Source of the DNA: Sphingobium sp. WTD-1
GTDB taxonomy: Bacteria > Pseudomonadota > Alphaproteobacteria > Sphingomonadales > Sphingomonadaceae
Length of the DNA: 64,000 nucleotides
NCBI RefSeq assembly: GCF_030128825.1
Contig: NZ_CP119127.1
Span: forward strand, 3,100,001 to 3,164,000
Direction of reading: 5' to 3'
Shown: piece by piece, positions 1 to 64,000 of the stretch
How positions within the stretch are numbered: the first letter of the stretch is position 1
Layout of the letters: every line of letters starts with the position of its first letter
The notes under the pieces: generated by a model
Seen by the model: the letters and a program-made list of their open reading frames with translations, nothing else
The model's database searches: none
Told to the model about the DNA's origin: nothing
Program-made: the position numbers and the translations under genes

Positions 1-746
1 ACAGGGACTGGCGGATATGGGGGGAGACCGACCCCTATTATGGGGTGGTCTCCGCGCCTCAGTTCCGACGCGAACAGGTCGATCTCGACGCCTTTTTCCA
101 GACCGGCGACGCCTATATCCAGGAACGGCTGGGCCGGCTGGAACGGCAATTGGGGATGCTCCCGCGTCGACGGGCCCTGGATTTCGGATGCGGCGTAGGC
201 CGCGTCGCCCTGCCGCTGGCGGGATTGTTCGACGAGGTGGTCGGGCTCGATGTCGCGCCGGGCATGCTCAAGGAGGCCGAGCGGCTGCGGCTGGAACGCG
301 GCATCGGCAACGCCCATTTTCGCCAGTCCGATGATCGGCTGAGCATGGCTGTCGGCGAGTTCGACTTCGTCCACAGCTATATCGTCTTTCAGCATATCGC
401 GGTCGAGCGCGGCCTGCCGCTGATCGGGCGTCTGCTTGATCGCGTGGCGATTGGCGGGATGGCCAATATCCATGTGGCGATCCGGCGCGGTGACACGCCG
501 GTCCGTGCCGCCTTCTATCGCGCGCGCACCCATATTCCCGGCCTGCAGCGGCTGGTTCATCGGCTGCGCGGGAAGAAGCCGAGCGAGCCGATGATGCAGA
601 TGAACGAATATCCCGTGTCCGCCATCTTCTCGATGATGCACCTGCGCGGTTTTGGCCAGGCGCTGGTTGATGTGGAACGGCATGGCCGTTTCCTGACCAT
701 GCATATCGCGGCGCGACGGGTCAGCCCGACGGAGATACTGCCATGA
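1..746 (+). CDS. Class I SAM-dependent methyltransferase (5' partial)
   Basis: The reading frame is open from base 3 and already codes for a typical methyltransferase N-terminus (WRIWGETDPYYGVVSAPQF) before the first GTG at 45, so the true start lies upstream of the window. The Rossmann SAM-binding motif ALDFGCGVGRVALPLA is followed by an acidic strand end (VVGLDVAPGML), the usual class I order. A conserved HSYIVFQHI segment matches motif IV of this family. About 247 residues are visible. The substrate cannot be told from sequence; small soluble enzymes of this kind methylate small molecules or lipids. The stop overlaps the next start by ATGA at 743-746, so the two genes are probably translationally coupled. 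Confidence 0.85.
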   Translation, partial: RDWRIWGETDPYYGVVSAPQFRREQVDLDAFFQTGDAYIQERLGRLERQLGMLPRRRALDFGCGVGRVALPLAGLFDEVVGLDVAPGMLKEAERLRLERGIGNAHFRQSDDRLSMAVGEFDFVHSYIVFQHIAVERGLPLIGRLLDRVAIGGMANIHVAIRRGDTPVRAAFYRARTHIPGLQRLVHRLRGKKPSEPMMQMNEYPVSAIFSMMHLRGFGQALVDVERHGRFLTMHIAARRVSPTEILP

Positions 747-1456
747 CCACGCCGCGCGTCGAGCCGCCAAGGCCGCATCACGCCGTTCATTATGTCAACC
801 GGGTCGGCTGGCTGCGCGCGGCCGTGCTGGGCGCCAATGACGGCATCGTGTCGACGGCGAGCCTGATGAGCGGCATTGCCGCTTCCGGCGCGTCGGGATC
901 GACCATCTTGCTATCCGGTATCGCGGCCTTGGTGGCTGGCGCCATGTCGATGGCGGCGGGCGAATATGTGTCGGTGAGCGCCCAGTCGGATACCGAGCGC
1001 GCCGATCTTGCCAAGGAAAAGAAGGCGCTGGCGACGCAGCCTCATGCCGAATGGGAGGAGTTGCGCGACATTTATGTCGAGCGCGGGCTGGACAGGGACT
1101 TGGCTGGGCAGGTGGCTACCCAGTTGATGGCCACCGATCCGCTGGGCGCCCATGCCCGCGACGAGCTTGGCATTTCCGACCTCAGCACGCCGCGCCCGGT
1201 GCAGGCGGGGCTGGCCTCGGCGGCGAGTTTTGCCTGTGGTGCGGCGCCGCCTGTGTTGGCGGCGGCCATCGCGCCGTCGCTGGCCGGGATCAGCGTCGTG
1301 CCGGTGTCGCTGCTCTGCCTGTTGCTGCTGGGCTATGTCGGGGCGAGGCTGGGTGGGGCACGGCCGGGGCGGTCGATGCTGCGTACCTTCTTCTGGGGCG
1401 CGCTGGCGATGGCTGTGACGGCGGCGGCGGGGCATCTTTTCGGCGCCGCCATATGA
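743..1456 (+). CDS. VIT1/CCC1 family transporter
   Basis: A 237-residue membrane protein of the VIT/CCC1 family, which moves Fe2+ or Mn2+ across membranes in plants and yeast. The N-terminal signature is clear: HYVNRVGWLRAAVLGANDGI followed by VSTASLMSGIAASG, then a second helix rich in Gly/Ala with MSMAAGEYVSVSAQ. A cytoplasmic loop rich in acidic residues (about 85-135) corresponds to the metal-binding region of the family, and two or three helices follow. The start overlaps the upstream methyltransferase by four bases. Bacterial members are poorly characterised, so the metal specificity is inferred from the family only. Confidence 0.88.
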   Translation: MTTPRVEPPRPHHAVHYVNRVGWLRAAVLGANDGIVSTASLMSGIAASGASGSTILLSGIAALVAGAMSMAAGEYVSVSAQSDTERADLAKEKKALATQPHAEWEELRDIYVERGLDRDLAGQVATQLMATDPLGAHARDELGISDLSTPRPVQAGLASAASFACGAAPPVLAAAIAPSLAGISVVPVSLLCLLLLGYVGARLGGARPGRSMLRTFFWGALAMAVTAAAGHLFGAAI

Positions 1457-1495
1457 TGGCAAGGTCCGCCGCCTGATATCCAAGGGAGACGATGC

Positions 1496-2041
1496 ATGAC
1501 CGACATCCAGCAGATACCGCTCAAGACCATCAAGGGTGCCGACGCGACCCTGGCCGATTATGCCGGCAAGGTGGTGCTCGCGGTCAATGTCGCCTCCAAA
1601 TGCGGGCTGACGCCGCAATATGAGGGGCTGGAAAAACTCTATGCCGATTATCGGGACAAGGGGTTGGTGGTCGCGGGCTTCCCGGCCAATGATTTCGGCG
1701 CCCAGGAACCGGGCAGCAATGACGAGATCGCCACCTTCTGCACCACCAATTTCGGCGTCGATTTTCCGATGTTCGAGAAGATCGTGGTCAGCGGGCCGGA
1801 CAAGCATCCGCTTTATGCCGCGCTGACGAGCGCCCTGCCGGAGGCGCAGGGCGATGGCGACAGCTTCCGCGAGCGCCTCAAGGGCTATGGCATGACGCCC
1901 AATCCGGTGCCGGAAATCCTGTGGAATTTCGAGAAGTTCGTGATCGCCAAGGATGGCAGTGTCGCGGCCCGTTTCGCGCCGACGACGGCGCCCGACGATC
2001 CGGCGCTGGTTGCCGCGATCGAAGCCGAACTGGCGAAATAA
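1496..2041 (+). CDS. Glutathione peroxidase family protein
   Basis: A 181-residue thiol peroxidase that reduces hydrogen peroxide or lipid hydroperoxides. The peroxidatic Cys lies in NVASKCGLTPQYEGLE; the catalytic Gln is in FGAQEPGSNDEI and the Trp-Asn pair in LWNFEKF, so the Cys/Gln/Trp/Asn tetrad is complete. The usual Cys of FPCN is Ala here (FPANDF), but a later Cys in ATFCTTNFG could act as resolving Cys, as in thioredoxin-dependent members. A GGGAGA ribosome-binding site precedes the ATG by about eight bases. No signal peptide, so cytoplasmic. Whether thioredoxin or glutathione is the donor is not decided by sequence. Confidence 0.92.
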   Translation: MTDIQQIPLKTIKGADATLADYAGKVVLAVNVASKCGLTPQYEGLEKLYADYRDKGLVVAGFPANDFGAQEPGSNDEIATFCTTNFGVDFPMFEKIVVSGPDKHPLYAALTSALPEAQGDGDSFRERLKGYGMTPNPVPEILWNFEKFVIAKDGSVAARFAPTTAPDDPALVAAIEAELAK

Positions 2042-2140
2042 GCATCCGACGGGTGGCGTGTCTGCGCGCGCCACCCGTTCTATTTTACGGCTGCCCCGGA
2101 GCGGCCCATTCTTCCTTTGTTTCGGTGAAGTTACGAACCC

Positions 2141-3457
2141 ATGCGACAGACTATTGTGAAGGCGGCGCTGTGCGGCGCAATGCTGCTGACGACCACGGCA
2201 CAGGCGGCACTGAGCCCGGCTGAACAGAAGATTGGCGCCAGCGTCGATGCCGGCCATGAGCCCGCGATCGCCCTCCTCGAAAAGATCGTGAACCAGAATA
2301 GCGGATCGATGAACGTCGCCGGCGTCAAGGCGGTGGCCGACATGCTGCGTCCCGAGTTCGAGGCGCTGGGCTTCACCGTTACCTGGAAACCGATGGATGA
2401 GGTCAAGCGGGCTGGCCATTTCATCGCCGTGCATAAGGGCAAGGCCGGCTCGACGAAGATGCTGCTGATCGGCCATCTTGATACCGTGTTTGAGCCGGAC
2501 TCGCCGTTTCAGACCTTCAAGCGGGATGGCGACTGGGCCGCCGGGCCGGGAGTCGGCGACGACAAGGGCGGGGTGGTGACGATGCTGCTCGCGCTCAAAG
2601 CGATGCAGGCGGCGGGCACGCTCAAGGGCGCCAATATCGAGGTGGTGCTGACCGGTGACGAGGAGGATTCGGGCGATCCGGTCTCGATCTCGCGCGCGGA
2701 TCTGATCGCGGCTGGCAAGCGCGCCGACGTGGCGCTCGATTTCGAGGGGCTGAGCCGTGAGGACGGCAAGGATATGGGCTCGATCGCGCGTCGCTCCTCC
2801 AACAGTTGGACGCTGACCACCAGCGGCAAGTCGGCGCATAGCTCGGGCATCTTCTCCGCCGCCGCCGGTGATGGCGCCGTCTATGAAATGGCGCGGATCA
2901 TCACCGCTTTCCGAAAGGAATTGCCGGAACCCAACCTGACCTTCAATGTCGGCCTGATCGGTGGCGGCCAGAGCGCCGAAGTCGACAAGGATGGGGTGCG
3001 CATCGCCGTGACCGGCAAGACCAACATCATCCCGCCGATCGCCGTCGCCAAGGGCGATTTCCGCACCCTCAGCCAGGACCAGACCGAGCGGGTCCGGGCG
3101 AAGATGCAGGCGATCGTCGATAGCGGCCATCTGCCCGGCACCGGTGCCAGCATCGCCTTTGACCTCGGCTATCCCTCCATGGCGCCCACGGCAGGCAACC
3201 GCGCGCTGCTCGCCAAATTGAATGGCATCAACAAGGATCTGGGCCTGGCCGAAATGCCCGAGCTTGATCCGCTCAAGCGCGGCGCGGGCGATATCAGCTT
3301 TGTTGCGCAGGATGTTGACGGACTGGTAGGGCTGGGCCTCGCCTCGACCGGCGATCATAGTCCGGCGGAAAAGGCGGACCTGTCCACCATGCCTCGCCAG
3401 GCCAAGCGGGCGGCCATATTGATGACCCGTTTGTCGGCCGAGAAGGGCCGGAAATGA
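2141..3457 (+). CDS. Secreted M20 family metallopeptidase (carboxypeptidase G2-like)
   Basis: A 438-residue zinc peptidase of family M20, most like glutamate carboxypeptidase. A cleavable signal peptide is visible (hydrophobic core to about residue 20, TAQAA). The di-zinc ligands are all present: His-x-Asp in IGHLDTVFE, Asp in GVGDDKGG, the Glu-Glu pair in TGDEEDSG, Asp/Glu in VALDFEG and the last His in STGDHSPAEKAD. A dimerisation or lid domain interrupts the catalytic domain at about residues 220-330. It is expected to trim C-terminal glutamate or similar residues from periplasmic peptides or folate-like compounds; the substrate is inferred. It is a single gene with no obvious partner. Confidence 0.9.
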   Translation: MRQTIVKAALCGAMLLTTTAQAALSPAEQKIGASVDAGHEPAIALLEKIVNQNSGSMNVAGVKAVADMLRPEFEALGFTVTWKPMDEVKRAGHFIAVHKGKAGSTKMLLIGHLDTVFEPDSPFQTFKRDGDWAAGPGVGDDKGGVVTMLLALKAMQAAGTLKGANIEVVLTGDEEDSGDPVSISRADLIAAGKRADVALDFEGLSREDGKDMGSIARRSSNSWTLTTSGKSAHSSGIFSAAAGDGAVYEMARIITAFRKELPEPNLTFNVGLIGGGQSAEVDKDGVRIAVTGKTNIIPPIAVAKGDFRTLSQDQTERVRAKMQAIVDSGHLPGTGASIAFDLGYPSMAPTAGNRALLAKLNGINKDLGLAEMPELDPLKRGAGDISFVAQDVDGLVGLGLASTGDHSPAEKADLSTMPRQAKRAAILMTRLSAEKGRK

Positions 3458-3464
3458 TCGCCCC

Positions 3465-3492
3465 TCGGGCGCCGGCTTTCGCTGGCGCCCGA
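3465..3492 (+). terminator. GC-rich hairpin after the M20 peptidase gene
   Basis: Twelve-base arms (3465-3476 and 3481-3492) pair around a TTTC loop, with one G-U pair. There is no T-run after it, so it is a possible Rho-independent or mRNA-stabilising hairpin rather than a classical terminator. It starts 8 bases after the M20 stop codon and ends 18 bases before the next gene. Confidence 0.45.
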
Positions 3493-3510
3493 TAGCGGCT
3501 ACGGAAAGCC

Positions 3511-4155
3511 ATGCTGCCGCCGACCCCGACGATCGCCACCCATATCGGACCCGTGCTGGAGGCGTTGAGCCTGATCGGCACCTTCGTCTTCGGGGCTTCC
3601 GGGGCATTGGCCGCCGCGCGCCTGCGCCAGACATTGGTGACCTTCGCCTTCTTCGCACTGCTGACCGGGGTGGGCGGCGGCACGGTGCGCGACCTGCTGA
3701 TCGATGCGCCGGTCTTCTGGATCCATGATCCGGCGCCGTCGATCGTGTGCATGGCGGCCGCCATCACCGTCTGGATCACGCCGCGCCGCTGGTGGAGCGA
3801 TCATGCGCTCGACTGGCTCGATGCGATAGGGCTGGCCGCTTTCGCGGTCTTCGGCGCGGCCAAGGCAATGGGCTTTGGCGTGCCGCCCTTTGTCGCGGGG
3901 ATGATGGGCGTGGTCACCGGCTGCGTCGGCGGGATCATGCGCGACACGCTGGCGGGCGAGCCGTCGATCCTGCTGCGCCCCGAACTCTACGTCACTGCCG
4001 CGGCGTTCGCCTCCGGCCTGTTCGTGCTGTTGCGGCTGGCCGGGCTGGATGTGCCGGTCGCCGGCGTGATCGCGGCGCTGCTGGGCTTTGGCCTGCGGGC
4101 GCTGGCGATCCGGCGCGGGCTGGGTCTGCCAGCTTATAAAGATATGGACGGCTAG
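3511..4155 (+). CDS. TRIC-type trimeric intracellular cation channel family protein (UPF0126)
   Basis: A 214-residue integral membrane protein with the internally duplicated UPF0126/TRIC fold. Each repeat has three helices; the glycine-rich hinge motifs GVGGGTVRDLLID (first repeat) and GCVGGIMRDTLAGEPSILLR (second repeat) are the family signatures, including the conserved Arg-Asp. Prokaryotic TRIC homologues form trimeric K+ permeable channels in the inner membrane. The call is firm at family level; the conducted ion and physiological role in this organism are inferred. The ATG at 3511 precedes the first predicted helix by about 15 residues. Confidence 0.9.
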   Translation: MLPPTPTIATHIGPVLEALSLIGTFVFGASGALAAARLRQTLVTFAFFALLTGVGGGTVRDLLIDAPVFWIHDPAPSIVCMAAAITVWITPRRWWSDHALDWLDAIGLAAFAVFGAAKAMGFGVPPFVAGMMGVVTGCVGGIMRDTLAGEPSILLRPELYVTAAAFASGLFVLLRLAGLDVPVAGVIAALLGFGLRALAIRRGLGLPAYKDMDG

Positions 4156-4190
4156 GATTGTCTTTTCGGGAGCGTCTAGAGCGTATTCCG

Positions 4191-4210
4191 ATCAGGTGGA
4201 ATAACCTGAT
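4191..4210. repeat. Short intergenic palindrome (REP-like)
   Basis: ATCAGGT (4191-4197) and ACCTGAT (4204-4210) form a seven-base inverted repeat with a six-base loop, set in a low-information spacer between convergent genes. It resembles the short palindromes scattered between genes in alphaproteobacteria. No second copy is seen in this window, so its repeat status is inferred. Confidence 0.35.
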
Positions 4211-4334
4211 GGCTCGGAGGCGAAGGCCAGCGCAGCTAAAACCTGCCAAATCAAAAATATAGGACCGTGGAGCCGACGCAGTCGGATAGGAATCTGCTCC
4301 AGGTAGCGGTTCCAAGAATATGCATATCCCTGAA

Positions 4335-4367
4335 GCAAAAAAGGGCGGACCGTGAGGTCCGCCCTTT
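4335..4367 (-). terminator. Rho-independent terminator of the small lipoprotein gene
   Basis: On the minus strand an eleven-base perfect stem (arms 4356-4366 and 4341-4351, loop GTGA) is followed by a run of six T. It sits 23 bases past the stop codon of the small lipoprotein gene and has every feature of an intrinsic terminator. Confidence 0.85.
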
Positions 4368-4389
4368 CGAAATCTCGCCGTGGCAGAGA

Positions 4390-4602
4390 TTAGTGCGCGT
4401 TCGCAACGTTCTCGGCAACGTTAGCGGCGTTAGCAGCTTCGTTGGCGGCGTTGGCGGCGTTGTCAGCAGCGTTGGCGGCGTTTTCGACAACGTTCTCGAC
4501 GACGGCGTTCGAAGCGTTCGCGGTTTCGTTGGCCGGCTTCTCACCGCAAGCGGCGAGGGCCATCAGGCTGGCCGAAGCGAAAACAACAGCGATCTTCTTC
4601 AT
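4390..4602 (-). CDS. Small Asn/Ala-rich lipoprotein
   Basis: A 70-residue protein with a type II signal peptide: MKKIAVVF, a hydrophobic core, then the lipobox LAAC with the lipidated Cys at residue 19. The mature 52 residues are almost entirely Ala, Asn, Glu and Val in short repeats (NAAN, NVVENAAN), predicted helical and acidic. The start at 4602 is preferred over the longer frame because GGGAG lies nine bases upstream and the signal peptide begins there. It has its own terminator. Such tiny Ala/Asn-rich lipoproteins are common and uncharacterised in sphingomonads; a structural envelope role, as for Lpp or entericidin, is only a guess. Confidence 0.75.
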   Translation of the reverse strand: MKKIAVVFASASLMALAACGEKPANETANASNAVVENVVENAANAADNAANAANEAANAANVAENVANAH

Positions 4603-4760
4603 TGTGTACGGCTCCCATAGCATTATGCCGCGTCTGGCACGTTACAAATGTGACCCTACGCGAGCGACCCGCATTAACGTGTGCGCTGCACAAATCAATG
4701 CTTTTCTGACGTCGGTGAAGCGGCAGAATCACGCGACGGGGCGTTCTCTACTATAAAAGT

Positions 4761-6134
4761 TCAGTTAATGCCCAATGTTTCTGTCGCATTCGCAGCAATG
4801 TTGAGCGTGACCGCCCAGGCGGCGACATTCTGCCGCAGCTGCGCCGGATCGATCTTGTCCAGCGTGTCGTCAGGCGTGTGGTGAATGTCGAAATAGCGGG
4901 TGCCGTCCTGCTGCAGGTCGATCACCGGAATGCCCGCTTCCACCAGTGGTTCGATGTCCGATCCGCCATGCGCCTTGTCACGGCTCGGCACGATGCCCAG
5001 CGGCGCCAGCCCCTGTGCGATCCGGGCCGACAGCGCTTCATGGCCGGCGGGCAGGGTGAAGTCGACCTTCCACACCTTGTCGGCGCCAAAGTCCGATTCC
5101 AGCACCAGCGCATGCGGCTCCTTGCCATGGGCAGCATAATAAGCGCGGCCACCATTGCCGCCCACTTCCTCGGCACCGGCGAACAATATGCGGATCGTGC
5201 GGCGCGGCGTGCCGGCCTTGGCGACCTGCAACGCAGCAGCGGCCACGATGCCGCAGCCCGAAGCGTCGTCAATCGCGCCGGTGCCCTGGTCCCAACTGTC
5301 GAGGTGACAGGCGGCGACAATGACGCCGGTCTTGGGATCGCTGCCGGGAATTTCACCAATGACATTGCCCGATGGCTGATCCTTGGCGGTCTTGGACACG
5401 GCGGTAAGATGGACGCGGACCGGCTGGCCGCGCGACACGACGCGTGCCATCTGCTCGGCATCGGGTACGCTGACGGCCACGGCCGGGATCGGCGTCACGC
5501 CATCGGCCCACATCTGCACGCCGGTATGGGCGATGCGGTGATGATCGGTGCCGATCGACTTCACCAGGATCGCGATCGCGCCCTTCTTGGCGGCGATGCT
5601 GGGGCCCTGGCGACGGGCGGCGCCATAATAGCCATAGCCCGACCCGTCCTGGGCGGCGACCATGTCATGGCTGACGAACACGATCTTGCCCTTCACCGTG
5701 CTGTCCGGCGCAGCCTGGAGATCGGCGATGGTCGGGTAATAGGCGATCTCGCCCTCGATCCCCTGGGGCGGGGTCGATCCGCTGTTGCCCAGCGCCGCGA
5801 CGACTAGCTTCTGCGGGAAGGGGGCGATAATCGCCGCCTCGTCATGGACGCGTTCCCACAGCGGCATCTTATAGGGTTCGATGCGGACGTTGGCGAAGCC
5901 CAATGCCTTGAGCTTGGCGGCGGCCCATTCGCGCCCGCGCGCTTCCTGCGGCGTGGCGGCCGGGCGCGGACCGACTTCGGTCGTCAGCCCCTCGGTAATG
6001 TCCCAGGCGACATCATCCTTCAGGGCGGCTTCGCGAATCGCTGCGTCACTGGCCGGAGCGGCCTGCGCCAGAGCGGGGGTGAGGATGCTGCCAAGGAGCA
6101 GGGCGGCGAGCGGGCCCGATCGGATTTTCTGCAT
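4761..6134 (-). CDS. Secreted M28 family zinc aminopeptidase
   Basis: A 457-residue exported peptidase of family M28. The ATG at 6134 is chosen because it starts a normal signal peptide (MQKIRSGPLAALLLGS... ending AQAAPA); the frame upstream lacks signal character. The two-zinc centre is complete: His and Asp in CHLDSWDQG, Asp in GAIDDASGCG, the catalytic Glu-Glu in AGAEEVGGNG, Asp in LESDFGAD and His in HGGSDIEPL. An insert at about residues 120-240 corresponds to a PA domain. It probably removes N-terminal amino acids from peptides in the periplasm or outside. It is transcribed alone, toward the small lipoprotein gene. Confidence 0.9.
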   Translation of the reverse strand: MQKIRSGPLAALLLGSILTPALAQAAPASDAAIREAALKDDVAWDITEGLTTEVGPRPAATPQEARGREWAAAKLKALGFANVRIEPYKMPLWERVHDEAAIIAPFPQKLVVAALGNSGSTPPQGIEGEIAYYPTIADLQAAPDSTVKGKIVFVSHDMVAAQDGSGYGYYGAARRQGPSIAAKKGAIAILVKSIGTDHHRIAHTGVQMWADGVTPIPAVAVSVPDAEQMARVVSRGQPVRVHLTAVSKTAKDQPSGNVIGEIPGSDPKTGVIVAACHLDSWDQGTGAIDDASGCGIVAAAALQVAKAGTPRRTIRILFAGAEEVGGNGGRAYYAAHGKEPHALVLESDFGADKVWKVDFTLPAGHEALSARIAQGLAPLGIVPSRDKAHGGSDIEPLVEAGIPVIDLQQDGTRYFDIHHTPDDTLDKIDPAQLRQNVAAWAVTLNIAANATETLGIN

Positions 6135-6236
6135 GGCTGAAGGCTTACTCAGACATACCCCATTTGCCAATGGCTTCCGCCTTCGCTAATTCGGCGCAAA
6201 TTTTCCTGTCCATACCCTTTGGAGCTGCGCGAACCC

Positions 6237-7922
6237 ATGTCCGCCTCATCGCAATATGCCTATGTCATGAAGAACATGACAAAGACCTTCCCCGGCGCGC
6301 CCAAGCCGGTGTTGAACAACATCAATCTGCAATTCTATCGCGGGTCCAAGATCGGCATCGTCGGCCCGAACGGCGCGGGCAAGTCGACCCTGATCAAGAT
6401 CATGGCCGGCATCGACACCGATATCAGCGGCGAAGCCTGGCCGGGTGAGAATGTCACCGTCGGCTATCTGCCGCAGGAGCCCCAGCTCGACCCGACCAAG
6501 AATGTGCTGGAAAACGTCAAGGACGGCGCCCGCGAGATGGCGGACAAGCTGGACCGTTTCAACGAGATCAGCATGATCATGGCCGATCCGCCGGAAGACG
6601 TCGATTTCGACGCGCTGATGGAGGAAATGGGCACGCTGCAGGAACAGATCGACGCCGCCGATGGCTGGACGCTCGACAATCAGCTCGAAATCGCGATGGA
6701 AGCGCTGCGCTGTCCGCCGTCGGACTGGTCGGTGGAAAGCCTGTCGGGTGGTGAAAAGCGCCGTATCGCGCTGACCCGCCTGCTGATCCAGAAGCCGGAC
6801 ATCCTGCTGCTCGACGAACCGACCAACCATCTTGACGCCGAAAGCGTCACCTGGCTGGAAAATCACCTCAAGGAATATGCCGGGTCGGTGCTGATGATCA
6901 CCCACGACCGCTACTTCCTCGACAATGTTGTCGGCTGGATCCTGGAGCTCGATCGCGGGAAATATTTCCCCTACGAAGGCAACTACTCCACCTATCTGGA
7001 GAAGAAGGCCAAGCGTCTGGAGCAGGAAGACCGCGAGGCCACCGGCCGCCAGAAGGCGATCAACGACGAGCTGGAATGGATCCGTCAGGGGCCCAAGGGC
7101 CGTCAGACCAAGTCCAAGGCGCGTATCGCCAAGTTCGAACAGCTGGTTGCATCCCAGGAAAATCGTGCGCCCGGCAAGGCGCAGATCGTCATTCAGGTGC
7201 CCGAGCGTCTGGGCGGCAAGGTGATCGAGGCCAAGGGCATTTCCAAGGCCTATGGCGACAAGCTGCTGTTCGAGGATCTGTCCTTCATGCTGCCGCCCGG
7301 TGGCATCGTCGGCGTCATCGGCCCGAACGGCGCGGGTAAATCGACCCTGTTCCGCCTGATCACCGGCCAGGAAACCCCCGATTCGGGCGAGATCGACATC
7401 GGCTCGACCGTGCGCCTGGGCTATGTCGACCAGAGCCGCGACCATCTCGACGCATCGAAGAATGTCTGGGAAGAAGTCTCGGACGGTCTCGATTATGTCA
7501 AGGTCAACGGCCATGACATGTCGACCCGTGCCTATGTCGGCGCCTTCAACTTCAAGGGCCAGGACCAGCAGAAGAATGTCGGCAAGCTGTCGGGTGGTGA
7601 GCGCAACCGCGTCCACATCGCCAAGATGCTGAAGCGCGGCGGCAATGTGCTGCTGCTCGACGAACCGACCAACGACCTTGACGTCGAAACGCTGGCGGCA
7701 CTGGAAGAGGCGATCGAGAATTTCGCCGGTTGCGCCGTGGTCATCAGCCATGACCGCTTCTTCCTCGACCGTCTGGCGACCCACATCCTCGCCTTCGAAG
7801 GCGACAGCCATGTCGAATGGTTCGAAGGCAATTTCGAGGCCTATGAGGAAGACAAGCGCCGTCGCCTGGGCGATGCTGCCGATCGCCCGACGCGCCTTGC
7901 CTATAAGAAGCTGACGCGCTGA
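6237..7922 (+). CDS. ettA: Energy-dependent translational throttle protein EttA (ABC-F)
   Basis: A 561-residue soluble ABC-F ATPase with two nucleotide-binding domains and no membrane segments. Each half has Walker A (GPNGAGKST), signature (LSGGEKRR, LSGGERNR) and Walker B (LLLDEPTNHLD, LLLDEPTNDLD). The linker between the halves (about 240-320, rich in Lys/Arg/Glu) is the P-site tRNA interaction motif, and the first half holds the acidic arm insertion typical of EttA. In E. coli EttA binds the ribosomal E site and gates the first peptide bonds according to ATP/ADP. The ATG at 6237 is preferred over a TTG six codons earlier because family members start just before YAYVM. Confidence 0.95.
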   Translation: MSASSQYAYVMKNMTKTFPGAPKPVLNNINLQFYRGSKIGIVGPNGAGKSTLIKIMAGIDTDISGEAWPGENVTVGYLPQEPQLDPTKNVLENVKDGAREMADKLDRFNEISMIMADPPEDVDFDALMEEMGTLQEQIDAADGWTLDNQLEIAMEALRCPPSDWSVESLSGGEKRRIALTRLLIQKPDILLLDEPTNHLDAESVTWLENHLKEYAGSVLMITHDRYFLDNVVGWILELDRGKYFPYEGNYSTYLEKKAKRLEQEDREATGRQKAINDELEWIRQGPKGRQTKSKARIAKFEQLVASQENRAPGKAQIVIQVPERLGGKVIEAKGISKAYGDKLLFEDLSFMLPPGGIVGVIGPNGAGKSTLFRLITGQETPDSGEIDIGSTVRLGYVDQSRDHLDASKNVWEEVSDGLDYVKVNGHDMSTRAYVGAFNFKGQDQQKNVGKLSGGERNRVHIAKMLKRGGNVLLLDEPTNDLDVETLAALEEAIENFAGCAVVISHDRFFLDRLATHILAFEGDSHVEWFEGNFEAYEEDKRRRLGDAADRPTRLAYKKLTR

Positions 7923-7978
7923 TCTGATCGGGAGGCTGGAAACGGCCTCTCGCAAAATAGCGTCAGAACAATGACTTG

Positions 7979-8013
7979 AAACGCCCGGTGTCCCTCAGGG
8001 ATGCCGGGCGTTT
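7979..8013 (+). terminator. Terminator of ettA
   Basis: Ten-base perfect arms (7979-7988 and 8004-8013) enclose a loop with a smaller internal CCC/GGG pairing, and the 3' arm runs into TTTT. It lies 57 bases downstream of the ettA stop codon. Confidence 0.8.
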
Positions 8014-8072
8014 TGCTGTTCCATCGCCCTCGCGGTAATGAAGTTGCAATATCTGCAACGCGGGTTCCGCCC

Positions 8073-8086
8073 TTCGCAATTGCGAA
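8073..8086. promoter_or_regulatory. Perfect 14-base palindrome TTCGCAATTGCGAA
   Basis: A perfect palindrome in the ettA-peroxidase spacer, just ahead of the proposed small RNA. Fifteen bases including its core (CCCTTCGCAATTGCG) recur at about 27904-27918 upstream of hfq. A regulator site is possible; no known box matches well enough to name it. It overlaps a TTGCGA that could be the -35 of the small RNA. Confidence 0.35.
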
Positions 8087-8111
8087 AGAACGCACTGCGC
8101 TGCACATAGGA

Positions 8112-8178
8112 CGGGCCTTTCAGGCATCCTCTCCTAAAACTTATCAAGGCCGGCCTTTCGGGGCTGGCCCTTTTTTTG
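8112..8178 (+). ncRNA. Candidate small RNA ending in a strong terminator
   Basis: An eight-base stem (GGCCGGCC with GGCTGGCC, one G-U pair, loop TTTCG plus GG) at 8147-8169 is followed by CTTTTTTT, an intrinsic terminator on the plus strand. It is a second terminator after ettA, which already has its own at 7979-8013, so a separate short transcript is likely. TTGCGA at 8080-8085 and ACATAG near 8104 could be promoter elements, giving an RNA of about 65 bases with an exposed TCCTCTCC stretch that could pair with ribosome-binding sites. The promoter is weak by eye and the exact start is a guess. Confidence 0.4.
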
Positions 8179-8203
8179 TCCGTCGAACGGGTGGTTTCAG
8201 GTT

Positions 8204-8250
8204 GGGCCAGTTCACGCGGGGCCAGTTCACGCGGGGCCAGTTCACGCGGG
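8204..8250. repeat. Three tandem copies of a 15-base repeat
   Basis: The unit GGCCAGTTCACGCGG begins at about 8205, 8220 and 8235 with identical copies, period 15. The last copy contains the TGA stop codon (8242-8244) of the peroxidase gene, so the array lies at the exact 3' end of that gene and extends downstream from it. Confidence 0.9.
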
Positions 8251-9246
8251 GATTGGGCAGGTCGCGGGCGGCCGGGCCAGCGCGTCATTGTTCAGGAAAT
8301 CATGGTCCGTCAGCGCGTCGAGAAAGGCTAGCAGGGCAGGCATGTCGACATCGACCAGAATCGGTGCGGCATGACGGCGGATGGCCGATTCGATCGTCGG
8401 CGACTGGCCATCGTGCAGCCAGGGGCCAGTGACGGCGACATTGCGCAACGACGGCGTGCGGAACTGTTCGGGCGGCGGCTCGAAGCCCGGCGGCAGGGGC
8501 TTTCCGCCATAAGCGGCCGCATCGACCTCCTGCGGTGCAGCGGTGCCGACATAATGGGTCTTGCTGTCGGTGAAGTCCGGCCCGGAATGGCAGCCGCCAC
8601 AGCCCGCTGCGGCAAATTGCTTGGCCCCACGCTGCGCCAGTGGCGACAATGTGCCGCGATCATGGGCGCTGCCGAAGGAGATCATCGTGCGCTGGAACGC
8701 CGCAAGAGCGGCGGTCACCCTTGCGAAGTCCAGGTCATTGGGTGCGCCGGGGAAGGCAGCCGCGAACATGCGGCGATAGCAGGGATCGGCACCGATCCGC
8801 CGGGCCAGCCCGACATCATCCTGCGTCAACCCCATCTCGACCGGCTTGGTCCCGGTCATCGGCACCATCGCCTGCTGCTCCAGCGACGACAGGCCGGCCT
8901 CGGTCCAGGTCAGGCTGCTGCGCCACGCGACATTGGCAAGGCCGGGCACATTGCGCACGCCCATCTCGCCCCTCACGCCCCGATGGGTGGCCAGACCATC
9001 GGCAAAACCCTTCTCCTGCTGGTGGCAATCGGCGCAGGCCATGCTGCCATCGGCCGACAGCGTACGATCATAAAAGAGCCGGCGGCCAAGCGCGACCTTG
9101 GCCGCGGTCATGCCGTTTTCGGACGGGATGGCGGGCGCTGCAACGCCAGCGGGCAGGGCAGGCCAGCGCCAGGCGGGACGCGCAGCCCCCAGTCCCGTCG
9201 CCAGCAACGCCGCCGCCCCGATGATCGCCGCTCCGCCCACTCGCAT
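8242..9246 (-). CDS. Di-heme cytochrome c peroxidase (MauG/CcpA family)
   Basis: A 334-residue periplasmic protein with two c-type heme sites: CADCH (about residue 77) and CGGCH (about residue 220), in the spacing of bacterial di-heme peroxidases. The N-terminus has a signal peptide or anchor (VGGAAIIGAAALLATGLGAA). Motifs around the hemes (LGRRLFYDRTLSADGSMACADCHQ, FRTPSLRNVAVTGPWLHDGQ, LLAFLDAL) are those of the family. It would use electrons from small c-type cytochromes to reduce hydrogen peroxide, or in MauG-like members to oxidise protein side chains. No partner protein lies nearby, so classical peroxidase activity is the simplest reading. The stop lies within a tandem 15-base repeat. 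Confidence 0.9.
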   Translation of the reverse strand: MRVGGAAIIGAAALLATGLGAARPAWRWPALPAGVAAPAIPSENGMTAAKVALGRRLFYDRTLSADGSMACADCHQQEKGFADGLATHRGVRGEMGVRNVPGLANVAWRSSLTWTEAGLSSLEQQAMVPMTGTKPVEMGLTQDDVGLARRIGADPCYRRMFAAAFPGAPNDLDFARVTAALAAFQRTMISFGSAHDRGTLSPLAQRGAKQFAAAGCGGCHSGPDFTDSKTHYVGTAAPQEVDAAAYGGKPLPPGFEPPPEQFRTPSLRNVAVTGPWLHDGQSPTIESAIRRHAAPILVDVDMPALLAFLDALTDHDFLNNDALARPPATCPIPA

Positions 9247-9614
9247 CCGCTGTCCCCTTCGTCACATATGACGAAACAAAGCTGGCTGATCCTCAGGCCG
9301 GGGTAAAGAGGAGGAGGGGAGCGGCCCTGAAATGACTTCAAGGACGAAGGCCTGATAGGCAGCAACGTCCATCAGGCGGGTGCGGTCTATATGCACCGTC
9401 GGCAATGTCAGAGTGACCATGAGCAACCGGCTATCGGTATCGACGGCAATCCAGCGCATCTATCGCTTTTCCAATCCCGCCATCGGCCACTCTCAAACAG
9501 TCTCTATGAAGCCGTCCGTGCCACTGCCGTTCGGCTTCATCTTTGCCAATTTCCCAATGTAAAATGTTAACGGGGCATATCTACGATGTATCAGCATCGA
9601 TATACAAGGCGGAC
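9247..9614. other. 368-base spacer between divergent genes
   Basis: The left part holds one small open frame on the minus strand (9262-9459, ATG, 65 codons, fairly codon-like third positions, GGA ahead of the start) that I do not recognise and rate as only possibly real. From about 9470 the sequence is clearly less GC-rich than its surroundings and is the likely promoter area of the DUF2142 gene; no clear -35/-10 pair stands out. Confidence 0.4.
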
Positions 9615-11102
9615 ATGCGAAGCGATCGATCTTCTTTTAATATGGGTTTTGATACCGACAAGGCGGTTATCGCGCCATGGTCGCGCCTCGAACAGATATT
9701 GTTTCTCGCCATAGCCCTCGCGACGATGTTCTTCTCAATCCTCACTCCGCCTTTTCAGGCGCCCGACGAGAACCAGCATTATATGAAGGCGCTGGCCCTG
9801 TCGCAGGGCCAGGTCGTGACGCAAATCCAGGGCGACCGGATCGGCGCAGAGCTACCAAACGCCGCGGTTGACCTGCATGCCGTCGATTTCCCGACCGAAC
9901 CGGACGGCCAACGCCACCGCTATGACAAGGCGATGATCGATCGAGCCTGGTCCGCGGACGTCGCCCGCCCCGGCACGCGCTTTGCCGAATTTCCCAATGT
10001 CGCCAGCTATGCGCCGACCCTCTATGCCCTCGGCGCCGTCGGCCTCGCGATAGGCGACGCGCTCGGCCTGCCGCGCATCGGCGCCTTCTATGCCGGCCGC
10101 ATCGTCAATGCGCTGACCGCCTTGCTGCTGCTCGGCACCGCGCTGCGCCTCATCCCCTTCGGCCGCATGGCGCTGCTCGGCACCGCGCTGCTGCCGACCT
10201 TCTGCTACCAGATCGGCTCGCTCTCGCCCGATGCGGTCATCAACGGCGTCGGTTTTCTCGGCCTCGCTCTGGCGCTGCGGATCGGCTTCATGGCGCCGCA
10301 GCGCGCCGGCACCGCCGCCACGCTCGTCACCGCGCCGCTGCTGGCGCTGGCCAAGGGCGTCTATCTACCGCTGATGGCCGCCGGCCTCCGCTGGTCCAGC
10401 CGCGCCAGCCTGCCCCGCAACGCGCTGATCCTTGGCGCGATGATGCTGGGCGCTGTCATCTTCGCTGTCTGGATGAAGGCGAACGGCGGTAGCCAGGCGC
10501 TCTATCACATCACCTCGCGCAAGACCGGGGAGAGCGTGCTGACCGCGCCGCTGGCCCAGCAACTCGCCGTGATCCTGGCCGATCCGGCCGGCTATGCCCG
10601 CATCCTCGCGTCCAGCATCATCGAACGGGCACCAGTCTATGCGCTGCAGATCGTCGGCCGCTTCGGCTGGAACGCGATCCTGCTGCCGCTGCTCGCCTAC
10701 CCGCTTGCCCTGCTGATGCTGGGCAGCGCGGTGCTGAGCGGATCGGGCGCGCGCTTCGGCCTCGGCCAGCGCCTCTGGTGGCTGGCGATCGCGCTCGGCA
10801 CCGCGCTGCTGATCGAAACCGCCATGTATCTCACCGGCACGCCGCTTGGCGCCGATTATGTCCAGGGGACGCAGGGCCGTTATTTCCTGCCGCTGCTGCC
10901 GCTTGTGCTGCTGGCGCTGATGCCGGCCGCCCCGCTGCGCGGCGCTCGCCTGCTTTGCGCCGGCGCGGGCCTGGCCCTGCTGCTGGTCGCGATGCTCAGC
11001 GCCTGGGACAGTTTCTGGGTCCATGGCTTCGTCACCGCCGACGGCATGCCGCCGCACAGCAGCATCGGCCGCGCCTTACTGCTGCCCTCGCCGCGCTGGT
11101 AG
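9615..11102 (+). CDS. DUF2142 family polytopic membrane protein
   Basis: A membrane protein of about 495 residues with some ten hydrophobic segments. The family motif is ILTPPFQAPDENQHYMKALALSQGQV after the first helix: a periplasmic loop with conserved Pro-Asp-Glu-x-x-His, similar to the acidic first loop of GT-C glycosyltransferases. DUF2142 proteins often sit in polysaccharide gene sets and may be GT-C-like, but no function is proven. The ATG at 9615 is chosen because CAAGGCGG precedes it; an ATG at 9543 would add 24 residues without domain character. The 3' end overlaps the convergent PAP2 gene by 27 bases. Confidence 0.78.
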   Translation: MRSDRSSFNMGFDTDKAVIAPWSRLEQILFLAIALATMFFSILTPPFQAPDENQHYMKALALSQGQVVTQIQGDRIGAELPNAAVDLHAVDFPTEPDGQRHRYDKAMIDRAWSADVARPGTRFAEFPNVASYAPTLYALGAVGLAIGDALGLPRIGAFYAGRIVNALTALLLLGTALRLIPFGRMALLGTALLPTFCYQIGSLSPDAVINGVGFLGLALALRIGFMAPQRAGTAATLVTAPLLALAKGVYLPLMAAGLRWSSRASLPRNALILGAMMLGAVIFAVWMKANGGSQALYHITSRKTGESVLTAPLAQQLAVILADPAGYARILASSIIERAPVYALQIVGRFGWNAILLPLLAYPLALLMLGSAVLSGSGARFGLGQRLWWLAIALGTALLIETAMYLTGTPLGADYVQGTQGRYFLPLLPLVLLALMPAAPLRGARLLCAGAGLALLLVAMLSAWDSFWVHGFVTADGMPPHSSIGRALLLPSPRW

Positions 11103-11684
11103 CCAGACCGCACACAGCATAAGCCAGCCCAGCCCTTCGATCCATCCGGCCATCACGTCGCTTGGCCAATGCACGCCCAGCCATACCCGGCTGGCGCCGA
11201 TCAGCGCGATCATCACTGCCGCTGCCCCATAGGCCGAGCGCATGCCGAGCAGCATCGCGAGCGCGCCGAAGAACATCATGTTCCCTGCCGAATGGCCGCT
11301 GGGAAAGCTGTAGGTGTGGACGATGTCGAGATGCGGCAGCAGGTCGGGCCGGGGTGCGGCAAAGACCTGCTTGAGCGCCAGATTGAGCAGCGTCCCACCG
11401 ATCACCAGCAGCAGCAGCCAGATCGCCCGATCACGCGCGCGCCGCCAAAGAAAGGCCAGGGCCAAAGCCAGCAGGCACAAACGCCCCACCGTGCCGCCGA
11501 CCGCCGAAGCAATCTGCATGAGCAAGGTGACAATGGCGCCCCCGCTCGTATCCCGTGCCCGCCCGGCGGCGCCCATCAGGCCGATGTTCAGATCGTCGAG
11601 CAGACCATTACGCTGCGCCAGCGCGATTCCCAGCACGCAAAAAAGCGCGAGGATGAATATCCCCGCGCCCTTTTTCAGCACCAT
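11076..11684 (-). CDS. PAP2 superfamily membrane phosphatase
   Basis: About 202 residues with five to six membrane helices and all three phosphatase motifs: KQVFAAPRP (KX6RP), SFPSGHS (PSGH) and SRVWLGVHWPSD (SRX5HX3D). Such enzymes remove phosphate from lipid phosphates such as phosphatidic acid or undecaprenyl pyrophosphate on the periplasmic face. The ATG at 11684 lies 7 bases past the lpd stop, so it is read as the last gene of the pdhC-thioesterase-lpd transcript; the longer frame would overlap lpd. The substrate is not predicted. Confidence 0.88.
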   Translation of the reverse strand: MVLKKGAGIFILALFCVLGIALAQRNGLLDDLNIGLMGAAGRARDTSGGAIVTLLMQIASAVGGTVGRLCLLALALAFLWRRARDRAIWLLLLVIGGTLLNLALKQVFAAPRPDLLPHLDIVHTYSFPSGHSAGNMMFFGALAMLLGMRSAYGAAAVMIALIGASRVWLGVHWPSDVMAGWIEGLGWLMLCAVWLPARRGQQ

Positions 11685-11691
11685 ATGCCGA

Positions 11692-13107
11692 TCAGATATG
11701 GAGCGCACGCCCATAAGCGGCGAGCACGCTTTCATGCATCGATTCCGAGATGGTCGGGTGCGGGAACACCGTCTGCATCAGTTCGGCCTCGGTCGTCTCC
11801 AGCGTCTTCCCGATGGTGTAACCCTGGATCATTTCGGTCACTTCCGCGCCGATCATGTGGGCACCCAGCAGTTCGCCGGTCTTGGCGTCGAACACGGTCT
11901 TGGTGAAGCCCTCGGCCTCGCCCAGCGCGATCGCCTTGCCGTTGCCGATGAACGGGAACATGCCGACCTTGACGTCGTAGCCCGCTTCCTTGGCCTTGGC
12001 TTCGGTCAGGCCCACCGATGCAATCTGCGGGTGGCAATAGGTGCAACCCGGAATGTTGCGGACGTCCATCGCATGCGGGTGGACATCCTTGTTGCCCAGC
12101 GCCTGCGCGATCGCCTCGACCGTGGTGACGGCTTCATGGCTCGCCTTGTGGGCCAGCCATGGCGGCGCGGTGACGTCGCCGATCGCCCAAATGCCGTCTA
12201 CATTGGTGCGGCCATAGGCGTCGGTCTTGATATGATAGCGCTGATCCGGCTCGACGCCGACATCTTCCAGGCCGATATTCTCGACATTGGGGACGATCCC
12301 GATCGCCACGATGACATGGCTATATTCGGCAGTGATGTCCTTGCCGGCCTTGTCCTTGATGGTCGCGGTCACGGCCTTGTCGGTCGCGGCGATCTTCTCG
12401 ATCTTGGCGCCGGTCAGGATGGTCATGCCCTGCTTCTTGACTGCCTTTTCAAGGAAGGCCGAGACATCGGCATCCTCGACCGGCACGATCCGGTCCATCA
12501 TCTCGACCACGGTCACATCAGCGCCCATGTCGTTGTAGAAGCTGGCAAACTCGATACCGATCGCGCCAGAACCGATGACCAGCAGCTTGGTCGGCATTTC
12601 CGCCGGGGTCATGGCGTGGCGATAGGTCCACACGCGCTTGCCGTCAGCCTTGAGTTGCGGCAGGTCGCGGGCGCGGGCGCCGGTCGCGACGATGATATGC
12701 TTGGCGGTCAGTTCTTCGCTCTTGCCATCCTTGGTGACGGTCAGCTTGCCCTTGCCGGTCAGCTTGCCATCGCCCATGTGGACGGTGATCTTGTTCTTCT
12801 TCATCAGGTGCGTGACGCCCTGATTGAGCTGCTTGGCGACGCCGCGCGAACGCTTCACCACCGCTTCGATGTCGGCGCTGATCTTCTCGGCTGCCAGGCC
12901 ATAATCCTTGGCATGCTGCATATAATGGAAGATTTCAGCCGAACGCAGCAGCGCCTTGGTCGGAATGCAGCCCCAGTTGAGGCAGATGCCGCCCAGATTT
13001 TCGCGCTCCACGATCGCGGTCTTGAGGCCCAGTTGCGCCGCCCGGATGGCAGCAACATAGCCGCCCGGGCCGGAGCCGAGGACGATCAGGTCATAGGTAT
13101 CAGCCAT
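11692..13107 (-). CDS. lpdA: Dihydrolipoyl dehydrogenase (E3)
   Basis: A 471-residue flavoprotein that reoxidises dihydrolipoamide with NAD+. The FAD-binding GSGPGGYVAAIRAAQLG motif is at the N-terminus, the redox disulfide in GGICLNWGCIPTKALL, the NAD-binding GSGAIGIEFASFYNDMG in the middle and the active-site His-Glu in HPTISE near the C-terminus (HPTISESMHESVLAAYGRA). Its place in an operon with the PDH E2 gene makes the pyruvate dehydrogenase complex the likely main user, though E3 is commonly shared with other 2-oxoacid dehydrogenases. Confidence 0.96.
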   Translation of the reverse strand: MADTYDLIVLGSGPGGYVAAIRAAQLGLKTAIVERENLGGICLNWGCIPTKALLRSAEIFHYMQHAKDYGLAAEKISADIEAVVKRSRGVAKQLNQGVTHLMKKNKITVHMGDGKLTGKGKLTVTKDGKSEELTAKHIIVATGARARDLPQLKADGKRVWTYRHAMTPAEMPTKLLVIGSGAIGIEFASFYNDMGADVTVVEMMDRIVPVEDADVSAFLEKAVKKQGMTILTGAKIEKIAATDKAVTATIKDKAGKDITAEYSHVIVAIGIVPNVENIGLEDVGVEPDQRYHIKTDAYGRTNVDGIWAIGDVTAPPWLAHKASHEAVTTVEAIAQALGNKDVHPHAMDVRNIPGCTYCHPQIASVGLTEAKAKEAGYDVKVGMFPFIGNGKAIALGEAEGFTKTVFDAKTGELLGAHMIGAEVTEMIQGYTIGKTLETTEAELMQTVFPHPTISESMHESVLAAYGRALHI

Positions 13108-13147
13108 GGTCTCTCTCGCTATTCGATATCTTGGTCAGGCCGCGCCC

Positions 13148-13549
13148 TTATTGAGCAGGCAGCGGCGGCACGGAACGGGGTTGGCGATCCTCACCGATCG
13201 CCACGAAGGTGAAGGTCGCCTGGGTCACGCGATAGGACCGGTCGTCATGACGGGCTCGGCGCCACGCCTCGACATCGATCTTCATCGACGTGCGGCCGAC
13301 CGACTTGAGCGTCGCGAACACCGACACTTCGTCGCCGACGATGACCGGACGGTGGAAGGTCATGCCCTCTACCGCGATCGTCACCGCACGGCCGTGGCTG
13401 TAGCGCGCCGCGACCGAACCCGCAGCCGAATCCATCAGGCTCATCAGCCAGCCGCCGAAAATATCCCCGTGGGGATTGGTATCGGCCGGCATGGCGATGA
13501 CGCGCACCGCCGGGCTATGCTCCGGCGGCTGCTCGTCGATCTTCGCCAT
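13148..13549 (-). CDS. YciA-like acyl-CoA thioesterase
   Basis: A 133-residue single hotdog-domain protein. The motif NPHGDIFGGWLMSLMDSAAG, with the Asn/His/Gly-Asp catalytic region, and the later EVSVFATLKSVGRTSMKI are those of YciA/BFIT thioesterases that hydrolyse acyl-CoA esters. The start codon overlaps the pdhC stop codon (TGATG). Lying between E2 and E3 of the PDH complex, it may keep free CoA available or release acetyl-CoA excess; this is inference from position. Confidence 0.9.
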   Translation of the reverse strand: MAKIDEQPPEHSPAVRVIAMPADTNPHGDIFGGWLMSLMDSAAGSVAARYSHGRAVTIAVEGMTFHRPVIVGDEVSVFATLKSVGRTSMKIDVEAWRRARHDDRSYRVTQATFTFVAIGEDRQPRSVPPLPAQ

Positions 13550-14853
13550 CAGGCCAGCATGCCCAGCGGATTTTCGATGAGTTCGCGGAACGCCTTCATC
13601 AGGCGAGCGCCATCGGCGCCGTCGATCGCGCGATGATCGAAGCTGCCGGTCGCCGACATGACGGTCGCAATCTGGAGCGAGTCATCGACCACGAAGGGAC
13701 GCTTCTCGCCCGCGCCGATCGCCATGATCATGCCCTGCGGCGGGTTGATGACCGCCTCGAACTGCTTGATGCCGAACATGCCCATGTTCGACAGCGACGC
13801 GGTGCCGCCCTGATATTCGCTCGGCTGCAGCTTGCCGGCCTTGGCGCGATCGGCCAGATCCTTCATCTCGTTCGAGATGGCGGCCACGCCCTTGATGTCC
13901 GCGCCGGTGACGATCGGGGTGATCAGGCCACCGGGGATCGACACGGCCACCGAAATGTCGGCACGCTTGAACTGCAGCATCTGGTCGCCGGCGAACTGCA
14001 CGTTGCACTCGGGCACCTGCATCAGGGCCACGCCCAGCGCCTTGATCAGCAGGTCGTTGACCGACAGCTTGACGCCACGGCCCGACAGGCCGGCGTTCAG
14101 CTCGCCGCGCAGCTTCAGCAGCTTGTCGAGCTGAATGTCCACGGTCAGGTAGATGTGCGGCACCTGCTGCTTGGACTCGGTCAGGCGACGCGCGATCGTC
14201 TTGCGCATGCCATTGAGCTTGATGACTTCGTGCGGGATGCCGAAATCCTGTGCGGCGGCGGCCACCGGCGCCGGGGCAGCGGCGGGCGCAGCAGCGGCCG
14301 GGGCGGCAACCGGTGCAGCGGCCTTGGCCGGCGCGGCAGCGGCGCCATCCAGATCGGCCTTGACGATGCGGCCGTTCGGGCCCGAGCCGGCGACAGCGGC
14401 CAGATCGACACCCTTGGCTTCGGCCAGACGACGGGCGAGCGGGCTCGCCTTCACGCGGCCTTCCGCCGGAGCGGCGGCAGGCGCAGCCGCCTTCGCCGGC
14501 ACCGGATCAGCCTTGGCGGCGGGGGCGGCGGCTTCGGCCTTGGCCGGCACCGCATCAGCCTTGGGCGCGGGCACAGCGCCACCGCTGGCGGCAGCTGCGG
14601 CGACATCCTCGCCCTCTTCGGCGATGATCGCGATGACGGTGCCGACCTTCACGCCTTCGGCGCCTTCCGACACCAGGATCTTGGCGACGGTACCTTCATC
14701 GACCGCTTCGAATTCCATGGTGGCCTTGTCGGTCTCGATCTCGGCGAGAAGGTCGCCGGACGATACCTTGTCCCCTTCCTTGACCAGCCACTTGGCCAGC
14801 GTGCCCTCCTCCATGGTGGGGGACAGGGCAGGCATCTGGATCGTCTTGCTCAT
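13549..14853 (-). CDS. pdhC: Pyruvate dehydrogenase E2, dihydrolipoamide acetyltransferase
   Basis: A 434-residue E2 chain. Residues 1-77 are one lipoyl domain with the lipoylated Lys in [17 protein letters not shown]. An Ala/Pro-rich linker follows, then the E1/E3-binding domain ([23 protein letters not shown]), a second linker and the catalytic domain with [10 protein letters not shown] and its active-site His. It moves acetyl groups to CoA. The E1 genes pdhA and pdhB are not adjacent, so the complex is encoded at more than one locus. lipA, which makes the lipoyl cofactor, is about 2.5 kb away on the other strand. Confidence 0.95.
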
Positions 14854-15042
14854 GCGTTCGGGGCCTCTTCTTGATTATCTGGCACGCGCCGTTTCGGAGC
14901 CCGTTTTCACCCTTTGGCCGGAACGGTCAAGGCCACGCCTTGCGCAAGGGCCCATAATGCCCCACATTTCACCTCGTTGGTTCGTCGGGGCAGTTTTGAC
15001 GGGCCGGCAAGGCCGATTTTTGTTTCTCGGGGATATCGAACA

Positions 15043-15498
15043 ATGCGGACATATCTGGTGGTCGTGGACGAATCGCCCGAAGCGGAAACCGCGCTGCGCT
15101 TCGCCGCGCGCCGTGCCGCCAAGACGGCGGGCACCGTCCGCATCCTGGCCCTCATCCCGCCGTCCGAATTCGTCCAGTGGGGCGGCGTTCAGGCGACGAT
15201 GGAAGATGAAGCGCTGCAACGGGCCGAAGCGCTGGTGACCAGTGCGGCCGGCACGCTGACCGACGAATCTGGCATCCGCCCCAGCATCACCGTGCGCCAG
15301 GGCGATCCCGTCGCGGTCGTGCGCAAGACGCTGGAGGAAATGGACGATGTCGCCGCGCTGGTCCTGGGTGCTGCCGCCAGTGGCCCGCCCGGTGCCCTGG
15401 TATCCCATTTCACCGGATCGGACGCGGGCAAAATGCCCTGCCCGATCATGATCATTCCCGGCGGCCTGGACAGCGACGCGATCGACCGGCTGAGCTGA
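15043..15498 (+). CDS. Universal stress protein family protein
   Basis: A 151-residue single UspA domain: the first strand TYLVVVDESPEAETALRFAARRA, and the C-terminal DDVAALVLGAAASGPPGALVSHFTGS...CPIMIIPGG, which corresponds to the nucleotide-binding loop region. The classical GxxG-9x-G(S/T) motif is only partly kept, so ATP binding is uncertain. The ATG at 15043 is preferred over an earlier one at 14914 because a GGGGA site precedes it and homologous domains begin with this strand. Divergent from pdhC. Confidence 0.8.
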   Translation: MRTYLVVVDESPEAETALRFAARRAAKTAGTVRILALIPPSEFVQWGGVQATMEDEALQRAEALVTSAAGTLTDESGIRPSITVRQGDPVAVVRKTLEEMDDVAALVLGAAASGPPGALVSHFTGSDAGKMPCPIMIIPGGLDSDAIDRLS

Positions 15499-15832
15499 AC
15501 AGCGAGCGCCCAATGGCCCGATTTATGGGGGTAGGTGATCGGCCAATTGGGCCGTCATACCAGCGCGCGCTGCGCGTCTTGCTTTTTGCGTGACCGCGAC
15601 ACCTAATTGCCGTGATCCTGGTAATCAGCACAGCGAGCGACCCGTCCTGCACCAGGGCAACAAATCGCTCACGCTCGCTCCTTCGTCTTGTACCGATAAT
15701 TCGGCACTGCGGTCCATACGATTGCCTACCCAACCCGCTGAAACCAGGCTACACACGGTGTCGACTGTCCAGTTGCGGTAAAAGACGCGCTGCACCAGCC
15801 CAGGATCATCAGATGGCGGGCGCTGGCCGACA
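15499..15832. other. 334-base spacer with inverted repeats
   Basis: No supportable gene. GCCCAATGGCC (15508-15518) and GGCCAATTGGGC (15541-15552) form an imperfect stem with one unpaired T soon after the UspA-family stop; it could be a terminator-like hairpin although no T-run follows. A second inverted pair (AGCGAGCGA near 15633 and CGCTCACGCTCGCT near 15666) is looser. Short frames here show no domain I recognise. Confidence 0.4.
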
Positions 15833-16651
15833 TCAGCGGATACGCTTGATCCAGGTCTGGCCGCCTTCGCGCACTTCGGTGGTGAAATTGGGGATGGCGG
15901 CGACCAGATCGGACAGGCGCTTGAAACCATAATTGCGCACGTCGAAGCTGGAGCGATTGCCGACCCGCTGGCCGACTGGTCCCAGGGCGACGAAACCGCG
16001 TTCGTCCCGTTTCGCCTCGTCATAGGCGTCGATAAGCAAACGGACGACTTCCGGGTCCACCGCTGCGCCTGTGCCTGCCGGTGCAGGCGTTGCCGCTGGC
16101 GGTGGCGAGAAGGTCGGCGTTGCGACGGGCTTGGCAGCCGCGCTGCTCTTGGCTGGTGCCTTCTTCTTGGGCGCCGCTGCGGGCTTGGCCACCGGCACTT
16201 CGACCGGCCGCAGTGCCGCGACGTCGATGAAGCGGGTGCAGGCACGACGAAAGCCCTCGGGCGCATTGGCGTTGCCAAAGCCATAGACCGGAATGCCGTC
16301 CTGGCGCAGCCGCGTCACCAAGGGGGTGAAGTCGCTGTCGCTCGACATCAGGCCGAAGCCGTCGACGCGCCCGCTGGACAGCAGGTCCATCGCGTCGATT
16401 GTCATCTTCATGTCGGTGGCATTCTTGCCCTTGGTCAGGTCGAACTGCTGCTGCGGCTCGATCGCCTGCGCGACTGACAGTGCCGCCCAGGTCTTGAGCG
16501 TCGCCTTGTTCCAATTGCCATAGGCGCGGCGGATATTGACCGTGCCCAGCTCCGCCAGCACCGTCATGACCGCGTCGAAATGGGCCGCCGACGCATTGTC
16601 TGCGTCGATCAACAGGGCGATATTGCCGCGCCCTTCCTGCCGCATGGGCAT
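15833..16651 (-). CDS. NYN-domain (LabA-like) protein with C-terminal LOTUS/OST-HTH domain
   Basis: A 272-residue protein. Residues 8-155 are a NYN domain (PIN-like nuclease fold) with acidic residues in ALLIDADNASAAHFD, ATDMKMTIDAMDL and LMSSDSDFTPLV, the expected metal-binding positions. A basic Ala/Lys/Pro linker (about 160-200) leads to a LOTUS/OST-HTH domain (RLLIDAYDEAKRDERGFVALGPVGQRV...YGFKRLSDLVAAIPNF), an RNA-binding module. A role in RNA cleavage or turnover is inferred. GGGAGG six to seven bases upstream fixes the start at 16651. It starts 13 bases after the carbonic anhydrase stop, so the two are probably cotranscribed. Confidence 0.88.
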   Translation of the reverse strand: MPMRQEGRGNIALLIDADNASAAHFDAVMTVLAELGTVNIRRAYGNWNKATLKTWAALSVAQAIEPQQQFDLTKGKNATDMKMTIDAMDLLSSGRVDGFGLMSSDSDFTPLVTRLRQDGIPVYGFGNANAPEGFRRACTRFIDVAALRPVEVPVAKPAAAPKKKAPAKSSAAAKPVATPTFSPPPAATPAPAGTGAAVDPEVVRLLIDAYDEAKRDERGFVALGPVGQRVGNRSSFDVRNYGFKRLSDLVAAIPNFTTEVREGGQTWIKRIR

Positions 16652-16664
16652 GATGTGCCTCCCG

Positions 16665-17303
16665 TCAGGCTGCGGCGAAGACGCCGGTCTGTTCGTCCAA
16701 TATGTGAAGCTGGCCATCGGCAATAGCGAAGAAGCTGCCGACCAGCTTCAGTTCGCCGCTCTTCTCCTTGGCGCGCACGCAAGGGAAGCTGCGCAAATTG
16801 GTAAGGCTGACCTTCACGCCTTCCTGCTCCATGGCGCGCTCGACATCCCGGTCGCGCTGGTCGCCATAGCGGCCTACCACCACGTCGCGGGCATCATCGA
16901 GCAGTTGGATCCAGTTATGGATAAAGCCGCCTTCGCCCGGAGGCGCGTCCTTGAGGTCATGGCTGAGCGCCGCCTTGCAGCCGCCGCACTTGCCATGGCC
17001 CATGACGACGATCTCGCCGACCTTGAGCACCTGGACGGCAAATTCCAGCGCAGCCGACACGCCGTGCCAGCCGGGATTGGTTTCAAAAGGCGGCACCAGC
17101 GCGGCGACATTGCGCACGACGAAGATTTCGCCGGGGCTGGTGTCGAAGATCTGGGCCGGGTCGACTCGGCTGTCGGAGCAGGCGATCACCATCACTTTGG
17201 GGCTCTGCCCCTCGTTGAGTTCGTCCCATCGCTCGCGCTGCTGGGACCAGCCGGTGTCACGGAAGCGGCGATAGCCTTCGAGCATGTCTGCAAAGTCGGT
17301 CAT
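16665..17303 (-). CDS. can: Beta-class carbonic anhydrase
   Basis: A 212-residue zinc enzyme converting CO2 and bicarbonate. The zinc ligands are Cys and Asp/Arg dyad in ACSDSRVDP, and His and Cys in GHGKCGGCKAAL, the standard beta-class set; VVRNVAALVPP is the usual conserved helix. The ATG at 17303 is used because the domain begins soon after (DFADMLEGYRRFR). Divergent from lipA with about 65 bases between the starts, and followed by the NYN-LOTUS gene. Confidence 0.94.
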   Translation of the reverse strand: MTDFADMLEGYRRFRDTGWSQQRERWDELNEGQSPKVMVIACSDSRVDPAQIFDTSPGEIFVVRNVAALVPPFETNPGWHGVSAALEFAVQVLKVGEIVVMGHGKCGGCKAALSHDLKDAPPGEGGFIHNWIQLLDDARDVVVGRYGDQRDRDVERAMEQEGVKVSLTNLRSFPCVRAKEKSGELKLVGSFFAIADGQLHILDEQTGVFAAA

Positions 17304-17368
17304 GATGATTGATGTGCCGCACAAAGAGAGGGCTGGCAAGTATGGTCCTGCATCGCTATCTGGGGCCG

Positions 17369-18322
17369 ATGAACGACATTGCCCCGATCCCCGTCCCCGG
17401 TCAGCCCGCCACGACCGAGCGTGCCCGCAAGCCTGACTGGATCCGCGTCAAGGCGCCGACCAGTCCCGCTTATCACGAGACGCGCAAGCTGATGCGGGAA
17501 AAGGGTTTGAACACGGTCTGCGAGGAAGCGGCCTGCCCGAATATCGGCGAATGCTGGACCAAGAAGCACGCCACGGTGATGATCTTGGGCGATGTCTGTA
17601 CCCGCGCCTGCGCCTTCTGCAACGTCAAGACCGGCATGCCGCGCAAGGTGGACGTCAACGAGCCGCAGAACCTGGCCGATGCCGCCGCCGAGATGGGGCT
17701 TGAACATATCGTCATCACCTCGGTCGATCGCGACGACCTGCCCGATGGCGGCGCCAGCCAGTTCGTCAAGGTGATCGAGGCGCTGCGCCGCACGACGCCG
17801 GGTACCACGATCGAGATCCTGACCCCCGACTTCCGCAACAAGCATGAACGTGCGGTCGCGATGATCGTCGAAGCGCGCCCGGACGTTTATAACCATAATC
17901 TGGAGACGGTGCCCCGGCTCTACCCGACCATTCGCCCTGGCGCGCGCTATTATGCGTCGCTGCGTCTGCTGGAGAGCGTCAAGAAGCTCGATCCGTCGAT
18001 CTTCACCAAGTCGGGCATCATGCTGGGCCTGGGCGAAGAGCGTCTGGAAGTCCACCAGGTGATGGACGACATGCGTTCGGCCGACATCGACTTCCTGACC
18101 ATGGGCCAATATCTGCAGCCCACGCCCAAGCATGCCAAGGTGATGGAATTCGTCACCCCGGCGGCGTTCAACGCCTATGCGGCGATCGCGCGGGCCAAGG
18201 GCTTCCTGCAGGTCGCATCGAGCCCGCTGACCCGGTCGAGCTATCATGCCGGCAAGGACTTCGCCGAGATGCGCGCCGCGCGCGAGGCGAAGCTGGCCAA
18301 GGCGGCCGCCACGAAGGCCTGA
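17369..18322 (+). CDS. lipA: Lipoyl synthase
   Basis: A 317-residue radical SAM enzyme that inserts two sulfurs into octanoyl groups on E2 and GcvH proteins. The auxiliary cluster motif [12 protein letters not shown] and the radical SAM motif CTRACAFC are both intact, as is the C-terminal Ser ligand region ([10 protein letters not shown]). The ATG at 17369 (MNDIAPI) is chosen; upstream ATGs add residues lacking family character. It is followed 7 bases later by the COQ10/RatA-family gene, an arrangement common in alphaproteobacteria, and it supplies the cofactor for pdhC. Confidence 0.96.
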
Positions 18323-18329
18323 CTGGCGA

Positions 18330-18806
18330 ATGCCCAAGCATAACGAGACCCGTCAACTGCCCTATAGTCCGGAACAGATGTTCGACCTGGTGTCGAACGT
18401 CTCGGCCTATCCGCAATTCCTGCCCTGGGTCAGCGCGATCCGTATCCGCTCGGACAGCGAAAGCGAGATGGTCGCGGACATGATTGTCGGCTTCAAGGGG
18501 ATCAGCGAGAGCTTCACCTCGCGCGTCCACAAGCATCGCCCGGACCATGTCCGGGTCGATTATCTCAACGGCCCGCTCAAGCATCTCCACAATGAATGGC
18601 GCTTCCGCGACGACGGGCAGGGCGGCGTGCTGGTTGATTTCGAGGTCGAGTTCGAATTCAAGAACCGGATATTCGAGATGCTGGCCGGCCAGTTCTTCGA
18701 CAAGGCGCTGCGCAAGATGATCGGCGCGTTCGAGACGCGCGCGGCAGCGCTTTACGGCGCCGGCGAATCGGGCAGCAGCAGTTCGAGCGCACACAACGCC
18801 GCCTGA
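18330..18806 (+). CDS. COQ10/RatA family START-domain protein
   Basis: A 158-residue single START/polyketide-cyclase domain: LPYSPEQMFDLVSNVSAYPQFLPWVSAIRI at the N-terminus and VEFEFKNRIFEMLAGQFFDKALRKMIGAFETRA at the C-terminus. Members bind coenzyme Q or lipids and support respiration (COQ10); the E. coli relative RatA was reported as a ribosome antiassociation toxin. The COQ10 role is the better guess in a respiring alphaproteobacterium. The last 55 bases overlap the convergent cinA gene. Confidence 0.88.
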   Translation: MPKHNETRQLPYSPEQMFDLVSNVSAYPQFLPWVSAIRIRSDSESEMVADMIVGFKGISESFTSRVHKHRPDHVRVDYLNGPLKHLHNEWRFRDDGQGGVLVDFEVEFEFKNRIFEMLAGQFFDKALRKMIGAFETRAAALYGAGESGSSSSSAHNAA

Positions 18807-19270
18807 AGCCGGACGCCGCCCCGACCATTATCCTCGAAATGATGCATGTCGGCCACGACCTTGTCGGGGCTGCCGCCCCGTTCTGCGCGGGCGAAGACGA
18901 CGGTGCCGACTGGCTTCTGCTCGCTGCCGCCGCCCGGCCCGGCGATGCCGGTGATGGCGACCGCGACATGGGCGTGGCTTTTCTTGAGGGCGCCCTGTGC
19001 CATCGCCCAGGCGGTGGCTATGGAGACTGCGCCGAACGTGTCCAGCACGTCATGTGAAACTTTCAGAAGTTCCGCCTTCATGTCATTGGAATAAGTAATG
19101 AAACCGGCCTCGAAGACGTCGGAGGAGCCGGCGATTTCGGTAAGCGCTGCGGATACCAGGCCGCCGGTGCAGCTTTCCGCGACTGCGACGGTGCGGCCGG
19201 CGCGGCGGTTGGCGATGATGACCTTTTCGGCGAGGTCGACGAGCTGGGCGGGCAGGATGGTATTGGGCAT
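18752..19270 (-). CDS. CinA C-terminal domain family protein (nicotinamide-nucleotide amidase)
   Basis: A 172-residue single-domain CinA/PncC protein that would deamidate NMN to NaMN in the pyridine nucleotide cycle. The motif TVAVAESCTGGLVSAALTEIAGSS is the family signature, with AGPGGGSEQKPVGTVVFA following. It lacks the N-terminal MoaB-like domain of full CinA. The ATG at 19270 is 7 bases past the ispDF stop, so both are probably one transcript. It overlaps the convergent COQ10/RatA-type gene by 55 bases. Confidence 0.92.
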   Translation of the reverse strand: MPNTILPAQLVDLAEKVIIANRRAGRTVAVAESCTGGLVSAALTEIAGSSDVFEAGFITYSNDMKAELLKVSHDVLDTFGAVSIATAWAMAQGALKKSHAHVAVAITGIAGPGGGSEQKPVGTVVFARAERGGSPDKVVADMHHFEDNGRGGVRLQAALCALELLLPDSPAP

Positions 19271-19277
19271 GGTCGGC

Positions 19278-20447
19278 TCAGAATAGCGTGGGGAGGGAGA
19301 GGGTGGCAACCGCCTGCGCGGCGATGCCCTCGCGCCGGCCGGCGAAACCCAGCCGCTCGGTGGTGGTGGCTTTCACGCTGATCCGGTCGAGCGGAACCGC
19401 CAATATCTCGGCGATCCGGGCGCGCATGGCGTCGCGATGCGGCCCGATCTTGGGCGCTTCGCAGATGATGGTAAGGTCGATATGGTCGATCCGGCCGTCC
19501 CGTTTCAGGACCAGATCGCGGGCATGGGCGAGAAAACGATCGGACGAGGCGCCGCGCCATTGCTGATCGGACGGCGGGAAATGGCTGCCGATATCACCAT
19601 CGGCGAGCGCGCCGAGGATCGCATCGACGATGGCATGGAGCGCGACATCGGCATCGCTGTGGCCGGCGAGGCCCCGTTCATGCGGGACCAGCACGCCGCC
19701 GAGCCACAATTCTTCGTTGGGCGCGAGGCGATGGACGTCATAGCCCATGCCGACGCGGGTGGTGCGGGCGTCCATGATGCGCGCTTGCGCGCGAGCGAAA
19801 TCCTCAGGATAGGTCAATTTCTCCAGCCTTTCATCGCCCTGCACCAAGATGACGTCATGGCCCCAGGCGCGCAGGATCTGGGCATCGTCGGTGGCTTCCT
19901 GAGTCTCGTCCCAATCGTGGTGCGCGGCCAGGATCGTTTCGAAACGGAAGGCCTGCGGCGTCTGGACGCGATGAAGACTGGCGCGATCGACGCCGTCGCC
20001 CATCCGCGCGCCGTCGCTGCGCACCAGCGTGTCGGCGACGGGCAGGGCAGGGATGGCGCCTTCGGCATCCGCCAACGCGGCCAGCAGTCGATCGATTACC
20101 GATGGCGGAAGGAAGGGGCGGGCGGCGTCGTGGATCAGCACGATGTCAGCGCCACCCCCTGTCGCGATCGCCTCCAGCCCGGCCCGGACCGAACCGCGCC
20201 GGTTGTCCGCGCCGGTGACGAAATGGGCGGTGCGATCCCCGAGTGCAGCCTGAGCACGGTCTTCCTCGCCTTCGCCCAGCACAATGTGGATGGCCGACAC
20301 GCCGTCATGCGCCGTCAGCGCGTCATGGGCATGGGCGAGCACGGCCTTGCTGCCAATCTGCCGATATTGTTTGGGAATGTCGCCACCGGCCCGGCTTCCC
20401 TGTCCGGCGGCGACGATCAGCGCGGCGATCCTGCTGTTCGATGTCAT
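19278..20447 (-). CDS. ispDF: Bifunctional IspD/IspF enzyme of the MEP isoprenoid pathway
   Basis: A 389-residue fusion. Residues 1-225 are IspD (4-diphosphocytidyl-2-C-methyl-D-erythritol synthase) with ALIVAAGQGSRAGGDIPKQY for CTP binding and VLIHDAARPFL. Residues 230-389 are IspF (MECDP synthase) with metal ligands in GMGYDVHRL and LAGHSDADVALHA, and the C-terminal VKATTTERLGFAGRREGI. The two enzymes catalyse the third and fifth MEP steps; IspE is elsewhere. The fusion is usual in alphaproteobacteria. The ATG at 20447 begins the IspD core at once. Confidence 0.96.
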   Translation of the reverse strand: MTSNSRIAALIVAAGQGSRAGGDIPKQYRQIGSKAVLAHAHDALTAHDGVSAIHIVLGEGEEDRAQAALGDRTAHFVTGADNRRGSVRAGLEAIATGGGADIVLIHDAARPFLPPSVIDRLLAALADAEGAIPALPVADTLVRSDGARMGDGVDRASLHRVQTPQAFRFETILAAHHDWDETQEATDDAQILRAWGHDVILVQGDERLEKLTYPEDFARAQARIMDARTTRVGMGYDVHRLAPNEELWLGGVLVPHERGLAGHSDADVALHAIVDAILGALADGDIGSHFPPSDQQWRGASSDRFLAHARDLVLKRDGRIDHIDLTIICEAPKIGPHRDAMRARIAEILAVPLDRISVKATTTERLGFAGRREGIAAQAVATLSLPTLF

Positions 20448-20548
20448 GCAGCGGCGCTTAGACGCTCTGCCCCATGCTCGCCAACCTCTAAAGCGTAACG
20501 CGCGTCCTTGGCGCCCGCCTTGTCGTCGCGGCCATTTTCGGCTAAGGG

Positions 20549-20567
20549 CTGCCTGTTTTTTAGGCAG
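20549..20567 (+). promoter_or_regulatory. Hairpin directly upstream of dusB
   Basis: CTGCCT (20549-20554) and AGGCAG (20562-20567) flank GTTTTTT, nine bases ahead of the dusB ATG. It is in the untranslated leader of dusB and could hide or expose the start region. Confidence 0.35.
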
Positions 20568-20576
20568 TGATAGAAG

Positions 20577-21599
20577 ATGACGCGCAGGCTTTCCTCCATT
20601 TCCGTTGGACCGGTGACGGTCGATATGCCGGTGATCCTGGCGCCGATGACGGGCGTTACCGACATGCCCTTCCGCACCCTGGTTCGCCGTTTCGGGTCGG
20701 GCCTGAACGTCACCGAGATGATCGCGAGCGCGGCGATGATCCGCGAAACGCGCCAGTCTTTGCAGAAGGCTGCCTGGCATCCGCTGGAAGAACCGGTGTC
20801 GATGCAGTTGGCCGGTTGTTCGCCGACAGAAATGGCCGAAGCCGCCAGGCTGAACGCTGATCGCGGCGCGGCGATCATCGACATCAACATGGGCTGCCCG
20901 GTGAAGAAGGTCGTCAATGGCGATGCGGGCAGCGCGCTGATGCGCGACCTGCCGCTGGCGGCAGCGCTCATCAAGGCCACGGTCGAGGCAGTCGATGTGC
21001 CGGTGACGGTCAAGATGCGCATGGGCTGGGATCATTCGAGCCTCAATGCGCCCGAGTTGGCGCATATCGCCGAGGATCTGGGTGCGAAGCTGATCACGGT
21101 TCACGGCCGCACCCGCTGCCAGATGTACAAGGGCAGCGCCGACTGGGGCTTCGTCCGGTCGGTCAAGGATGCGGTCAAGCTGCCGGTGATCGTCAATGGC
21201 GACATCTGCTCGATCGAGGACGCTGAAACCGCGCTCGACCAGAGCGGTGCCGATGGCGTGATGATCGGCCGTGGCGCCTATGGCAAGCCCTGGCTGCTGG
21301 GCCAGGTGATGCACTGGTTCGCTACCGGCGAGCGCCGTGCCGACCCGAGCCTTGCTGAGCAATATGACCTGATCACAGAACATTATCGCATGATGCTCGA
21401 TCATTATGACAATATGACCGGCGTCAACATGGCACGCAAGCATATCGGCTGGTACACCAAGGGCCTGACCGGATCGGCGGAGTTCCGTAACACGGTCAAT
21501 CAGGAGGCCGACGCGCAGCGGGTGCTGGATATGCTGGCCGCCTTTTATGAGCCGCTGATCGCGGCGGATGAACCGGCGGTCGCACTTCAGGCTGCATGA
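20577..21599 (+). CDS. dusB: tRNA-dihydrouridine synthase B (NifR3)
   Basis: A 340-residue FMN-dependent enzyme that reduces uridine in the D-loop of tRNA. The N-terminus [30 protein letters not shown], the active-site Cys in [21 protein letters not shown], the KMRMGWDH segment and [16 protein letters not shown] are typical of DusB. In alphaproteobacteria this gene, once called nifR3, begins the ntrBC operon, as here: the stop overlaps the ntrB start by four bases. The link with nitrogen control is positional. Confidence 0.95.
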
Positions 21600-22705
21600 C
21601 CATGCCATTGCCGTCCCTCCCGCCGCTTCAGATGCAGCAGGATGGACCATCCCTGTCGGAACTGATGACGGCGTTGCCGGTCGCGACCTTGGTGGTGCGA
21701 CCGGACAACGGCATTGCTGATGCCAATGTGCGGGCGGAAACCCTGCTCAACATGGCGCGGTCGGCGATCATCGGCAGCGATGTGGCGCGCACGGTGCGCA
21801 TCGCGGAGGCTGGCGCGCGGTTCGATATCTGGCACAGCAACAAGCCGATCGCCGCCTATGACATCAAGGTCCATGCCGGTCGCACCGCCGAGATGGAGGT
21901 GGACCTGATGATTTCCCCCATCGTCGATCATGAGGGCTGGCGGGTCGTGTCGATCCATGCGCAGGGACAGGCCCGCAAGATCGGCCATCGCGGCACGGCA
22001 GGCGGTGCGCGATCGGCGGTCGGTGCCGCGGCGATCCTGGCTCATGAGATCAAGAATCCGCTGTCGGGCATTCGCGGTGCGGCGCAGTTGCTGGAAACGA
22101 GCAACGGCGGCAGCGATGCAGCGCTGACCCAGTTGATCTGCAACGAGGTTGATCGGATTGCCGCGCTGATCGATCGGATGCAGGATTTCACGACGGATCG
22201 CACGCTGGAATGCGGCCCCGGCAACATTTATCCGTTGATCGATCGCGCATCGCATATTGCAGCAGCCGGATTTGCAAAGAATGTAAAAATTATAAAGCGT
22301 TATGATCCGTCCCTACCATTCGCGATCATCAATGACGATGCGCTAGTGCAGGTGATGATCAATCTGCTGAAGAATGCGGCGGAAGCGCTGGAGCATGTCG
22401 AACAGCCCTGCATTCGCGTGGAGACGGCTTTCCGGCATGGCATGTCGGTGCTGGTCGGCGACCGCAAGGGCAGCGCCGTGCTGCCGATCGAGATCGTGGT
22501 GATCGACAATGGGCCGGGCGTACCCGAACATATTCTAGACCACCTCTTCAACCCGTTCATCACGGGCAAGCGGGACGGGCAGGGGCTCGGCCTGGCACTG
22601 GTAGACAAGTTGGTGAGGGACATGAGCGGTTTCGTGCAATATTCCCGCGATCAGGAAGTCGGGGAGTCCACCTTCCGCATCCTGCTGCCGATGGGAATGG
22701 GCTGA
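21596..22705 (+). CDS. ntrB: Nitrogen regulation sensor kinase NtrB
   Basis: A 369-residue cytoplasmic histidine kinase/phosphatase. An N-terminal PAS domain (about 20-130) precedes the phosphoacceptor helix with His in [21 protein letters not shown], then the ATPase domain with N box ([12 protein letters not shown]), DNGPGVP and [13 protein letters not shown]. It normally phosphorylates NtrC under nitrogen limitation, with PII protein controlling the switch. It overlaps dusB by ATGA and ntrC by TGATG, so the three genes are translationally coupled. Confidence 0.95.
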
Positions 22706-24147
22706 TGGCCGCGACGGGTACGGTCCTGGTTGTCGATGATGATCCCGCCATCTGCGTCGTGGTGGGGGAGGCTCTGCGGCGTCAGGGGCACAAGGTGAAG
22801 ATCGCCGGGTCGATCCGTGAGCGCACGGCGCTGATGGAGAGTTTTTCTCCGGACATTCTGATTACCGACGTCATGCTGCCAGACGGCGATGGGCTGGATG
22901 GCGTGGCGGAGATTATCGAGCGCAAGCCTGACCTGAATGTTATCATTCTTTCCGCACAGAACACCCTGAATACCGCGATCCGGGCGACCGAGAAGGGGGC
23001 GTTTGAATATCTACCAAAGCCGTTCGATCTCAATGAGTTGACGCGAGCTGTCGCGGACGCTTTGGGGCATCGATCGGGCGGGGCGGACGCAACCGAGCAG
23101 GGGTTGCCGCATGATGGCCTGCCGCTGGTGGGCCGCTCGCCTGCCATGCAGGAGGTCTATCGCACCATTGCCCGCGTTCTTTCCAATGATCTCAGCATAT
23201 TGGTGCTGGGCGAGTCGGGAACGGGCAAGGAACTGGTGGCCGAAGCGATCCATAGCCTGGGTCAGCGGCGCACCCGGCCCTTCGTCGCGATCAACATGGC
23301 GGCCATTCCGCGCGAACTGATCGAAGCAGAACTGTTCGGCTACGAAAAGGGGGCCTTTACCGGCGCGCAGGCGCGCACCGCAGGCAAGTTCGAGCAGGCG
23401 CAGGGCGGCACCCTGTTCCTGGACGAGATTGGCGACATGCCGATGGAGGCTCAGACCCGGTTGCTGCGCGTGCTCCAGTCAGGCGAAGTGACCACGGTCG
23501 GCGGGTCGAAGCCGGTGCGGGTCGATGTCCGCATCATCGCCGCCACCAACAAGGATCTGCCGCGGCTGATCGAGGAAAACCGGTTCCGGCAGGATCTCTA
23601 TTATCGGCTCAATGTCGTGCCGGTGTCGCTGCCGCCTTTGCGCGAACGACGCGAGGACGTGATCTTGCTGGCCCGCCATTTTCTGGATCGGGCGGCGCAG
23701 GACGGCTTGCCGCGCAAGGCCCTGTCCGACGACGCGGCGCAGCTGCTGATGGCCTATCATTGGCCGGGCAATGTGCGCGAACTTCAGAATATCATGCAGC
23801 GCCTGGCCGTGCTGAGCCGTGAGAATGTGATCGCGGCGGATATGCTGCGCCATGCGCTCCCGCTTGATGCAATGCCCGCCGACCATGCCGCGCCGGCAGG
23901 CCAACTGGCGCAGGCCGTGCGGGAATGGACCAAGCGACAGCTTGGCGTAGGCCTTGGTCAGACTGATCCCAACCTGCACGACAATCTGCTCGCAGTGATC
24001 GAGCCGATCCTGCTCCAGGAAACGCTGGCCAGCGTCGATGGCAACCAGATCCGGGCTGCCGGCCTGCTCGGCATCAATCGCAATACGCTGCGCAAGAAGC
24101 TGACCGATTATGGTCTCGATCCGCTGCAACTGCGGTTGAGCGATTAG
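22705..24147 (+). CDS. ntrC: Nitrogen regulation response regulator NtrC
   Basis: A 480-residue sigma54 activator: receiver domain (phosphoacceptor Asp55 in ILITDVMLPDG), AAA+ domain with Walker A GESGTGKE (about 169-176), the sigma54-contact loop GAFTGA intact at 216-221, Walker B-type GGTLFLDEIGDMP, and a C-terminal Fis-type HTH (QIRAAGLLGINRNTLRKKL). It should activate nitrogen assimilation genes such as glnA. The loop being intact contrasts with NtrX in the same block. Confidence 0.95.
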   Translation: MAATGTVLVVDDDPAICVVVGEALRRQGHKVKIAGSIRERTALMESFSPDILITDVMLPDGDGLDGVAEIIERKPDLNVIILSAQNTLNTAIRATEKGAFEYLPKPFDLNELTRAVADALGHRSGGADATEQGLPHDGLPLVGRSPAMQEVYRTIARVLSNDLSILVLGESGTGKELVAEAIHSLGQRRTRPFVAINMAAIPRELIEAELFGYEKGAFTGAQARTAGKFEQAQGGTLFLDEIGDMPMEAQTRLLRVLQSGEVTTVGGSKPVRVDVRIIAATNKDLPRLIEENRFRQDLYYRLNVVPVSLPPLRERREDVILLARHFLDRAAQDGLPRKALSDDAAQLLMAYHWPGNVRELQNIMQRLAVLSRENVIAADMLRHALPLDAMPADHAAPAGQLAQAVREWTKRQLGVGLGQTDPNLHDNLLAVIEPILLQETLASVDGNQIRAAGLLGINRNTLRKKLTDYGLDPLQLRLSD

Positions 24148-24245
24148 CGGCGGCGGGACGAAGTGCCCAATCGCATCGACCAGCGACATGGTTTTATGTA
24201 AAAACTGTGTTTGATCGGGCACGGCATTGTTGTAACGAAGCCACT

Positions 24246-26501
24246 ATGACTGGTGCGGTGACAATCCCCCGACGGGGGCAGGCTTGGGCAAGGCTGATCC
24301 GGCCTTACCTGCGCAACGGTCGCCTAGCCGCCGCGATCGAAGCGGTCACGCTCATCCTGTTTCTTGGCACCGCTGGCCTGACCTATCGCCTGTTGTCTGG
24401 GCAGGACCAGTCCTATACCCTGTTGACCCCGCCGATCGTGGCGCTGTTGCTGGTTGCCAATCTGGTGCCGGCGATCGCGCTGCTGATGCTGCTGGGGCGT
24501 CGCGTGGCCAAGCGTCGGGCGGCCAAATCGGCGATCGGCAGCGATGGCCAGCTTCATGTCCGTCTGGTGGCGATCTTCTCGGTCGTGGCCAGCGTGCCGA
24601 TGCTGCTGGTGGTGATCTTTGCGTCGCTGCTGTTCCAATATGGCGTGCAATTCTGGTTTTCGGACAGCGCACGCGGCATGCTGCAAAATGCCAGCGATCT
24701 GGCGCGCGGCTATTATGAGCAGAATTTGCGCGAGGTCCGCGACGAGACGCTGACCATGGCGAGCGACTTGCGCGACTATCTGGGCCAGTCGAGCGTTTCG
24801 AGCCCGCGCTTTGCCGAAGGCTATATCTATCAGGTAGTGACGCGAAAGCTGAACCGGTCGGCGATCATCGAGATCGGCAAGGACGGCGTGGCGCGGACCG
24901 CCGCGACGGTCGACCCCGAGAGCCGGCCGGCATCCGAAATGCTGTCCGCCGATGTCGTGAAGCGCCTGGCGTCCGGCGAGGATGTGGTGGTGGCCGCCAA
25001 GCCGAACCAGATCGAAGCGGTGACGCTGCTCTACCCCAATTCCAAAATCTATCTCTACGCCACGCGCAATGCCGGCAGTTCGTCCTTCTCCAATGTGGAG
25101 CGGGCGCAGAAGGTGCTGGGCGATTATGACCTGTTCGCGGCCCAATCCCGCGCGCTGCAATTGCGGTTCAACCTGCTGCTGTTCGTCGGATCGCTGTTGC
25201 TGGTCGGCATCGCCGTCTACATCGCGCTGGCGGTGGCGGACTGGATGGTGCGGCCGGTCAATGAACTGGTGACAGCGGCCCGCAAGATCACGGCGGGCGA
25301 CCTGTCCGCGCGCGTGACCAGCCCGGCCAGCCGGGACGAAATCGGCACGCTGGCCTCCGCCTTCAACCGCATGACCCAGCGGTTGGAAGCGCAGACCGGC
25401 GCGCTGGTCGCGGCCAACAGCCAGCTTGACGAGCGGCGCGCCTTTATCGAGGCGATCCTGTCGGGCGTGAGTGCCGGCGTGCTTTCGGTCGATCGCGGCG
25501 GCGTGATCCAGTTGCTGAACAGCTCGGCCGCTGCGATCCTGGTGCGTGAAGGCGATGATCCGGTCGGACGGCCGCTGGCCGAGATTTCGGCTGAGCTGGC
25601 CGAACTGGTTGCGTCGCAGGAGGATGCCGGGATTGTCCAGGTGCGCGCCCAGGGAGATTTGCGCACGCTGGCGGTCAAGGTGTCCGAAGATGTGTCCGGC
25701 CATATCCTGACCTTCGACGACATCACCCAGCAATTGTCGGATCAGCGCCGCGCCGCCTGGTCGGACGTGGCGCGGCGTATCGCGCATGAGATCAAGAACC
25801 CGCTGACGCCGATCCAGCTGGCCGCCGAGCGCCTGCAGCGCCGCTATGGCGAGGAGGTGACGAGCGACAAGCCGACTTTTGCCCGGTTGACCGGCACGAT
25901 CGTCCGTCAGGTGGGCGACCTGCGCCGCATCGTCGACGAGTTTTCCTCCTTTGCCCGCATGCCCAAGCCGGTGTTCCGGCGCGAGGCGCTGGGCGATATT
26001 GCTCGCCACGCCCTGTTCTTGCACGAGGTGGCCCATCCTGACATTCGCTTCGCATTCGAGGCCGATGACGGCGACATGGAAATGGTCTGCGATCGCCGCC
26101 AACTCGGTCAGGCGCTGACCAACATCGTCAAGAATGCGGTCGAGGCGATCGAGCCCAAGCCCGTGCCCGAAGAGGGCAATGTGCGTGGCAATATCCGCAT
26201 GCGCCTCCATCAAGTCGAGGGCGCGCTGGTGATCGAGGTGCGCGACGATGGCATCGGCCTGCCGCCCGAACGTGAGCGCATCCTGGAGCCCTATATGACC
26301 ACCCGGTCGAAGGGGACGGGTTTGGGCTTGGCCATCGTCAAGAAGATTGTCGAAGAACATATGGGCGAAATCCGCTTCGATGACGCGGAAGGCGGGGGCG
26401 CGCGGGTTACGCTGCGCTTCCCTGTCGCGGCCCTGGAGAAACTGGAAGAGGGGCAGGTGGTTGCCTTGCCCAAAGGAAAAGTGACGGCCAATGGCGCTTG
26501 A
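24246..26501 (+). CDS. ntrY: NtrY-type transmembrane sensor kinase
   Basis: A 751-residue membrane histidine kinase. Two N-terminal helices (about 32-52 and 70-92), a third at about 115-140, a periplasmic domain, a further helix near 310-330 and a HAMP domain (VADWMVRPVNELVTAARKITAGDLSARV...) precede a PAS domain and the kinase core with His in [22 protein letters not shown]. The GTGLGLAIVKKIVEEHMG lobe is intact. NtrY/NtrX control nitrogen use and in some relatives respiration and envelope functions. The ATG at 24246 is used over a GTG 13 codons earlier. It overlaps ntrX by 11 bases. Confidence 0.94.
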   Translation: MTGAVTIPRRGQAWARLIRPYLRNGRLAAAIEAVTLILFLGTAGLTYRLLSGQDQSYTLLTPPIVALLLVANLVPAIALLMLLGRRVAKRRAAKSAIGSDGQLHVRLVAIFSVVASVPMLLVVIFASLLFQYGVQFWFSDSARGMLQNASDLARGYYEQNLREVRDETLTMASDLRDYLGQSSVSSPRFAEGYIYQVVTRKLNRSAIIEIGKDGVARTAATVDPESRPASEMLSADVVKRLASGEDVVVAAKPNQIEAVTLLYPNSKIYLYATRNAGSSSFSNVERAQKVLGDYDLFAAQSRALQLRFNLLLFVGSLLLVGIAVYIALAVADWMVRPVNELVTAARKITAGDLSARVTSPASRDEIGTLASAFNRMTQRLEAQTGALVAANSQLDERRAFIEAILSGVSAGVLSVDRGGVIQLLNSSAAAILVREGDDPVGRPLAEISAELAELVASQEDAGIVQVRAQGDLRTLAVKVSEDVSGHILTFDDITQQLSDQRRAAWSDVARRIAHEIKNPLTPIQLAAERLQRRYGEEVTSDKPTFARLTGTIVRQVGDLRRIVDEFSSFARMPKPVFRREALGDIARHALFLHEVAHPDIRFAFEADDGDMEMVCDRRQLGQALTNIVKNAVEAIEPKPVPEEGNVRGNIRMRLHQVEGALVIEVRDDGIGLPPERERILEPYMTTRSKGTGLGLAIVKKIVEEHMGEIRFDDAEGGGARVTLRFPVAALEKLEEGQVVALPKGKVTANGA

Positions 26502-27864
26502 TATTCTGATAGTCGACGACGAAGAGGACATTCGCGATCTGGTTGCGGGTGTGCTGGAAGATGAGGGTTTCACGACCCGCACTGCCGCCAACAGCGACAG
26601 CGCGATCGAGGCGCTGGACAGCCGGCGCCCCTCGCTGGTGCTGCTCGATGTCTGGCTGCAGGGGTCGAAGCTCGACGGGCTGGAACTGCTGGACGAGATC
26701 AAGCGGCGCGACGCGACCGTCCCGGTGCTGATGATTTCCGGTCATGGCAATATCGACACGGCGGTAGCGGCGATCCGCAAGGGCGCGGCCGATTTCATCG
26801 AGAAGCCGTTCGAGGCGGACCGGCTGCTGCATCTGGTGGCGCGGGCCACCGAGACCGAGCGGCTGCGGCGCGAGAACCAGACGCTGCGCGCGCGCTTTGG
26901 CCAAGATGATGAGCTGACCGGCACGTCGGCATCGATCAACGGCGTGCGGGCGACGATCAAGAAGGTTGCAGGCACCGGCAGCCGGGTGCTGATTTCCGGG
27001 CCGGCGGGCGTCGGCAAGGAAGTCGCCGCCCGCATGCTGCACAGCTGGAGCGGGCGGGCCGATGCGCCCTTCATCATCGTCGCCGCGGCGCGGATGGACC
27101 CGGATCGGGTCGAGGAAGAACTGTTCGGCGTAGAGGATCCCAGCGGGCTGGTGCGTCCGGGCTATCTGGAACAGGCGCATGGCGGCACGCTCTATCTGGA
27201 CGAGATCGCCGACATGCCCGTCACCACCCAGGGCAAAATATTGCGCGTGCTGACCGACCAGAGCTTCACCCGCGTCGGCGGGCAGCGGCAGGTGAAGGTC
27301 GACGTGCGGGTGATTTCCTCGACCGCGCGCAACCTGACGGCGGAAATCGAGGAGCGGCGCTTCCGCGAGGATCTCTTCTATCGGCTCAATGTCGTGCCGT
27401 TGCAGATTCCGTCGCTGTCCGAGCGGCGCGATGATATTCCGCCGCTGGTCGAGCATTATCTGGCACGCTTCGCCGCCGATCGTCGCGTCAACCCGCCGGA
27501 GATCGCCAGCGACGCGATGGCCGCATTGCAGGCCAATGAATGGCCGGGCAATGTCCGCCAGCTGCGCAATGTGATCGAACGGACGATGATCCTGGCACCG
27601 GGCGATCGGATCGGCCGGATCGAGCTGGACATGCTGCCGGCTGAATTGACGAGCGGGGGCGGCGGCGATGGCATCGGCCAGTCCGCCATCATGGGCGCGC
27701 CGCTGCGCGAGGCGCGCGAAAGTTTCGAACGGGAATATCTGCGCATCCAGATCCGGCGGTTTTCCGGCAATATCTCGCGCACCGCGACCTTCATCGGCAT
27801 GGAGCGGTCTGCGCTGCATCGCAAACTGAAATTGCTGGGCATTACCGACGGAAAGGACGGCTGA
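26491..27864 (+). CDS. ntrX: NtrX-type response regulator lacking the GAFTGA loop
   Basis: A 457-residue regulator: receiver domain (Asp53 in LVLLDVWLQG), AAA+ domain with Walker A-like SGPAGVGKE (about 169-177) and GGTLYLDEIADMP, and a C-terminal Fis-type HTH (SGNISRTATFIGMERSALHRKLKLLGI). At residues 211-228, where NtrC has FGYEKGAFTGAQ, this protein reads FGVEDPSGLVRPGY, so the sigma54-contact loop is gone. It probably does not activate sigma54 holoenzyme and may act as a conventional activator or repressor. It overlaps ntrY. Confidence 0.93.
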   Translation: MALDILIVDDEEDIRDLVAGVLEDEGFTTRTAANSDSAIEALDSRRPSLVLLDVWLQGSKLDGLELLDEIKRRDATVPVLMISGHGNIDTAVAAIRKGAADFIEKPFEADRLLHLVARATETERLRRENQTLRARFGQDDELTGTSASINGVRATIKKVAGTGSRVLISGPAGVGKEVAARMLHSWSGRADAPFIIVAAARMDPDRVEEELFGVEDPSGLVRPGYLEQAHGGTLYLDEIADMPVTTQGKILRVLTDQSFTRVGGQRQVKVDVRVISSTARNLTAEIEERRFREDLFYRLNVVPLQIPSLSERRDDIPPLVEHYLARFAADRRVNPPEIASDAMAALQANEWPGNVRQLRNVIERTMILAPGDRIGRIELDMLPAELTSGGGGDGIGQSAIMGAPLREARESFEREYLRIQIRRFSGNISRTATFIGMERSALHRKLKLLGITDGKDG

Positions 27865-27903
27865 CGCTGGGGAAAGTCCTGATGGCGATGTCAGGCATGG
27901 ACG

Positions 27904-27998
27904 CCCCTTCGCAATTGCGGTAGGATTGCTTCGCCCTCGACAAGCGGGGGCAGGCAAGACACCTCCGCCCAGAGGTGCGAGAGCGGGTAACGTCCCGC
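27904..27998 (+). promoter_or_regulatory. Structured leader of hfq with shared palindrome
   Basis: The 156-base spacer ahead of hfq holds CCCTTCGCAATTGCG (27904-27918), which recurs downstream of ettA, then two hairpins: CACCTC/GAGGTG (27960-27965, 27972-27977) and GCGGG/CCCGC (27983-27987, 27994-27998). The second hairpin ends 22 bases before the start codon. AAAGGA at about 28004-28009 is the ribosome-binding site. Autoregulation by Hfq binding its own leader is known in other bacteria; here it is inference. Confidence 0.4.
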
Positions 27999-28020
27999 CA
28001 ATAAAGGACTGGCAAAAACC

Positions 28021-28503
28021 ATGGCCGACAAAGTGAACAACCTTCAGGATATTTTCCTCAACAGCCTGCGCAAGTCGAAGACCCCGGTGACCATGTTCCT
28101 GGTCAAGGGCGTGAAGCTGCAGGGTATCATCACCTGGTTCGACAATTTTTCCGTGCTGCTGCGCCGGGATGGCCAGTCGCAGCTGGTCTACAAGCATGCC
28201 ATTTCGACGGTCATGCCGGCCCAGACGATGGACCTGACCGATCTGCGCAAGGCCAGCGACGGCAATGGCAAGCCGCGCCTGCTGCAGGAAATCTTCCTGA
28301 GCGCCGTGCGCAAGTCGGGCAGCCCGGTGACCATGTTCCTGGTCAACGGCGTCATGCTCCAGGGCGAGATCGCCGCCTTTGATCTGTTCTGCATGCTGCT
28401 GGAACGTGACGGCATGGTGCAGCTGGTCTACAAGCACGCCATTTCGACCGTGCAACCGCTCCATTCGCTCGACCTGTCGGGCGAGAACGAGCAGGACGAC
28501 TGA
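28021..28503 (+). CDS. hfq: RNA chaperone Hfq with two tandem Sm-like domains
   Basis: A 160-residue protein, twice the usual domain content. Copy 1 spans about residues 6-68 and copy 2 about 86-147, with a period of exactly 80 residues (240 bases). Both have Sm1 and Sm2, the latter ending in YKHAISTV. The copies differ on the RNA-binding faces: FDNF versus FDLF on the proximal side, GVKLQG versus GVMLQG on the distal side (the conserved Lys is Met), and RKSK versus RKSG on the rim. Three chains could form one pseudo-hexamer. Hfq pairs small RNAs with mRNAs. It lies in the standard ntrX-hfq-hflX order. Tail is short and acidic. Confidence 0.96.
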
Positions 28504-28578
28504 TCGTCCGCGCCGCATCCGGTCTTCCTGCCGATCCGCGCGGATAGACCGGAGCGCGGCCAGATGCTCTAAGCTGAC

Positions 28579-29910
28579 ATGGCCATATTCAATCGCGACT
28601 CCGAGGACGAAGTGGCGCGCGGTGCGCGCGCCGTTGTCGTGCATGCCGAAACCCACGGCGGCGACCGCCGCGACAGCGACGCCCGGCTGGAGGAAGCCCG
28701 TGGTTTGGCCCTCGCCATCGGTATTGATGTGCGCGCGGCCCAGAGCTTCCGCGTCCGCGACCGCAAGCCTGCAACCCTGTTTGGCAGCGGCCAGGTCGAC
28801 CAGATCGCCACGCTGGTGAACCAGGAAGAGGCCGAACTGGTCATCGTCGACAATGCGCTGACCCCTGTGCAGCAGAGCAATCTGGAGAAGGGAACCGGCG
28901 CCAAGGTCATCGACCGGACCGGGCTGATCCTGGAAATTTTCGGCGAGCGCGCCGCCACCAACGAGGGGCGGTTGCAGGTCGAACTCGCCCATCTCGACTA
29001 TCAGGCCGGCCGCCTGGTGCGCAGTTGGACCCATCTTGAGCGCCAGCGCGGTGGCTTTGGCTTCCTGGGTGGTCCGGGCGAAACCCAGATCGAGGCGGAC
29101 CGGCGCATGATCCGCGACCGCATGGCCAAGATCCGGCGCGAACTGGATCAGGTGACCAAGACGCGCGGCCTGCATCGCGCTCGGCGCCAGCGCGCGCCCT
29201 GGCCGGTGATCGCGCTGGTCGGCTATACCAATGCCGGCAAGTCGACCCTGTTCAACCGCCTGACCGGCGCCGAGGTGATGGCGGAGGATCTGCTCTTCGC
29301 CACGCTCGACCCGACGATGCGGCAGATCGTGCTGCCGGGGCTGGACAAGGCGATCCTGTCCGACACTGTGGGCTTCGTCTCCGACCTTCCGACCCAGTTG
29401 ATTGCGGCCTTCCGCGCGACGCTGGAGGAAGTGCTGTCGGCCGATATCATCGTCCATGTCCGTGACATTGCCCATCCCGACACGGACGCCCAGCGCGACG
29501 ATGTGCTGGACGTGCTGAGCGAACTGGGCGTGGCCGGCGAAGGTGCCCTGGAGCGTGGCGATGGCGAGGCTGATCCGCCGCCGATTATCGAGGCGTGGAA
29601 CAAGCTTGACCTGCTCGACGAGGAACAGGCCGCGCTGGCCCGCGAGACGGCGGCCCGGCGTGACGATGTCGTCATTATCTCGGCGTTGACCGGCGAAGGT
29701 GTCGACAAGCTACAGCGGGCAATCAGCGCCCGACTGACCCGTGGCGCGCGGGTTCACAGCCTGCGCCTGCCGATCAGTGATGGTGCCGCCCTTGCCTGGC
29801 TACATGAGCATGGCGAGGTGCTGGCGACCCGGCCGAGCGAGGCGGAGATGCAGGTGGATGTCCGCCTGTCCGACTCCGGTCTCGCCCGCTTCCTCAAGCG
29901 CGATCGTTAA
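28579..29910 (+). CDS. hflX: GTPase HflX
   Basis: A 443-residue translational GTPase. The N-terminal HflX domain (about 1-195, with SGQVDQIATLV and NEGRLQVELAHLDYQAGRLVRSWTHLERQ... regions typical of the family) precedes the G domain: G1 GYTNAGKST, G2 near LLFATLDPT, G3 DTVGF, G4 NKLD and G5 SALTGEG. HflX splits stalled 70S ribosomes, notably in heat stress. It follows hfq by 75 bases. Its TAA stop shares the palindrome TTAA with the stop of the convergent nucleosidase gene, a four-base tail overlap. Confidence 0.95.
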   Translation: MAIFNRDSEDEVARGARAVVVHAETHGGDRRDSDARLEEARGLALAIGIDVRAAQSFRVRDRKPATLFGSGQVDQIATLVNQEEAELVIVDNALTPVQQSNLEKGTGAKVIDRTGLILEIFGERAATNEGRLQVELAHLDYQAGRLVRSWTHLERQRGGFGFLGGPGETQIEADRRMIRDRMAKIRRELDQVTKTRGLHRARRQRAPWPVIALVGYTNAGKSTLFNRLTGAEVMAEDLLFATLDPTMRQIVLPGLDKAILSDTVGFVSDLPTQLIAAFRATLEEVLSADIIVHVRDIAHPDTDAQRDDVLDVLSELGVAGEGALERGDGEADPPPIIEAWNKLDLLDEEQAALARETAARRDDVVIISALTGEGVDKLQRAISARLTRGARVHSLRLPISDGAALAWLHEHGEVLATRPSEAEMQVDVRLSDSGLARFLKRDR

Positions 29911-30812
29911 TCGGGCAGTCGCGCCACGAAATCCTGCACGACGCGGGCCGAATTGGCTGAGGCGAGCGCCATGAAGACGCTCATCTGGTTCTGCTCCGCG
30001 TCGCCACCGGCGAGGTCGGACAGGCTGCGAAAGGCCAGGAAGGGCACGCGGTTGGCATAAGCCACCTGCGCCACCGCTGCGCTTTCCATATCCAGCACCT
30101 GCGCCTGGAAAGTCGCGAAAAGATATTGGCGATAAGCGGCATTGTCCATGAAGGCGGGGCCGCTGATGCCGCGTCCGCCGACATGCAGGCTGGGCTGATG
30201 CGGCAGGCATTTGGCAGCGGCCGCATCGGCACAGCGGGCCAGGCTTTCCGAGGATGACAGGGCGCGCGCGACGGCGAGCAGAGCGGGATCGGCCGGGAAG
30301 GCGCGGTGCCAGCTTTTGGCCTCGGCCTCATTGCCGACCTCGACATCGCGCGGGAAGATCATGCCATAATTGGGCAGGTCGTTGCCCGGTGTGCGGAAGA
30401 TCGGCGCATAGCCGCCCGGCGCCTCACGCGCGATCGTGCTCTCCATGAACTGGCCCCAGTCGGCCGCCACCACGACATCGCCGATATGCAGCGACGGATC
30501 GATGCCGCCGGCGATGCCGGAAAAGAGGATGCGTTTCACCGCAAAGCGATCGACCAGCCATTGGGTGGTCATGGCGGCATTGACCATGCTGACGCCGCTT
30601 TCGACCAGCAGTACTGGCTTGCCGGCCATCTGGCCAAGCGTCACCGGCACGCCGTTGACGCGCACCGTGCGGGGCTGCTCGATCCGGCCGACCAGCGCGG
30701 CATGTTCGGGCGGGAAGGCGGTCATGATCGCCGTGCGCGGCTGCTCGTCGAGCTTCTGGGCGAGGGCAGGGCTGGCGGTCAGCAGGCCGACCAGGGCGAG
30801 GAGGAGTTTCAT
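29907..30812 (-). CDS. Secreted nucleosidase/phosphorylase family protein (MTAN-like)
   Basis: A 301-residue PNP/UDP phosphorylase-superfamily protein with a cleavable signal peptide (MKLLLALVGLLTASPALAQ). The core starts with TAIMTAFPPEHAAL and VESGVSMVNAAMTTQWLVDRF; the nucleoside-binding MESAAVAQVAYANRVPFLAFRSLSDLAGGDAE follows, with Met-Glu and the catalytic Asp of 5'-methylthioadenosine/SAH nucleosidases. An insert around 180-235 is not in the cytosolic enzymes. In the periplasm it could free purine bases from nucleosides. It overlaps the upstream purine permease by ATGA, which supports a joint salvage role. The exact substrate is unknown. Confidence 0.82.
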   Translation of the reverse strand: MKLLLALVGLLTASPALAQKLDEQPRTAIMTAFPPEHAALVGRIEQPRTVRVNGVPVTLGQMAGKPVLLVESGVSMVNAAMTTQWLVDRFAVKRILFSGIAGGIDPSLHIGDVVVAADWGQFMESTIAREAPGGYAPIFRTPGNDLPNYGMIFPRDVEVGNEAEAKSWHRAFPADPALLAVARALSSSESLARCADAAAAKCLPHQPSLHVGGRGISGPAFMDNAAYRQYLFATFQAQVLDMESAAVAQVAYANRVPFLAFRSLSDLAGGDAEQNQMSVFMALASANSARVVQDFVARLPD

Positions 30813-32140
30813 GCGGCGGCAACCCAGGCAAAGCGGATGACGATCAAGATGGCGAGCAGGAAGAGCAGCCAGTCGGTGCGGCTCATCTTGCCGCGCAGCA
30901 GCTTCAGGATCGCATGGGCGACAATGCCGAAGGCGATGCCGTTGGCGATCGAGAAGGTGAGAGGGATGAGCGCGAGGGTGAGGAAGGCGGGGACGGCCTC
31001 GAACGGTTCTTCCCAACTGACCTCGACCAGCGGCGCCATCATCAGGCTGCCGACCAGGATCAGCGCCGGCGCCGTCGCATAGAGCGGCACCAGGCCGGCA
31101 TAGGGCGCGGCGAAGATGGTGACCAGGAAGAGGAGGCCGGTAACGATGGCGGTGAGGCCCGTGCGCCCGCCCGCCGCAACGCCGGCTGCGCTTTCGACAT
31201 AGGAGGTGACGGTGCTGGTGCCCGCCGTCGCGCCGACCATGGTCGCGGCCGCGTCGGCGATCAGGATGCGGTTGAGATTGGGCACGCTGCCGTCCGGGCG
31301 AGCGAGGCCCGCGCGCTTGGTCACGGCCATCAGCGTGCCGAGATTGTCGAACAGGTCGACGAACAGGAAGACGAAGATGATTTCCAGTACGCCGATGCCA
31401 TGGCTGCCGGCGAAGACCGCACCAAGATCAAGATGGAAGGCGGTGCTGCCGAGTGCCGAGACATCATAGGGCGTCGGCGTGAAATGCAGCGCGCCGACCA
31501 GCCGGCCGAGCAGGGTAGTGGCAACGATGCCGATCAGGATCGCGCCGCGCACCTGGCGGATCGACAGGCCCGCGATCAGCGTCAGGCCGAACAGGGTGAG
31601 CAGCACCGGCGCGGAGCGAAGGTCGCCGAGCGCGACCGAGGTGGCGCTGTTGGAGACGACGATGCCGGCATTGCGCAGGCCGATGAAGGCGATGAAAAGG
31701 CCGATGCCACCGGCAACCGCCGCGAGCAGATGGGGCGGGATGGCAGCCAGGATCATCTGGCGGATGCCCGCCAAGGTCAGCGCCAGGAAGGCGACCCCGG
31801 AGAGGAAGACGCAGCCGAGCGCCACTGGCCAGGGAATGCCCAGGCCCAGCACGACCGAATAGGTGAAATAGGCATTGAGGCCCATGCCCGGTGCCAGTGC
31901 GAGCGGGACATTGGCAACCATGCCCATCAGGATGCTGGCGAAGGCCGCAGCGAAACAGGTTGCGGCGGCCACGCCCACCAGCGGCATGCCGGCCTCGCTC
32001 AGGATCGCCGGGTTGACCAGCACGATATAGGCCATGGTGAGGAAGGTGGTGATGCCCGCGACGATTTCCGTGCGCACATTGCTGCCGCGCGCAGCTATCT
32101 GGAAACGTCTGTCGAGCCAGGAGGACAGGGGAGCGGTCAT
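30809..32140 (-). CDS. NCS2 family purine permease (AzgA-like)
   Basis: A 443-residue membrane protein with about 13-14 helices. RTEIVAGITTFLTMAYIVLVNPAIL, ALAPGMGLNAYFTYSVV and LFVDLFDNLGTLMAVTKRAGL are the signatures of the AzgA subgroup (E. coli GhxP/AdeP type), which import hypoxanthine, guanine or adenine by proton symport. STVTSYVESAAGVAAGGRTGLTAIV is also conserved. The ATG at 32140 is used rather than a TTG three codons earlier. Coupled to the downstream secreted nucleosidase gene, it suggests uptake of bases freed in the periplasm. Confidence 0.92.
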   Translation of the reverse strand: MTAPLSSWLDRRFQIAARGSNVRTEIVAGITTFLTMAYIVLVNPAILSEAGMPLVGVAAATCFAAAFASILMGMVANVPLALAPGMGLNAYFTYSVVLGLGIPWPVALGCVFLSGVAFLALTLAGIRQMILAAIPPHLLAAVAGGIGLFIAFIGLRNAGIVVSNSATSVALGDLRSAPVLLTLFGLTLIAGLSIRQVRGAILIGIVATTLLGRLVGALHFTPTPYDVSALGSTAFHLDLGAVFAGSHGIGVLEIIFVFLFVDLFDNLGTLMAVTKRAGLARPDGSVPNLNRILIADAAATMVGATAGTSTVTSYVESAAGVAAGGRTGLTAIVTGLLFLVTIFAAPYAGLVPLYATAPALILVGSLMMAPLVEVSWEEPFEAVPAFLTLALIPLTFSIANGIAFGIVAHAILKLLRGKMSRTDWLLFLLAILIVIRFAWVAAA

Positions 32141-32264
32141 CGCGCGCAACCGGGCAGGAAAAGGGAAGGGGCCATGGCCGGCCCGGACAGCGAAGTTGAC
32201 ACCAGATACCCCCTATGCGCGATGGTCGCGATTGCGCGCCCTATGCCGCCGCGCACGCGCCGCG

Positions 32265-32744
32265 TCAAAGGTAACGATACATCACAAATGTGTCGACCAG
32301 CCCCAGCGTTGGATGGGCAAAGGCATCGGGCATGCGGCCGACTATGGCAAAGCCCATCGCCTGCCACAGCGCGACCGCGCGGCTGTTGGAGGAAACCACG
32401 AAATTATATTGCATGGCGCTGAAGCCGAGATCGCGGGCCAGATCGAAGGAGGCCGCGCACATGCGCCGGGCAATGCCGCGTCCGGTGGCGTGGGCAGCGG
32501 TGACATAGCCGGCATTGGCGACATGGTTGCCACCGCCCGGCTGATTGGCGCGGACGTAGAAGATGCCGAGCAGGGCGCCATCCTCCTCGACGACGCGGAC
32601 GGTGCGGTCTGGGGACAGCCACAGGGCAAGGGCATCTTCGCGGCCGATCGCGCGATCGACCGCCAGGGTTTCGCCAGCGCGCAGCACGGGTTCCAGGATT
32701 GCCCAGATCGCGTCATGATCGGCCGGCGTCACCGGCCTGATCAT
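32265..32744 (-). CDS. GNAT family N-acetyltransferase
   Basis: A 159-residue GNAT protein with IRPVTPADHDAIWAILEPVLRAGE at the N-terminus, the acetyl-CoA pyrophosphate-binding segment VTAAHATGRGIARRMCAASFDLARDLGF and the C-terminal ALWQAMGFAIVGRMPDAF. The acceptor cannot be predicted. The start overlaps the mazG stop by ATGA, so the two are cotranscribed; the ATG at 32744 also begins the domain directly. Confidence 0.88.
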   Translation of the reverse strand: MIRPVTPADHDAIWAILEPVLRAGETLAVDRAIGREDALALWLSPDRTVRVVEEDGALLGIFYVRANQPGGGNHVANAGYVTAAHATGRGIARRMCAASFDLARDLGFSAMQYNFVVSSNSRAVALWQAMGFAIVGRMPDAFAHPTLGLVDTFVMYRYL

Positions 32745-33520
32745 TCCGCCTGCTTCGCCTGCTGCCATAGCGCTTCCTTCTCGTCGAGCGACAGGCCCAC
32801 GAACGCATCGCCGGCGATTGCCTCCATCTGGCGGAAACGACGATCGAACTTGGCATTTCCGCCACGCAAGGCGACTTCAGGATCGATCTTGAGATGGCGT
32901 GCGAGGTTGACGACAGCAAAGAGCAGGTCGCCGACCTCTTCTTCCCGATGGGCATGACTGGTCGCGCTGGCGACCTCGTCCAGTTCCTCATGGATCTTGG
33001 CGATCGCGCCCTGGGCATCGGGCCAGTCGAAGCCGGTGCGGGCGGCCCGCTTCTGCAATTTTTCGGCGCGCAGCAGCGCGGGGAGCGCCTGCGCCACGCC
33101 GGCCATGGCGCTCGGATCGGGGATCTTGTCGGCGCGCTCAGCCGCCTTGATGCTTTCCCACTGGGCATGGCCATCCTCACGCCGGGCGCCTTCGCCAAAG
33201 ACATGCGGATGACGCCGGATCATCTTGTCTGCGATACTGTCTATCACGTCCTGCAGGCGGAAATGGCCGGCCTGTTCGGCGATGCGGCTGTGGAAGACGA
33301 CCTGCAGCAGCAGATCGCCCAGTTCATCGCGCAGGTCAGCCATGTCGTTACGCTCGATCGCGTCCGCCACTTCATAGGCTTCCTCGATCGTGTAGGGGGC
33401 GATGCTCGCGAAATCCTGCTCGATGTCCCAGGGACAGCCCGTTTCCGGATCGCGCAGCCGCGCCATGACGTTGGCGATCGGCATGATATCGGCGGGACTG
33501 GCTTTGCTGGTGTCGGACAT
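32741..33520 (-). CDS. mazG: Nucleoside triphosphate pyrophosphohydrolase MazG
   Basis: A 259-residue all-alpha NTP pyrophosphatase with two MazG repeats: DPETGCPWDIEQDFASIAPYTIEEAYEVADAIERND...ELGDLLLQVVFH (metal-binding EExxE and ExxD) and a second, DAQGAIAKIHEELDEVASA...EEEVGDLLFAVVNLARHL. It hydrolyses noncanonical nucleotides to monophosphates. The upstream side of this gene is the left border of the Tn554-like element, so its promoter may have been altered by insertion. Confidence 0.95.
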   Translation of the reverse strand: MSDTSKASPADIMPIANVMARLRDPETGCPWDIEQDFASIAPYTIEEAYEVADAIERNDMADLRDELGDLLLQVVFHSRIAEQAGHFRLQDVIDSIADKMIRRHPHVFGEGARREDGHAQWESIKAAERADKIPDPSAMAGVAQALPALLRAEKLQKRAARTGFDWPDAQGAIAKIHEELDEVASATSHAHREEEVGDLLFAVVNLARHLKIDPEVALRGGNAKFDRRFRQMEAIAGDAFVGLSLDEKEALWQQAKQAE

Positions 33521-33617
33521 GAGGAACCTGATGCGAGGAATGGATGGCTTTGGCGATAGAGTTTCGGCCGGGGGATAGCCAGTCCGGCCTGATCGATTTA
33601 AGTTCGATAATATATAT

Positions 33618-33722
33618 TATGTTAATAGCGATACCGCAACTGTCCATGTAAACTGTGTCCAGTGTGATGGGGAAAGGCTTGCAGTCACGGCGGTCTTTCA
33701 ACAGTATCAGCGACCGTGTCCA
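33618..33722. repeat. Candidate left end of the Tn554-like element
   Basis: TATGTTAA (33618-33625) is repeated directly at 37688-37695 on the other side of the recombinase genes. CTGTCCAT (33640-33647) is inverted relative to ATGGACAG at 37624-37631. TGTCCA recurs at 33641, 33656 and 33717. The surroundings are much more AT-rich than the neighbouring genes. TTGCAG (33679) and CAGTAT (33702) are 17 bases apart and could be the tnpA promoter, giving an almost leaderless mRNA. Confidence 0.4.
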
Positions 33723-34930
33723 CTTCGTTCGCCACGACGCCCTGGCAGGCAGCGCGTATCGAAATGCCCGGCGGCCGCCGGTCGTGGACGGTATTGGATG
33801 ATCACGGCGACGTCGTCGAGTGCCTACGTCATTGGATCGTCCATCTCGAGCAGACGCACGCGTCTCCGAACACGATCCGCGCGTATGTTCGCCATGTCGT
33901 CGACTTCGCGAACTTCCTCGGCGCCAACGGCGCCGGCATCCATGAAGCCACGGTTGCGCTCTACGACGGCTTCCTTGCCTGGCGGCTTGCCCGGCGAAAG
34001 GATGCCTTGCCGAGCCCGCGGCTGATCCTGCTGCGAAAGCAGGAAACGCGGGTTCTGGCGCCATCGACGCGCAACCAGATCCAGCTGGCGATCAAATCGT
34101 TCTACCGCTTCTATAACGGCACCGACGACTTCGCGGTCGATACGGCTGAGGTCAGCAAGGTCTATGACGGGCACCGGATCTACAAGCCGTTCCTCGAGCA
34201 TATCAGCCAGCGTCGCACGACGCGGCGCAAGGACCGCTATCTGTCGGGCGATCCCGGCCGTGTACAGCAGCAGGTGCTCAAGAAGCGCCTGACGCCAAGC
34301 GAGGTCCTGCGGCTGATCGAGGCGTGCGGTCTCGCGCGCGACGCGTTCCTGATCGTGCTGCTCTACAATACCGGTCTCAGGATCGGCGAAGCGCTGGGTC
34401 TGCGCCATGTCGACATCGACCTCGCTGAAAAGGTCGTCTGGGTCGTTCCGCGCGAAGACAATGCCAATGGCGCCCGCGCCAAATCCGGCCGGACGCGCGG
34501 TGTGCCGGTCCACGACTACGTGCTCAACATGTACGTCGACTACCTCACCAGCGACGAATATCTCCCGGCCTTCGAGTCCGGAGCGGAGTACGTCTTCGCC
34601 AATGTGAAAGTCGGCATGATCGGGCACGCCATGAGCCTGTCCTATGCCCAAAAGCTCGCGGGCCTGCTCGAGCAGCGCACGCATATCGACTTCAGCTGGC
34701 ACATGTTCCGCCACAGCCATGCATCCGAAGCGATCGCGGCGGGATACAGCCTGCTCGAAGTGGCCGATCGCCTCGGACATGCCAGCCCGCAGACAACGGC
34801 CGCGTTCTACCAGCACCTGTTCGCCTCGGAAATCCGCAGGCTTTACCTCACAGGTCCCGACGAGGTGCATGAAAGGCTTGAGAAACTTCGCGAGGCAGAG
34901 CTTCTTAGAAGGGATATGCGATGGGCATGA
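33716..34930 (+). CDS. tnpA: Tyrosine recombinase, TnpA of Tn554 type
   Basis: A 404-residue tyrosine recombinase. Residues 35-140 form the SAM-like DNA-binding domain (HWIVHLEQTHASPNTIRAYVRHVVDFANFLG). The catalytic domain has Arg in YNTGLRIGEALGLRHVD, the His-x-x-Arg in HMFRHSHASEAIA, His in LGHASPQTT and the nucleophile Tyr in AAFYQHL. The GTG at 33716 is the start. It overlaps the next recombinase gene by 10 bases. Two overlapping tyrosine recombinases followed by a small HTH protein is the TnpA-TnpB-TnpC pattern of Tn554-family elements. Confidence 0.88.
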   Translation: MSTSFATTPWQAARIEMPGGRRSWTVLDDHGDVVECLRHWIVHLEQTHASPNTIRAYVRHVVDFANFLGANGAGIHEATVALYDGFLAWRLARRKDALPSPRLILLRKQETRVLAPSTRNQIQLAIKSFYRFYNGTDDFAVDTAEVSKVYDGHRIYKPFLEHISQRRTTRRKDRYLSGDPGRVQQQVLKKRLTPSEVLRLIEACGLARDAFLIVLLYNTGLRIGEALGLRHVDIDLAEKVVWVVPREDNANGARAKSGRTRGVPVHDYVLNMYVDYLTSDEYLPAFESGAEYVFANVKVGMIGHAMSLSYAQKLAGLLEQRTHIDFSWHMFRHSHASEAIAAGYSLLEVADRLGHASPQTTAAFYQHLFASEIRRLYLTGPDEVHERLEKLREAELLRRDMRWA

Positions 34931-37050
34931 CGCCGCTGGCGCTCGTCGGCGGCACACCGCATGATACCGATCGCTACAGCAACTGGCTCGAAGCTCGGCT
35001 CGGGGGACTATCCCCCCTTCTCGTTGAGAATCCTGTCTGGTCAGACGCCATAATGAACGAGGTGTTCGGCCATTCCTGGCTGAGCCAGACATACGCAAGT
35101 CTGCCGCTCAGCGCTGCGGTTCCGGTGCTGACCAACGAGATCAAGGCCTACCTCGCGGCATCGGTGCTCGATGATCGCAAGGCCGACACCCAATGGTTCC
35201 AGCGCCGGATCCCGGTGATCCGATATCTCGTCGAGGAAGGCGCAAGCCTGCTTCAGCATTTTGGAGCGGGCTGTCTGGCGGACATCCCCCACCCGGGCTT
35301 CGGCGCGTCAGATGGCGATACTGCGAAGACGAAATGCCACAACGATGCCGTCCTCGAACTCTACGCCACATGGTACGGCGAACAGTACGGGCGGCGGAGG
35401 CAAAGCCAGACCCGCCAATGGATCCGGGACGGCGAGATCGTCACCACCCAGTATCGATCACCGGAAGTGCAGCTGTTCGGTGATATCCATCGCTTCTCGA
35501 TCATCAATCGGGCGCAGATGGCGCCGATGCATGACCGCGACATCATCTGGATCAACGATCTTTACAGCGAGGAGGACACGCGCTTCCGCGACCGGCAACG
35601 CCGAAGCGACACTTATCTGAACTTCCTGTGCTTCGAGCCTTGGCTGCGCCCGTTGATGCGCGGCTTCCTGCTCGACAAGGTCGCACATGGCGAACTTGCG
35701 CCGGCGACCCTTGTGGGAATGCAATCGCGCTTGCGAACCTTCGGGCAGTTCCTGCACGGCGAGGGCATCGCCGAGCCCGGGCGAGTCACTGAACTGACGA
35801 TGGAGCGTTACCTCGCATGGGGAAACGCGCGAAATGCCGCAGGCAAGAACTGGTACACCGACATCGTGCAACTCCTGCGCGCGGCTCCGGTCCTGCTGCC
35901 AGGCCAATGGCCGCGGATCGCACTCGACAAGCGCGCCGCACGGCGCATCCGTTACAAGCAGGCACCGGACGACCCGCGGAACCGGCTTTACGCATCACGC
36001 GAGGGTGCCAACCGGGCCGCCCCGCCGGAAGCCCTGGCGGCCATGGTGGCCAGGCTCGACGAACTGCCCGCCCCTATCCCGGTAATCTTCATGATCGGCG
36101 TCACGACCGGGGCGCGGGCCGAAGACCTGCATGCCCTGCTCTTCGACTGCCTGCGGCCCGATCCGCACGACACGCGCTTCATGCTGTTCACGTTCTGGCA
36201 GAACAAGGTCAGCCGCTGGAATACCAAGCCCTTGCTGGTCACCGATCCTGCGCACCAGGCGATGATCAAGCTGATCGAGGCGCAGCGGGATCATGTCCGG
36301 CAGCGTTACGGGCGCGTCACCAAATACCTGTTCCCGGTCTTCTCCGGCAAACGGGAGTCGTTCCTCGGCTACAACTGGACCTTGCAGGAACTCAAGATGC
36401 TGTGCCTCAGGCATGGAATCGTCGATGGCGAGGGCAAGCCGTTCGACTTCTCGTGGCATCCACTGCGCCACCATCGCGGGACGCAGATGGCGGCCGAAGG
36501 CCATGACATCCTCAGCATCATGTTCGAACTGGGCCATGCCTCGCCCGATATGGCGTCGATGTACGTCAACAAGCGTCTCGACCTCAAGAAGAACGCCTTG
36601 CTGCGGAAAGGTGGCGGCCAGTTCTTCACGATCGCGGGCAAGGTCGACGAGGCCGTCGGCGATCTCCTGCTGCGCAAGGAAACCATGCTGGCGACGCGGG
36701 TCAGTGGCGGCGCCTGTACGCTGCCCGGCCAGCTTGGCGAATGGTGCGAGCACGCCCATGCCTGCCTGACCTGCCGGTTCTTCCGCGCCGATGGCGACGA
36801 CCTCGAGCACTTCCGCTGCGAGCGCGCCGGACTTTACGTCGCGATCGAAGGCCTCGAACAGGAAGCGCGGGATTACGAGGAAGGCGGTCAGGCCCGCATG
36901 GCCGACATCACGCGCAAGCGGCTGCAACGCAACAAGGATGCCGTCCACAACACTGACACCATCATCCGTTCCATCGAGGAGCACGGTCTCTACAAAGGTC
37001 AAAAGCAGCGCTACAGGCCGAGCGCTGCTCGGGAGGAAGCGACGCAATGA
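34921..37050 (+). CDS. tnpB: Tyrosine recombinase, TnpB of Tn554 type
   Basis: A 709-residue recombinase. A long N-terminal part (about 1-330) precedes the catalytic domain, with Arg in GVTTGARAEDLHALLFDC, His-x-x-Arg in SWHPLRHHRGTQMA, His in ELGHASPDMA and the Tyr in SMYVNKRL. The C-terminus has a Cys/His cluster (CEHAHACLTCRFFRA, later FRCERA) that could bind zinc, followed by a helical basic tail; this arrangement is seen in Tn554 TnpB-like proteins. It overlaps tnpA by 10 bases and tnpC by ATGA. Confidence 0.87.
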   Translation: MGMTPLALVGGTPHDTDRYSNWLEARLGGLSPLLVENPVWSDAIMNEVFGHSWLSQTYASLPLSAAVPVLTNEIKAYLAASVLDDRKADTQWFQRRIPVIRYLVEEGASLLQHFGAGCLADIPHPGFGASDGDTAKTKCHNDAVLELYATWYGEQYGRRRQSQTRQWIRDGEIVTTQYRSPEVQLFGDIHRFSIINRAQMAPMHDRDIIWINDLYSEEDTRFRDRQRRSDTYLNFLCFEPWLRPLMRGFLLDKVAHGELAPATLVGMQSRLRTFGQFLHGEGIAEPGRVTELTMERYLAWGNARNAAGKNWYTDIVQLLRAAPVLLPGQWPRIALDKRAARRIRYKQAPDDPRNRLYASREGANRAAPPEALAAMVARLDELPAPIPVIFMIGVTTGARAEDLHALLFDCLRPDPHDTRFMLFTFWQNKVSRWNTKPLLVTDPAHQAMIKLIEAQRDHVRQRYGRVTKYLFPVFSGKRESFLGYNWTLQELKMLCLRHGIVDGEGKPFDFSWHPLRHHRGTQMAAEGHDILSIMFELGHASPDMASMYVNKRLDLKKNALLRKGGGQFFTIAGKVDEAVGDLLLRKETMLATRVSGGACTLPGQLGEWCEHAHACLTCRFFRADGDDLEHFRCERAGLYVAIEGLEQEARDYEEGGQARMADITRKRLQRNKDAVHNTDTIIRSIEEHGLYKGQKQRYRPSAAREEATQ

Positions 37051-37517
37051 CTGATCTACGGATCGCCACTCTCAACGATGCCCGCAGCCGTCGTAGCGCT
37101 GAAAAGCGCGCCGCGGTCGAGGACGCAATCATGCAACTGCGCGAGACCAGGCAGGCTGTGACGTTCGTCTCGGTGGCTCGTGAGGCCAAGGTCAGCCGTC
37201 AGTACCTCTACAATAACTTCGCCGATGAAATCGGCGAGGAACGCGTCGAGACCCGTGCAGAAACCGAGGTCATCGACGGCAAGAAGGTCCCGCTGCGAAC
37301 GCCCGAGGAATACCGGCACATCGAAGCGGCGCTCCGCAACAAGATCGAGCGGCTTGAGACCGAACTGCGGGATGCCCGTGCCGAAAAGGCCAAGGCGGAC
37401 CGAACGGCGGAACGTGAGCGCGGCAAAGCCGAACACTGGCGTCAGCTCTACACAGCTGTCCTGACGCGCGTGTCCCCTGGACAGTCCCCCGAACCGCTGC
37501 CGTCCGCCGAAGACTGA
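37047..37517 (+). CDS. tnpC: TnpC-like HTH/coiled-coil protein (DUF6262)
   Basis: A 156-residue accessory protein. Residues 20-55 form a helix-turn-helix (AVTFVSVAREAKVSRQYLYNN), followed by a charged region and a coiled coil at about 88-140 (IEAALRNKIERLETELRDARAEKAKADRTAERERGKAEH). In Tn554 the small TnpC protein helps orient and stabilise transposition. Its start overlaps tnpB by four bases. The function here is by analogy of position and architecture. Confidence 0.8.
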   Translation: MTDLRIATLNDARSRRSAEKRAAVEDAIMQLRETRQAVTFVSVAREAKVSRQYLYNNFADEIGEERVETRAETEVIDGKKVPLRTPEEYRHIEAALRNKIERLETELRDARAEKAKADRTAERERGKAEHWRQLYTAVLTRVSPGQSPEPLPSAED

Positions 37518-37540
37518 ACCGTTCCGCTCCCATCGGGTTA

Positions 37541-37695
37541 CGATCAATCGAGTAGGAAGTGAGCCGCCTACGGCGTCTTGCACTTCCAACTCCCTTGATC
37601 GTCCAAATAATTAGCGAAACACAATGGACAGGCATAATGCCATCAAGCCATTGAAACTACACCACAAGACATGACGTGGTGTTGATATATGTTAA
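37541..37695. repeat. Palindrome-rich right flank of the Tn554-like element
   Basis: A nested inverted repeat: CGATCAA (37541-37547) with TTGATCG (37595-37601) and, inside it, GGAAGTG (37555-37561) with CACTTCC (37581-37587). Next come ATGGACAG (37624-37631), inverted to the left end, an ACACCAC/GTGGTGT pair (37659-37665, 37676-37682) and TATGTTAA (37688-37695), repeated from the left side. These may be recombinase or TnpC binding sites or a transcription stop; the true element end is not fixed. Confidence 0.45.
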
Positions 37696-37737
37696 ATCAT
37701 AGCCGGGATCGAGGGGAGGTCTTCCTCCTCATCCATT

Positions 37738-39042
37738 TCAGTCTTCCAGAATGCGGCTATGGGCCTTGGTGTCGCGCATGCGGACATAGACTGTCAGCGA
37801 GATCGCGATCATGACGCTGACATAAATATAGAAAGCGGATTCCATCCCGGACTGTTTGAACCAGAGCGCGACGAACTCGGCCGTGCCGCCGAACAAGGTA
37901 TTGGCGAGCGCATAAGGCAGCGCCACGCCCAATGCGCGGATATGTGCCGGAAACAACTCGGCCTTCACCACGGCGTTGATCGAGGTGTAGCCGGTGACGA
38001 TCACAAGGCCCGCCATCACCAGCAGTCCAGCGACCAGCGGATCACGCGTCACCGCCAGCGTGGCGAAGATCGGATAGGTGCAGAGCACGCCCATGATGCC
38101 GAAGCCGATCATCAGCGGCTTGCGCCCGATCCGGTCGGACAAGGCGCCGGCCAAAGGCTGCAACAACATGAAAATAAACAATGTTATCCCATTGATTTCC
38201 GACGCTGTTTCGCGGCCGAAGCCGGCCGTGTTGACGAGGAACTTCTGCATGTAGATGGAATAGGCATAGAAGGCGATCGTGCCGCCGGCGGTCAGCAGCA
38301 TCACCGTCAGCGTCTCACGCGGATGGTTGGTGATAAGTTCGATGAAGCCGGACTTGGGCGCGCCTTCGGCTTTCGCCACTTCATAGCTTTGCGTTTCCGC
38401 AAGGCCGCGCCGCAGCCAGAAGACGATCACCGCCAGCGCGCCGCCAATGGCGAAGGGAATGCGCCAGCCCCAGGCGTCAAGCTGTGCCTCGGTCAGGATC
38501 GACTGGAGCAGTAGCAGGACGCAGATTGCCACCAACTGCCCGGCGATCAGCGTCACATATTGGAAGCTGGAATAGAATCCGCGCCGGTCCTTCCCGGCCA
38601 TTTCGGTGAGATAGGTTGCGCTGGCGCCATATTCGCCGCCGATCGACAGTCCCTGCATCAGCCGGGCAAGGACGAGCAACAGCGGCGCGCCGACGCCGAT
38701 CACCTCATAACCCGGCGTCACCGCGATCAACAACGACCCCGCGCACATCAGCGACACCGACAGGGTAAGCCCGCTCTTGCGACCATGGCGATCGGCATAA
38801 ACGCCCATCAGCCAGGCGCCGATCGGGCGCATCAGGAAGCCCACGGCAAAGATGCCGGCCGCGCTCAGCAACTGGGCGGTGCGATCTTCGCTCGGGAAGA
38901 AATGCGGTGCAAAATAGAGGGTGAAGGCGGCGTAGGCATACCAGTCATACCATTCGACCAGATTGCCTGTGGAACCGCCGATGATCGCCTTGAGCCGGGC
39001 CTGTTTGTCGGGTGCGACACCCTGCCCCTCATGTGACGTCAT
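37738..39042 (-). CDS. kgtP: MHS-family MFS permease, KgtP-like (2-oxoglutarate)
   Basis: A 434-residue 12-helix transporter of the metabolite:H+ symporter group. GGSTGNLVEWYDWYAYAAFTLYFAPHFFP, GFLMRPIGAWLMGVYADRHGRKSGLTLSV, RLMQGLSIGGEYGASATYLTEMAGKDRRGFYSSFQYVTLIAGQL closely follow E. coli KgtP, so 2-oxoglutarate or a related dicarboxylate is the best guess. It is the last gene of the long minus-strand operon, with an ATGA overlap to the protease gene upstream of it. A weak GC hairpin at about 37714-37729 follows the stop. Confidence 0.88.
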   Translation of the reverse strand: MTSHEGQGVAPDKQARLKAIIGGSTGNLVEWYDWYAYAAFTLYFAPHFFPSEDRTAQLLSAAGIFAVGFLMRPIGAWLMGVYADRHGRKSGLTLSVSLMCAGSLLIAVTPGYEVIGVGAPLLLVLARLMQGLSIGGEYGASATYLTEMAGKDRRGFYSSFQYVTLIAGQLVAICVLLLLQSILTEAQLDAWGWRIPFAIGGALAVIVFWLRRGLAETQSYEVAKAEGAPKSGFIELITNHPRETLTVMLLTAGGTIAFYAYSIYMQKFLVNTAGFGRETASEINGITLFIFMLLQPLAGALSDRIGRKPLMIGFGIMGVLCTYPIFATLAVTRDPLVAGLLVMAGLVIVTGYTSINAVVKAELFPAHIRALGVALPYALANTLFGGTAEFVALWFKQSGMESAFYIYVSVMIAISLTVYVRMRDTKAHSRILED

Positions 39043-39698
39043 GGTGTCAGCACCATTTCACCATTTTCAACGCTCCAGCTTTTGAGGCGGGACAGCATAT
39101 TCATGCCGATGACATTGACGTCGCCCAGCGCCGGCGAGACGACAACTTCGACCTCACTGGCGCGCAGCGGCCCGACCGTCAGCGTCGAGATGCTGGCGCG
39201 GCGCGCGTCGATCTTGCCATTGGCGGTGTTGAGCGGGATCGGGGGCGCATTCATGTCGATATTGAGGCCCGTGGCGCGGGCGGTATTTTCCGAAAGGGCG
39301 GTGATGGTCGCGCCACTGTCGATCAGGAAGCGCGCGGACATGCCATTGACCATGCCCTCGACCCAATAATGGCCATCCGGCGCGACCGGAATGCGCACCA
39401 CCTGCCCATCGGACTGGATCGGCGGTGGGGCCGGCGGTGGCGAGGGCTGCGATATGGGCTCGGCACTGTTCTGCGGCTGGAGCAAGGCCCCCTCCTCCGC
39501 TGCAAATTTTGCCGGCATCAGTCCCGCCTTCTGGGCAAAGGTGAAGAGGCCGAGCAGGGCGCCGAAGATCAGCACCCAGAGTAGCGCCATCCTTACGAAA
39601 CTGCCCAGCGCGATGCGGCGGCCGATCAGGGCGGAGCCGACCAAGACCAGGGCGAGCAGATACCAGATGCTGGACATCGCCTGATCCGTGCCGTCCAT
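39039..39698 (-). CDS. Membrane-anchored retropepsin-like aspartic protease (TIGR02281)
   Basis: A 219-residue protein with two N-terminal helices (about 10-28 and 35-55), a Pro-rich spacer (about 75-95) and a C-terminal retropepsin-like domain. The catalytic motif is FLIDSGATITALSE; the flap region and VIGMNMLSRLKSW near the end are typical of clan AA single-domain proteases that work as dimers. The catalytic domain should face the periplasm. No substrate is known. Its start overlaps the MBL-hydrolase stop and its stop overlaps the kgtP start. Confidence 0.9.
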   Translation of the reverse strand: MDGTDQAMSSIWYLLALVLVGSALIGRRIALGSFVRMALLWVLIFGALLGLFTFAQKAGLMPAKFAAEEGALLQPQNSAEPISQPSPPPAPPPIQSDGQVVRIPVAPDGHYWVEGMVNGMSARFLIDSGATITALSENTARATGLNIDMNAPPIPLNTANGKIDARRASISTLTVGPLRASEVEVVVSPALGDVNVIGMNMLSRLKSWSVENGEMVLTP

Positions 39699-40486
39699 CA
39701 GCGGGGTGCTCCGTCGTTGAGGTCGATGACCAGCCCATCATAGCCTGGCTCCACCCCTTTGGGGAGCGTGTCGCACAGGGTCGCATAGTCCATGCTCTGG
39801 TCCATATGGGTCAGGATCGCGCGACCGGGCCGGGTTGCCGCGATCCCCGCCAATGTCATCTCCAGATGGGCATGGGTGGGATGTGGTTGCGCGCGCAGTG
39901 CATCGACCACCCAAATGTCGAGATCATCGAACAGCGCTAGCATATCCGGCGTTATTTCATGAAAATCCGTTGCATATCCGATATGACTATCATCATGGCT
40001 GAAGCGAAATCCAGTCGAATAAATGTCGCCATGGGGCATGTCGGTGCAGGCAATGTCGATATCGCCGATCCGTAGCCCATCGGGCAGATCCTGCGGGATG
40101 ATGATCGGGGGATAGCCCCCCTTCCCCGCAAAGGCATAGCCAAAGCGGGCCTGGAGCAGGCGCATCGTCTGGGCACGGGCATAGCCGGGGATTGGGCTGC
40201 GGCGATGATGGAACAACTGGCGAACGTCGTCGATGCCATGGCTGTGATCGGCATGGTCGTGGGTCCACAGGATCGCGTCGATGCCGATCACGTTGGCGGC
40301 CAGCAACTGGGCCCGCATGTCGGGCGAGGTGTCGACCAATATCCGGGTCGTTGCGCTTTCCACCAGGATCGAGACGCGGGTCCGGCGGTTGCGCGGCTCC
40401 GTGGGGTCGCAGGCGCCCCAATCATTGCCGATCCGGGGAACACCGGAAGATGTGCCGCTGCCAAGGATGGTCAGCTTGAGGCTCAT
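39698..40486 (-). CDS. MBL-fold metal-dependent hydrolase (PhnP-like)
   Basis: A 262-residue metallo-beta-lactamase fold enzyme. KLTILGSGTSSGVPRIGNDWGACDP is the start seen in PhnP-like phosphodiesterases, and metal ligands are in WTHDHADHSHGIDD (HxHxDH), the later ATDFHE and THMDQSMDY. The ATG at 40486 is fixed by the four-base overlap with tatD and by the first strand. PhnP acts on cyclic phosphates in phosphonate use, but no phn genes are present, so a generic phosphodiesterase is the careful call. Confidence 0.88.
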   Translation of the reverse strand: MSLKLTILGSGTSSGVPRIGNDWGACDPTEPRNRRTRVSILVESATTRILVDTSPDMRAQLLAANVIGIDAILWTHDHADHSHGIDDVRQLFHHRRSPIPGYARAQTMRLLQARFGYAFAGKGGYPPIIIPQDLPDGLRIGDIDIACTDMPHGDIYSTGFRFSHDDSHIGYATDFHEITPDMLALFDDLDIWVVDALRAQPHPTHAHLEMTLAGIAATRPGRAILTHMDQSMDYATLCDTLPKGVEPGYDGLVIDLNDGAPR

Positions 40487-41271
40487 GCCTGCGGCCGGCC
40501 CTCGATCTTGGCAAAAAGGCGCAGGAAATTGGTCGAGGTAGCCGCCGCCAAATCCTCGATGCTCTCGCCGCGCAGATCGGCCAGAAAGCGCGCCGTGTCG
40601 GCGACGAAGGCCGGTTCGCACGGCTTGCCGCGATGGGGCACCGGGGCGAGGAAGGGCGAGTCCGTTTCCACCAGCAACCGGTCGAGCGGCAGGCGCGCGG
40701 CCGTTTCCTGCAGATCCTTCGCGCTCTTGAAGGTCACGATGCCGGAAATGCTGATGTAGAAGCCAAGGTCCATCGCCGCGTCGGCAAAGGCGCCGCTGGC
40801 GGTGAAACAGTGGATGACGCCGCTATAGGCCCCCTTCCCCATCTCGTCCCGCATGATCGCCAGCGTATCCTCTTCCGCCTCGCGGGTATGGACGATCAGC
40901 GGCAGGCCGGTCTCGCGGCAGGCGGCGATATGGCTGCGGAAGCTCTTCTGCTGCCGCTCGCGATCGCTATGGTCGTAATAATAATCGAGGCCCGTTTCGC
41001 CGATGCCGATGACGCGCGGATGGGCCGCGCGCTCGACCAGCTTGGCGGTGTCGACATGGGGATGCTCGTCCGCCTCATGCGGATGGATGCCGACGGTCGC
41101 CCACACGTCCGCCTCGCGCACCGCCGTGCCCAGCACATCGTCCCACTCGCTTTCGCGGGTGGCGATGTTGAGCATCAGGTCGATGCCGCGCGCGCGGGCG
41201 CGTTCCAGCACATTCTGCTGATCCTCGATCAACCCCTTGTAATTGAGGTGACAATGGCTGTCGATCAACAT
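40483..41271 (-). CDS. tatD: TatD family metal-dependent deoxyribonuclease
   Basis: A 262-residue TIM-barrel hydrolase. Ligands are seen in DSHCHLN (start), GETGLDYYYDHSD, LPLIVHTREAEEDT, VIHCFTASG and ETDSPFLAPVPHRGKPCEP. Homologues are 3'-5' exonucleases implicated in DNA repair and quality control. The gene follows metG by 3 bases and overlaps the MBL gene; metG-tatD-MBL is a common order in alphaproteobacteria. Confidence 0.94.
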   Translation of the reverse strand: MLIDSHCHLNYKGLIEDQQNVLERARARGIDLMLNIATRESEWDDVLGTAVREADVWATVGIHPHEADEHPHVDTAKLVERAAHPRVIGIGETGLDYYYDHSDRERQQKSFRSHIAACRETGLPLIVHTREAEEDTLAIMRDEMGKGAYSGVIHCFTASGAFADAAMDLGFYISISGIVTFKSAKDLQETAARLPLDRLLVETDSPFLAPVPHRGKPCEPAFVADTARFLADLRGESIEDLAAATSTNFLRLFAKIEGRPQA

Positions 41272-41274
41272 CCG

Positions 41275-42843
41275 TCAGGCGTCCGCTTCGGTCAGTTCCA
41301 GGCGCGGGAAGAGTGGCTTGGGCGCGGCCAGCACGAAATCGCTTTCGGCCAGGTCGCTGTACCAATGATCGCCGATCGCGCCATAGCTGCGCTTGTCCGC
41401 CGGCACGCCCATATGGTCGAGCAGCGCTGTGGCGCTCGCCGGGATCACCGGCTGGATCGCGACCGCCAGCTGGGCGATGGCGATATAGAGCGTCGCCAGC
41501 ACCGTCTCCATCCGTTGCGGATCGGTCTTGCGCAGCGACCAGGGCGCCTGCGCGTCGATATATTGGTTGCAGGCAAAGGCGGCGCGCAGCCAGGCATCGA
41601 TCGCCACCGACGGTGCCAGATCGGCCATGGCGGCGGGCATGTCGCCGCGCACGACCTTGTCGATCAACACGAACAGCTCGGTATCGGCCGCATCATGGCC
41701 ATTGATGGCCGGCAGGCGCCCTTCCAGATTTTTGGCGATGAAGCTCAGCGTGCGCTGGGCCAGATTGCCGAACGCATTGCCGAGATCGCTGTTGGAGCGC
41801 TGGACGATAGCTTCGGCGCTATAGCTGCCGTCATTGCCGAAGGTCACTTCGGACAGCAGGAAATAGCGCAGTTGGTCGACGCCGAAGCGTTCGGCCAGTT
41901 CCATCGGATCAGCGACATTGCCGACCGACTTGGACATCTTCTCGCCGCGGTTCAGCAGGAAGCCATGGCCGAACACCTGGCGGGGCAGCGGCAGCTTCGC
42001 GCTCATCAGGAAAGCCGGCCAATAAACCGTATGAAAACGGACGATATCCTTGCCGATGATATGGGTGATGTCGCCACCCTCGGCCCAGTAGCGCGCCATC
42101 CGTTCGGCATCGTCGGGATAGCCGCAGCCGGTGATATAGTTGGTCAGCGCGTCGACCCAGACATACATGACATGGCCGTCGGCGCCGGGCACCTGAACAC
42201 CCCAGTCGAAGCTGGTGCGCGAGATGCTGAGATCGGACAGGCCGCCCTCGACGAAACGCAGGATTTCGTTGCGGCGGCTTTCCGGGCGGATGAAGTCGGG
42301 CTGGCTGTTATAGAGTTCCAGCAGCTTGTCCTGATATTTGGACAGGCGGAAGAACCAGCTTTCCTCGACGGTCCATTCCACCGGCGTTCCCTGCGGCGAC
42401 AGCTTTACGCCGCCTTCGCCCTCGGTGATTTCCTTCTCGTCATAAAAAGCTTCGTCGCGGACCGAATACCAGCCCTCGTAACGGCCCAGATACAGGTCGC
42501 CATTGGCCTCCATCGCCTGCCAGATCGCTTGGCTGGCGCGGTGGTGATCGGGTTCGCTGGTGCGGATGAAGCGATCATAGCTGATATTCAGACTGTCGTT
42601 CATCTGCTTGAAATAGGAGGACATCTCATCGGCCAGCTCACGCGGCTCGATACCCCGGTTGCGCGCCGTCTGGGCCATCTTCAGCCCATGTTCGTCGGTT
42701 CCGGTCTGGAAGAAGACATCGCGGCCCATCATCCGCTGGAACCGGGCGATCGCGTCGGTGGCGATCACCTCATAGGCATGGCCGATATGCGGACGGCCGT
42801 TGGGATAGGAGATGGCGGTGGTGATGGTGTAAGGCTGCGACAT
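41275..42843 (-). CDS. metG: Methionyl-tRNA synthetase
   Basis: A 522-residue class I synthetase. The HIGH motif is in YPNGRPHIGHAYEVIATDAIARF and KMSKS in RGEKMSKSVGNVADP. The anticodon-binding helical domain is present (WSLRKTDPQRMETVL). It has no C-terminal dimerisation domain and no zinc knuckle with four Cys, like the short alphaproteobacterial form. It charges initiator and elongator tRNA-Met. It is between holB (43-base gap) and tatD. Confidence 0.97.
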   Translation of the reverse strand: MSQPYTITTAISYPNGRPHIGHAYEVIATDAIARFQRMMGRDVFFQTGTDEHGLKMAQTARNRGIEPRELADEMSSYFKQMNDSLNISYDRFIRTSEPDHHRASQAIWQAMEANGDLYLGRYEGWYSVRDEAFYDEKEITEGEGGVKLSPQGTPVEWTVEESWFFRLSKYQDKLLELYNSQPDFIRPESRRNEILRFVEGGLSDLSISRTSFDWGVQVPGADGHVMYVWVDALTNYITGCGYPDDAERMARYWAEGGDITHIIGKDIVRFHTVYWPAFLMSAKLPLPRQVFGHGFLLNRGEKMSKSVGNVADPMELAERFGVDQLRYFLLSEVTFGNDGSYSAEAIVQRSNSDLGNAFGNLAQRTLSFIAKNLEGRLPAINGHDAADTELFVLIDKVVRGDMPAAMADLAPSVAIDAWLRAAFACNQYIDAQAPWSLRKTDPQRMETVLATLYIAIAQLAVAIQPVIPASATALLDHMGVPADKRSYGAIGDHWYSDLAESDFVLAAPKPLFPRLELTEADA

Positions 42844-42886
42844 GCAGCCTCCCTAGCGGCTGTTCGCGTCGCCGCAAAGCCGCTTT

Positions 42887-43858
42887 TCAGGTCGCCGTAT
42901 CAGCCAGCGCCGCGACATGCCCGCCCAGCTCGAAAACGACCGAGGCCGGGTCCAACGACAGGATGACCGCACCGCCCGCCAGATGCCGGGCTGCTTCCCA
43001 ATGATCGAGCGCGCTGCCCAGTGCCGGGCCATGGCGGGTCCGGGCCGCCTGTGCAATGAAGGCGGGCGCGCGCTCCAGAAAGGCTTCGTAACGCGGCTTG
43101 GCCGCCTTGCCTGCCAACGTCTTAGCCAGGCGCAGGCGTTCGCGATTGCCCGGATCGCCGTCGGCCGCGATCGCCAGCAGCGATTTTTCGAGGCCCGCAA
43201 GCTCGAGGCCCGCATAGCGCAGCGCACGACCCGGCGAACCCTCCCCGGCGCGCAGCAGCGCGTCCAGTTCCGGCCCAGACAGGCTTTCATCCTCCCGCCG
43301 AAGCACCGTCGCCATGGCCCCGTCGGACAGCGGATCGAAGCGCATCGTGCGACAGCGCGAGCGGATGGTTGGCAGCAGCCGGCCCGGCGCATGGCTGACC
43401 AGCAGGAAGATCATGTCTGCCGGCGGCTCTTCCAACGTCTTGAGCAGGGCGTTGGCTGCGCCGCGCTCCAGATCATCGGCACTGTCGATCACGACGATTC
43501 GACGGGAGGAAAGCGACGGCGCCGACTGGATCAGCCGCTGCAGGCCGCGCACCTGGTCGACGCTGATGTTGCGTGCGGTAACGCCATCCTTCTCCAGCGG
43601 CGCCAGCTCGGCATAATCGGGATGGGCGCTCGCCTCGATCAGGCGACGGATCGGGTGGCTTTCGGGAACGGCGAGCCCCTCGTCCTCGATCTTCGGACCG
43701 GCCGCATCCGCCAGCAGGCGCATCGCCATGGCGCGGGCAAAGCTGGCCTTGCCGATGCCGCGCGGGCCGCTCAAGATCCAGCCATGATGCATGCGGCCGC
43801 TGCTCGCCGCCGCCAGCAGGGTCTGCGCCTGGGCATCATGCCCAACCAGTGACGTCAT
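42887..43858 (-). CDS. holB: DNA polymerase III subunit delta'
   Basis: A 323-residue clamp-loader subunit. LVGHDAQAQTLLAAASSGRMHHGWILSGPRGIGKASFARAMAMRLL includes the P-loop-like region, and TLEEPPADMIFLLVSHAPGRLLPTIRSRCRTM is the sensor region with SRC motif of the family. The four-Cys zinc module found in E. coli is not evident. The tmk-holB-metG order is widely kept. It overlaps tmk by ATGA. Confidence 0.93.
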   Translation of the reverse strand: MTSLVGHDAQAQTLLAAASSGRMHHGWILSGPRGIGKASFARAMAMRLLADAAGPKIEDEGLAVPESHPIRRLIEASAHPDYAELAPLEKDGVTARNISVDQVRGLQRLIQSAPSLSSRRIVVIDSADDLERGAANALLKTLEEPPADMIFLLVSHAPGRLLPTIRSRCRTMRFDPLSDGAMATVLRREDESLSGPELDALLRAGEGSPGRALRYAGLELAGLEKSLLAIAADGDPGNRERLRLAKTLAGKAAKPRYEAFLERAPAFIAQAARTRHGPALGSALDHWEAARHLAGGAVILSLDPASVVFELGGHVAALADTAT

Positions 43859-44481
43859 GACAGCAGGTCGTCCAGTGCCGCGAGCAGCCGGGCAGTGACA
43901 TCGTCTGCCGCGCCCGACGCATCGATCGCGCGGACCCGCGCCGGCTCATCGGCGGCAAAGCGGACGAACGCATCGGCCACGGCCCGATGAAAGGCACGGT
44001 CGCGACCGCCGATCCGGTCCGACACGTCGCCGTCACGGGCATGGGCGCGGGCTTCCGCCTCGGCTTCCGGCAGGGTCAGGAACAAGGTGCGATCGGGCAG
44101 GAAGCCGGCGCTGCCGATCTGGTGCAGCGCCAATATGTCGGCGTCGGTGAGGTCACCCTGCCCCTGATAAGCGCGACTGCTGTCGAGGAAGCGATCGGAC
44201 AGAACCCAGGCGCCACGGGCCAGTGCCGGGCGGATCGTCTTTTCGATATGGTCGGCGCGCGCGGCGGCGAACAGCAGAGCTTCGGCGCGGGCATTCCAGC
44301 GGTCCGCGCCGCCAGTCAGCAGCATGGCGCGGATCGCCTCCGCCCCCTCGCTGCCGCCCGGCTCGCGGGTTTCGACGACTTCAAGCCCGCGCGCCCGCAG
44401 CGCCGCCGCGAGCGCACGAAGCTGGGTCGACTTGCCGGCGCCCTCGCCGCCTTCAAGCGTGATGAAACGGCCTGTGATCAC
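43855..44481 (-). CDS. tmk: Thymidylate kinase
   Basis: A 208-residue kinase converting dTMP to dTDP. The P-loop is FITLEGGEGAGKSTQ, the DR-x motif SDRFLDSSRAYQGQG and the LID region RAHARDGDVSDRIGG. A GTG at 44481 overlaps the DD-carboxypeptidase stop as GTGA, matching the tight coupling of the operon, and starts just ahead of the P-loop; an ATG at 44508 would add nine residues and overlap dac by 31 bases. Confidence 0.94.
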   Translation of the reverse strand: MITGRFITLEGGEGAGKSTQLRALAAALRARGLEVVETREPGGSEGAEAIRAMLLTGGADRWNARAEALLFAAARADHIEKTIRPALARGAWVLSDRFLDSSRAYQGQGDLTDADILALHQIGSAGFLPDRTLFLTLPEAEAEARAHARDGDVSDRIGGRDRAFHRAVADAFVRFAADEPARVRAIDASGAADDVTARLLAALDDLLS

Positions 44482-45641
44482 CCGAAGAAGGACTTCAGAC
44501 CATTCCACAAACGACCGAAAATGCCGGCTTCCGCGACATCTTCACCAGCGACCAGCGGCAGCACCTGTGGCGGCGTATCCGGGGTCTGGACGATGAGCTG
44601 GGCGATCTGCTGGCCCTTGGCGATCGGCGCCTTGATCGGGCCGGTATAAACGACCTTGACCTTCACATTGGCCGATGCGGTGCGCGGCATGGTGACGGCC
44701 ATATTCTGCGGTGCGACCAGCGACACGGTCGACGCGCTGCCTAGCTGGACGGCGGCGGTTTCGACCGTCTGCCCCTTCTTGAACAGCGGTTGTGCCTTCC
44801 AGGCGCGGAAACCCCAATCCATGAAGCGGACGGATTCGGTAATCCGGCCGTTGAAGCTGGTCAGGCCGGCGACCACCATTACCAGGCGGCGGCCATCCTG
44901 CTCGGCCGAACCGGTGAAGCCGAAACCGGCTTCCTCGGTATGGCCGGTCTTGAGGCCGTCGGCGCCCGCGATCTTGCCCAGGATCGGATTGCGATTGGCC
45001 TGCGCAATGTCAGAGCCGCCCATGGTCTTGCCCCAGGTGAAGGAGCGGGTGGCGTAGAATTTCTTGTAGAGATCCGGCGTCTCGACGATCGTGGCTTCGG
45101 CGAGTTTGGCCAGATCCTCGGCGGTGACATAGGTCACGCCCTCGTCAGGCCAGCCGTTGCTGGTACCGAAATGGCTGTTCTTGAGGCCCATGCGCTTGGC
45201 CTCCTCGTTCATCAGCGCGACGAACGCCTGCTCGGTGCCGGCAATGCCCTCGGCCAGCACGACGCAGGCGTCGTTGCCTGACAGGGTGACGATGCCGTGC
45301 AGCAGATTTTCGACCGACACCTGCTCACCCACCGACAGGAACATGGTCGAACCGGCCTTGGGGCCGTGCCATTGTTGCCAGGTTTCCGGACGGACCGTGA
45401 ATTTGGTATCGAGCTTAAGTTCGCCCTTCTGGATCAGGCGGAAGGCGACATGCGCCGTCATCATCTTGGCCATCGAAGCCGGCGGCATCCGGGTCTCGCC
45501 GCCCTTGTCATAGAGGACAGCGCCCGAGGAAAGATCCTTGAGATAGGCGATCGGCGCCTCGCTCGTATAAGGCGGGGCCGCGGCAACCAGCGGCTGGGCC
45601 AGCAGACCGACGAAGAGAGTGGCGGCAACGGTTTTCTTCAT
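44478..45641 (-). CDS. dacA: D-alanyl-D-alanine carboxypeptidase (PBP5/6 type)
   Basis: A 387-residue low-molecular-mass penicillin-binding protein. The signal peptide starts at 45641 (MKKTVAATLFVGLLAQPLVA). The active-site motifs are SMAK (in RMPPASMAKMMTA), SGN (TLSGNDACVV) and KTG (DGLKTGHTEEAG). A C-terminal beta domain (about 275-370) and a terminal amphipathic helix (LFGRLWNGLKSFFG-like end) tether it to the membrane. It trims the terminal D-Ala from pentapeptides in the cell wall. Confidence 0.95.
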   Translation of the reverse strand: MKKTVAATLFVGLLAQPLVAAAPPYTSEAPIAYLKDLSSGAVLYDKGGETRMPPASMAKMMTAHVAFRLIQKGELKLDTKFTVRPETWQQWHGPKAGSTMFLSVGEQVSVENLLHGIVTLSGNDACVVLAEGIAGTEQAFVALMNEEAKRMGLKNSHFGTSNGWPDEGVTYVTAEDLAKLAEATIVETPDLYKKFYATRSFTWGKTMGGSDIAQANRNPILGKIAGADGLKTGHTEEAGFGFTGSAEQDGRRLVMVVAGLTSFNGRITESVRFMDWGFRAWKAQPLFKKGQTVETAAVQLGSASTVSLVAPQNMAVTMPRTASANVKVKVVYTGPIKAPIAKGQQIAQLIVQTPDTPPQVLPLVAGEDVAEAGIFGRLWNGLKSFFG

Positions 45642-45688
45642 GAACTCAAGCCTTCGACTGGATAGATTCGCTGGACGCATCGCTATGA

Positions 45689-46675
45689 TTAGCGCGCGTC
45701 ATTAGCCATGACACGGACATTCGCAAAGCCCTTCGCTTCCGCCGCCTTCACGCCGGCCTGCGCCGCCGCCTGCGAGGGGTAAGGACCATAGCGCACCCGC
45801 CAGACCGGACCGGCCGCGACCGCATGTGCGCCGATCTGCCTGGCCAGCGCTTCCGCCCGGCTCTGCGAGGAAAGCGCAGCAACCTGAACCACATAGCCAC
45901 CCGATACCGGTTTTGCCGGTGCTGGTTTTGCCGGTGCCATGGCCTTCGGGGCCGGTTTGGGAATGGGCGGCGTGGACGTGTCGAAGGAGGCGCCGGGACG
46001 ACTGCGGCTGCTCACGGCCGGTAACGTCTGAACGACGGGGCGTGCTGCCTGGGGCTGCGGCGGCGGGCTTGCAGGGGCTTCCGCCAGACGCCCGCGCAGC
46101 ACCTTCAATAAGGGCTGCGGCGTCTCGATCCGCGCGGGCGCGCGGTGATAGGCGCGCAGCAGCGCCTTTTCCTGCTCCGGCGGATTGACCCGGCGGACGC
46201 GAACGGCCGCCGCGCCATCGCCGGTAATGCCCAATTGCTCGGCCGCGCCGTGCGACAGATCGATGAGCTTATCGTTGCTGAACGGGCCACGGTCATTGAG
46301 CCGGACCAGGATGGTACGACCGCTGTTGAGCGCCGTCACCTCGACATAGCTTGGCAGGGGCAAGGTCTTGTGCGCGCCGCTGATCGCGGATGGCATGAAA
46401 TCCTCGCCATTGGCCGTCGGCTTGCCAATCGCCTCCTCCCCATACCAGCTGGCATAGCCGACCTCGTCATAATTGACCGGGTCGGCCGGGACATAGGTCT
46501 TGCCACCCACATTATAGGGCTCGCCGATCTTGACCGGTTCATCCGCAACCGCTGGCGCCGTTATAGGTGTCGCGGGGCGTGGGAGCGGCGGCGCGACGGC
46601 CCGGTCGCTGCCGCAGGAGGTTAGCACAGACGCCGCGCCGCCCAGCGTGAGCCAGTTCCTATTGCTTGACCGCAT
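45689..46675 (-). CDS. rlpA: RlpA family septal ring lytic transglycosylase (SPOR domain)
   Basis: A 328-residue lipoprotein-like protein. The N-terminus carries a short hydrophobic stretch ending in VLTSC, a probable lipobox. The double-psi beta-barrel core is at about 72-165 (YASWYGEEAIGKPTANGEDF and VRLNDRGPF with the catalytic Asp), followed by a Pro-rich spacer and a SPOR domain (about 250-325, GGYVVQVAALSSQSRAEALARQIG) that binds denuded glycan at the septum. RlpA cleaves such glycan strands. The start overlaps the upstream transglycosylase gene by 17 bases. Confidence 0.93.
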   Translation of the reverse strand: MRSSNRNWLTLGGAASVLTSCGSDRAVAPPLPRPATPITAPAVADEPVKIGEPYNVGGKTYVPADPVNYDEVGYASWYGEEAIGKPTANGEDFMPSAISGAHKTLPLPSYVEVTALNSGRTILVRLNDRGPFSNDKLIDLSHGAAEQLGITGDGAAAVRVRRVNPPEQEKALLRAYHRAPARIETPQPLLKVLRGRLAEAPASPPPQPQAARPVVQTLPAVSSRSRPGASFDTSTPPIPKPAPKAMAPAKPAPAKPVSGGYVVQVAALSSQSRAEALARQIGAHAVAAGPVWRVRYGPYPSQAAAQAGVKAAEAKGFANVRVMANDAR

Positions 46676-47711
46676 CGGCCAGCAACCCCACGGAAAGAGC
46701 GTAGAAATTGGAGCAATTATAATCCAGGATCGCGCGATAATTGCTGGTCAGCAGATAGGCGGTCTTGCCCGGCCCATCCGGCTCCAGCAGGGTTGCCAGG
46801 ACATTGTCCGCCGGCCAGATGCCGCTGGCCGGGAACAGGCCCAGCTTGCGCCATTCGGCCATGGTCAGCCAGCGACTGTGGCGGTTGAATACCCGCGGGC
46901 AGCGCGGCGCGGTGGTGCGCGCCGCCACTGCGCTGCGGTTGAAGCTCGACGGCACGCTGACGGCCACGCCCCAGGGCTGGCCCCGCCGCCACCCGGCCGC
47001 GACGAAATAATTGGCGATCGAGGCGAGGGCATCCGCCTGGCTGGTCCAGATGTCCGCCCGGCCATCGCCGTCGCCATCCTTGGCCAGCTTGAGATAGACC
47101 GAGGGCAGGAATTGCGGATAGCCGGTTGCCCCGGCCCAACTGCCGACCAAGCGGCTGCGCGGCACGCCGTCGTTCAGCATTTTGAGCGTCGCCAGCAATT
47201 CCGGCTCGAACAAGGTGCGGCGGCGCCCTTCATGCGCCAAGGTTGCAAGCGACCGGATCAGATCGAAATCACCGGTATAGGAGCCATAATTGGTCTCATG
47301 GCCGAAGATGGCGACCATGATTTCCTCCGGCACGCCGGTTTCCGCCTCGATCCGGGCCAGCCGCGCGCGATTTGCGGAATAGACCGCCCGCCCACGGCTG
47401 ATCCGCGCGGCATCGACATGCTTGACCCGATAGGGCTCGAAATTGGGAATGGGCGAATAGGCGCCGCCGCCCGGCTGGCTCTGGTCAAGCGCCACGACGC
47501 GCGGGTTGATCGTCAGGGTGGGAAAGACGGCGTCCAGCGTCGCATCGCGAATGCCCATGGCCCGTGCCTTGGGCCGCAGCGATTCCAGATAGGCGCGAAA
47601 ATCTCCATCATCCTGCGCGATCGCGACCTGCGGCGCAGCCAATCCTGCCACAACCGTCGAAAAACCCATCATCAGCGCAATGGCCAGCGAATTGAACCGA
47701 GAATCTGCCAT
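46659..47711 (-). CDS. MltB-family lytic murein transglycosylase
   Basis: A 350-residue exported enzyme cleaving glycan strands with formation of 1,6-anhydro-MurNAc. A signal peptide is seen (SLAIALMMGFSTVVAGLAAPQVAIAQ). The catalytic Glu is in IFGHETNYGSYTG; the family motifs GSWAGATGYPQFLPSVYL and YNCSNFYALSVGLLAD are intact. It begins the run of wall genes (with rlpA and the carboxypeptidase) and is divergent from the tRNA-Ser gene. Confidence 0.93.
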   Translation of the reverse strand: MADSRFNSLAIALMMGFSTVVAGLAAPQVAIAQDDGDFRAYLESLRPKARAMGIRDATLDAVFPTLTINPRVVALDQSQPGGGAYSPIPNFEPYRVKHVDAARISRGRAVYSANRARLARIEAETGVPEEIMVAIFGHETNYGSYTGDFDLIRSLATLAHEGRRRTLFEPELLATLKMLNDGVPRSRLVGSWAGATGYPQFLPSVYLKLAKDGDGDGRADIWTSQADALASIANYFVAAGWRRGQPWGVAVSVPSSFNRSAVAARTTAPRCPRVFNRHSRWLTMAEWRKLGLFPASGIWPADNVLATLLEPDGPGKTAYLLTSNYRAILDYNCSNFYALSVGLLADAVKQ

Positions 47712-47846
47712 GGCCTTTTGTGGCACAGCCAGGGCAACCGGCGAAACCCCTATCCGATACGAAGTCGCGAATGGGCGACCATTCCCCTCAATATTGTCAT
47801 TTTTGCCCTTGGCTTGTTCGCCGGCTTCGCTAGGAAGCGTCGCAAC

Positions 47847-47936
47847 GGAAGTGTGGCCGAGTGGTTTAAGGCAGCGGTCTTGAAAACCGCCGTGGGTGCA
47901 AGCTCACCGTGGGTTCGAATCCCACCGCTTCCGCCA
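47847..47936 (+). tRNA. tRNA-Ser (UGA anticodon)
   Basis: A 90-base class II tRNA with encoded CCA. The acceptor arm GGAAGTG (47847-47853) pairs with CGCTTCC, there is a D arm, an anticodon stem with loop CTTGAAA (anticodon TGA), a long variable arm (GTGGGTGCAAGCTCAC) and a T arm with GGTTCGAATCC. It reads UCA serine codons. An eroded integrase lies just downstream. Confidence 0.97.
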
Positions 47937-48068
47937 CCATCCTGTCCTTTCGAATCCGTATCAAATCGCAAAAGCCAAACTTTTTCAAGGGTTTGAACGT
48001 GATTCGTGTCCACGGCTATCCCTGCTCGTCCACAAGTGACCGATTGGTAATGTGGGAAATTTGGGAGC

Positions 48069-48487
48069 ATGGGAAAGCTTTCCGCTACCGCTGTAAAGGC
48101 AGCAAAACGACCTGGATGGCCCGGCGATGGCGATGGGCTGTTTTTCATTGTTCAGCCTGGTGGTCGGAAGAACTGGATGTGCCGAGTATAGAAAAAAATG
48201 GCCATCGCCGTGACTTTTGCCCGGGACGCGCCTCGAAAGTTTCATTGGCGACAGCGCGTGAGCGTGCATGCGAGATTCGCGCTTGGGTAGAACTTGGCCT
48301 GGATCCGATATTTGAACGCTGCAAGGCTGAGGGCATTCCGACATTTCGGCAGGCTGCAGCCAAGGTGATCGCTGCCCACAGCAAGACATGGCGGCATGAA
48401 AAGCATGCTAGGCAGTGGCATCAGACCCTCGAAGCCTACGTGTTCTCATAAATCGGTGATTTGCGGGTTCATGAGATCACCGGTCTG
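48069..48487 (+). pseudogene. Decayed P4-type tyrosine integrase next to tRNA-Ser
   Basis: The N-terminal 40 codons (MGKLSATAVKAAKRPG, then GDGDGLFFIVQPGGRKNWMCRV) match the DUF4102 N-terminus of P4-family integrases. A TAG stop at 48189-48191 follows, then a run of seven A (48192-48198) shifts the frame. The next part, NGHRRDF then ASKVSLATARERACEIRAW and TFRQAAAKVIAAH to YVFS, is the expected continuation in another frame until TAA at 48449-48451; IGDLRVHEITG then continues in that frame. No catalytic domain remains. So the gene has two nonsense changes, a frameshift and a missing 3' half. Position by the tRNA is typical for such integrases. Confidence 0.85.
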
Positions 48488-48637
48488 ATCAACGCTGTCG
48501 CACATCATGCCCATTACGGTTTCAGCAACCATGGCCCGGTGCTCGATCAGGGTGCGGAAACAAGCAGTCCCTATCCAACGGTGTGCGTTGTACTAATCGG
48601 TCGCCGCACCAATCTCGAACAGTTCCGCCAGCGGCAT
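48446..48637 (-). pseudogene. Possible small decayed frame with an internal stop
   Basis: A minus-strand frame of 64 codons with one TAG after codon 14 reads MPLAELFEIGAATD, stop, then a plausible helix (LIEHRAMVAETVMGMMCDSVDQ). It overlaps the end of the integrase remnant. I do not recognise the family. It may be chance, or a fragment of a lost island gene. Confidence 0.25.
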
Positions 48638-48835
48638 GCAGTCTTAAGATCATTGGATGAGGTTTCTTTCCCTTGATCATATCCGCCCCATTCGAGACAC
48701 TAAACCCGAAATTTGCCCTCCAATTGCAGCCCGTCCGCTTTTCGATGCCGCTTCAACTTCTCATAAAGACCGCCGGACCGATTTAATTATCGCTGCGTGG
48801 CAATAGAAAGTGACAGAAGAATTCATCGGGTTCGA
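48488..48835. other. Spacer between integrase remnant and mscS
   Basis: About 350 bases with only the doubtful minus-strand frame described separately. Composition is less GC-rich than the neighbouring genes. I see no RNA gene, no clear terminator and no second copy of the tRNA 3' end that would mark an att site. Confidence 0.5.
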
Positions 48836-50077
48836 TCACTTGGACGACCCCAGATCGCTTCCCGCGGGCCGCTGGAACAGGCGCAGCCCGAATTCGGGCA
48901 GGATCGCGATCAGATGGTCGAAAATGTCGGCCTGTATATCTTCATATTCGGCCCAGATGATGGTGTTGGCGAAGGCGTAGATTTCCAGCGGCAGTCCATG
49001 TTCGCTGGGCGCCAACTGGCGCACCAGCAGAGTCTGGTCGGGGCGGATATTGGGATGCGCGCGCAGATAGGCCAGCACATAGGCGCGAAAGGTGCCGATA
49101 TTGGTCAGCCGTCGGCTGTCCAGCCTGTTGTCCGCCGCATGGTCCACATTCCAGCGCGACAGATCATCCCGCTTGTCGTGCAGATAGGTCCGGAGCAGGC
49201 CGAAGCGCGCAACCGCCTCCAGCCCTGCCTCATCGAGAAAGCCGACGCTGTTCTGGTCGATCACCAGCGCCCGCATGATCCGGCGGCCGCCCGATTCCTG
49301 CATCCCGCGCCAGTTGCGGAAACTCTCGCTGATCAGCCTGTGCGTCGGGATGGTGGTGATGGTGCGATCGAAATTCTGGACCTTCACCGTGTGCAGCGCG
49401 ATGTCGATCACGTCGCCATTGGCGTCGAGCTGCGGCATCTCGATCCAGTCGCCCACCCGGATCATGTCGTTGGAGCCGATCTGGACGGATGCGACCAGCG
49501 ACAGGATCGTGTCCTTGAACACCAGCATCAGCACGGCCGCCATCGCCCCCAGCCCCGACAGCAGAAGCAGGGGCGACTGGTCCATCAGCGCCGCGATCAT
49601 CAGGATGCACGCCGCGCCATAGACCAGCAGCTTGGCCACCTGCACATAGCCCTTGATCGGCCGGTTCGCGGCATCGGGGCGGCGCTGGTACAGGTCGTTG
49701 CCGAGGGTCAGCAGGCCGCTCAAGGCGATGGCCAGCGTCAGGATGATGAAGGCGGCGCACAGGCTGGCGATGAAGCCGGCGAGCCTGGCCGGCAGATGCG
49801 GGACGGCGGCCGCGCCCGACTGGATGATGAGCGCCGGCACGATGTTGGACAGGCGCGCGACGACGGCACCGATATGCGCGGCCTCGACCCGGAACGGCAG
49901 TTGATCGATCAGCCGCAGCAACAGGGTCAGGACGATACGCTTGGCCACCCAGTTGGCCGCCCAGGCGAATGCGCCAAGCAGCAGCAATCCCGTCCCGGCC
50001 TGCAACCACGCATTCTCGACATAGCCGCGGGTCAGTATCTGGAGGCTGTCGGACGCGATATAGAGCTGGCTGATCAT
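48836..50077 (-). CDS. YbdG-like mechanosensitive channel (MscS superfamily)
   Basis: A 413-residue channel with about five membrane helices. The pore-lining TM region is LLLLSGLGAMAAVLMLVFKDTILSLVASVQIGSNDMIRVGDWIEMP, followed by the beta domain (GDVIDIALHTVKVQNFDRTITTIPTHRLISESFRNWRGM) and a longer C-terminal domain, the architecture of YbdG/MscM. It opens under membrane tension to release solutes upon hypo-osmotic shock. The start overlaps the ProP-like transporter stop by ATGA and it is the last gene of the ectoine transcript, so a role in releasing ectoines is likely but inferred. Confidence 0.9.
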   Translation of the reverse strand: MISQLYIASDSLQILTRGYVENAWLQAGTGLLLLGAFAWAANWVAKRIVLTLLLRLIDQLPFRVEAAHIGAVVARLSNIVPALIIQSGAAAVPHLPARLAGFIASLCAAFIILTLAIALSGLLTLGNDLYQRRPDAANRPIKGYVQVAKLLVYGAACILMIAALMDQSPLLLLSGLGAMAAVLMLVFKDTILSLVASVQIGSNDMIRVGDWIEMPQLDANGDVIDIALHTVKVQNFDRTITTIPTHRLISESFRNWRGMQESGGRRIMRALVIDQNSVGFLDEAGLEAVARFGLLRTYLHDKRDDLSRWNVDHAADNRLDSRRLTNIGTFRAYVLAYLRAHPNIRPDQTLLVRQLAPSEHGLPLEIYAFANTIIWAEYEDIQADIFDHLIAILPEFGLRLFQRPAGSDLGSSK

Positions 50078-51408
50078 GCGGCACGCTCCCCTTCGAAAGG
50101 ATCGTCATGGAGCGAGCGGCCTGCCGTTTCCGGCATGAAGCGCAGCGCAATCAGGCCGATGATGCAGGCCGCCATCATGTAGAAGGCGGGCATGAGTTCA
50201 TTGCCGGTCGCGCCGATCAGCGCGCTGCCGATCGCCGGCGCCGTGCCGCCGAACAGCGATGTCGACAGATTATAGGCAATCGCGAAACCGGCGAAGCGCG
50301 CGGCGGTGGGGAACAGCGCCGGGAAGGTCGCCGAAATCGTCGCCAGTTGCGGTACATAGAGCAGGCCGAGCAGGACAAAGCCGATGGTCGCGCCGGCAAG
50401 GCCCGTCGCCATCAGCATGTAGAGCGGCACTACCGCGACCAGCAGGCCGATCAGCGACAGCCGCCACATCGGACGGCGCCCGATCCGATCGGACATATGG
50501 CCGGCGATCGGCAGGAAGAGCATCATGAAGAGCATGCCGATGATCGGCACGACCAGCGCCTCGTCCGGGGACAGGCCGATGCGGCGCTGCAAATAGGTCG
50601 GCATGTAGCTGAGCAGCGTATAGTTGACGACGTTGAGCGCCACGACCAGCCCGCCCACAACCAGCATCGGCCGCTTATGATCGCGCAGGAGCCGGGAAAG
50701 GGACGGCGATCCGCTGCCTTCGGCCGCCTGCTCGCGAAAGACCGGCGTGTCCTCCATCCTCGACCGCAGATACATGCCGATGAGGCCCATCGGCGCGGCC
50801 ACCAGGAAGGGAATGCGCCAGCCCCAGGCATGCATGACCGCGTCTCCGAGCAGCAGCGAAAAGCCCAGCATCAGTGCCGCACCGAAGGAGAAACCGGCGA
50901 GCGTGCCGAACTCCAGGAAGCTGCCGTAAAAGCCGCGTCGGGCGTCGGGCGCATATTCGGCCATGAAGGTCGCGGCCCCGCCATATTCGCCGCCGGTCGA
51001 AAAGCCCTGAACCATGCGCAGCAGGATGAGCAGCGCGGGCGCAGCCCAGCCAATCTGCGCATAGGCGGGGATGAGGCCTACGGCCAGCGTCGCGCCCGAC
51101 ATCAGCAAGATGGTCAGCGCCAGCACCGACTTGCGCCCCAGCCGGTCACCCAGCGGCCCCCAGAACAGGCCACCCAATGGCCGGACGAGGAAGGAAATGG
51201 CAAAGGTCGCCAGTGCGAACAGCACGGCATCGTCCACCTCGCCGGGAAAAAGCGCAGCGGAAATATAGGTCACGCCATAGGCATAGATGCCATAGTCGAA
51301 CCATTCGGTGGCATTGCCCAGCGCCGACGCGGCGATGGCCCGGCGCAAGGTGGCCTTATCGGCCTGTACCGGGGCAGCAGCGGTGGCAGGAACGGCGGAA
51401 GCGGTCAT
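50074..51408 (-). CDS. MHS-family MFS transporter (ProP-like), probable compatible solute transporter
   Basis: A 444-residue 12-helix symporter. LGNATEWFDYGIYAYGVTYISAALFP, FLVRPLGGLFWGPLGDRLGRK and RMVQGFSTGGEYGGAATFMAEYAPDARRGFYGSFLEFGTLAG are the motifs of ProP/MHS transporters of betaine and proline. The C-terminal coiled coil of E. coli ProP is absent. In the ectoine operon the natural substrate is ectoine or hydroxyectoine uptake, which is inference from position. It overlaps the genes on both sides by four bases. Confidence 0.88.
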   Translation of the reverse strand: MTASAVPATAAAPVQADKATLRRAIAASALGNATEWFDYGIYAYGVTYISAALFPGEVDDAVLFALATFAISFLVRPLGGLFWGPLGDRLGRKSVLALTILLMSGATLAVGLIPAYAQIGWAAPALLILLRMVQGFSTGGEYGGAATFMAEYAPDARRGFYGSFLEFGTLAGFSFGAALMLGFSLLLGDAVMHAWGWRIPFLVAAPMGLIGMYLRSRMEDTPVFREQAAEGSGSPSLSRLLRDHKRPMLVVGGLVVALNVVNYTLLSYMPTYLQRRIGLSPDEALVVPIIGMLFMMLFLPIAGHMSDRIGRRPMWRLSLIGLLVAVVPLYMLMATGLAGATIGFVLLGLLYVPQLATISATFPALFPTAARFAGFAIAYNLSTSLFGGTAPAIGSALIGATGNELMPAFYMMAACIIGLIALRFMPETAGRSLHDDPFEGERAA

Positions 51409-52640
51409 TCGGTCAGTCCGTCTACGGTATTGGGATCGAGCAGCGAGGCCACCGGCGTGGTCCGCGGCACGATCTGGAAGTCCTGCTGTTCGGGCACCGG
51501 CACGGGCGGGGTCGCCGTCTGGCGCCAGAGGCCGAAGGCCAGCGTCGCGCCGGCACACAGGGCAATGAAGAGAAAGAGGCCGCTCGTCGGCGCCAGGCTC
51601 ATCAGCAGGGCGGCGCCGAGCGGACCGATCGCCGCGCCAACCGAATAGAGCAGCACCAGCCGCCCGCTCGCCGCGACCCGCTCGGTCGCCAGCAGCCGAT
51701 CGTTGCAGTGGGCGACGCAGAGCGGATAGAGGGCGAAACTGAGGCCGCCGAACAGGGCGCCAAGCGCCAGCAGCAGCGGGCCGCCCGACACCAGCATCGC
51801 CAGCACCGTGCAGACAGCCAGCGTCGCGGCAAAGCAGCCCACGATCACCCGCCGCCGGTCGAGCCGGTCCGACAGGCGCCCCAGCGGCCATTGCAGCGCG
51901 ACGCCGCCCAGGATGACGATCATCATGAAGCTGGCGGTCGCGCCAAGATCCAGCCCAAGCCGGCGCACATGCACCGCCGCCATGCCATAGAAGGCGCCCA
52001 GCATCAGGCCGGTCGCGACCGACCCGACCGTGCCAAGCGGTGACGCGGCATAAAGGGCGCGGATGGTGAAGGCCTGGGCATCGACCGGCGCGGGGGCGCT
52101 GCTGCGCGTCAGGCAGAGCGGGATGATGGCCAGGGAAATGAGGATGGAGGCGATCTGGAACGGCACCGCCGGCAACGCACCGCTGGCGCCCAGCAGCAAT
52201 TGCCCGACCGCCTGCCCCAAATAGAGGGCAACCATATAGGCTGCGAGCACGCTCCCGCGCGTTTCCGCCTCCGCCCGATCGTTGAGCCAGCTTTCCAGAC
52301 AGATGAACACGCCCGCGACGCAGATGCCGTCGATCAGGCGCAGGCAGGCCCAGAAGAGCGGATATTGGACCAGTGCATAGGCCAGCGTGCTGGCCGACAG
52401 CAGCGAGACGAAGGCGGCGAAGCCGCGGATATGGCCGACCTGTCGCACGATCGCCCCGGCGCGCAACGCGCCGACCACAAGTCCGGCGAAATAGGCGGTG
52501 GCGACCGCACCGATCGCCATCGTGCCTGCCCCTGCCCGCTCCAGCCGCAGGCCGATCAGCGTGGACAGGAAGCCGCTGCCCGCCATCAGCATGAAGATGG
52601 CGAGCAGCAGGCTGCGGACGGGGTGGATCGCGGCGAACAT
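51405..52640 (-). CDS. MFS transporter of unknown substrate in the ectoine operon
   Basis: A 411-residue 12-helix MFS protein of the YcaD-like type: FMLMAGSGFLSTLIGLRLERAGAGTMAIGAVATAYFAGLVVGAL, ICLESWLNDRAEAETRGSVLAAYM and SGRLVLLYSVGAAIGPLGAALLM. It is unrelated at motif level to the ProP-like neighbour. Its start lies 20 bases past the aspartokinase stop and its stop overlaps the next transporter start. It could export or import ectoines or a precursor; no substrate is proven. Confidence 0.82.
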   Translation of the reverse strand: MFAAIHPVRSLLLAIFMLMAGSGFLSTLIGLRLERAGAGTMAIGAVATAYFAGLVVGALRAGAIVRQVGHIRGFAAFVSLLSASTLAYALVQYPLFWACLRLIDGICVAGVFICLESWLNDRAEAETRGSVLAAYMVALYLGQAVGQLLLGASGALPAVPFQIASILISLAIIPLCLTRSSAPAPVDAQAFTIRALYAASPLGTVGSVATGLMLGAFYGMAAVHVRRLGLDLGATASFMMIVILGGVALQWPLGRLSDRLDRRRVIVGCFAATLAVCTVLAMLVSGGPLLLALGALFGGLSFALYPLCVAHCNDRLLATERVAASGRLVLLYSVGAAIGPLGAALLMSLAPTSGLFLFIALCAGATLAFGLWRQTATPPVPVPEQQDFQIVPRTTPVASLLDPNTVDGLTE

Positions 52641-52660
52641 GGGGGATGGCTAGGTGCGGA

Positions 52661-54103
52661 TCAGGCCGCGCGCCGATCCTCCGCCGGTTCCGCCCCGTCC
52701 TCCACCAGAGCACGGTGCAGCGCGCCCACGGCGGTCTCATAATGATCGACATCGACGATGAACTGCACGTCGACATTGCGGATCTGGTGCTGCATCGCAA
52801 CGATCGGCACATGGGCATCGGCCAGCGCCTGCAGGGCGTCGGGCACCAGCCCTGGCCGCGCGATGTCGCTGCCGATGACCGACACGATCGCCACCGGCTG
52901 GGCCGATATGGCAGCGTCGGGATAGCGCGCCTGCAAATCCGCGATCACCCGCTTCACCGTCGCCGCATCGGCGGACAGATAATGGGTGATGGTATTGGCG
53001 TTCGACGCCTTGCTGACGATCCAGGCGCCATGGCGGGCCAGCGCGTCCAATATCGCCGCGTCATAGCCTTTCACGCCGACCATATCCTGCTCGGAGAACA
53101 TTAGCGCCTGCGCTTGGCGCACGCCGGTGACGATCTCGACGCGCGGCGTGTCGGAGACATAGGCACCGCAGATCAGCGTCCCGCCATCTTCCCGGTCGAA
53201 GGTGTTGCGCACCCGCAGCGGAATGTCGGTCTGGCGCAGCCCCCGGCCGGCGCCGGGATGGATCGCCTCCATACCCAGATTGGCAAGCTGGTCCGCCACG
53301 TCATAATTGGTCCGGCCGATCTTGCGCGCCTTGTCCGTGCCCACCAGGCGCGGGTCGGCGCTCGACAGGTGGAACTCCTTGTGGATGATCGCCTCGCGCG
53401 CCTTGGTCAGCACGGCGATGCGCGAAAAGGTCATTTCCGAATAGCCACGGGCATAAAGGCGCACCATGCCCTCGCTGCATCCGGCATAGCCGGTGACGAT
53501 CGGCAGGGTGGTGGAAAGGTCGATCGGCGCAAACGCCTGGCCGATCCGGTCGTCCAGCTCGCGCATGTCCTGCTGGTCCCACAGGGTCAGGTCGACAAAC
53601 TGCGCATTGACGCCCCGGTCGCGCAGCAGCAGCGCAGTCGAATGCGCGCTATGCGCTTCGCCGAGACCCGCCAGCAGTTCGCGCACCGTCACCAGTTGTT
53701 CCTTGACGCAGAAGCGGCCATGGCTGCGCAGCCGCGCCAGATCGTCAAGACAGGCGGCGACCGCATCGATCCGCATGTCGACAAAGGCATTGGCCTCCGC
53801 CAGCCGGTCGGCGCGGACGAACATCGTCGCATTGCGCTCCCGCATGGCGCGGCGTACCGCCTCCATCGCCTGGCGCCAGCCGTCCGCATCCTCGTCCGCC
53901 ACGAAACGGGCATAGACACCCGGTTCGCCGCTTTTCTTGTGCTCCAGCAGCAGGTCGGTCATGCCGGCATAGGCCGACACGACGAAGATGCGATGATAGA
54001 GGTCCGCGCCCTTGCGGCCGGCGATCAGCACATTGTCGAACAATGTCGCGGTCGCGGCCATGGAGGTTCCGCCGATCTTCTCGACGCTATGCAGGCTGCT
54101 CAT
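52661..54103 (-). CDS. ask: Ectoine-type aspartate kinase
   Basis: A 480-residue aspartokinase: N-terminal kinase domain with VEKIGGTSMAATATLFDNVLI, substrate-binding and ATP-binding regions (VTGYAGCSEGMVRLYARGYSEMTFSRIAVL), and two C-terminal ACT domains (about 335-470) for allosteric control. The ectoine-specific isoform Ask_Ect is less sensitive to feedback and supplies aspartyl phosphate for the pathway. The start overlaps the ectD stop by four bases. Placement in the ect operon supports the specialised role. Confidence 0.92.
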   Translation of the reverse strand: MSSLHSVEKIGGTSMAATATLFDNVLIAGRKGADLYHRIFVVSAYAGMTDLLLEHKKSGEPGVYARFVADEDADGWRQAMEAVRRAMRERNATMFVRADRLAEANAFVDMRIDAVAACLDDLARLRSHGRFCVKEQLVTVRELLAGLGEAHSAHSTALLLRDRGVNAQFVDLTLWDQQDMRELDDRIGQAFAPIDLSTTLPIVTGYAGCSEGMVRLYARGYSEMTFSRIAVLTKAREAIIHKEFHLSSADPRLVGTDKARKIGRTNYDVADQLANLGMEAIHPGAGRGLRQTDIPLRVRNTFDREDGGTLICGAYVSDTPRVEIVTGVRQAQALMFSEQDMVGVKGYDAAILDALARHGAWIVSKASNANTITHYLSADAATVKRVIADLQARYPDAAISAQPVAIVSVIGSDIARPGLVPDALQALADAHVPIVAMQHQIRNVDVQFIVDVDHYETAVGALHRALVEDGAEPAEDRRAA

Positions 54104-55020
54104 GCCAGCGCCTCCTTCATCAGCGGCCCGGTGACGGGTGCGATCATCTGCGGTTCGCCGCGCGCAGCGATGAAGGCGGGACGTGGCCGATCGACGCCAA
54201 AGGGCGCCTCCAGCCGGTTCGACACCGCATTATAGACCAGGAAGGCATTGGCGCGCGGGAACGGCGTGATGTTGCCGTTCGACCCGTGCATGATGTTGCA
54301 GTCGAAGACCACCACCGATCCGGGCTTGCCGGTCGGCGCGACGATGCCATGATGATGCGCCAGTTCGGCCAGGCTGTCCTCGTCGGGAACGCCATATTCC
54401 TGGCGCTTGAGCGACTGGCGATAATGGTCCTCGGGCGTCTCGCCGACGCAGGTCAGATATTGGCGATGCGATCCGGGGATCAGCATCAGCGGGCCGTTAT
54501 GCGGCGTGTTTTCCGCCAGCAGCACCGACATGGACAGCGCGCGCATGCGCGGCATGCCATCCTCCACATGCCAGGTCTCGAAATCGCTGTGCCAGTAGAA
54601 TTCCTTGCCCTGGAAACCGGGCTTATAGTTGAGCCGCGACTGGTGGACATAGACATCGTCACCCAGCAGGAAGCGGGCCACGCCGGCCAGGCGGCTGTCC
54701 GCCGCCAGCCGCTCGATCACCCGGCTCTGGGCATGGATGCGGAAGATGGAACGAACTTCCTTGCCGCCCGGTTCGGTGATCACCGTTTCGGCTTCCAGCG
54801 CATCGGGATCGGCCAGCAGCTTGCGGGCCTCGTGCTGGAGGAAGGCGACTTCCGCGTCGGAGAAAATGTCCTCCAGCACCAGATAGCCGTCGCGGTCGAA
54901 GGCATCGGCCTGGTCGCGGCTGATCGGCGCGTCGGCGCTCCAGTCGGCATGGACGACCGGATCGTGGCGCGGCAGGAATTCCGCCATGTCGGCATGGCGG
55001 GACGGGTAGAGGTCTTTCAT
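54100..55020 (-). CDS. ectD: Ectoine hydroxylase
   Basis: A 306-residue non-heme Fe(II) and 2-oxoglutarate dependent dioxygenase converting ectoine to 5-hydroxyectoine. The EctD signature FYWHSDFETWHVEDGMP is intact and gives iron ligands His144 and Asp146; the third, His245, is in CNIMHGSNGN. ARG at about 259 region (FPRANAF) binds 2-oxoglutarate. It lies 178 bases after ectC, separated by a palindromic element, while other operon genes overlap or nearly touch. A weak GGGGGA site precedes its start. Confidence 0.96.
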   Translation of the reverse strand: MKDLYPSRHADMAEFLPRHDPVVHADWSADAPISRDQADAFDRDGYLVLEDIFSDAEVAFLQHEARKLLADPDALEAETVITEPGGKEVRSIFRIHAQSRVIERLAADSRLAGVARFLLGDDVYVHQSRLNYKPGFQGKEFYWHSDFETWHVEDGMPRMRALSMSVLLAENTPHNGPLMLIPGSHRQYLTCVGETPEDHYRQSLKRQEYGVPDEDSLAELAHHHGIVAPTGKPGSVVVFDCNIMHGSNGNITPFPRANAFLVYNAVSNRLEAPFGVDRPRPAFIAARGEPQMIAPVTGPLMKEALA

Positions 55021-55086
55021 GGGACTCCCCCTTTTTTCAGTCTAGGAATGATTTGGGCGTGGCAGGCTCGGGCAGCCCCCAAGCCA

Positions 55087-55184
55087 GAGCTTGATCCGTT
55101 CATACTGAATCGGATCAAGCTCCAATTTTCGTTGTTGTCCGCATTTTCCGAGTCAGCAGATGTGACCATCTGCTTTGAAAATGC
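55087..55184. repeat. Palindromic element between ectC and ectD
   Basis: Two strong hairpins lie side by side. First: GAGCTTGATCCG (55087-55098) and CGGATCAAGCTC (55111-55122), perfect 12-base arms. Second: GCATTTTC (55141-55148) and GAAAATGC (55177-55184) enclose AGCAGATG (55155-55162) and CATCTGCT (55167-55174) around a TGAC loop. The rest of the spacer has no gene. The composition and paired palindromes suggest a REP/BIME- or MITE-like insertion, or an mRNA processing site. No second copy is in this window. Confidence 0.7.
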
Positions 55185-55198
55185 TGGAGCGTCACGCA

Positions 55199-55612
55199 TC
55201 AGTCGGCCAGCGCAGGCTCGCGCGCGGCGCTGATATCAGCGGGATAGGCGCCATTCTCGTCATGCACTTCCTTGCCGGTGACCGGCGGATTGAAGGTGCA
55301 GGCGCACAATATGTCGGTTTCCGGCCGCACGATATGCTGGTCATGGGCATTGAGCGCATACATGACGCCGGGCGCCAGTTGATGGGTGATGCCGGTGCCC
55401 AGATCTTCGATCGTGCCCGTGCCCTTGAGCACCAGCACCGCCTCCAGATGGTTCTGGTAGTGCATGTGCAGTTCCTCGCCCGCGTACATGGTGGTCACGT
55501 GGAAGGAAAAGCCCATATTGTCGTCCTTCAGCAGAAGGCGGGCGCTTTCCCAGCCCTTGGACTTCACATTGTGGTCGGACTTGCGGATGTCCTGAAGCTT
55601 GCGAACGATCAT
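55199..55612 (-). CDS. ectC: Ectoine synthase
   Basis: A 137-residue cupin that cyclises N-gamma-acetyl-diaminobutyrate to ectoine. [70 protein letters not shown] sequence covers the active site, with metal ligands Glu and Tyr/His in the cupin motifs (the [11 protein letters not shown] segment) and the later [11 protein letters not shown]. Length matches the family. It follows ectB with a 15-base gap. Confidence 0.97.
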
Positions 55613-55627
55613 GTCTGAAATCTCCTC

Positions 55628-56938
55628 TTATTCTGCGGCGACGCCATAGGTGACGGTCAGCGCGGACCGGATGCTCTCCTCGAGAATGTCGAGGCCGGCC
55701 GACAGCGTGGCGTCCTCGATCACGAGGGGCGCCAGTATCTTGACGATCTCGTCATGCGCGCCGCTGGTTTCGATGATGAGCCCCTGCGCAAAGCAGGCGG
55801 CGGTAATGGTCTGAGCGATTTCGCCCGATCCGACGTCGATGCCGCGCATCATGCCGCGGCCGCGCGTCGACAGGCCATGTTCGGCCGCCATCGCGTCCAG
55901 CCGCCGTTCCAGCAGCGCGCCGCGACGGGCGATATCCTGCTCGAACTGCGCATCGCTCCAGAAATGGCGCAGCGCGGCGGTGGCGGTGACGAAGGCATGG
56001 TTATTGCCCCGGAAGGTGCCATTATGTTCGCCCGGCGCCCATTGATCCAGTTCCGGACGGAACAGGGTGAGCGCGAAGGGCAGGCCCATGCCCGACAGCG
56101 ACTTCGCCATGGTGACGATGTCGGGGGTGAAGCCCATGCCTTCGAAGCTGAAGAAATTGTCGGTGCGGCCACAGCCGGCCTGGATGTCGTCGACGATCAT
56201 CAGCGCGCCATGGCGCCTGGCGATCTCGGCAATCCGGCGCAGCCATTGCGGCGAGGCGGCATTGAGGCCGCCTTCCCCCTGCACCGTCTCCACCAGGATG
56301 GCGGCCGGCGCGTCGAGGCCGCTCGACGGATCGGACAGGCGCCGCTCCAGCAGGTCGGCGGTATCGACATCGGGACCATGATAGCCGTCATAGGGTTCAT
56401 GGGCGACATGGCTCAGCGGCACGCCCGCGCCGCCGCGCTTGGCGGCATTGCCGGTGCAGGCGAGCGCGCCCAGCGTCATGCCGTGAAAGCCGTTGGTGAA
56501 GGCGATCACCAGTTCGCGACCGGTGATCTTGCGCGCCAGCTTGATCGCGGCCTCGACCGCATTGGTGCCGGTCGGCCCGGTGAACATGGCGCGATAATCA
56601 AGCCCGCGGGGACGCAGGATCACATCCTCCAGCGTGGCAAGGAAGTCGGCCTTGGCATCGGTGTGCAGGTCGAGGCCATGGGTGATACCGTCGCCGGCGA
56701 TATAGTCGAGCAGCGCGGCCTTCAGGACCGGGTGGTTATGGCCATAGTTGAGCGTGGAGCAACCCGACAGGAAGTCGAGATAGCGGCCGCCCTGATTGTC
56801 GTGCATCCACACGCCTTCCGCGCGGTTGAACTGGCGCGGCATGGCGCGGGCATAGCTGCGCACGGCGGATTCGCGCCGCTCATAAATGGCCGTGTCGGGC
56901 ATGGTGCTGGTGGGTTTGGGCTGGGTCGTGACGGTCAT
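55628..56938 (-). CDS. ectB: L-2,4-diaminobutyrate transaminase
   Basis: A 436-residue class III PLP aminotransferase making 2,4-diaminobutyrate from aspartate semialdehyde and glutamate. FTGPTGTNAVEAAIKLARKITGR binds the cofactor phosphate, the Asp is in LMIVDDIQAGCGRTDNFF (Asp250) and the PLP Lys279 in DIVTMAKSLSGMGLP. The ATG at 56938 has a GAGAGAG site and follows the ectA stop by 14 bases; an ATG 12 codons later (MPDTAIYERR) is a possible alternative start, since the family core begins there. Confidence 0.96.
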   Translation of the reverse strand: MTVTTQPKPTSTMPDTAIYERRESAVRSYARAMPRQFNRAEGVWMHDNQGGRYLDFLSGCSTLNYGHNHPVLKAALLDYIAGDGITHGLDLHTDAKADFLATLEDVILRPRGLDYRAMFTGPTGTNAVEAAIKLARKITGRELVIAFTNGFHGMTLGALACTGNAAKRGGAGVPLSHVAHEPYDGYHGPDVDTADLLERRLSDPSSGLDAPAAILVETVQGEGGLNAASPQWLRRIAEIARRHGALMIVDDIQAGCGRTDNFFSFEGMGFTPDIVTMAKSLSGMGLPFALTLFRPELDQWAPGEHNGTFRGNNHAFVTATAALRHFWSDAQFEQDIARRGALLERRLDAMAAEHGLSTRGRGMMRGIDVGSGEIAQTITAACFAQGLIIETSGAHDEIVKILAPLVIEDATLSAGLDILEESIRSALTVTYGVAAE

Positions 56939-56952
56939 GGTTTCAATCTCTC

Positions 56953-57492
56953 TCAACTCTGTGCCGGGGTCGGCAGCGGGCCGATGCGCGCCTGCCATTC
57001 GGTGGCGTGGGCGCCGGCAAAATGGGCCTGTTCTTCAAAGCGGGCAGTCTTTTCGATCCGAACGCCCCAACGCCGCGCCAGCCCCTGGAACAGGGCCCAG
57101 GAGGCGCGATTATCGTCGGTGATGGTCGTCGTCAGATAGGTGACGCCGGCCTGCGCGGGCCGGGCCAGCAGCGCCTCGATCATGCGCCCGGCAAGGCGCT
57201 GGCCGCGCGCGGCGGACGACACCGCGACCTGCCACACGAAGAACGTGTCGGGTGCTGCCGGGGAGCGATAGCCCGATACCCAGCCGACCACCGCACTGCC
57301 ACGCTCGGCAACGATGCAGTAGTCGGCAAAGTCGGTGCATTGCAGCAGGTTGCAATAGGCCGAATTGGGATCAAGCGGCGGACAGGCTGCAATCAATCCG
57401 CTGATGGCTGGCCCGTCCGTGGCGACGGGCTTGCGTAAGACGATGTCCTGCCCCTCGCCCGATCGAGAGCGCGCAGAAGCCCGTGGCGGCAA
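56953..57492 (-). CDS. ectA: L-2,4-diaminobutyrate N-acetyltransferase (TTG start)
   Basis: A 179-residue GNAT enzyme that acetylates diaminobutyrate at the gamma-amino group. The EctA core runs IVLRKPVATDGPAISGLIAACPPLDPNSAYCNLLQCTDFADYCIVAE, then the acetyl-CoA site VAVSSAARGQRLAGRMIEALL and TITDDNRASWALFQGLARRWG. In frame, the first stop upstream is at 57526-57528 and there is no ATG or GTG before the core, so TTG at 57492 is the only standard start. It is the first gene of the ect operon, divergent from ectR. Confidence 0.93.
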   Translation of the reverse strand: MPPRASARSRSGEGQDIVLRKPVATDGPAISGLIAACPPLDPNSAYCNLLQCTDFADYCIVAERGSAVVGWVSGYRSPAAPDTFFVWQVAVSSAARGQRLAGRMIEALLARPAQAGVTYLTTTITDDNRASWALFQGLARRWGVRIEKTARFEEQAHFAGAHATEWQARIGPLPTPAQS

Positions 57493-57535
57493 GGCAGCCG
57501 CTGTAGCTTGGGAATCGAAGATTGTTCATCTCCCG

Positions 57536-57641
57536 AATTATATTTTACTCGGAGAAGCAGGTTCTCCGGCGAGACGGGCGCTTATATGCCGATAATCGGC
57601 GCCATCTTCAACCCCAAAGCCGAAATTATATTTCATATAAT
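57536..57641. promoter_or_regulatory. ectA-ectR promoter region with probable EctR operators
   Basis: ATTATAT-TTC-ATATAAT (57625-57641) is a 17-base palindrome of MarR-operator type. A half-site-like copy, CCGAATTATATTT, lies at about 57533-57545, and the same CCGAAATTATATTT stretch starts the palindrome. CGGAGAA/TTCTCCG (57550-57556, 57562-57568) and GCCGAT/ATCGGC (57588-57593, 57595-57600) are additional inverted repeats. On the minus strand TATAAT at about 57538-57543 could be the ectA -10. The assignment to EctR is inference from position. Confidence 0.55.
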
Positions 57642-57696
57642 GAAGTATGTGACGAGGAACTTTTGGCCCCGTTGGCGCTTTGCGGGACTTCGCGCT

Positions 57697-58197
57697 ATGC
57701 GCTTTCCCATGGATTCCGAAATTGCCTCCCTGACCCTGCGCGCGCTGCGCCGCGTCCTGCGCGCGACCGAAATCGGCAGTCGCCAGCTGGCGACGACGAC
57801 CGGACTCACGCCGTCGCAATTGCTGGTACTGCGGGAAATCGACACGCGCCTGTCCGTTACCCCCTCCGCCGTGGCGCAGGCGCTGCAATTCAGCCAGGCG
57901 ACGATCACCGCGATCGTCGACCGACTGGTCGCGCTCGGCTTCGTCCAGCGCCAGCGCGGCGAACGCGACAAGCGCCAGATCCACCTGACCCTGCTGCCCG
58001 CCGGCCGTGACGCCCTGGCCGACGCCCCCGACCCGCTGCAGAAGCGCTTCACCGATCGCTTCGACGCCCTTCCCACCTGGGAACAGGCCATGATCCTCGC
58101 CGCGACGGAAAGGCTGGCGATGCTTATGGATGCAGATTCGATCGACGCCGCACCGCTGCTCGACAGCGGCCGGATCGACCGGTCAGAGCCGCATTGA
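57697..58197 (+). CDS. ectR: MarR-type regulator of ectoine synthesis
   Basis: A 166-residue winged-helix protein: helices TLRALRRVLRATEIGSRQLATTTGLTPSQLLVLREID, the recognition region VTPSAVAQALQFSQATITAIVDRLVALGFVQRQRGERDKRQIHLTLLPAGRDAL and a C-terminal dimer helix. It is divergent from ectABCD, as EctR/EctR1 in many ectoine producers, where it represses the operon at low salt. The ATG at 57697 is chosen because GGGA lies eight to eleven bases upstream; the longer frame would run through the operator. Confidence 0.9.
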   Translation: MRFPMDSEIASLTLRALRRVLRATEIGSRQLATTTGLTPSQLLVLREIDTRLSVTPSAVAQALQFSQATITAIVDRLVALGFVQRQRGERDKRQIHLTLLPAGRDALADAPDPLQKRFTDRFDALPTWEQAMILAATERLAMLMDADSIDAAPLLDSGRIDRSEPH

Positions 58198-58352
58198 CGA
58201 CCCATGCCAGTCATTCCGGTGGCAATTTTGATCATCTAAGTGCCGACCGTCCGCTTTTCCCACGCAGTGCGAGAGGTACACGGTGAAAGGAATGCATCAG
58301 ACCTAAGCCGTCTCTTTGACCACCGTGGCGATCATAGCTTCTTGTGGTCCTT

Positions 58353-59276
58353 CTAGCGCAGAATCGAGTTGGTCAAATCATAGTTTAGTCTGTGCCCCTC
58401 GCGGATCAGGTCGATCAGCGCCTGCAACTTGCGCGGAATATGGCGACGCCCGGCAAAATAGAGCGACAGGCCGGCAAAGGGCGGCGTCCATTCGTCGAGC
58501 AGTGGGACCAGCCGACCGGCGGCAATATGGGGCAGCGCGCCGCGCTCCTCGACATAGGCCAGCCCCGCGCCATCGACGGCCGCGTCCAGGATCAGGTCGG
58601 TCGCGTCGAGGATGAGATTGCCTGGCGCGTCAATCAGCGTCGCCTCTCCATGCCGCTCGAACTCCCAGCGATAGAGGCGTCCGCTGGATAGCCGCATGCC
58701 AATGCAGCGATGGTCCAGCAGATCGGCTGGCACGATCGGGGCACGACGCCCAACCAGATAGGCCGGTGCGCCGACGACTATCATCCGCAGTTGCGGAAAG
58801 ATCGGCACGGCAATCATGTCGGGCGGGATCGCATCGGCCAGCCGCGCGCCCGCGTCAAAGCCTTGGCCCGTAATGTCGACCAGCGCGCTTTCGGTCACGA
58901 CTTCGACCGTGACCTGAGGATAGCGACGACCATATTCAAGGATGATCGGTTGCAGCATCATGCGGGCTGCGCCGGGCGAAGTGTTGATCCGCAGCGTGCC
59001 GGACGGCTCGCTGGCATTGGCGCCCAGATCGTCCACAATTTGGGCAATCGCCTGCAATGCCGGCGCGATCCCGGCCACGAACTGCTCACCCGCAGTCGTC
59101 AGTATCACGCTGCGTGTCGTCCGGTTGAACAGGCGCACGTCCAGCCTTTCCTCCAGTACGGCGACCGCATGGCTGAGCGCGGACGAAGATAGGCACAGAT
59201 CACGCGCTGCCGCGCGAAAGCCGCCATGGCGGGCGACCGCCAGCACCGCCTCCATCTCCGCAACGCTCGGCATCAT
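58353..59276 (-). CDS. LysR family transcriptional regulator
   Basis: A 307-residue regulator with N-terminal winged HTH (AVLAVARHGGFRAAARDLCLSSSALSHAVAVLEERLDVRLFNRTTRSVILTTAGEQF) and an effector-binding domain (about 90-300). The C-terminal end (GRRHIPRKLQALIDLIRE) fits the CrgA/AaeR-like subgroup that responds to aromatic or small organic acids. It is divergent from the aldehyde dehydrogenase gene, which is its likely target. Effector unknown. Confidence 0.92.
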   Translation of the reverse strand: MMPSVAEMEAVLAVARHGGFRAAARDLCLSSSALSHAVAVLEERLDVRLFNRTTRSVILTTAGEQFVAGIAPALQAIAQIVDDLGANASEPSGTLRINTSPGAARMMLQPIILEYGRRYPQVTVEVVTESALVDITGQGFDAGARLADAIPPDMIAVPIFPQLRMIVVGAPAYLVGRRAPIVPADLLDHRCIGMRLSSGRLYRWEFERHGEATLIDAPGNLILDATDLILDAAVDGAGLAYVEERGALPHIAAGRLVPLLDEWTPPFAGLSLYFAGRRHIPRKLQALIDLIREGHRLNYDLTNSILR

Positions 59277-59288
59277 TGTGCGAAATAC

Positions 59289-59323
59289 CTTATCAGTCTG
59301 TACAATATTGTCCTTCTTATCAG
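59289..59323. promoter_or_regulatory. Probable LysR operator between lysR-type gene and aldehyde dehydrogenase
   Basis: CTTATCAG at 59289-59296 is repeated at 59316-59323, and between them is the palindrome ACAATATTGT (59302-59311). The spacer between the divergent starts is 101 bases. Direct repeats around a palindrome fit a LysR control region; the assignment is inference. Confidence 0.45.
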
Positions 59324-59377
59324 ATCGACGATGCGGGTCCACATGCAGCGCAGATGCAAAGATGGAGGCGTCACGCC

Positions 59378-60793
59378 ATGCAGAAGATCAGCGAAAATTA
59401 TATCGACGGCCGGTTCCAGCCTGTTTCGGGCGATGAACAGGCGCCCTTGTTCAACCCTGCTACGGAAGAGCAGATCGGCATCGTCCGCCTGTCCAACGCA
59501 GCGGATGTGGATACCGCGGTAGCGGCGGCGAAGCGGGCCTTTCCCGTGATGGCTCATAGCACGGTGCCCGAACGCATCGCGATGCTGCGGCGCCTGGCCG
59601 ATGTGGTCGCCGCCCATGGCGATGCCATGGCATCCGCAATGGGCCAGGAATATGGCGCCCCGACCTATTTCATTGACTATAGCGCACGGCGCGCAGGCTC
59701 AGCCTTCTTCGACATGGCCAATGTGCTGGAAAGCTATACCTGGCAGCGCCGGATCGGGGCTGCGGAGGTCGAAATGCGCCCGATCGGCGTCGCGGCTGCG
59801 ATCACGCCATGGAACAGCAATTTCGGCTTCATCTGCGCCAAGCTGGCCACCGCGATTGCAGCCGGCACATCCATCGTCATCAAGCCGTCCGAGATGAGCG
59901 CGCTCCAGACCCATGTCCTGCTGCAGGCGCTGCACCAAGCCGACCTGCCAGCGGGCGCGCTCAACATCGTCAACGGATCGGGCGCGGTCGCCGGTGCCGC
60001 GCTCACGGCCCACCGCGACATCGCCAAGATCAGCTTCACCGGATCGACCGGCACCGGCCGGGCGATCCTGCATGCCGCCGCCGAACGGATGGCCCGCGTC
60101 ACGCTCGAACTGGGCGGCAAGGGCGCACAGATCATCCTCGACGATGCCGATCTCGATACCGTCGCTGCCCAAGCCCTGGCGAGCGGCTTCATCAACAGCG
60201 GCCAGGCCTGCATTGCCGGCACCCGCATTCTGGTTCCCGCCGGCTTGAAGGCCGCGTTGCAGGATCGTTTGGTCGCCGCGCTGGATCACTGGCCGGTCGG
60301 CCCGGCCAGTGATCCTTCATCGCGCATCGGACCAATGGTCAGCCAGAAGCAATGGGACCGGGTGCAATCCTATATCCGGCTCGGCCAGGCGGAGGGCGCA
60401 ACCCTGCTGGCGGGCGGAGAAGAACGTCCCATGGGCCTGGATCGCGGCTGGTTCGTCCGCCCTACCCTGTTCACTGATGTCGACAACGACATGCGCATCG
60501 CGCGCGAGGAGATATTCGGCCCGGTGCTAGCGATCATCGCCTATCAGGACGAAGCGGATGCGATCCGGATCGCCAACGATAGCGATTATGGCCTGCAAAA
60601 TTATCTGCTGGGTACCGACCCCGACCGGCTGAAGCGCGTAGCAAGACAGCTGGACTCAGGCCGGGTCGTCATCAACGGCGCGGCACATGAGCCGCTCGCC
60701 CCCTTTGGCGGGGTCAAACAGTCAGGCATCGGCCGCGAATTTGGCAGCTTCGGCCTCGACGCCTTCCTCGAACCGCGCACGGTGCTGGCATGA
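59378..60793 (+). CDS. NAD(P)-dependent aldehyde dehydrogenase
   Basis: A 471-residue ALDH-superfamily enzyme. ITPWNSNFGFICAKLATAIAAGTSIVIKPSE, FTGSTGTGRAI, the catalytic Glu in VTLELGGKGAQIILDDAD and the Cys in NSGQACIAGTRILVP are all intact, as is EEIFGPVLAIIAYQDEADAIRIAND. GGAGG precedes the ATG at 59378. The aldehyde is not predictable. The stop overlaps the SDR gene start by ATGA, so both act in one path, probably degradation of an alcohol or aromatic-derived compound under the LysR regulator. Confidence 0.93.
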   Translation: MQKISENYIDGRFQPVSGDEQAPLFNPATEEQIGIVRLSNAADVDTAVAAAKRAFPVMAHSTVPERIAMLRRLADVVAAHGDAMASAMGQEYGAPTYFIDYSARRAGSAFFDMANVLESYTWQRRIGAAEVEMRPIGVAAAITPWNSNFGFICAKLATAIAAGTSIVIKPSEMSALQTHVLLQALHQADLPAGALNIVNGSGAVAGAALTAHRDIAKISFTGSTGTGRAILHAAAERMARVTLELGGKGAQIILDDADLDTVAAQALASGFINSGQACIAGTRILVPAGLKAALQDRLVAALDHWPVGPASDPSSRIGPMVSQKQWDRVQSYIRLGQAEGATLLAGGEERPMGLDRGWFVRPTLFTDVDNDMRIAREEIFGPVLAIIAYQDEADAIRIANDSDYGLQNYLLGTDPDRLKRVARQLDSGRVVINGAAHEPLAPFGGVKQSGIGREFGSFGLDAFLEPRTVLA

Positions 60794-61521
60794 GCCGGAT
60801 CGCGTTCGTCACTGGCGCCAACAAGGGGCTGGGCAAGGAAGTGGTGCGCCAGCTCGGCCAGGCCGGCATGACGATGCTGCTCGGCAGCCGCGATGCCGGG
60901 CGCGGCGCAGAGGCGGTGGCGGAACTGCGCGCCGAGGGGATCGACGTCCAGTCGATCCGCATCGACGTGACCAGCGACGCCAGCGTGATCGCGGCCGCCG
61001 CTCAGATCGAGGCTGAGCATGGCCGGATCGACATATTGGTCAATAATGCCGGCATGTTGCGGCGCGTGCCGACGATCGAGACGTCGGCGGCGAACATGCG
61101 CGAAACCTACGACACTAATGTCTTTGGCCTGGTGCGGGTGACGCGGCAGATGCTGCCGCTGCTGGTCCAATCCGACGCGCCGCGCATCGTCAACATCGCC
61201 AGCACCAGCGCCTCGCTCGCGCTCACCAGCGATCCCGCCACTCTGTTCGGCCAGTCGGACACGATCCTGGCCTATGCCTCGTCCAAGACCGCCATTTTGA
61301 TGCTGACGCAACATTATGCCCACGCTTTCCAGCGCAGCGCGGAGCACCAGCACATCCGCATAAACAGCGTGACGCCTGGCCATATCGCCACCGACCTCAA
61401 CGGCCATGCCGGCACCCGCACCGTCGAACAGGGCGCGCGGGTGGTCATGACCTTTGCGACGCTGCCGGACGATGGCCCCAATGGCGGCTTCTTCAATGAG
61501 GATGGCCCCCTGCCCTGGTAG
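60790..61521 (+). CDS. SDR family oxidoreductase
   Basis: A 243-residue classical short-chain dehydrogenase. TGANKGLGKEVVRQLG binds the nucleotide, with Arg in LLGSRDAGRG suggesting NADP preference; NNAG is in DILVNNAGML, the catalytic Ser in NIASTSASLAL, and YASSKTA is the YxxxK motif. The C-terminus has NSVTPGHIATDLNGHAG. Coupled by four-base overlap with the aldehyde dehydrogenase gene. Substrate unknown. Confidence 0.94.
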   Translation: MSRIAFVTGANKGLGKEVVRQLGQAGMTMLLGSRDAGRGAEAVAELRAEGIDVQSIRIDVTSDASVIAAAAQIEAEHGRIDILVNNAGMLRRVPTIETSAANMRETYDTNVFGLVRVTRQMLPLLVQSDAPRIVNIASTSASLALTSDPATLFGQSDTILAYASSKTAILMLTQHYAHAFQRSAEHQHIRINSVTPGHIATDLNGHAGTRTVEQGARVVMTFATLPDDGPNGGFFNEDGPLPW

Positions 61522-61535
61522 AGCAAGGCCGCCCC

Positions 61536-62069
61536 TTATTCGGCATAGTCGGTGAAGACTAAATCCCTGCCCTTTTCTAGCCCCTCCAGCTTCTGGTGAC
61601 AGGCAAAGCAGCTCTGCACCACGGCCGGGTCGGGATTGGGTCGACCGCCCTCGAACTGGCCATAGCCCCAACCGCCGGTCGCGCCGTAGCGCTTCGCATC
61701 CTTGACGCTGACCTGCACATTGGTCGGCGCGCCGGCGACAAAGGATTGCGGCGCGGGAAACACCGCATCGTTGCGCGGCGAGGCCTGATAACGCCAGGCC
61801 AGCCGAACGATCACCGCGCCATCAGGAAAAGGCCGCTTGCCATCGCAAAAGGCCTTCACCGCGATGGCATTGCCCAGGATCGCGCGAATATCGTCATTCC
61901 TGCCATTTTCCTGCGCCACGCTGATCAGTTTCCAGTCTCGATAGCCCTTGGGCAGGGGCACGCCATAAATCGGGGAAGCCTGTGCCTCGCGGGCTGGGCC
62001 GGCGAAGACCACCGATCCGCCCAGCAGCAATGCCGCCATGCCCAGGGCCAGAGTGCCGATCCGTGTCAT
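61536..62069 (-). CDS. Cytochrome P460 family protein
   Basis: A 177-residue periplasmic mono-heme c-type protein. A signal peptide (IGTLALGMAALLLGGSVVFAG) is followed by the P460 domain (YGVPLPKGYRDWKLISVAQENGRNDDIRAILGN...) and the heme motif CFACH near the C-terminus (VVQSCFACHQKLEGL). True cytochromes P460 have a Lys-heme crosslink and oxidise hydroxylamine, but many homologues in heterotrophs lack that function, and none is proven here. It is convergent with the SDR gene, with a 14-base gap and no terminator seen. Confidence 0.85.
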   Translation of the reverse strand: MTRIGTLALGMAALLLGGSVVFAGPAREAQASPIYGVPLPKGYRDWKLISVAQENGRNDDIRAILGNAIAVKAFCDGKRPFPDGAVIVRLAWRYQASPRNDAVFPAPQSFVAGAPTNVQVSVKDAKRYGATGGWGYGQFEGGRPNPDPAVVQSCFACHQKLEGLEKGRDLVFTDYAE

Positions 62070-62080
62070 CGCTGGCTCCC

Positions 62081-63115
62081 TCATCCGGCCATGCGTGCGG
62101 CGTCGAGCACCGCTTTCGCGAAGGCGGCCGGCGCTTCCTGCGGCAGATTATGACCGATGCCCCCGTCGATCAGCCGATGGTCATAAACGCCCGCGAACTT
62201 CGCGCGATAGGCGGCCGGATCGGGGTGCGGCGCGCCATTGGCATCGCCTTCCATCGTAATCGCCGGGATCGTCACCGGCGGGCCCGCCGCCAGTTTCGCC
62301 TCCAGCGCGTCATATTGCGGCTCGCCTTCGGCCAGGCCCAGCCGCCAGCGATAATTGTGGATGACGATCGCGACATGGTCGGGATTGACGAAGGAGGCCG
62401 CCGACCGGGCAAAGGTCGCATCGTCGAACGCCCAGCGCGGCGACGCCAATTGCCAGATCTGCTTGTTGAAGGCGTTGGTATTGGCGGCATAGCCGGCCTT
62501 GCCGCGCTCCGTCGCGAAATAATATTGATACCACCATTGCAGTTCGGCGGCGGGCGGCAGCGGCTTGGCATTGGCGGCCTGGCTGCCGATCAGATAGCCG
62601 CTGACCGACACCAGCGCCTTGCACCGTTCGGGCCACAGCGCCGCCATGATGTCTGCCGTGCGCGCGCCCCAGTCGAAGCCGGCCACCACCGCGTGGCGGA
62701 TGCCCAGCGCATCCATCAGCGCGATGCCATCCGCGCCCAGCGCCGCCTGCTGTGCATTGCGCGGGGTGGCTGCGTCGCGGAAGACGGTGCTGCCATGGCC
62801 GCGCAGATGCGGGATGATGACCCGGTGCCCCTGCGCCACCAGCAGCGGCGCGACCTCGGCAAAGGCATGGATGTCATAGGGCCAGCCATGGAACAGCAGG
62901 ACCGGCGCGCCATCGCGCGGCCCCATGTCGACATAGCCGATATTGAGCACACCGGCGTCGATCTGGCGGATCGGGCCCAGCGCAGGCGGGTTCGCCCCGG
63001 CTACCGGAGCGGCAAACGCCCGACCAGCCGACCCGCCAGCCACCAGCGTCGCGGCCATGGCGGCTGCGACACGAACGAAATCCCGGCGAGCGGGGTCTGC
63101 AATATCCTGACGCAT
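62081..63115 (-). CDS. Exported alpha/beta hydrolase (epoxide hydrolase-like)
   Basis: About 344 residues with a Tat-type signal (RRDFVRVAAAMAATLVAGG). The catalytic domain shows oxyanion HGWP in LLFHGWPYDIHAF, nucleophile Asp in GFDWGARTADIMA (Asp nucleophile as in epoxide hydrolases and dehalogenases) and the catalytic His in GIGHNLPQEAP. Three ATGs in a row exist (63121, 63118, 63115); GGGAGA directly upstream leaves proper spacing only for the ATG at 63115. Substrate unknown. It is 11 bases upstream of the P460 start. Confidence 0.88.
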   Translation of the reverse strand: MRQDIADPARRDFVRVAAAMAATLVAGGSAGRAFAAPVAGANPPALGPIRQIDAGVLNIGYVDMGPRDGAPVLLFHGWPYDIHAFAEVAPLLVAQGHRVIIPHLRGHGSTVFRDAATPRNAQQAALGADGIALMDALGIRHAVVAGFDWGARTADIMAALWPERCKALVSVSGYLIGSQAANAKPLPPAAELQWWYQYYFATERGKAGYAANTNAFNKQIWQLASPRWAFDDATFARSAASFVNPDHVAIVIHNYRWRLGLAEGEPQYDALEAKLAAGPPVTIPAITMEGDANGAPHPDPAAYRAKFAGVYDHRLIDGGIGHNLPQEAPAAFAKAVLDAARMAG

Positions 63116-63251
63116 CATCATTCTCCCATCCATGGGCTGAGCCGGGTTCAAGCTAGCCGGCACTCACGGCGACGGTTTCCTGATAGACGCATCGCCGGCG
63201 ATGCGCCTGTTAATCGCTGTGATCTGCTGTGAGCCGGCATGGTTCCCGTTG

Positions 63252-64000
63252 TCAGTCGGCAGTCGCCGCCTTTTCGATCAGCCGGGCGACTTCGGGTGCG
63301 TGCGATACCATCACGACATGCGATGCGCCGCGGATCACCACGCTCTGCCGCGCCGCTGCGCGCTGCGCCATGAAGGCCATGGCGGCGGGCGGGATGTTGC
63401 GGTCGGCGTCGCCATAGATGAACCAGGACGGCACGGTCTTCCACGCTGCCTGGGTCGCGGCTTCCGACAGGGCGGCCTCGGCAATCGGGCGCTGCCCCGC
63501 CGCCATCAGGCGCGCTTCGGCCGGCGGCACGTCGGCGGCGAACTGGTCATGGAAGCGGGCCTGCAGGATATAGAGATCCTTGCCTCCCGAACCGAGCGAG
63601 ACCGGCGGTGCCAGTGCCGGCCCTAGCGTGCTGCCGGGGAATTTGCCGGTCAGGCCGATGGCGGTTTCGCCGACGTCCGGCGCGAAGGCGGCGACATAGA
63701 CCAGCCCCTTCACATTGGCCTGGCCGGCCGCAGCCTCGCTGATCACCGACCCTCCATAGGAATGACCGACCAGGATCACCGGCCCGGCGATGCTGCGAAC
63801 CAGATCGGCCACGACATCGGCATCGGCGCGCACGCCGCGCAGCGGATTGGGCGCGGCGACCACCCGATAGCCATCCTGTTCAAGGAAGGGGATCACCCCG
63901 TTCCAGCTGGAACCGTCGGCAAAGGCGCCATGGACAAGAATGATGGTCGGCTTGACCGGCTGGGCCTGGGCATTGCTTGCGGCAAGCCCCACCAGCAATG
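63252..64000 (-). CDS. Exported alpha/beta hydrolase (5' end outside window)
   Basis: An alpha/beta hydrolase with the nucleophile Ser in VGHSYGGSVISEAA, oxyanion region VHGAFADGSSWNGV, acid in FIYGDADRNIPP and His in GASHVVMVSHAPEVA. The signal peptide end (LAASNAQAQP) is seen at the window edge, and no ATG with a full signal peptide is inside the window, so the start lies beyond 64000. The alkyl salicylate/EstC-like group of esterases is similar; the substrate is unknown. Confidence 0.9.
   Translation of the reverse strand, partial: LLVGLAASNAQAQPVKPTIILVHGAFADGSSWNGVIPFLEQDGYRVVAAPNPLRGVRADADVVADLVRSIAGPVILVGHSYGGSVISEAAAGQANVKGLVYVAAFAPDVGETAIGLTGKFPGSTLGPALAPPVSLGSGGKDLYILQARFHDQFAADVPPAEARLMAAGQRPIAEAALSEAATQAAWKTVPSWFIYGDADRNIPPAAMAFMAQRAAARQSVVIRGASHVVMVSHAPEVARLIEKAATAD

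Follow-up and report, generated by a model that had tools for sequence, protein, structure and literature searches.

Hfq is normally a ring of six copies of one subunit, and with six identical subunits any mutation affects all ring positions at once. In eukaryotes, Sm/Lsm hetero-rings are assembled from the products of seven separate genes instead of a covalent pair, and they are not Hfq. These hetero-rings, mentioned in the excerpted text of Yang et al. 2010 (PMC2877685), likewise bring unlike Sm-fold subunits together in one ring. The same excerpt describes an Hfq of Zymomonas mobilis, ZMO0347, with two Sm-like domains in one chain, lists six other Sphingomonadales with a two-domain Hfq and raises the question of whether the ring is formed from three chains. 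An insertion mutant of ZMO0347 lost tolerance to several inhibitors and was at least partly complemented, as reported there. The nearest solved structure to the protein studied here, among the matches listed, is the Hfq of Caulobacter crescentus (PDB 6gwk), which has one domain per chain with Asn28 and Lys31 and therefore six equal positions.

The initial annotation of a sphingomonad hfq gene had suspected that the fusion might be known, and rightly so, since the family entry NF010691/PRK14091 (RNA chaperone Hfq, 176 positions) exists and Yang et al. 2010 (PMC2877685) described a case in Zymomonas; neither the fusion nor the three-chain idea is therefore new. The Sphingobium protein is the same kind of two-domain chain as ZMO0347 and matches the NF010691 entry over its full length. 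However, a functional difference between the domains is not treated in the excerpted text of PMC2877685, and the NF010691 entry is silent on unequal copies. Judged from sequence, tandem Hfq is a family-wide trait whose two halves are kept different.

The tandem hfq gene

The window is a stretch of 64,000 nucleotides from Sphingobium sp. WTD-1. Positions 28021 to 28503 of the plus strand hold an open reading frame of 160 amino acids with an ATG start and a TGA stop, which encodes two complete Hfq domains in one chain. The Pfam Hfq profile PF17209 matched two stretches (3e-57, 190.6 bits for the whole protein versus a cut-off of 27; singly 107.2 bits for domain 1 and 86.7 bits for domain 2), and NF010691 matched residues 1 to 160 with 313.3 bits versus a cut-off of 270. 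The period from copy to copy is 80 residues (L8 to L88), and the tandem of two complete domains with this period that had been proposed from the letters alone is what reading frame, Pfam and NF010691 agree on. The features are as follows.

28021 to 28503, plus strand: hfq with two fused Hfq domains, 160 amino acids (reading frame, Pfam, NF010691)
28042 to 28230, plus strand: Hfq domain 1 (copy 1), residues 8 to 70 (PF17209)
28105 to 28116, plus strand: distal hairpin K-G-V-K of copy 1 with Lys28 and Lys31, E. coli positions 28 to 31 (alignment of 114 tandem and 39 single Hfqs)
28219 to 28281, plus strand: interdomain linker (lengths and charge in relatives; predicted short helix at 73 to 78)
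28282 to 28464, plus strand: Hfq domain 2 (copy 2) (PF17209, 86.7 bits)
28309 to 28320, plus strand: rim segment R-K-S-G of copy 2, replacing R-K-S-K (rim counts, parsimony)
28345 to 28356, plus strand: distal hairpin N-G-V-M of copy 2 with Asn28 and Met31 (alignment of 114 tandem Hfqs)
28384 to 28386, plus strand: Leu41 of copy 2 (FDLF), replacing Asn (105 of 114 second copies have Leu; the tree needs 7 changes)
28453 to 28455, plus strand: Gln63 of copy 2, replacing Met (all 114 second copies have Gln; unchanged over the tree)
28459 to 28500, plus strand: acidic C-terminal tail, after copy 2 only (net charge in relatives)

In relatives the linker covers 14 to 22 residues between the domain alignments, with a mean net charge of -0.2. 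The last 8 residues bear a net charge of -2 or lower in 109 of the 114 tandem Hfqs and in 36 of the 39 single ones. A PF17209 profile search of the 5.67-Mb genome found no second hfq locus, leaving the tandem gene as the sole one found. By their Pfam domains, ntrY and ntrX lie upstream of hfq and hflX downstream, names which we assume partly from the usual gene order. Homologues of hflX stand beside hfq in 57 of 58 fetched 8-kb loci and ntrX in 55 of 58, several of the outgroup ntrX matches being partial. No RNA family reached its gathering score between 24000 and 34000. On the minus strand, an open frame of 1022 amino acids (26407 to 29475) runs antisense over ntrX, hfq and most of hflX; it is most likely a by-product of high GC content and no gene. 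Further downstream, two overlapping tyrosine-recombinase genes (33716 to 37050; 404 and 709 amino acids, Pfam Phage_integrase) adjoin mazG and are possibly a mobile element.

Occurrence and origin of the tandem

The family of the window accounts for 349 of the 397 genomes surveyed in the order. In our count from the listing, two Hfq matches occur in 334 of the 349 and a single match in the other 15, the position of both matches in one frame being established for the fetched loci and the other genomes being assigned by match count. One Hfq match was found in 47 of the 48 genomes from the other families of the order. A candidate tandem in a genome of another family (G001, family f2) was rejected, as its two Hfq matches lie on separate contigs and have the same sequence, one of them cut short. 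Beyond the order, NF010691 was run against 387 genomes of the class, of which 6 exceeded its cut-off of 270, and against 397 of the phylum, of which 19 did so; all of these belong to the window's family, although a diverged tandem elsewhere that scores lower would escape this search. One further tandem of the window's family lies slightly under the cut-off (G060, 261 bits). Some genomes of class and phylum gave two separate weak NF010691 matches, which are perhaps second hfq genes.

In a quick tree of the flanking genes hflX and ntrX, all 35 tandem genomes sampled fall into a single clade (support 100) that contains no single-copy genome. The 15 single-copy genomes of the family (L217-L227, L271-L274) fall outside; 14 of them make up one group (support 86), and L217 stands apart from these with weak support. 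In this tree 25 of 56 inner branches are open, the support for the outgroup is 70, end branches are long for L228, L253 and L233, four rows are of odd composition, and ntrX is missing or omitted for most outgroups. The duplication is old and lies at the base of the tandem clade. Probably, the fusion has a single origin by one duplication and fusion, without loss in the 35-genome sample, and repeated or horizontal origin is not favoured by the flanking-gene tree. The single-copy genomes lie outside the tandem clade and thus look like lineages that were never fused rather than like losses.

Residues that distinguish the two copies

From 274 loci we obtained 154 distinct domain sets. Of these, 114 are tandem and 40 single; one truncated single set was dropped, which leaves 39. 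The single Hfqs also come from further families of the same order and from a small number of genomes outside it. The tandem set is skewed to Sphingobium and Sphingomonas because 80 of the loci were picked as the window's best matches among 576; the nearest named relatives within these best 80 of 576 confirmed stretches are Sphingobium species. All domains were aligned to one profile, and positions are given in what we take to be E. coli numbering.

In the alignments the distal change is reciprocal: one lysine is gained in copy 1 and another is lost in copy 2. At position 28, Asn is found in 39 of 39 single Hfqs, Lys in 114 of 114 first copies and Asn again in 114 of 114 second copies. Position 31 is Lys in all 39 single Hfqs, Lys in 111 and Arg in 3 of the first copies, and Met in 113 and Leu in 1 of the second copies. 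The hairpin of an ordinary Hfq thus holds one lysine, whereas that of copy 1 holds two and that of copy 2 has none. The change from GVKLQG to GVMLQG singled out in the initial annotation is real and all but general (Met31 in 113 of 114), but it is only half of the picture, as Lys28 of copy 1 had been overlooked; copy 1 of the window reads KGVKLQG where ordinary Hfq has Asn (NGVKLQG). Elsewhere in the window, copy 2 carries Gln for Met63, Ala-Ala for Thr-Trp at 37 and 38 and Glu for Arg47. Position 63 is Met in 39 of 39 single Hfqs and in 109 of 114 first copies, and Gln in 114 of 114 second copies. At position 41, Asn stands in 39 of 39 single Hfqs and in 110 of 114 first copies, and Leu in 105 of 114 second copies; the replacement of FDNF by FDLF noted earlier is therefore present but less fixed than Met31, since this position changes 7 times on the tree.

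Positions 16, 17 and 19, which we take to be the basic rim patch of Hfq, are all basic in 39 of 39 single Hfqs and 114 of 114 first copies, but only in 8 of 114 second copies. The remaining second copies keep two basic residues in 51 cases, one in 42 and none in 13; in the window, copy 2 retains two of the three. The chain as a whole has the complete patch on one domain out of two. The substitution of RKSK by RKSG is accordingly one instance of a general loss of constraint at the rim rather than the single exchange as which it had been described.

The base pockets are not affected in this way. Neither copy shows any variation at positions 8, 26, 32, 52, 56 and 57 across the 114 sets. The proximal pocket, which we assume to consist of Q8, F42, Y55, K56 and H57, is present in both window copies together with the YKHAIS motif; over the whole set, Q8, K56 and H57 occur without exception in both copies (114 of 114), and for F42 and Y55 the count is no lower than 111 of 114 in either copy. 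All proximal positions (8, 42 and 55 to 57) thus show the usual residue in 111 or more of the 114 sets, in copy 1 as in copy 2. The same lower bound holds in each copy for the distal positions 25, 26, 29, 30, 32, 33, 52 and 61, among which we presume 29 to be distal. The other seven are the distal pocket positions listed in the excerpted text of Pei et al. 2019 (PMC6422490). Base-pocket residues being kept in both copies, the faces would differ in charge and rim and not in base recognition, which narrows the unlike RNA-binding faces proposed at the outset to the first two of these. The copy-specific residues as such proved to be conserved across related genera, in the comparison of 114 tandem with 39 single Hfqs; a lack of such conservation had been named as grounds for giving up the idea.

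Three loci of genus g13 (L125, L126 and L154) encode a strongly diverged tandem in which much of both copies is altered, with GFGTY or GFGSY for WFDNF in copy 1 and a shortened rim helix in copy 2. They still carry Lys28 in copy 1 and Met31 or Leu31 in copy 2. A further g13 member, L124, is far less altered.

Constraint on the two copies

The two window copies are identical in 41 of 60 aligned residues and in 72.8% of nucleotides. Their DNA contains long identical runs, e.g. CCGGTGACCATGTTCCTGGTCAA and CAGCTGGTCTACAAGCA, which could indicate that gene conversion keeps the copies alike, as the initial annotation had considered for the region near YKHAIST. The similarity there is indeed high in the window. 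Over the 114 genomes, however, it scarcely exceeds what protein conservation and codon bias give. The same codon was used in a fraction of 0.551 within genomes versus 0.541 when genomes of matched GC3 were compared (71 genomes gave a higher and 35 a lower value, i.e. 106 of 114 genomes, the rest being tied or having too few matched genomes), and for an 11-residue stretch the values were 0.568 and 0.544 (higher in 63, lower in 43); these differences are small and, as the control matches GC3 alone, may reflect codon preference. Moreover, the duplication at the base of the tandem clade is old, and a domain tree over 59 columns (36 first copies, 41 second copies, 22 single domains) groups the copies by copy and not by genome, each on one side of a branch with a support of 90 for copy 1 and 99 for copy 2. 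When columns 22 and 25 are left out, copy 2 remains one-sided with a support of 89 and copy 1 requires 3 changes. Given how small the same-codon excess over GC3-matched genomes is, we have abandoned gene conversion as an explanation that is hardly credible.

On the 35-genome tree, parsimony counts 325 changes for copy 2 and 164 for copy 1. Within the tandem clade, positions 13, 16, 17 and 19 of copy 2 change 20, 11, 16 and 22 times, and its positions 28, 31 and 63 change 0, 1 and 0 times; positions 13, 16 and 28 of copy 1 do not change at all. With a dN/dS ratio of 0.119, copy 1 lies below copy 2 at 0.241, and both values are far below 1 (944 of 6441 pairs, with pS between 0.1 and 0.5). By these counts copy 2 is freed at the rim, while its pockets and the residues that set it apart are held, and the comparison supports different constraint on the two copies. 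A division of work between them is what we infer from this pattern. Copy 2 is thus not just in decay, given that the residues special to it count among the most constant it has.

A neutral course of events has to be weighed here: the tandem would act as an ordinary Hfq, its copies having drifted and become interlocked by a neutral ratchet, with copy 2 as a relaxed structural spacer and no divided labour. Such a history would fit the roughly twofold faster evolution of copy 2, the rim positions of which are among its freest, and also the probable single appearance of the special residues. Relaxed drift alone would not predict, however, that Met31 and Gln63 of copy 2 and Lys28 of copy 1 are as constant as the pockets, and the pocket residues of copy 2 are themselves nearly invariant. 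Overall, we consider neutral fusion unlikely, though deserving of attention. A single appearance of the copy-specific residues being probable, we read their constancy as a sign of constraint and not of repeated adaptation, and 114 of 114 does not stand for 114 independent events; the residues could be historical accidents that are structurally held in place.

Structure prediction and ring assembly

AlphaFold2 predicted the single chain from 52 aligned sequences with a pLDDT of 88.5 and a pTM of 0.84; three of the five models were of like quality, whereas the other two scored poorly (pLDDT 55.0 and 42.9). For a two-domain chain with undetermined placement, a pTM of about 0.45 is expected by our own estimate. 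Compared with this estimate, the value of 0.84 points to a definite predicted packing within the single chain, which is not to be equated with a ring interface. In the model, strands 1 and 2 (22 to 27 and 32 to 40 in protein numbering) are joined by a turn that has positions 28 and 31 at its two ends. A fold comparison of the two-domain model returned only single-domain Hfq chains among the matches listed and does not address the packing.

The prediction also bears on whether six copy 1 domains might form one hexamer and six copy 2 domains another, yielding a strong and a weak ring. A linker of 14 to 22 residues would in principle be long enough to span different rings, and divergence of the copies would be in keeping with it. 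On the other hand, AlphaFold2 makes both domains one confident body, and a ring of copy 1 only would hold twelve hairpin lysines and a ring of copy 2 only none, while alternation would keep six. We regard separate rings as most improbable.

Instead, we favour as probable that the sole Hfq found in this organism is made as a two-domain chain, that three chains close the usual six-position ring with copy 1 and copy 2 alternating, and that positive charge is sorted onto copy 1. As only one hfq locus was found, no second Hfq would be at hand for completing the ring. All six positions would retain the Hfq fold and the pockets for A-rich RNA on the distal and U-rich RNA on the proximal face. Copy 1 would carry the basic rim patch and both hairpin lysines, 28 and 31, whereas copy 2, no longer equipped with a complete rim patch or a hairpin lysine, would have retained the pockets and would bear the acidic tail. 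The ring would thus have three strong and three weak positions in place of six equal ones, with the full rim patch at three of six positions and the total of hairpin lysines kept at six by the three chains. With the acidic tail following copy 2 only, there would be three tails per ring instead of six.

Discussion

The fusion, its single origin and the copy-specific conservation of residues are supported by our computations. The alternating ring, the role of each feature in it and the effect on RNA binding are what we infer from them. In other Hfqs the rim patch contacts RNA, speeds annealing and helps sRNA and mRNA to pair, and the acidic tail likewise has a role known from other Hfqs. The excerpted text of Dimastrogiovanni et al. 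2014 (PMC4337610) states that the rim contributes to RNA binding and proposes that it recognises the sRNA seed. For the distal face, the excerpted text of Pei et al. 2019 (PMC6422490) places the RNA triplets in clefts between subunits, with the backbone weaving between six positively charged protuberances and the purine site drawing on Tyr25 from one subunit together with residues 26', 30' and 32' from its neighbour. In an alternating ring every distal cleft would accordingly be mixed, base recognition would be unchanged and the charged protuberances would be unequal. However, according to the same excerpt it is through its backbone amide, and not through its side chain, that Lys31 contacts the adenine 5' phosphate (Pei et al. 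2019; PMC6422490), and this counts against a role for the side chain of residue 31 in the explanation by an alternating ring.

More tentatively, the sphingomonad tandem may be an Hfq that is asymmetric by nature, its three-fold ring being enforced covalently, with full rim patches and paired distal lysines on three of six positions and base-reading pockets on all six. Such a ring might impose a fixed register of two triplets on the RNA and confine annealing to three sites, and, having arisen by one duplication and fusion, it would be a bacterial counterpart of the specialised Sm/Lsm hetero-rings.

As far as we have seen, the reciprocal shift of lysines and the one-sided rim are the fresh part of these findings. 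The copy-specific pattern was not found in the excerpted text of Yang et al. 2010 (PMC2877685), which does not establish its absence from print, and within the limited literature covered we found no published test of the three-chain ring, nor a published structure, mass or RNA-binding measurement of a tandem Hfq. In the sphingomonad tandem, neighbouring ring positions could be mutated separately, which could reveal how many rim patches and how many distal hairpins are needed. If confirmed, the tandem would present a homomeric RNA-binding ring in the course of turning heteromeric, a step that to our knowledge is otherwise known from the eukaryotic Sm/Lsm rings.
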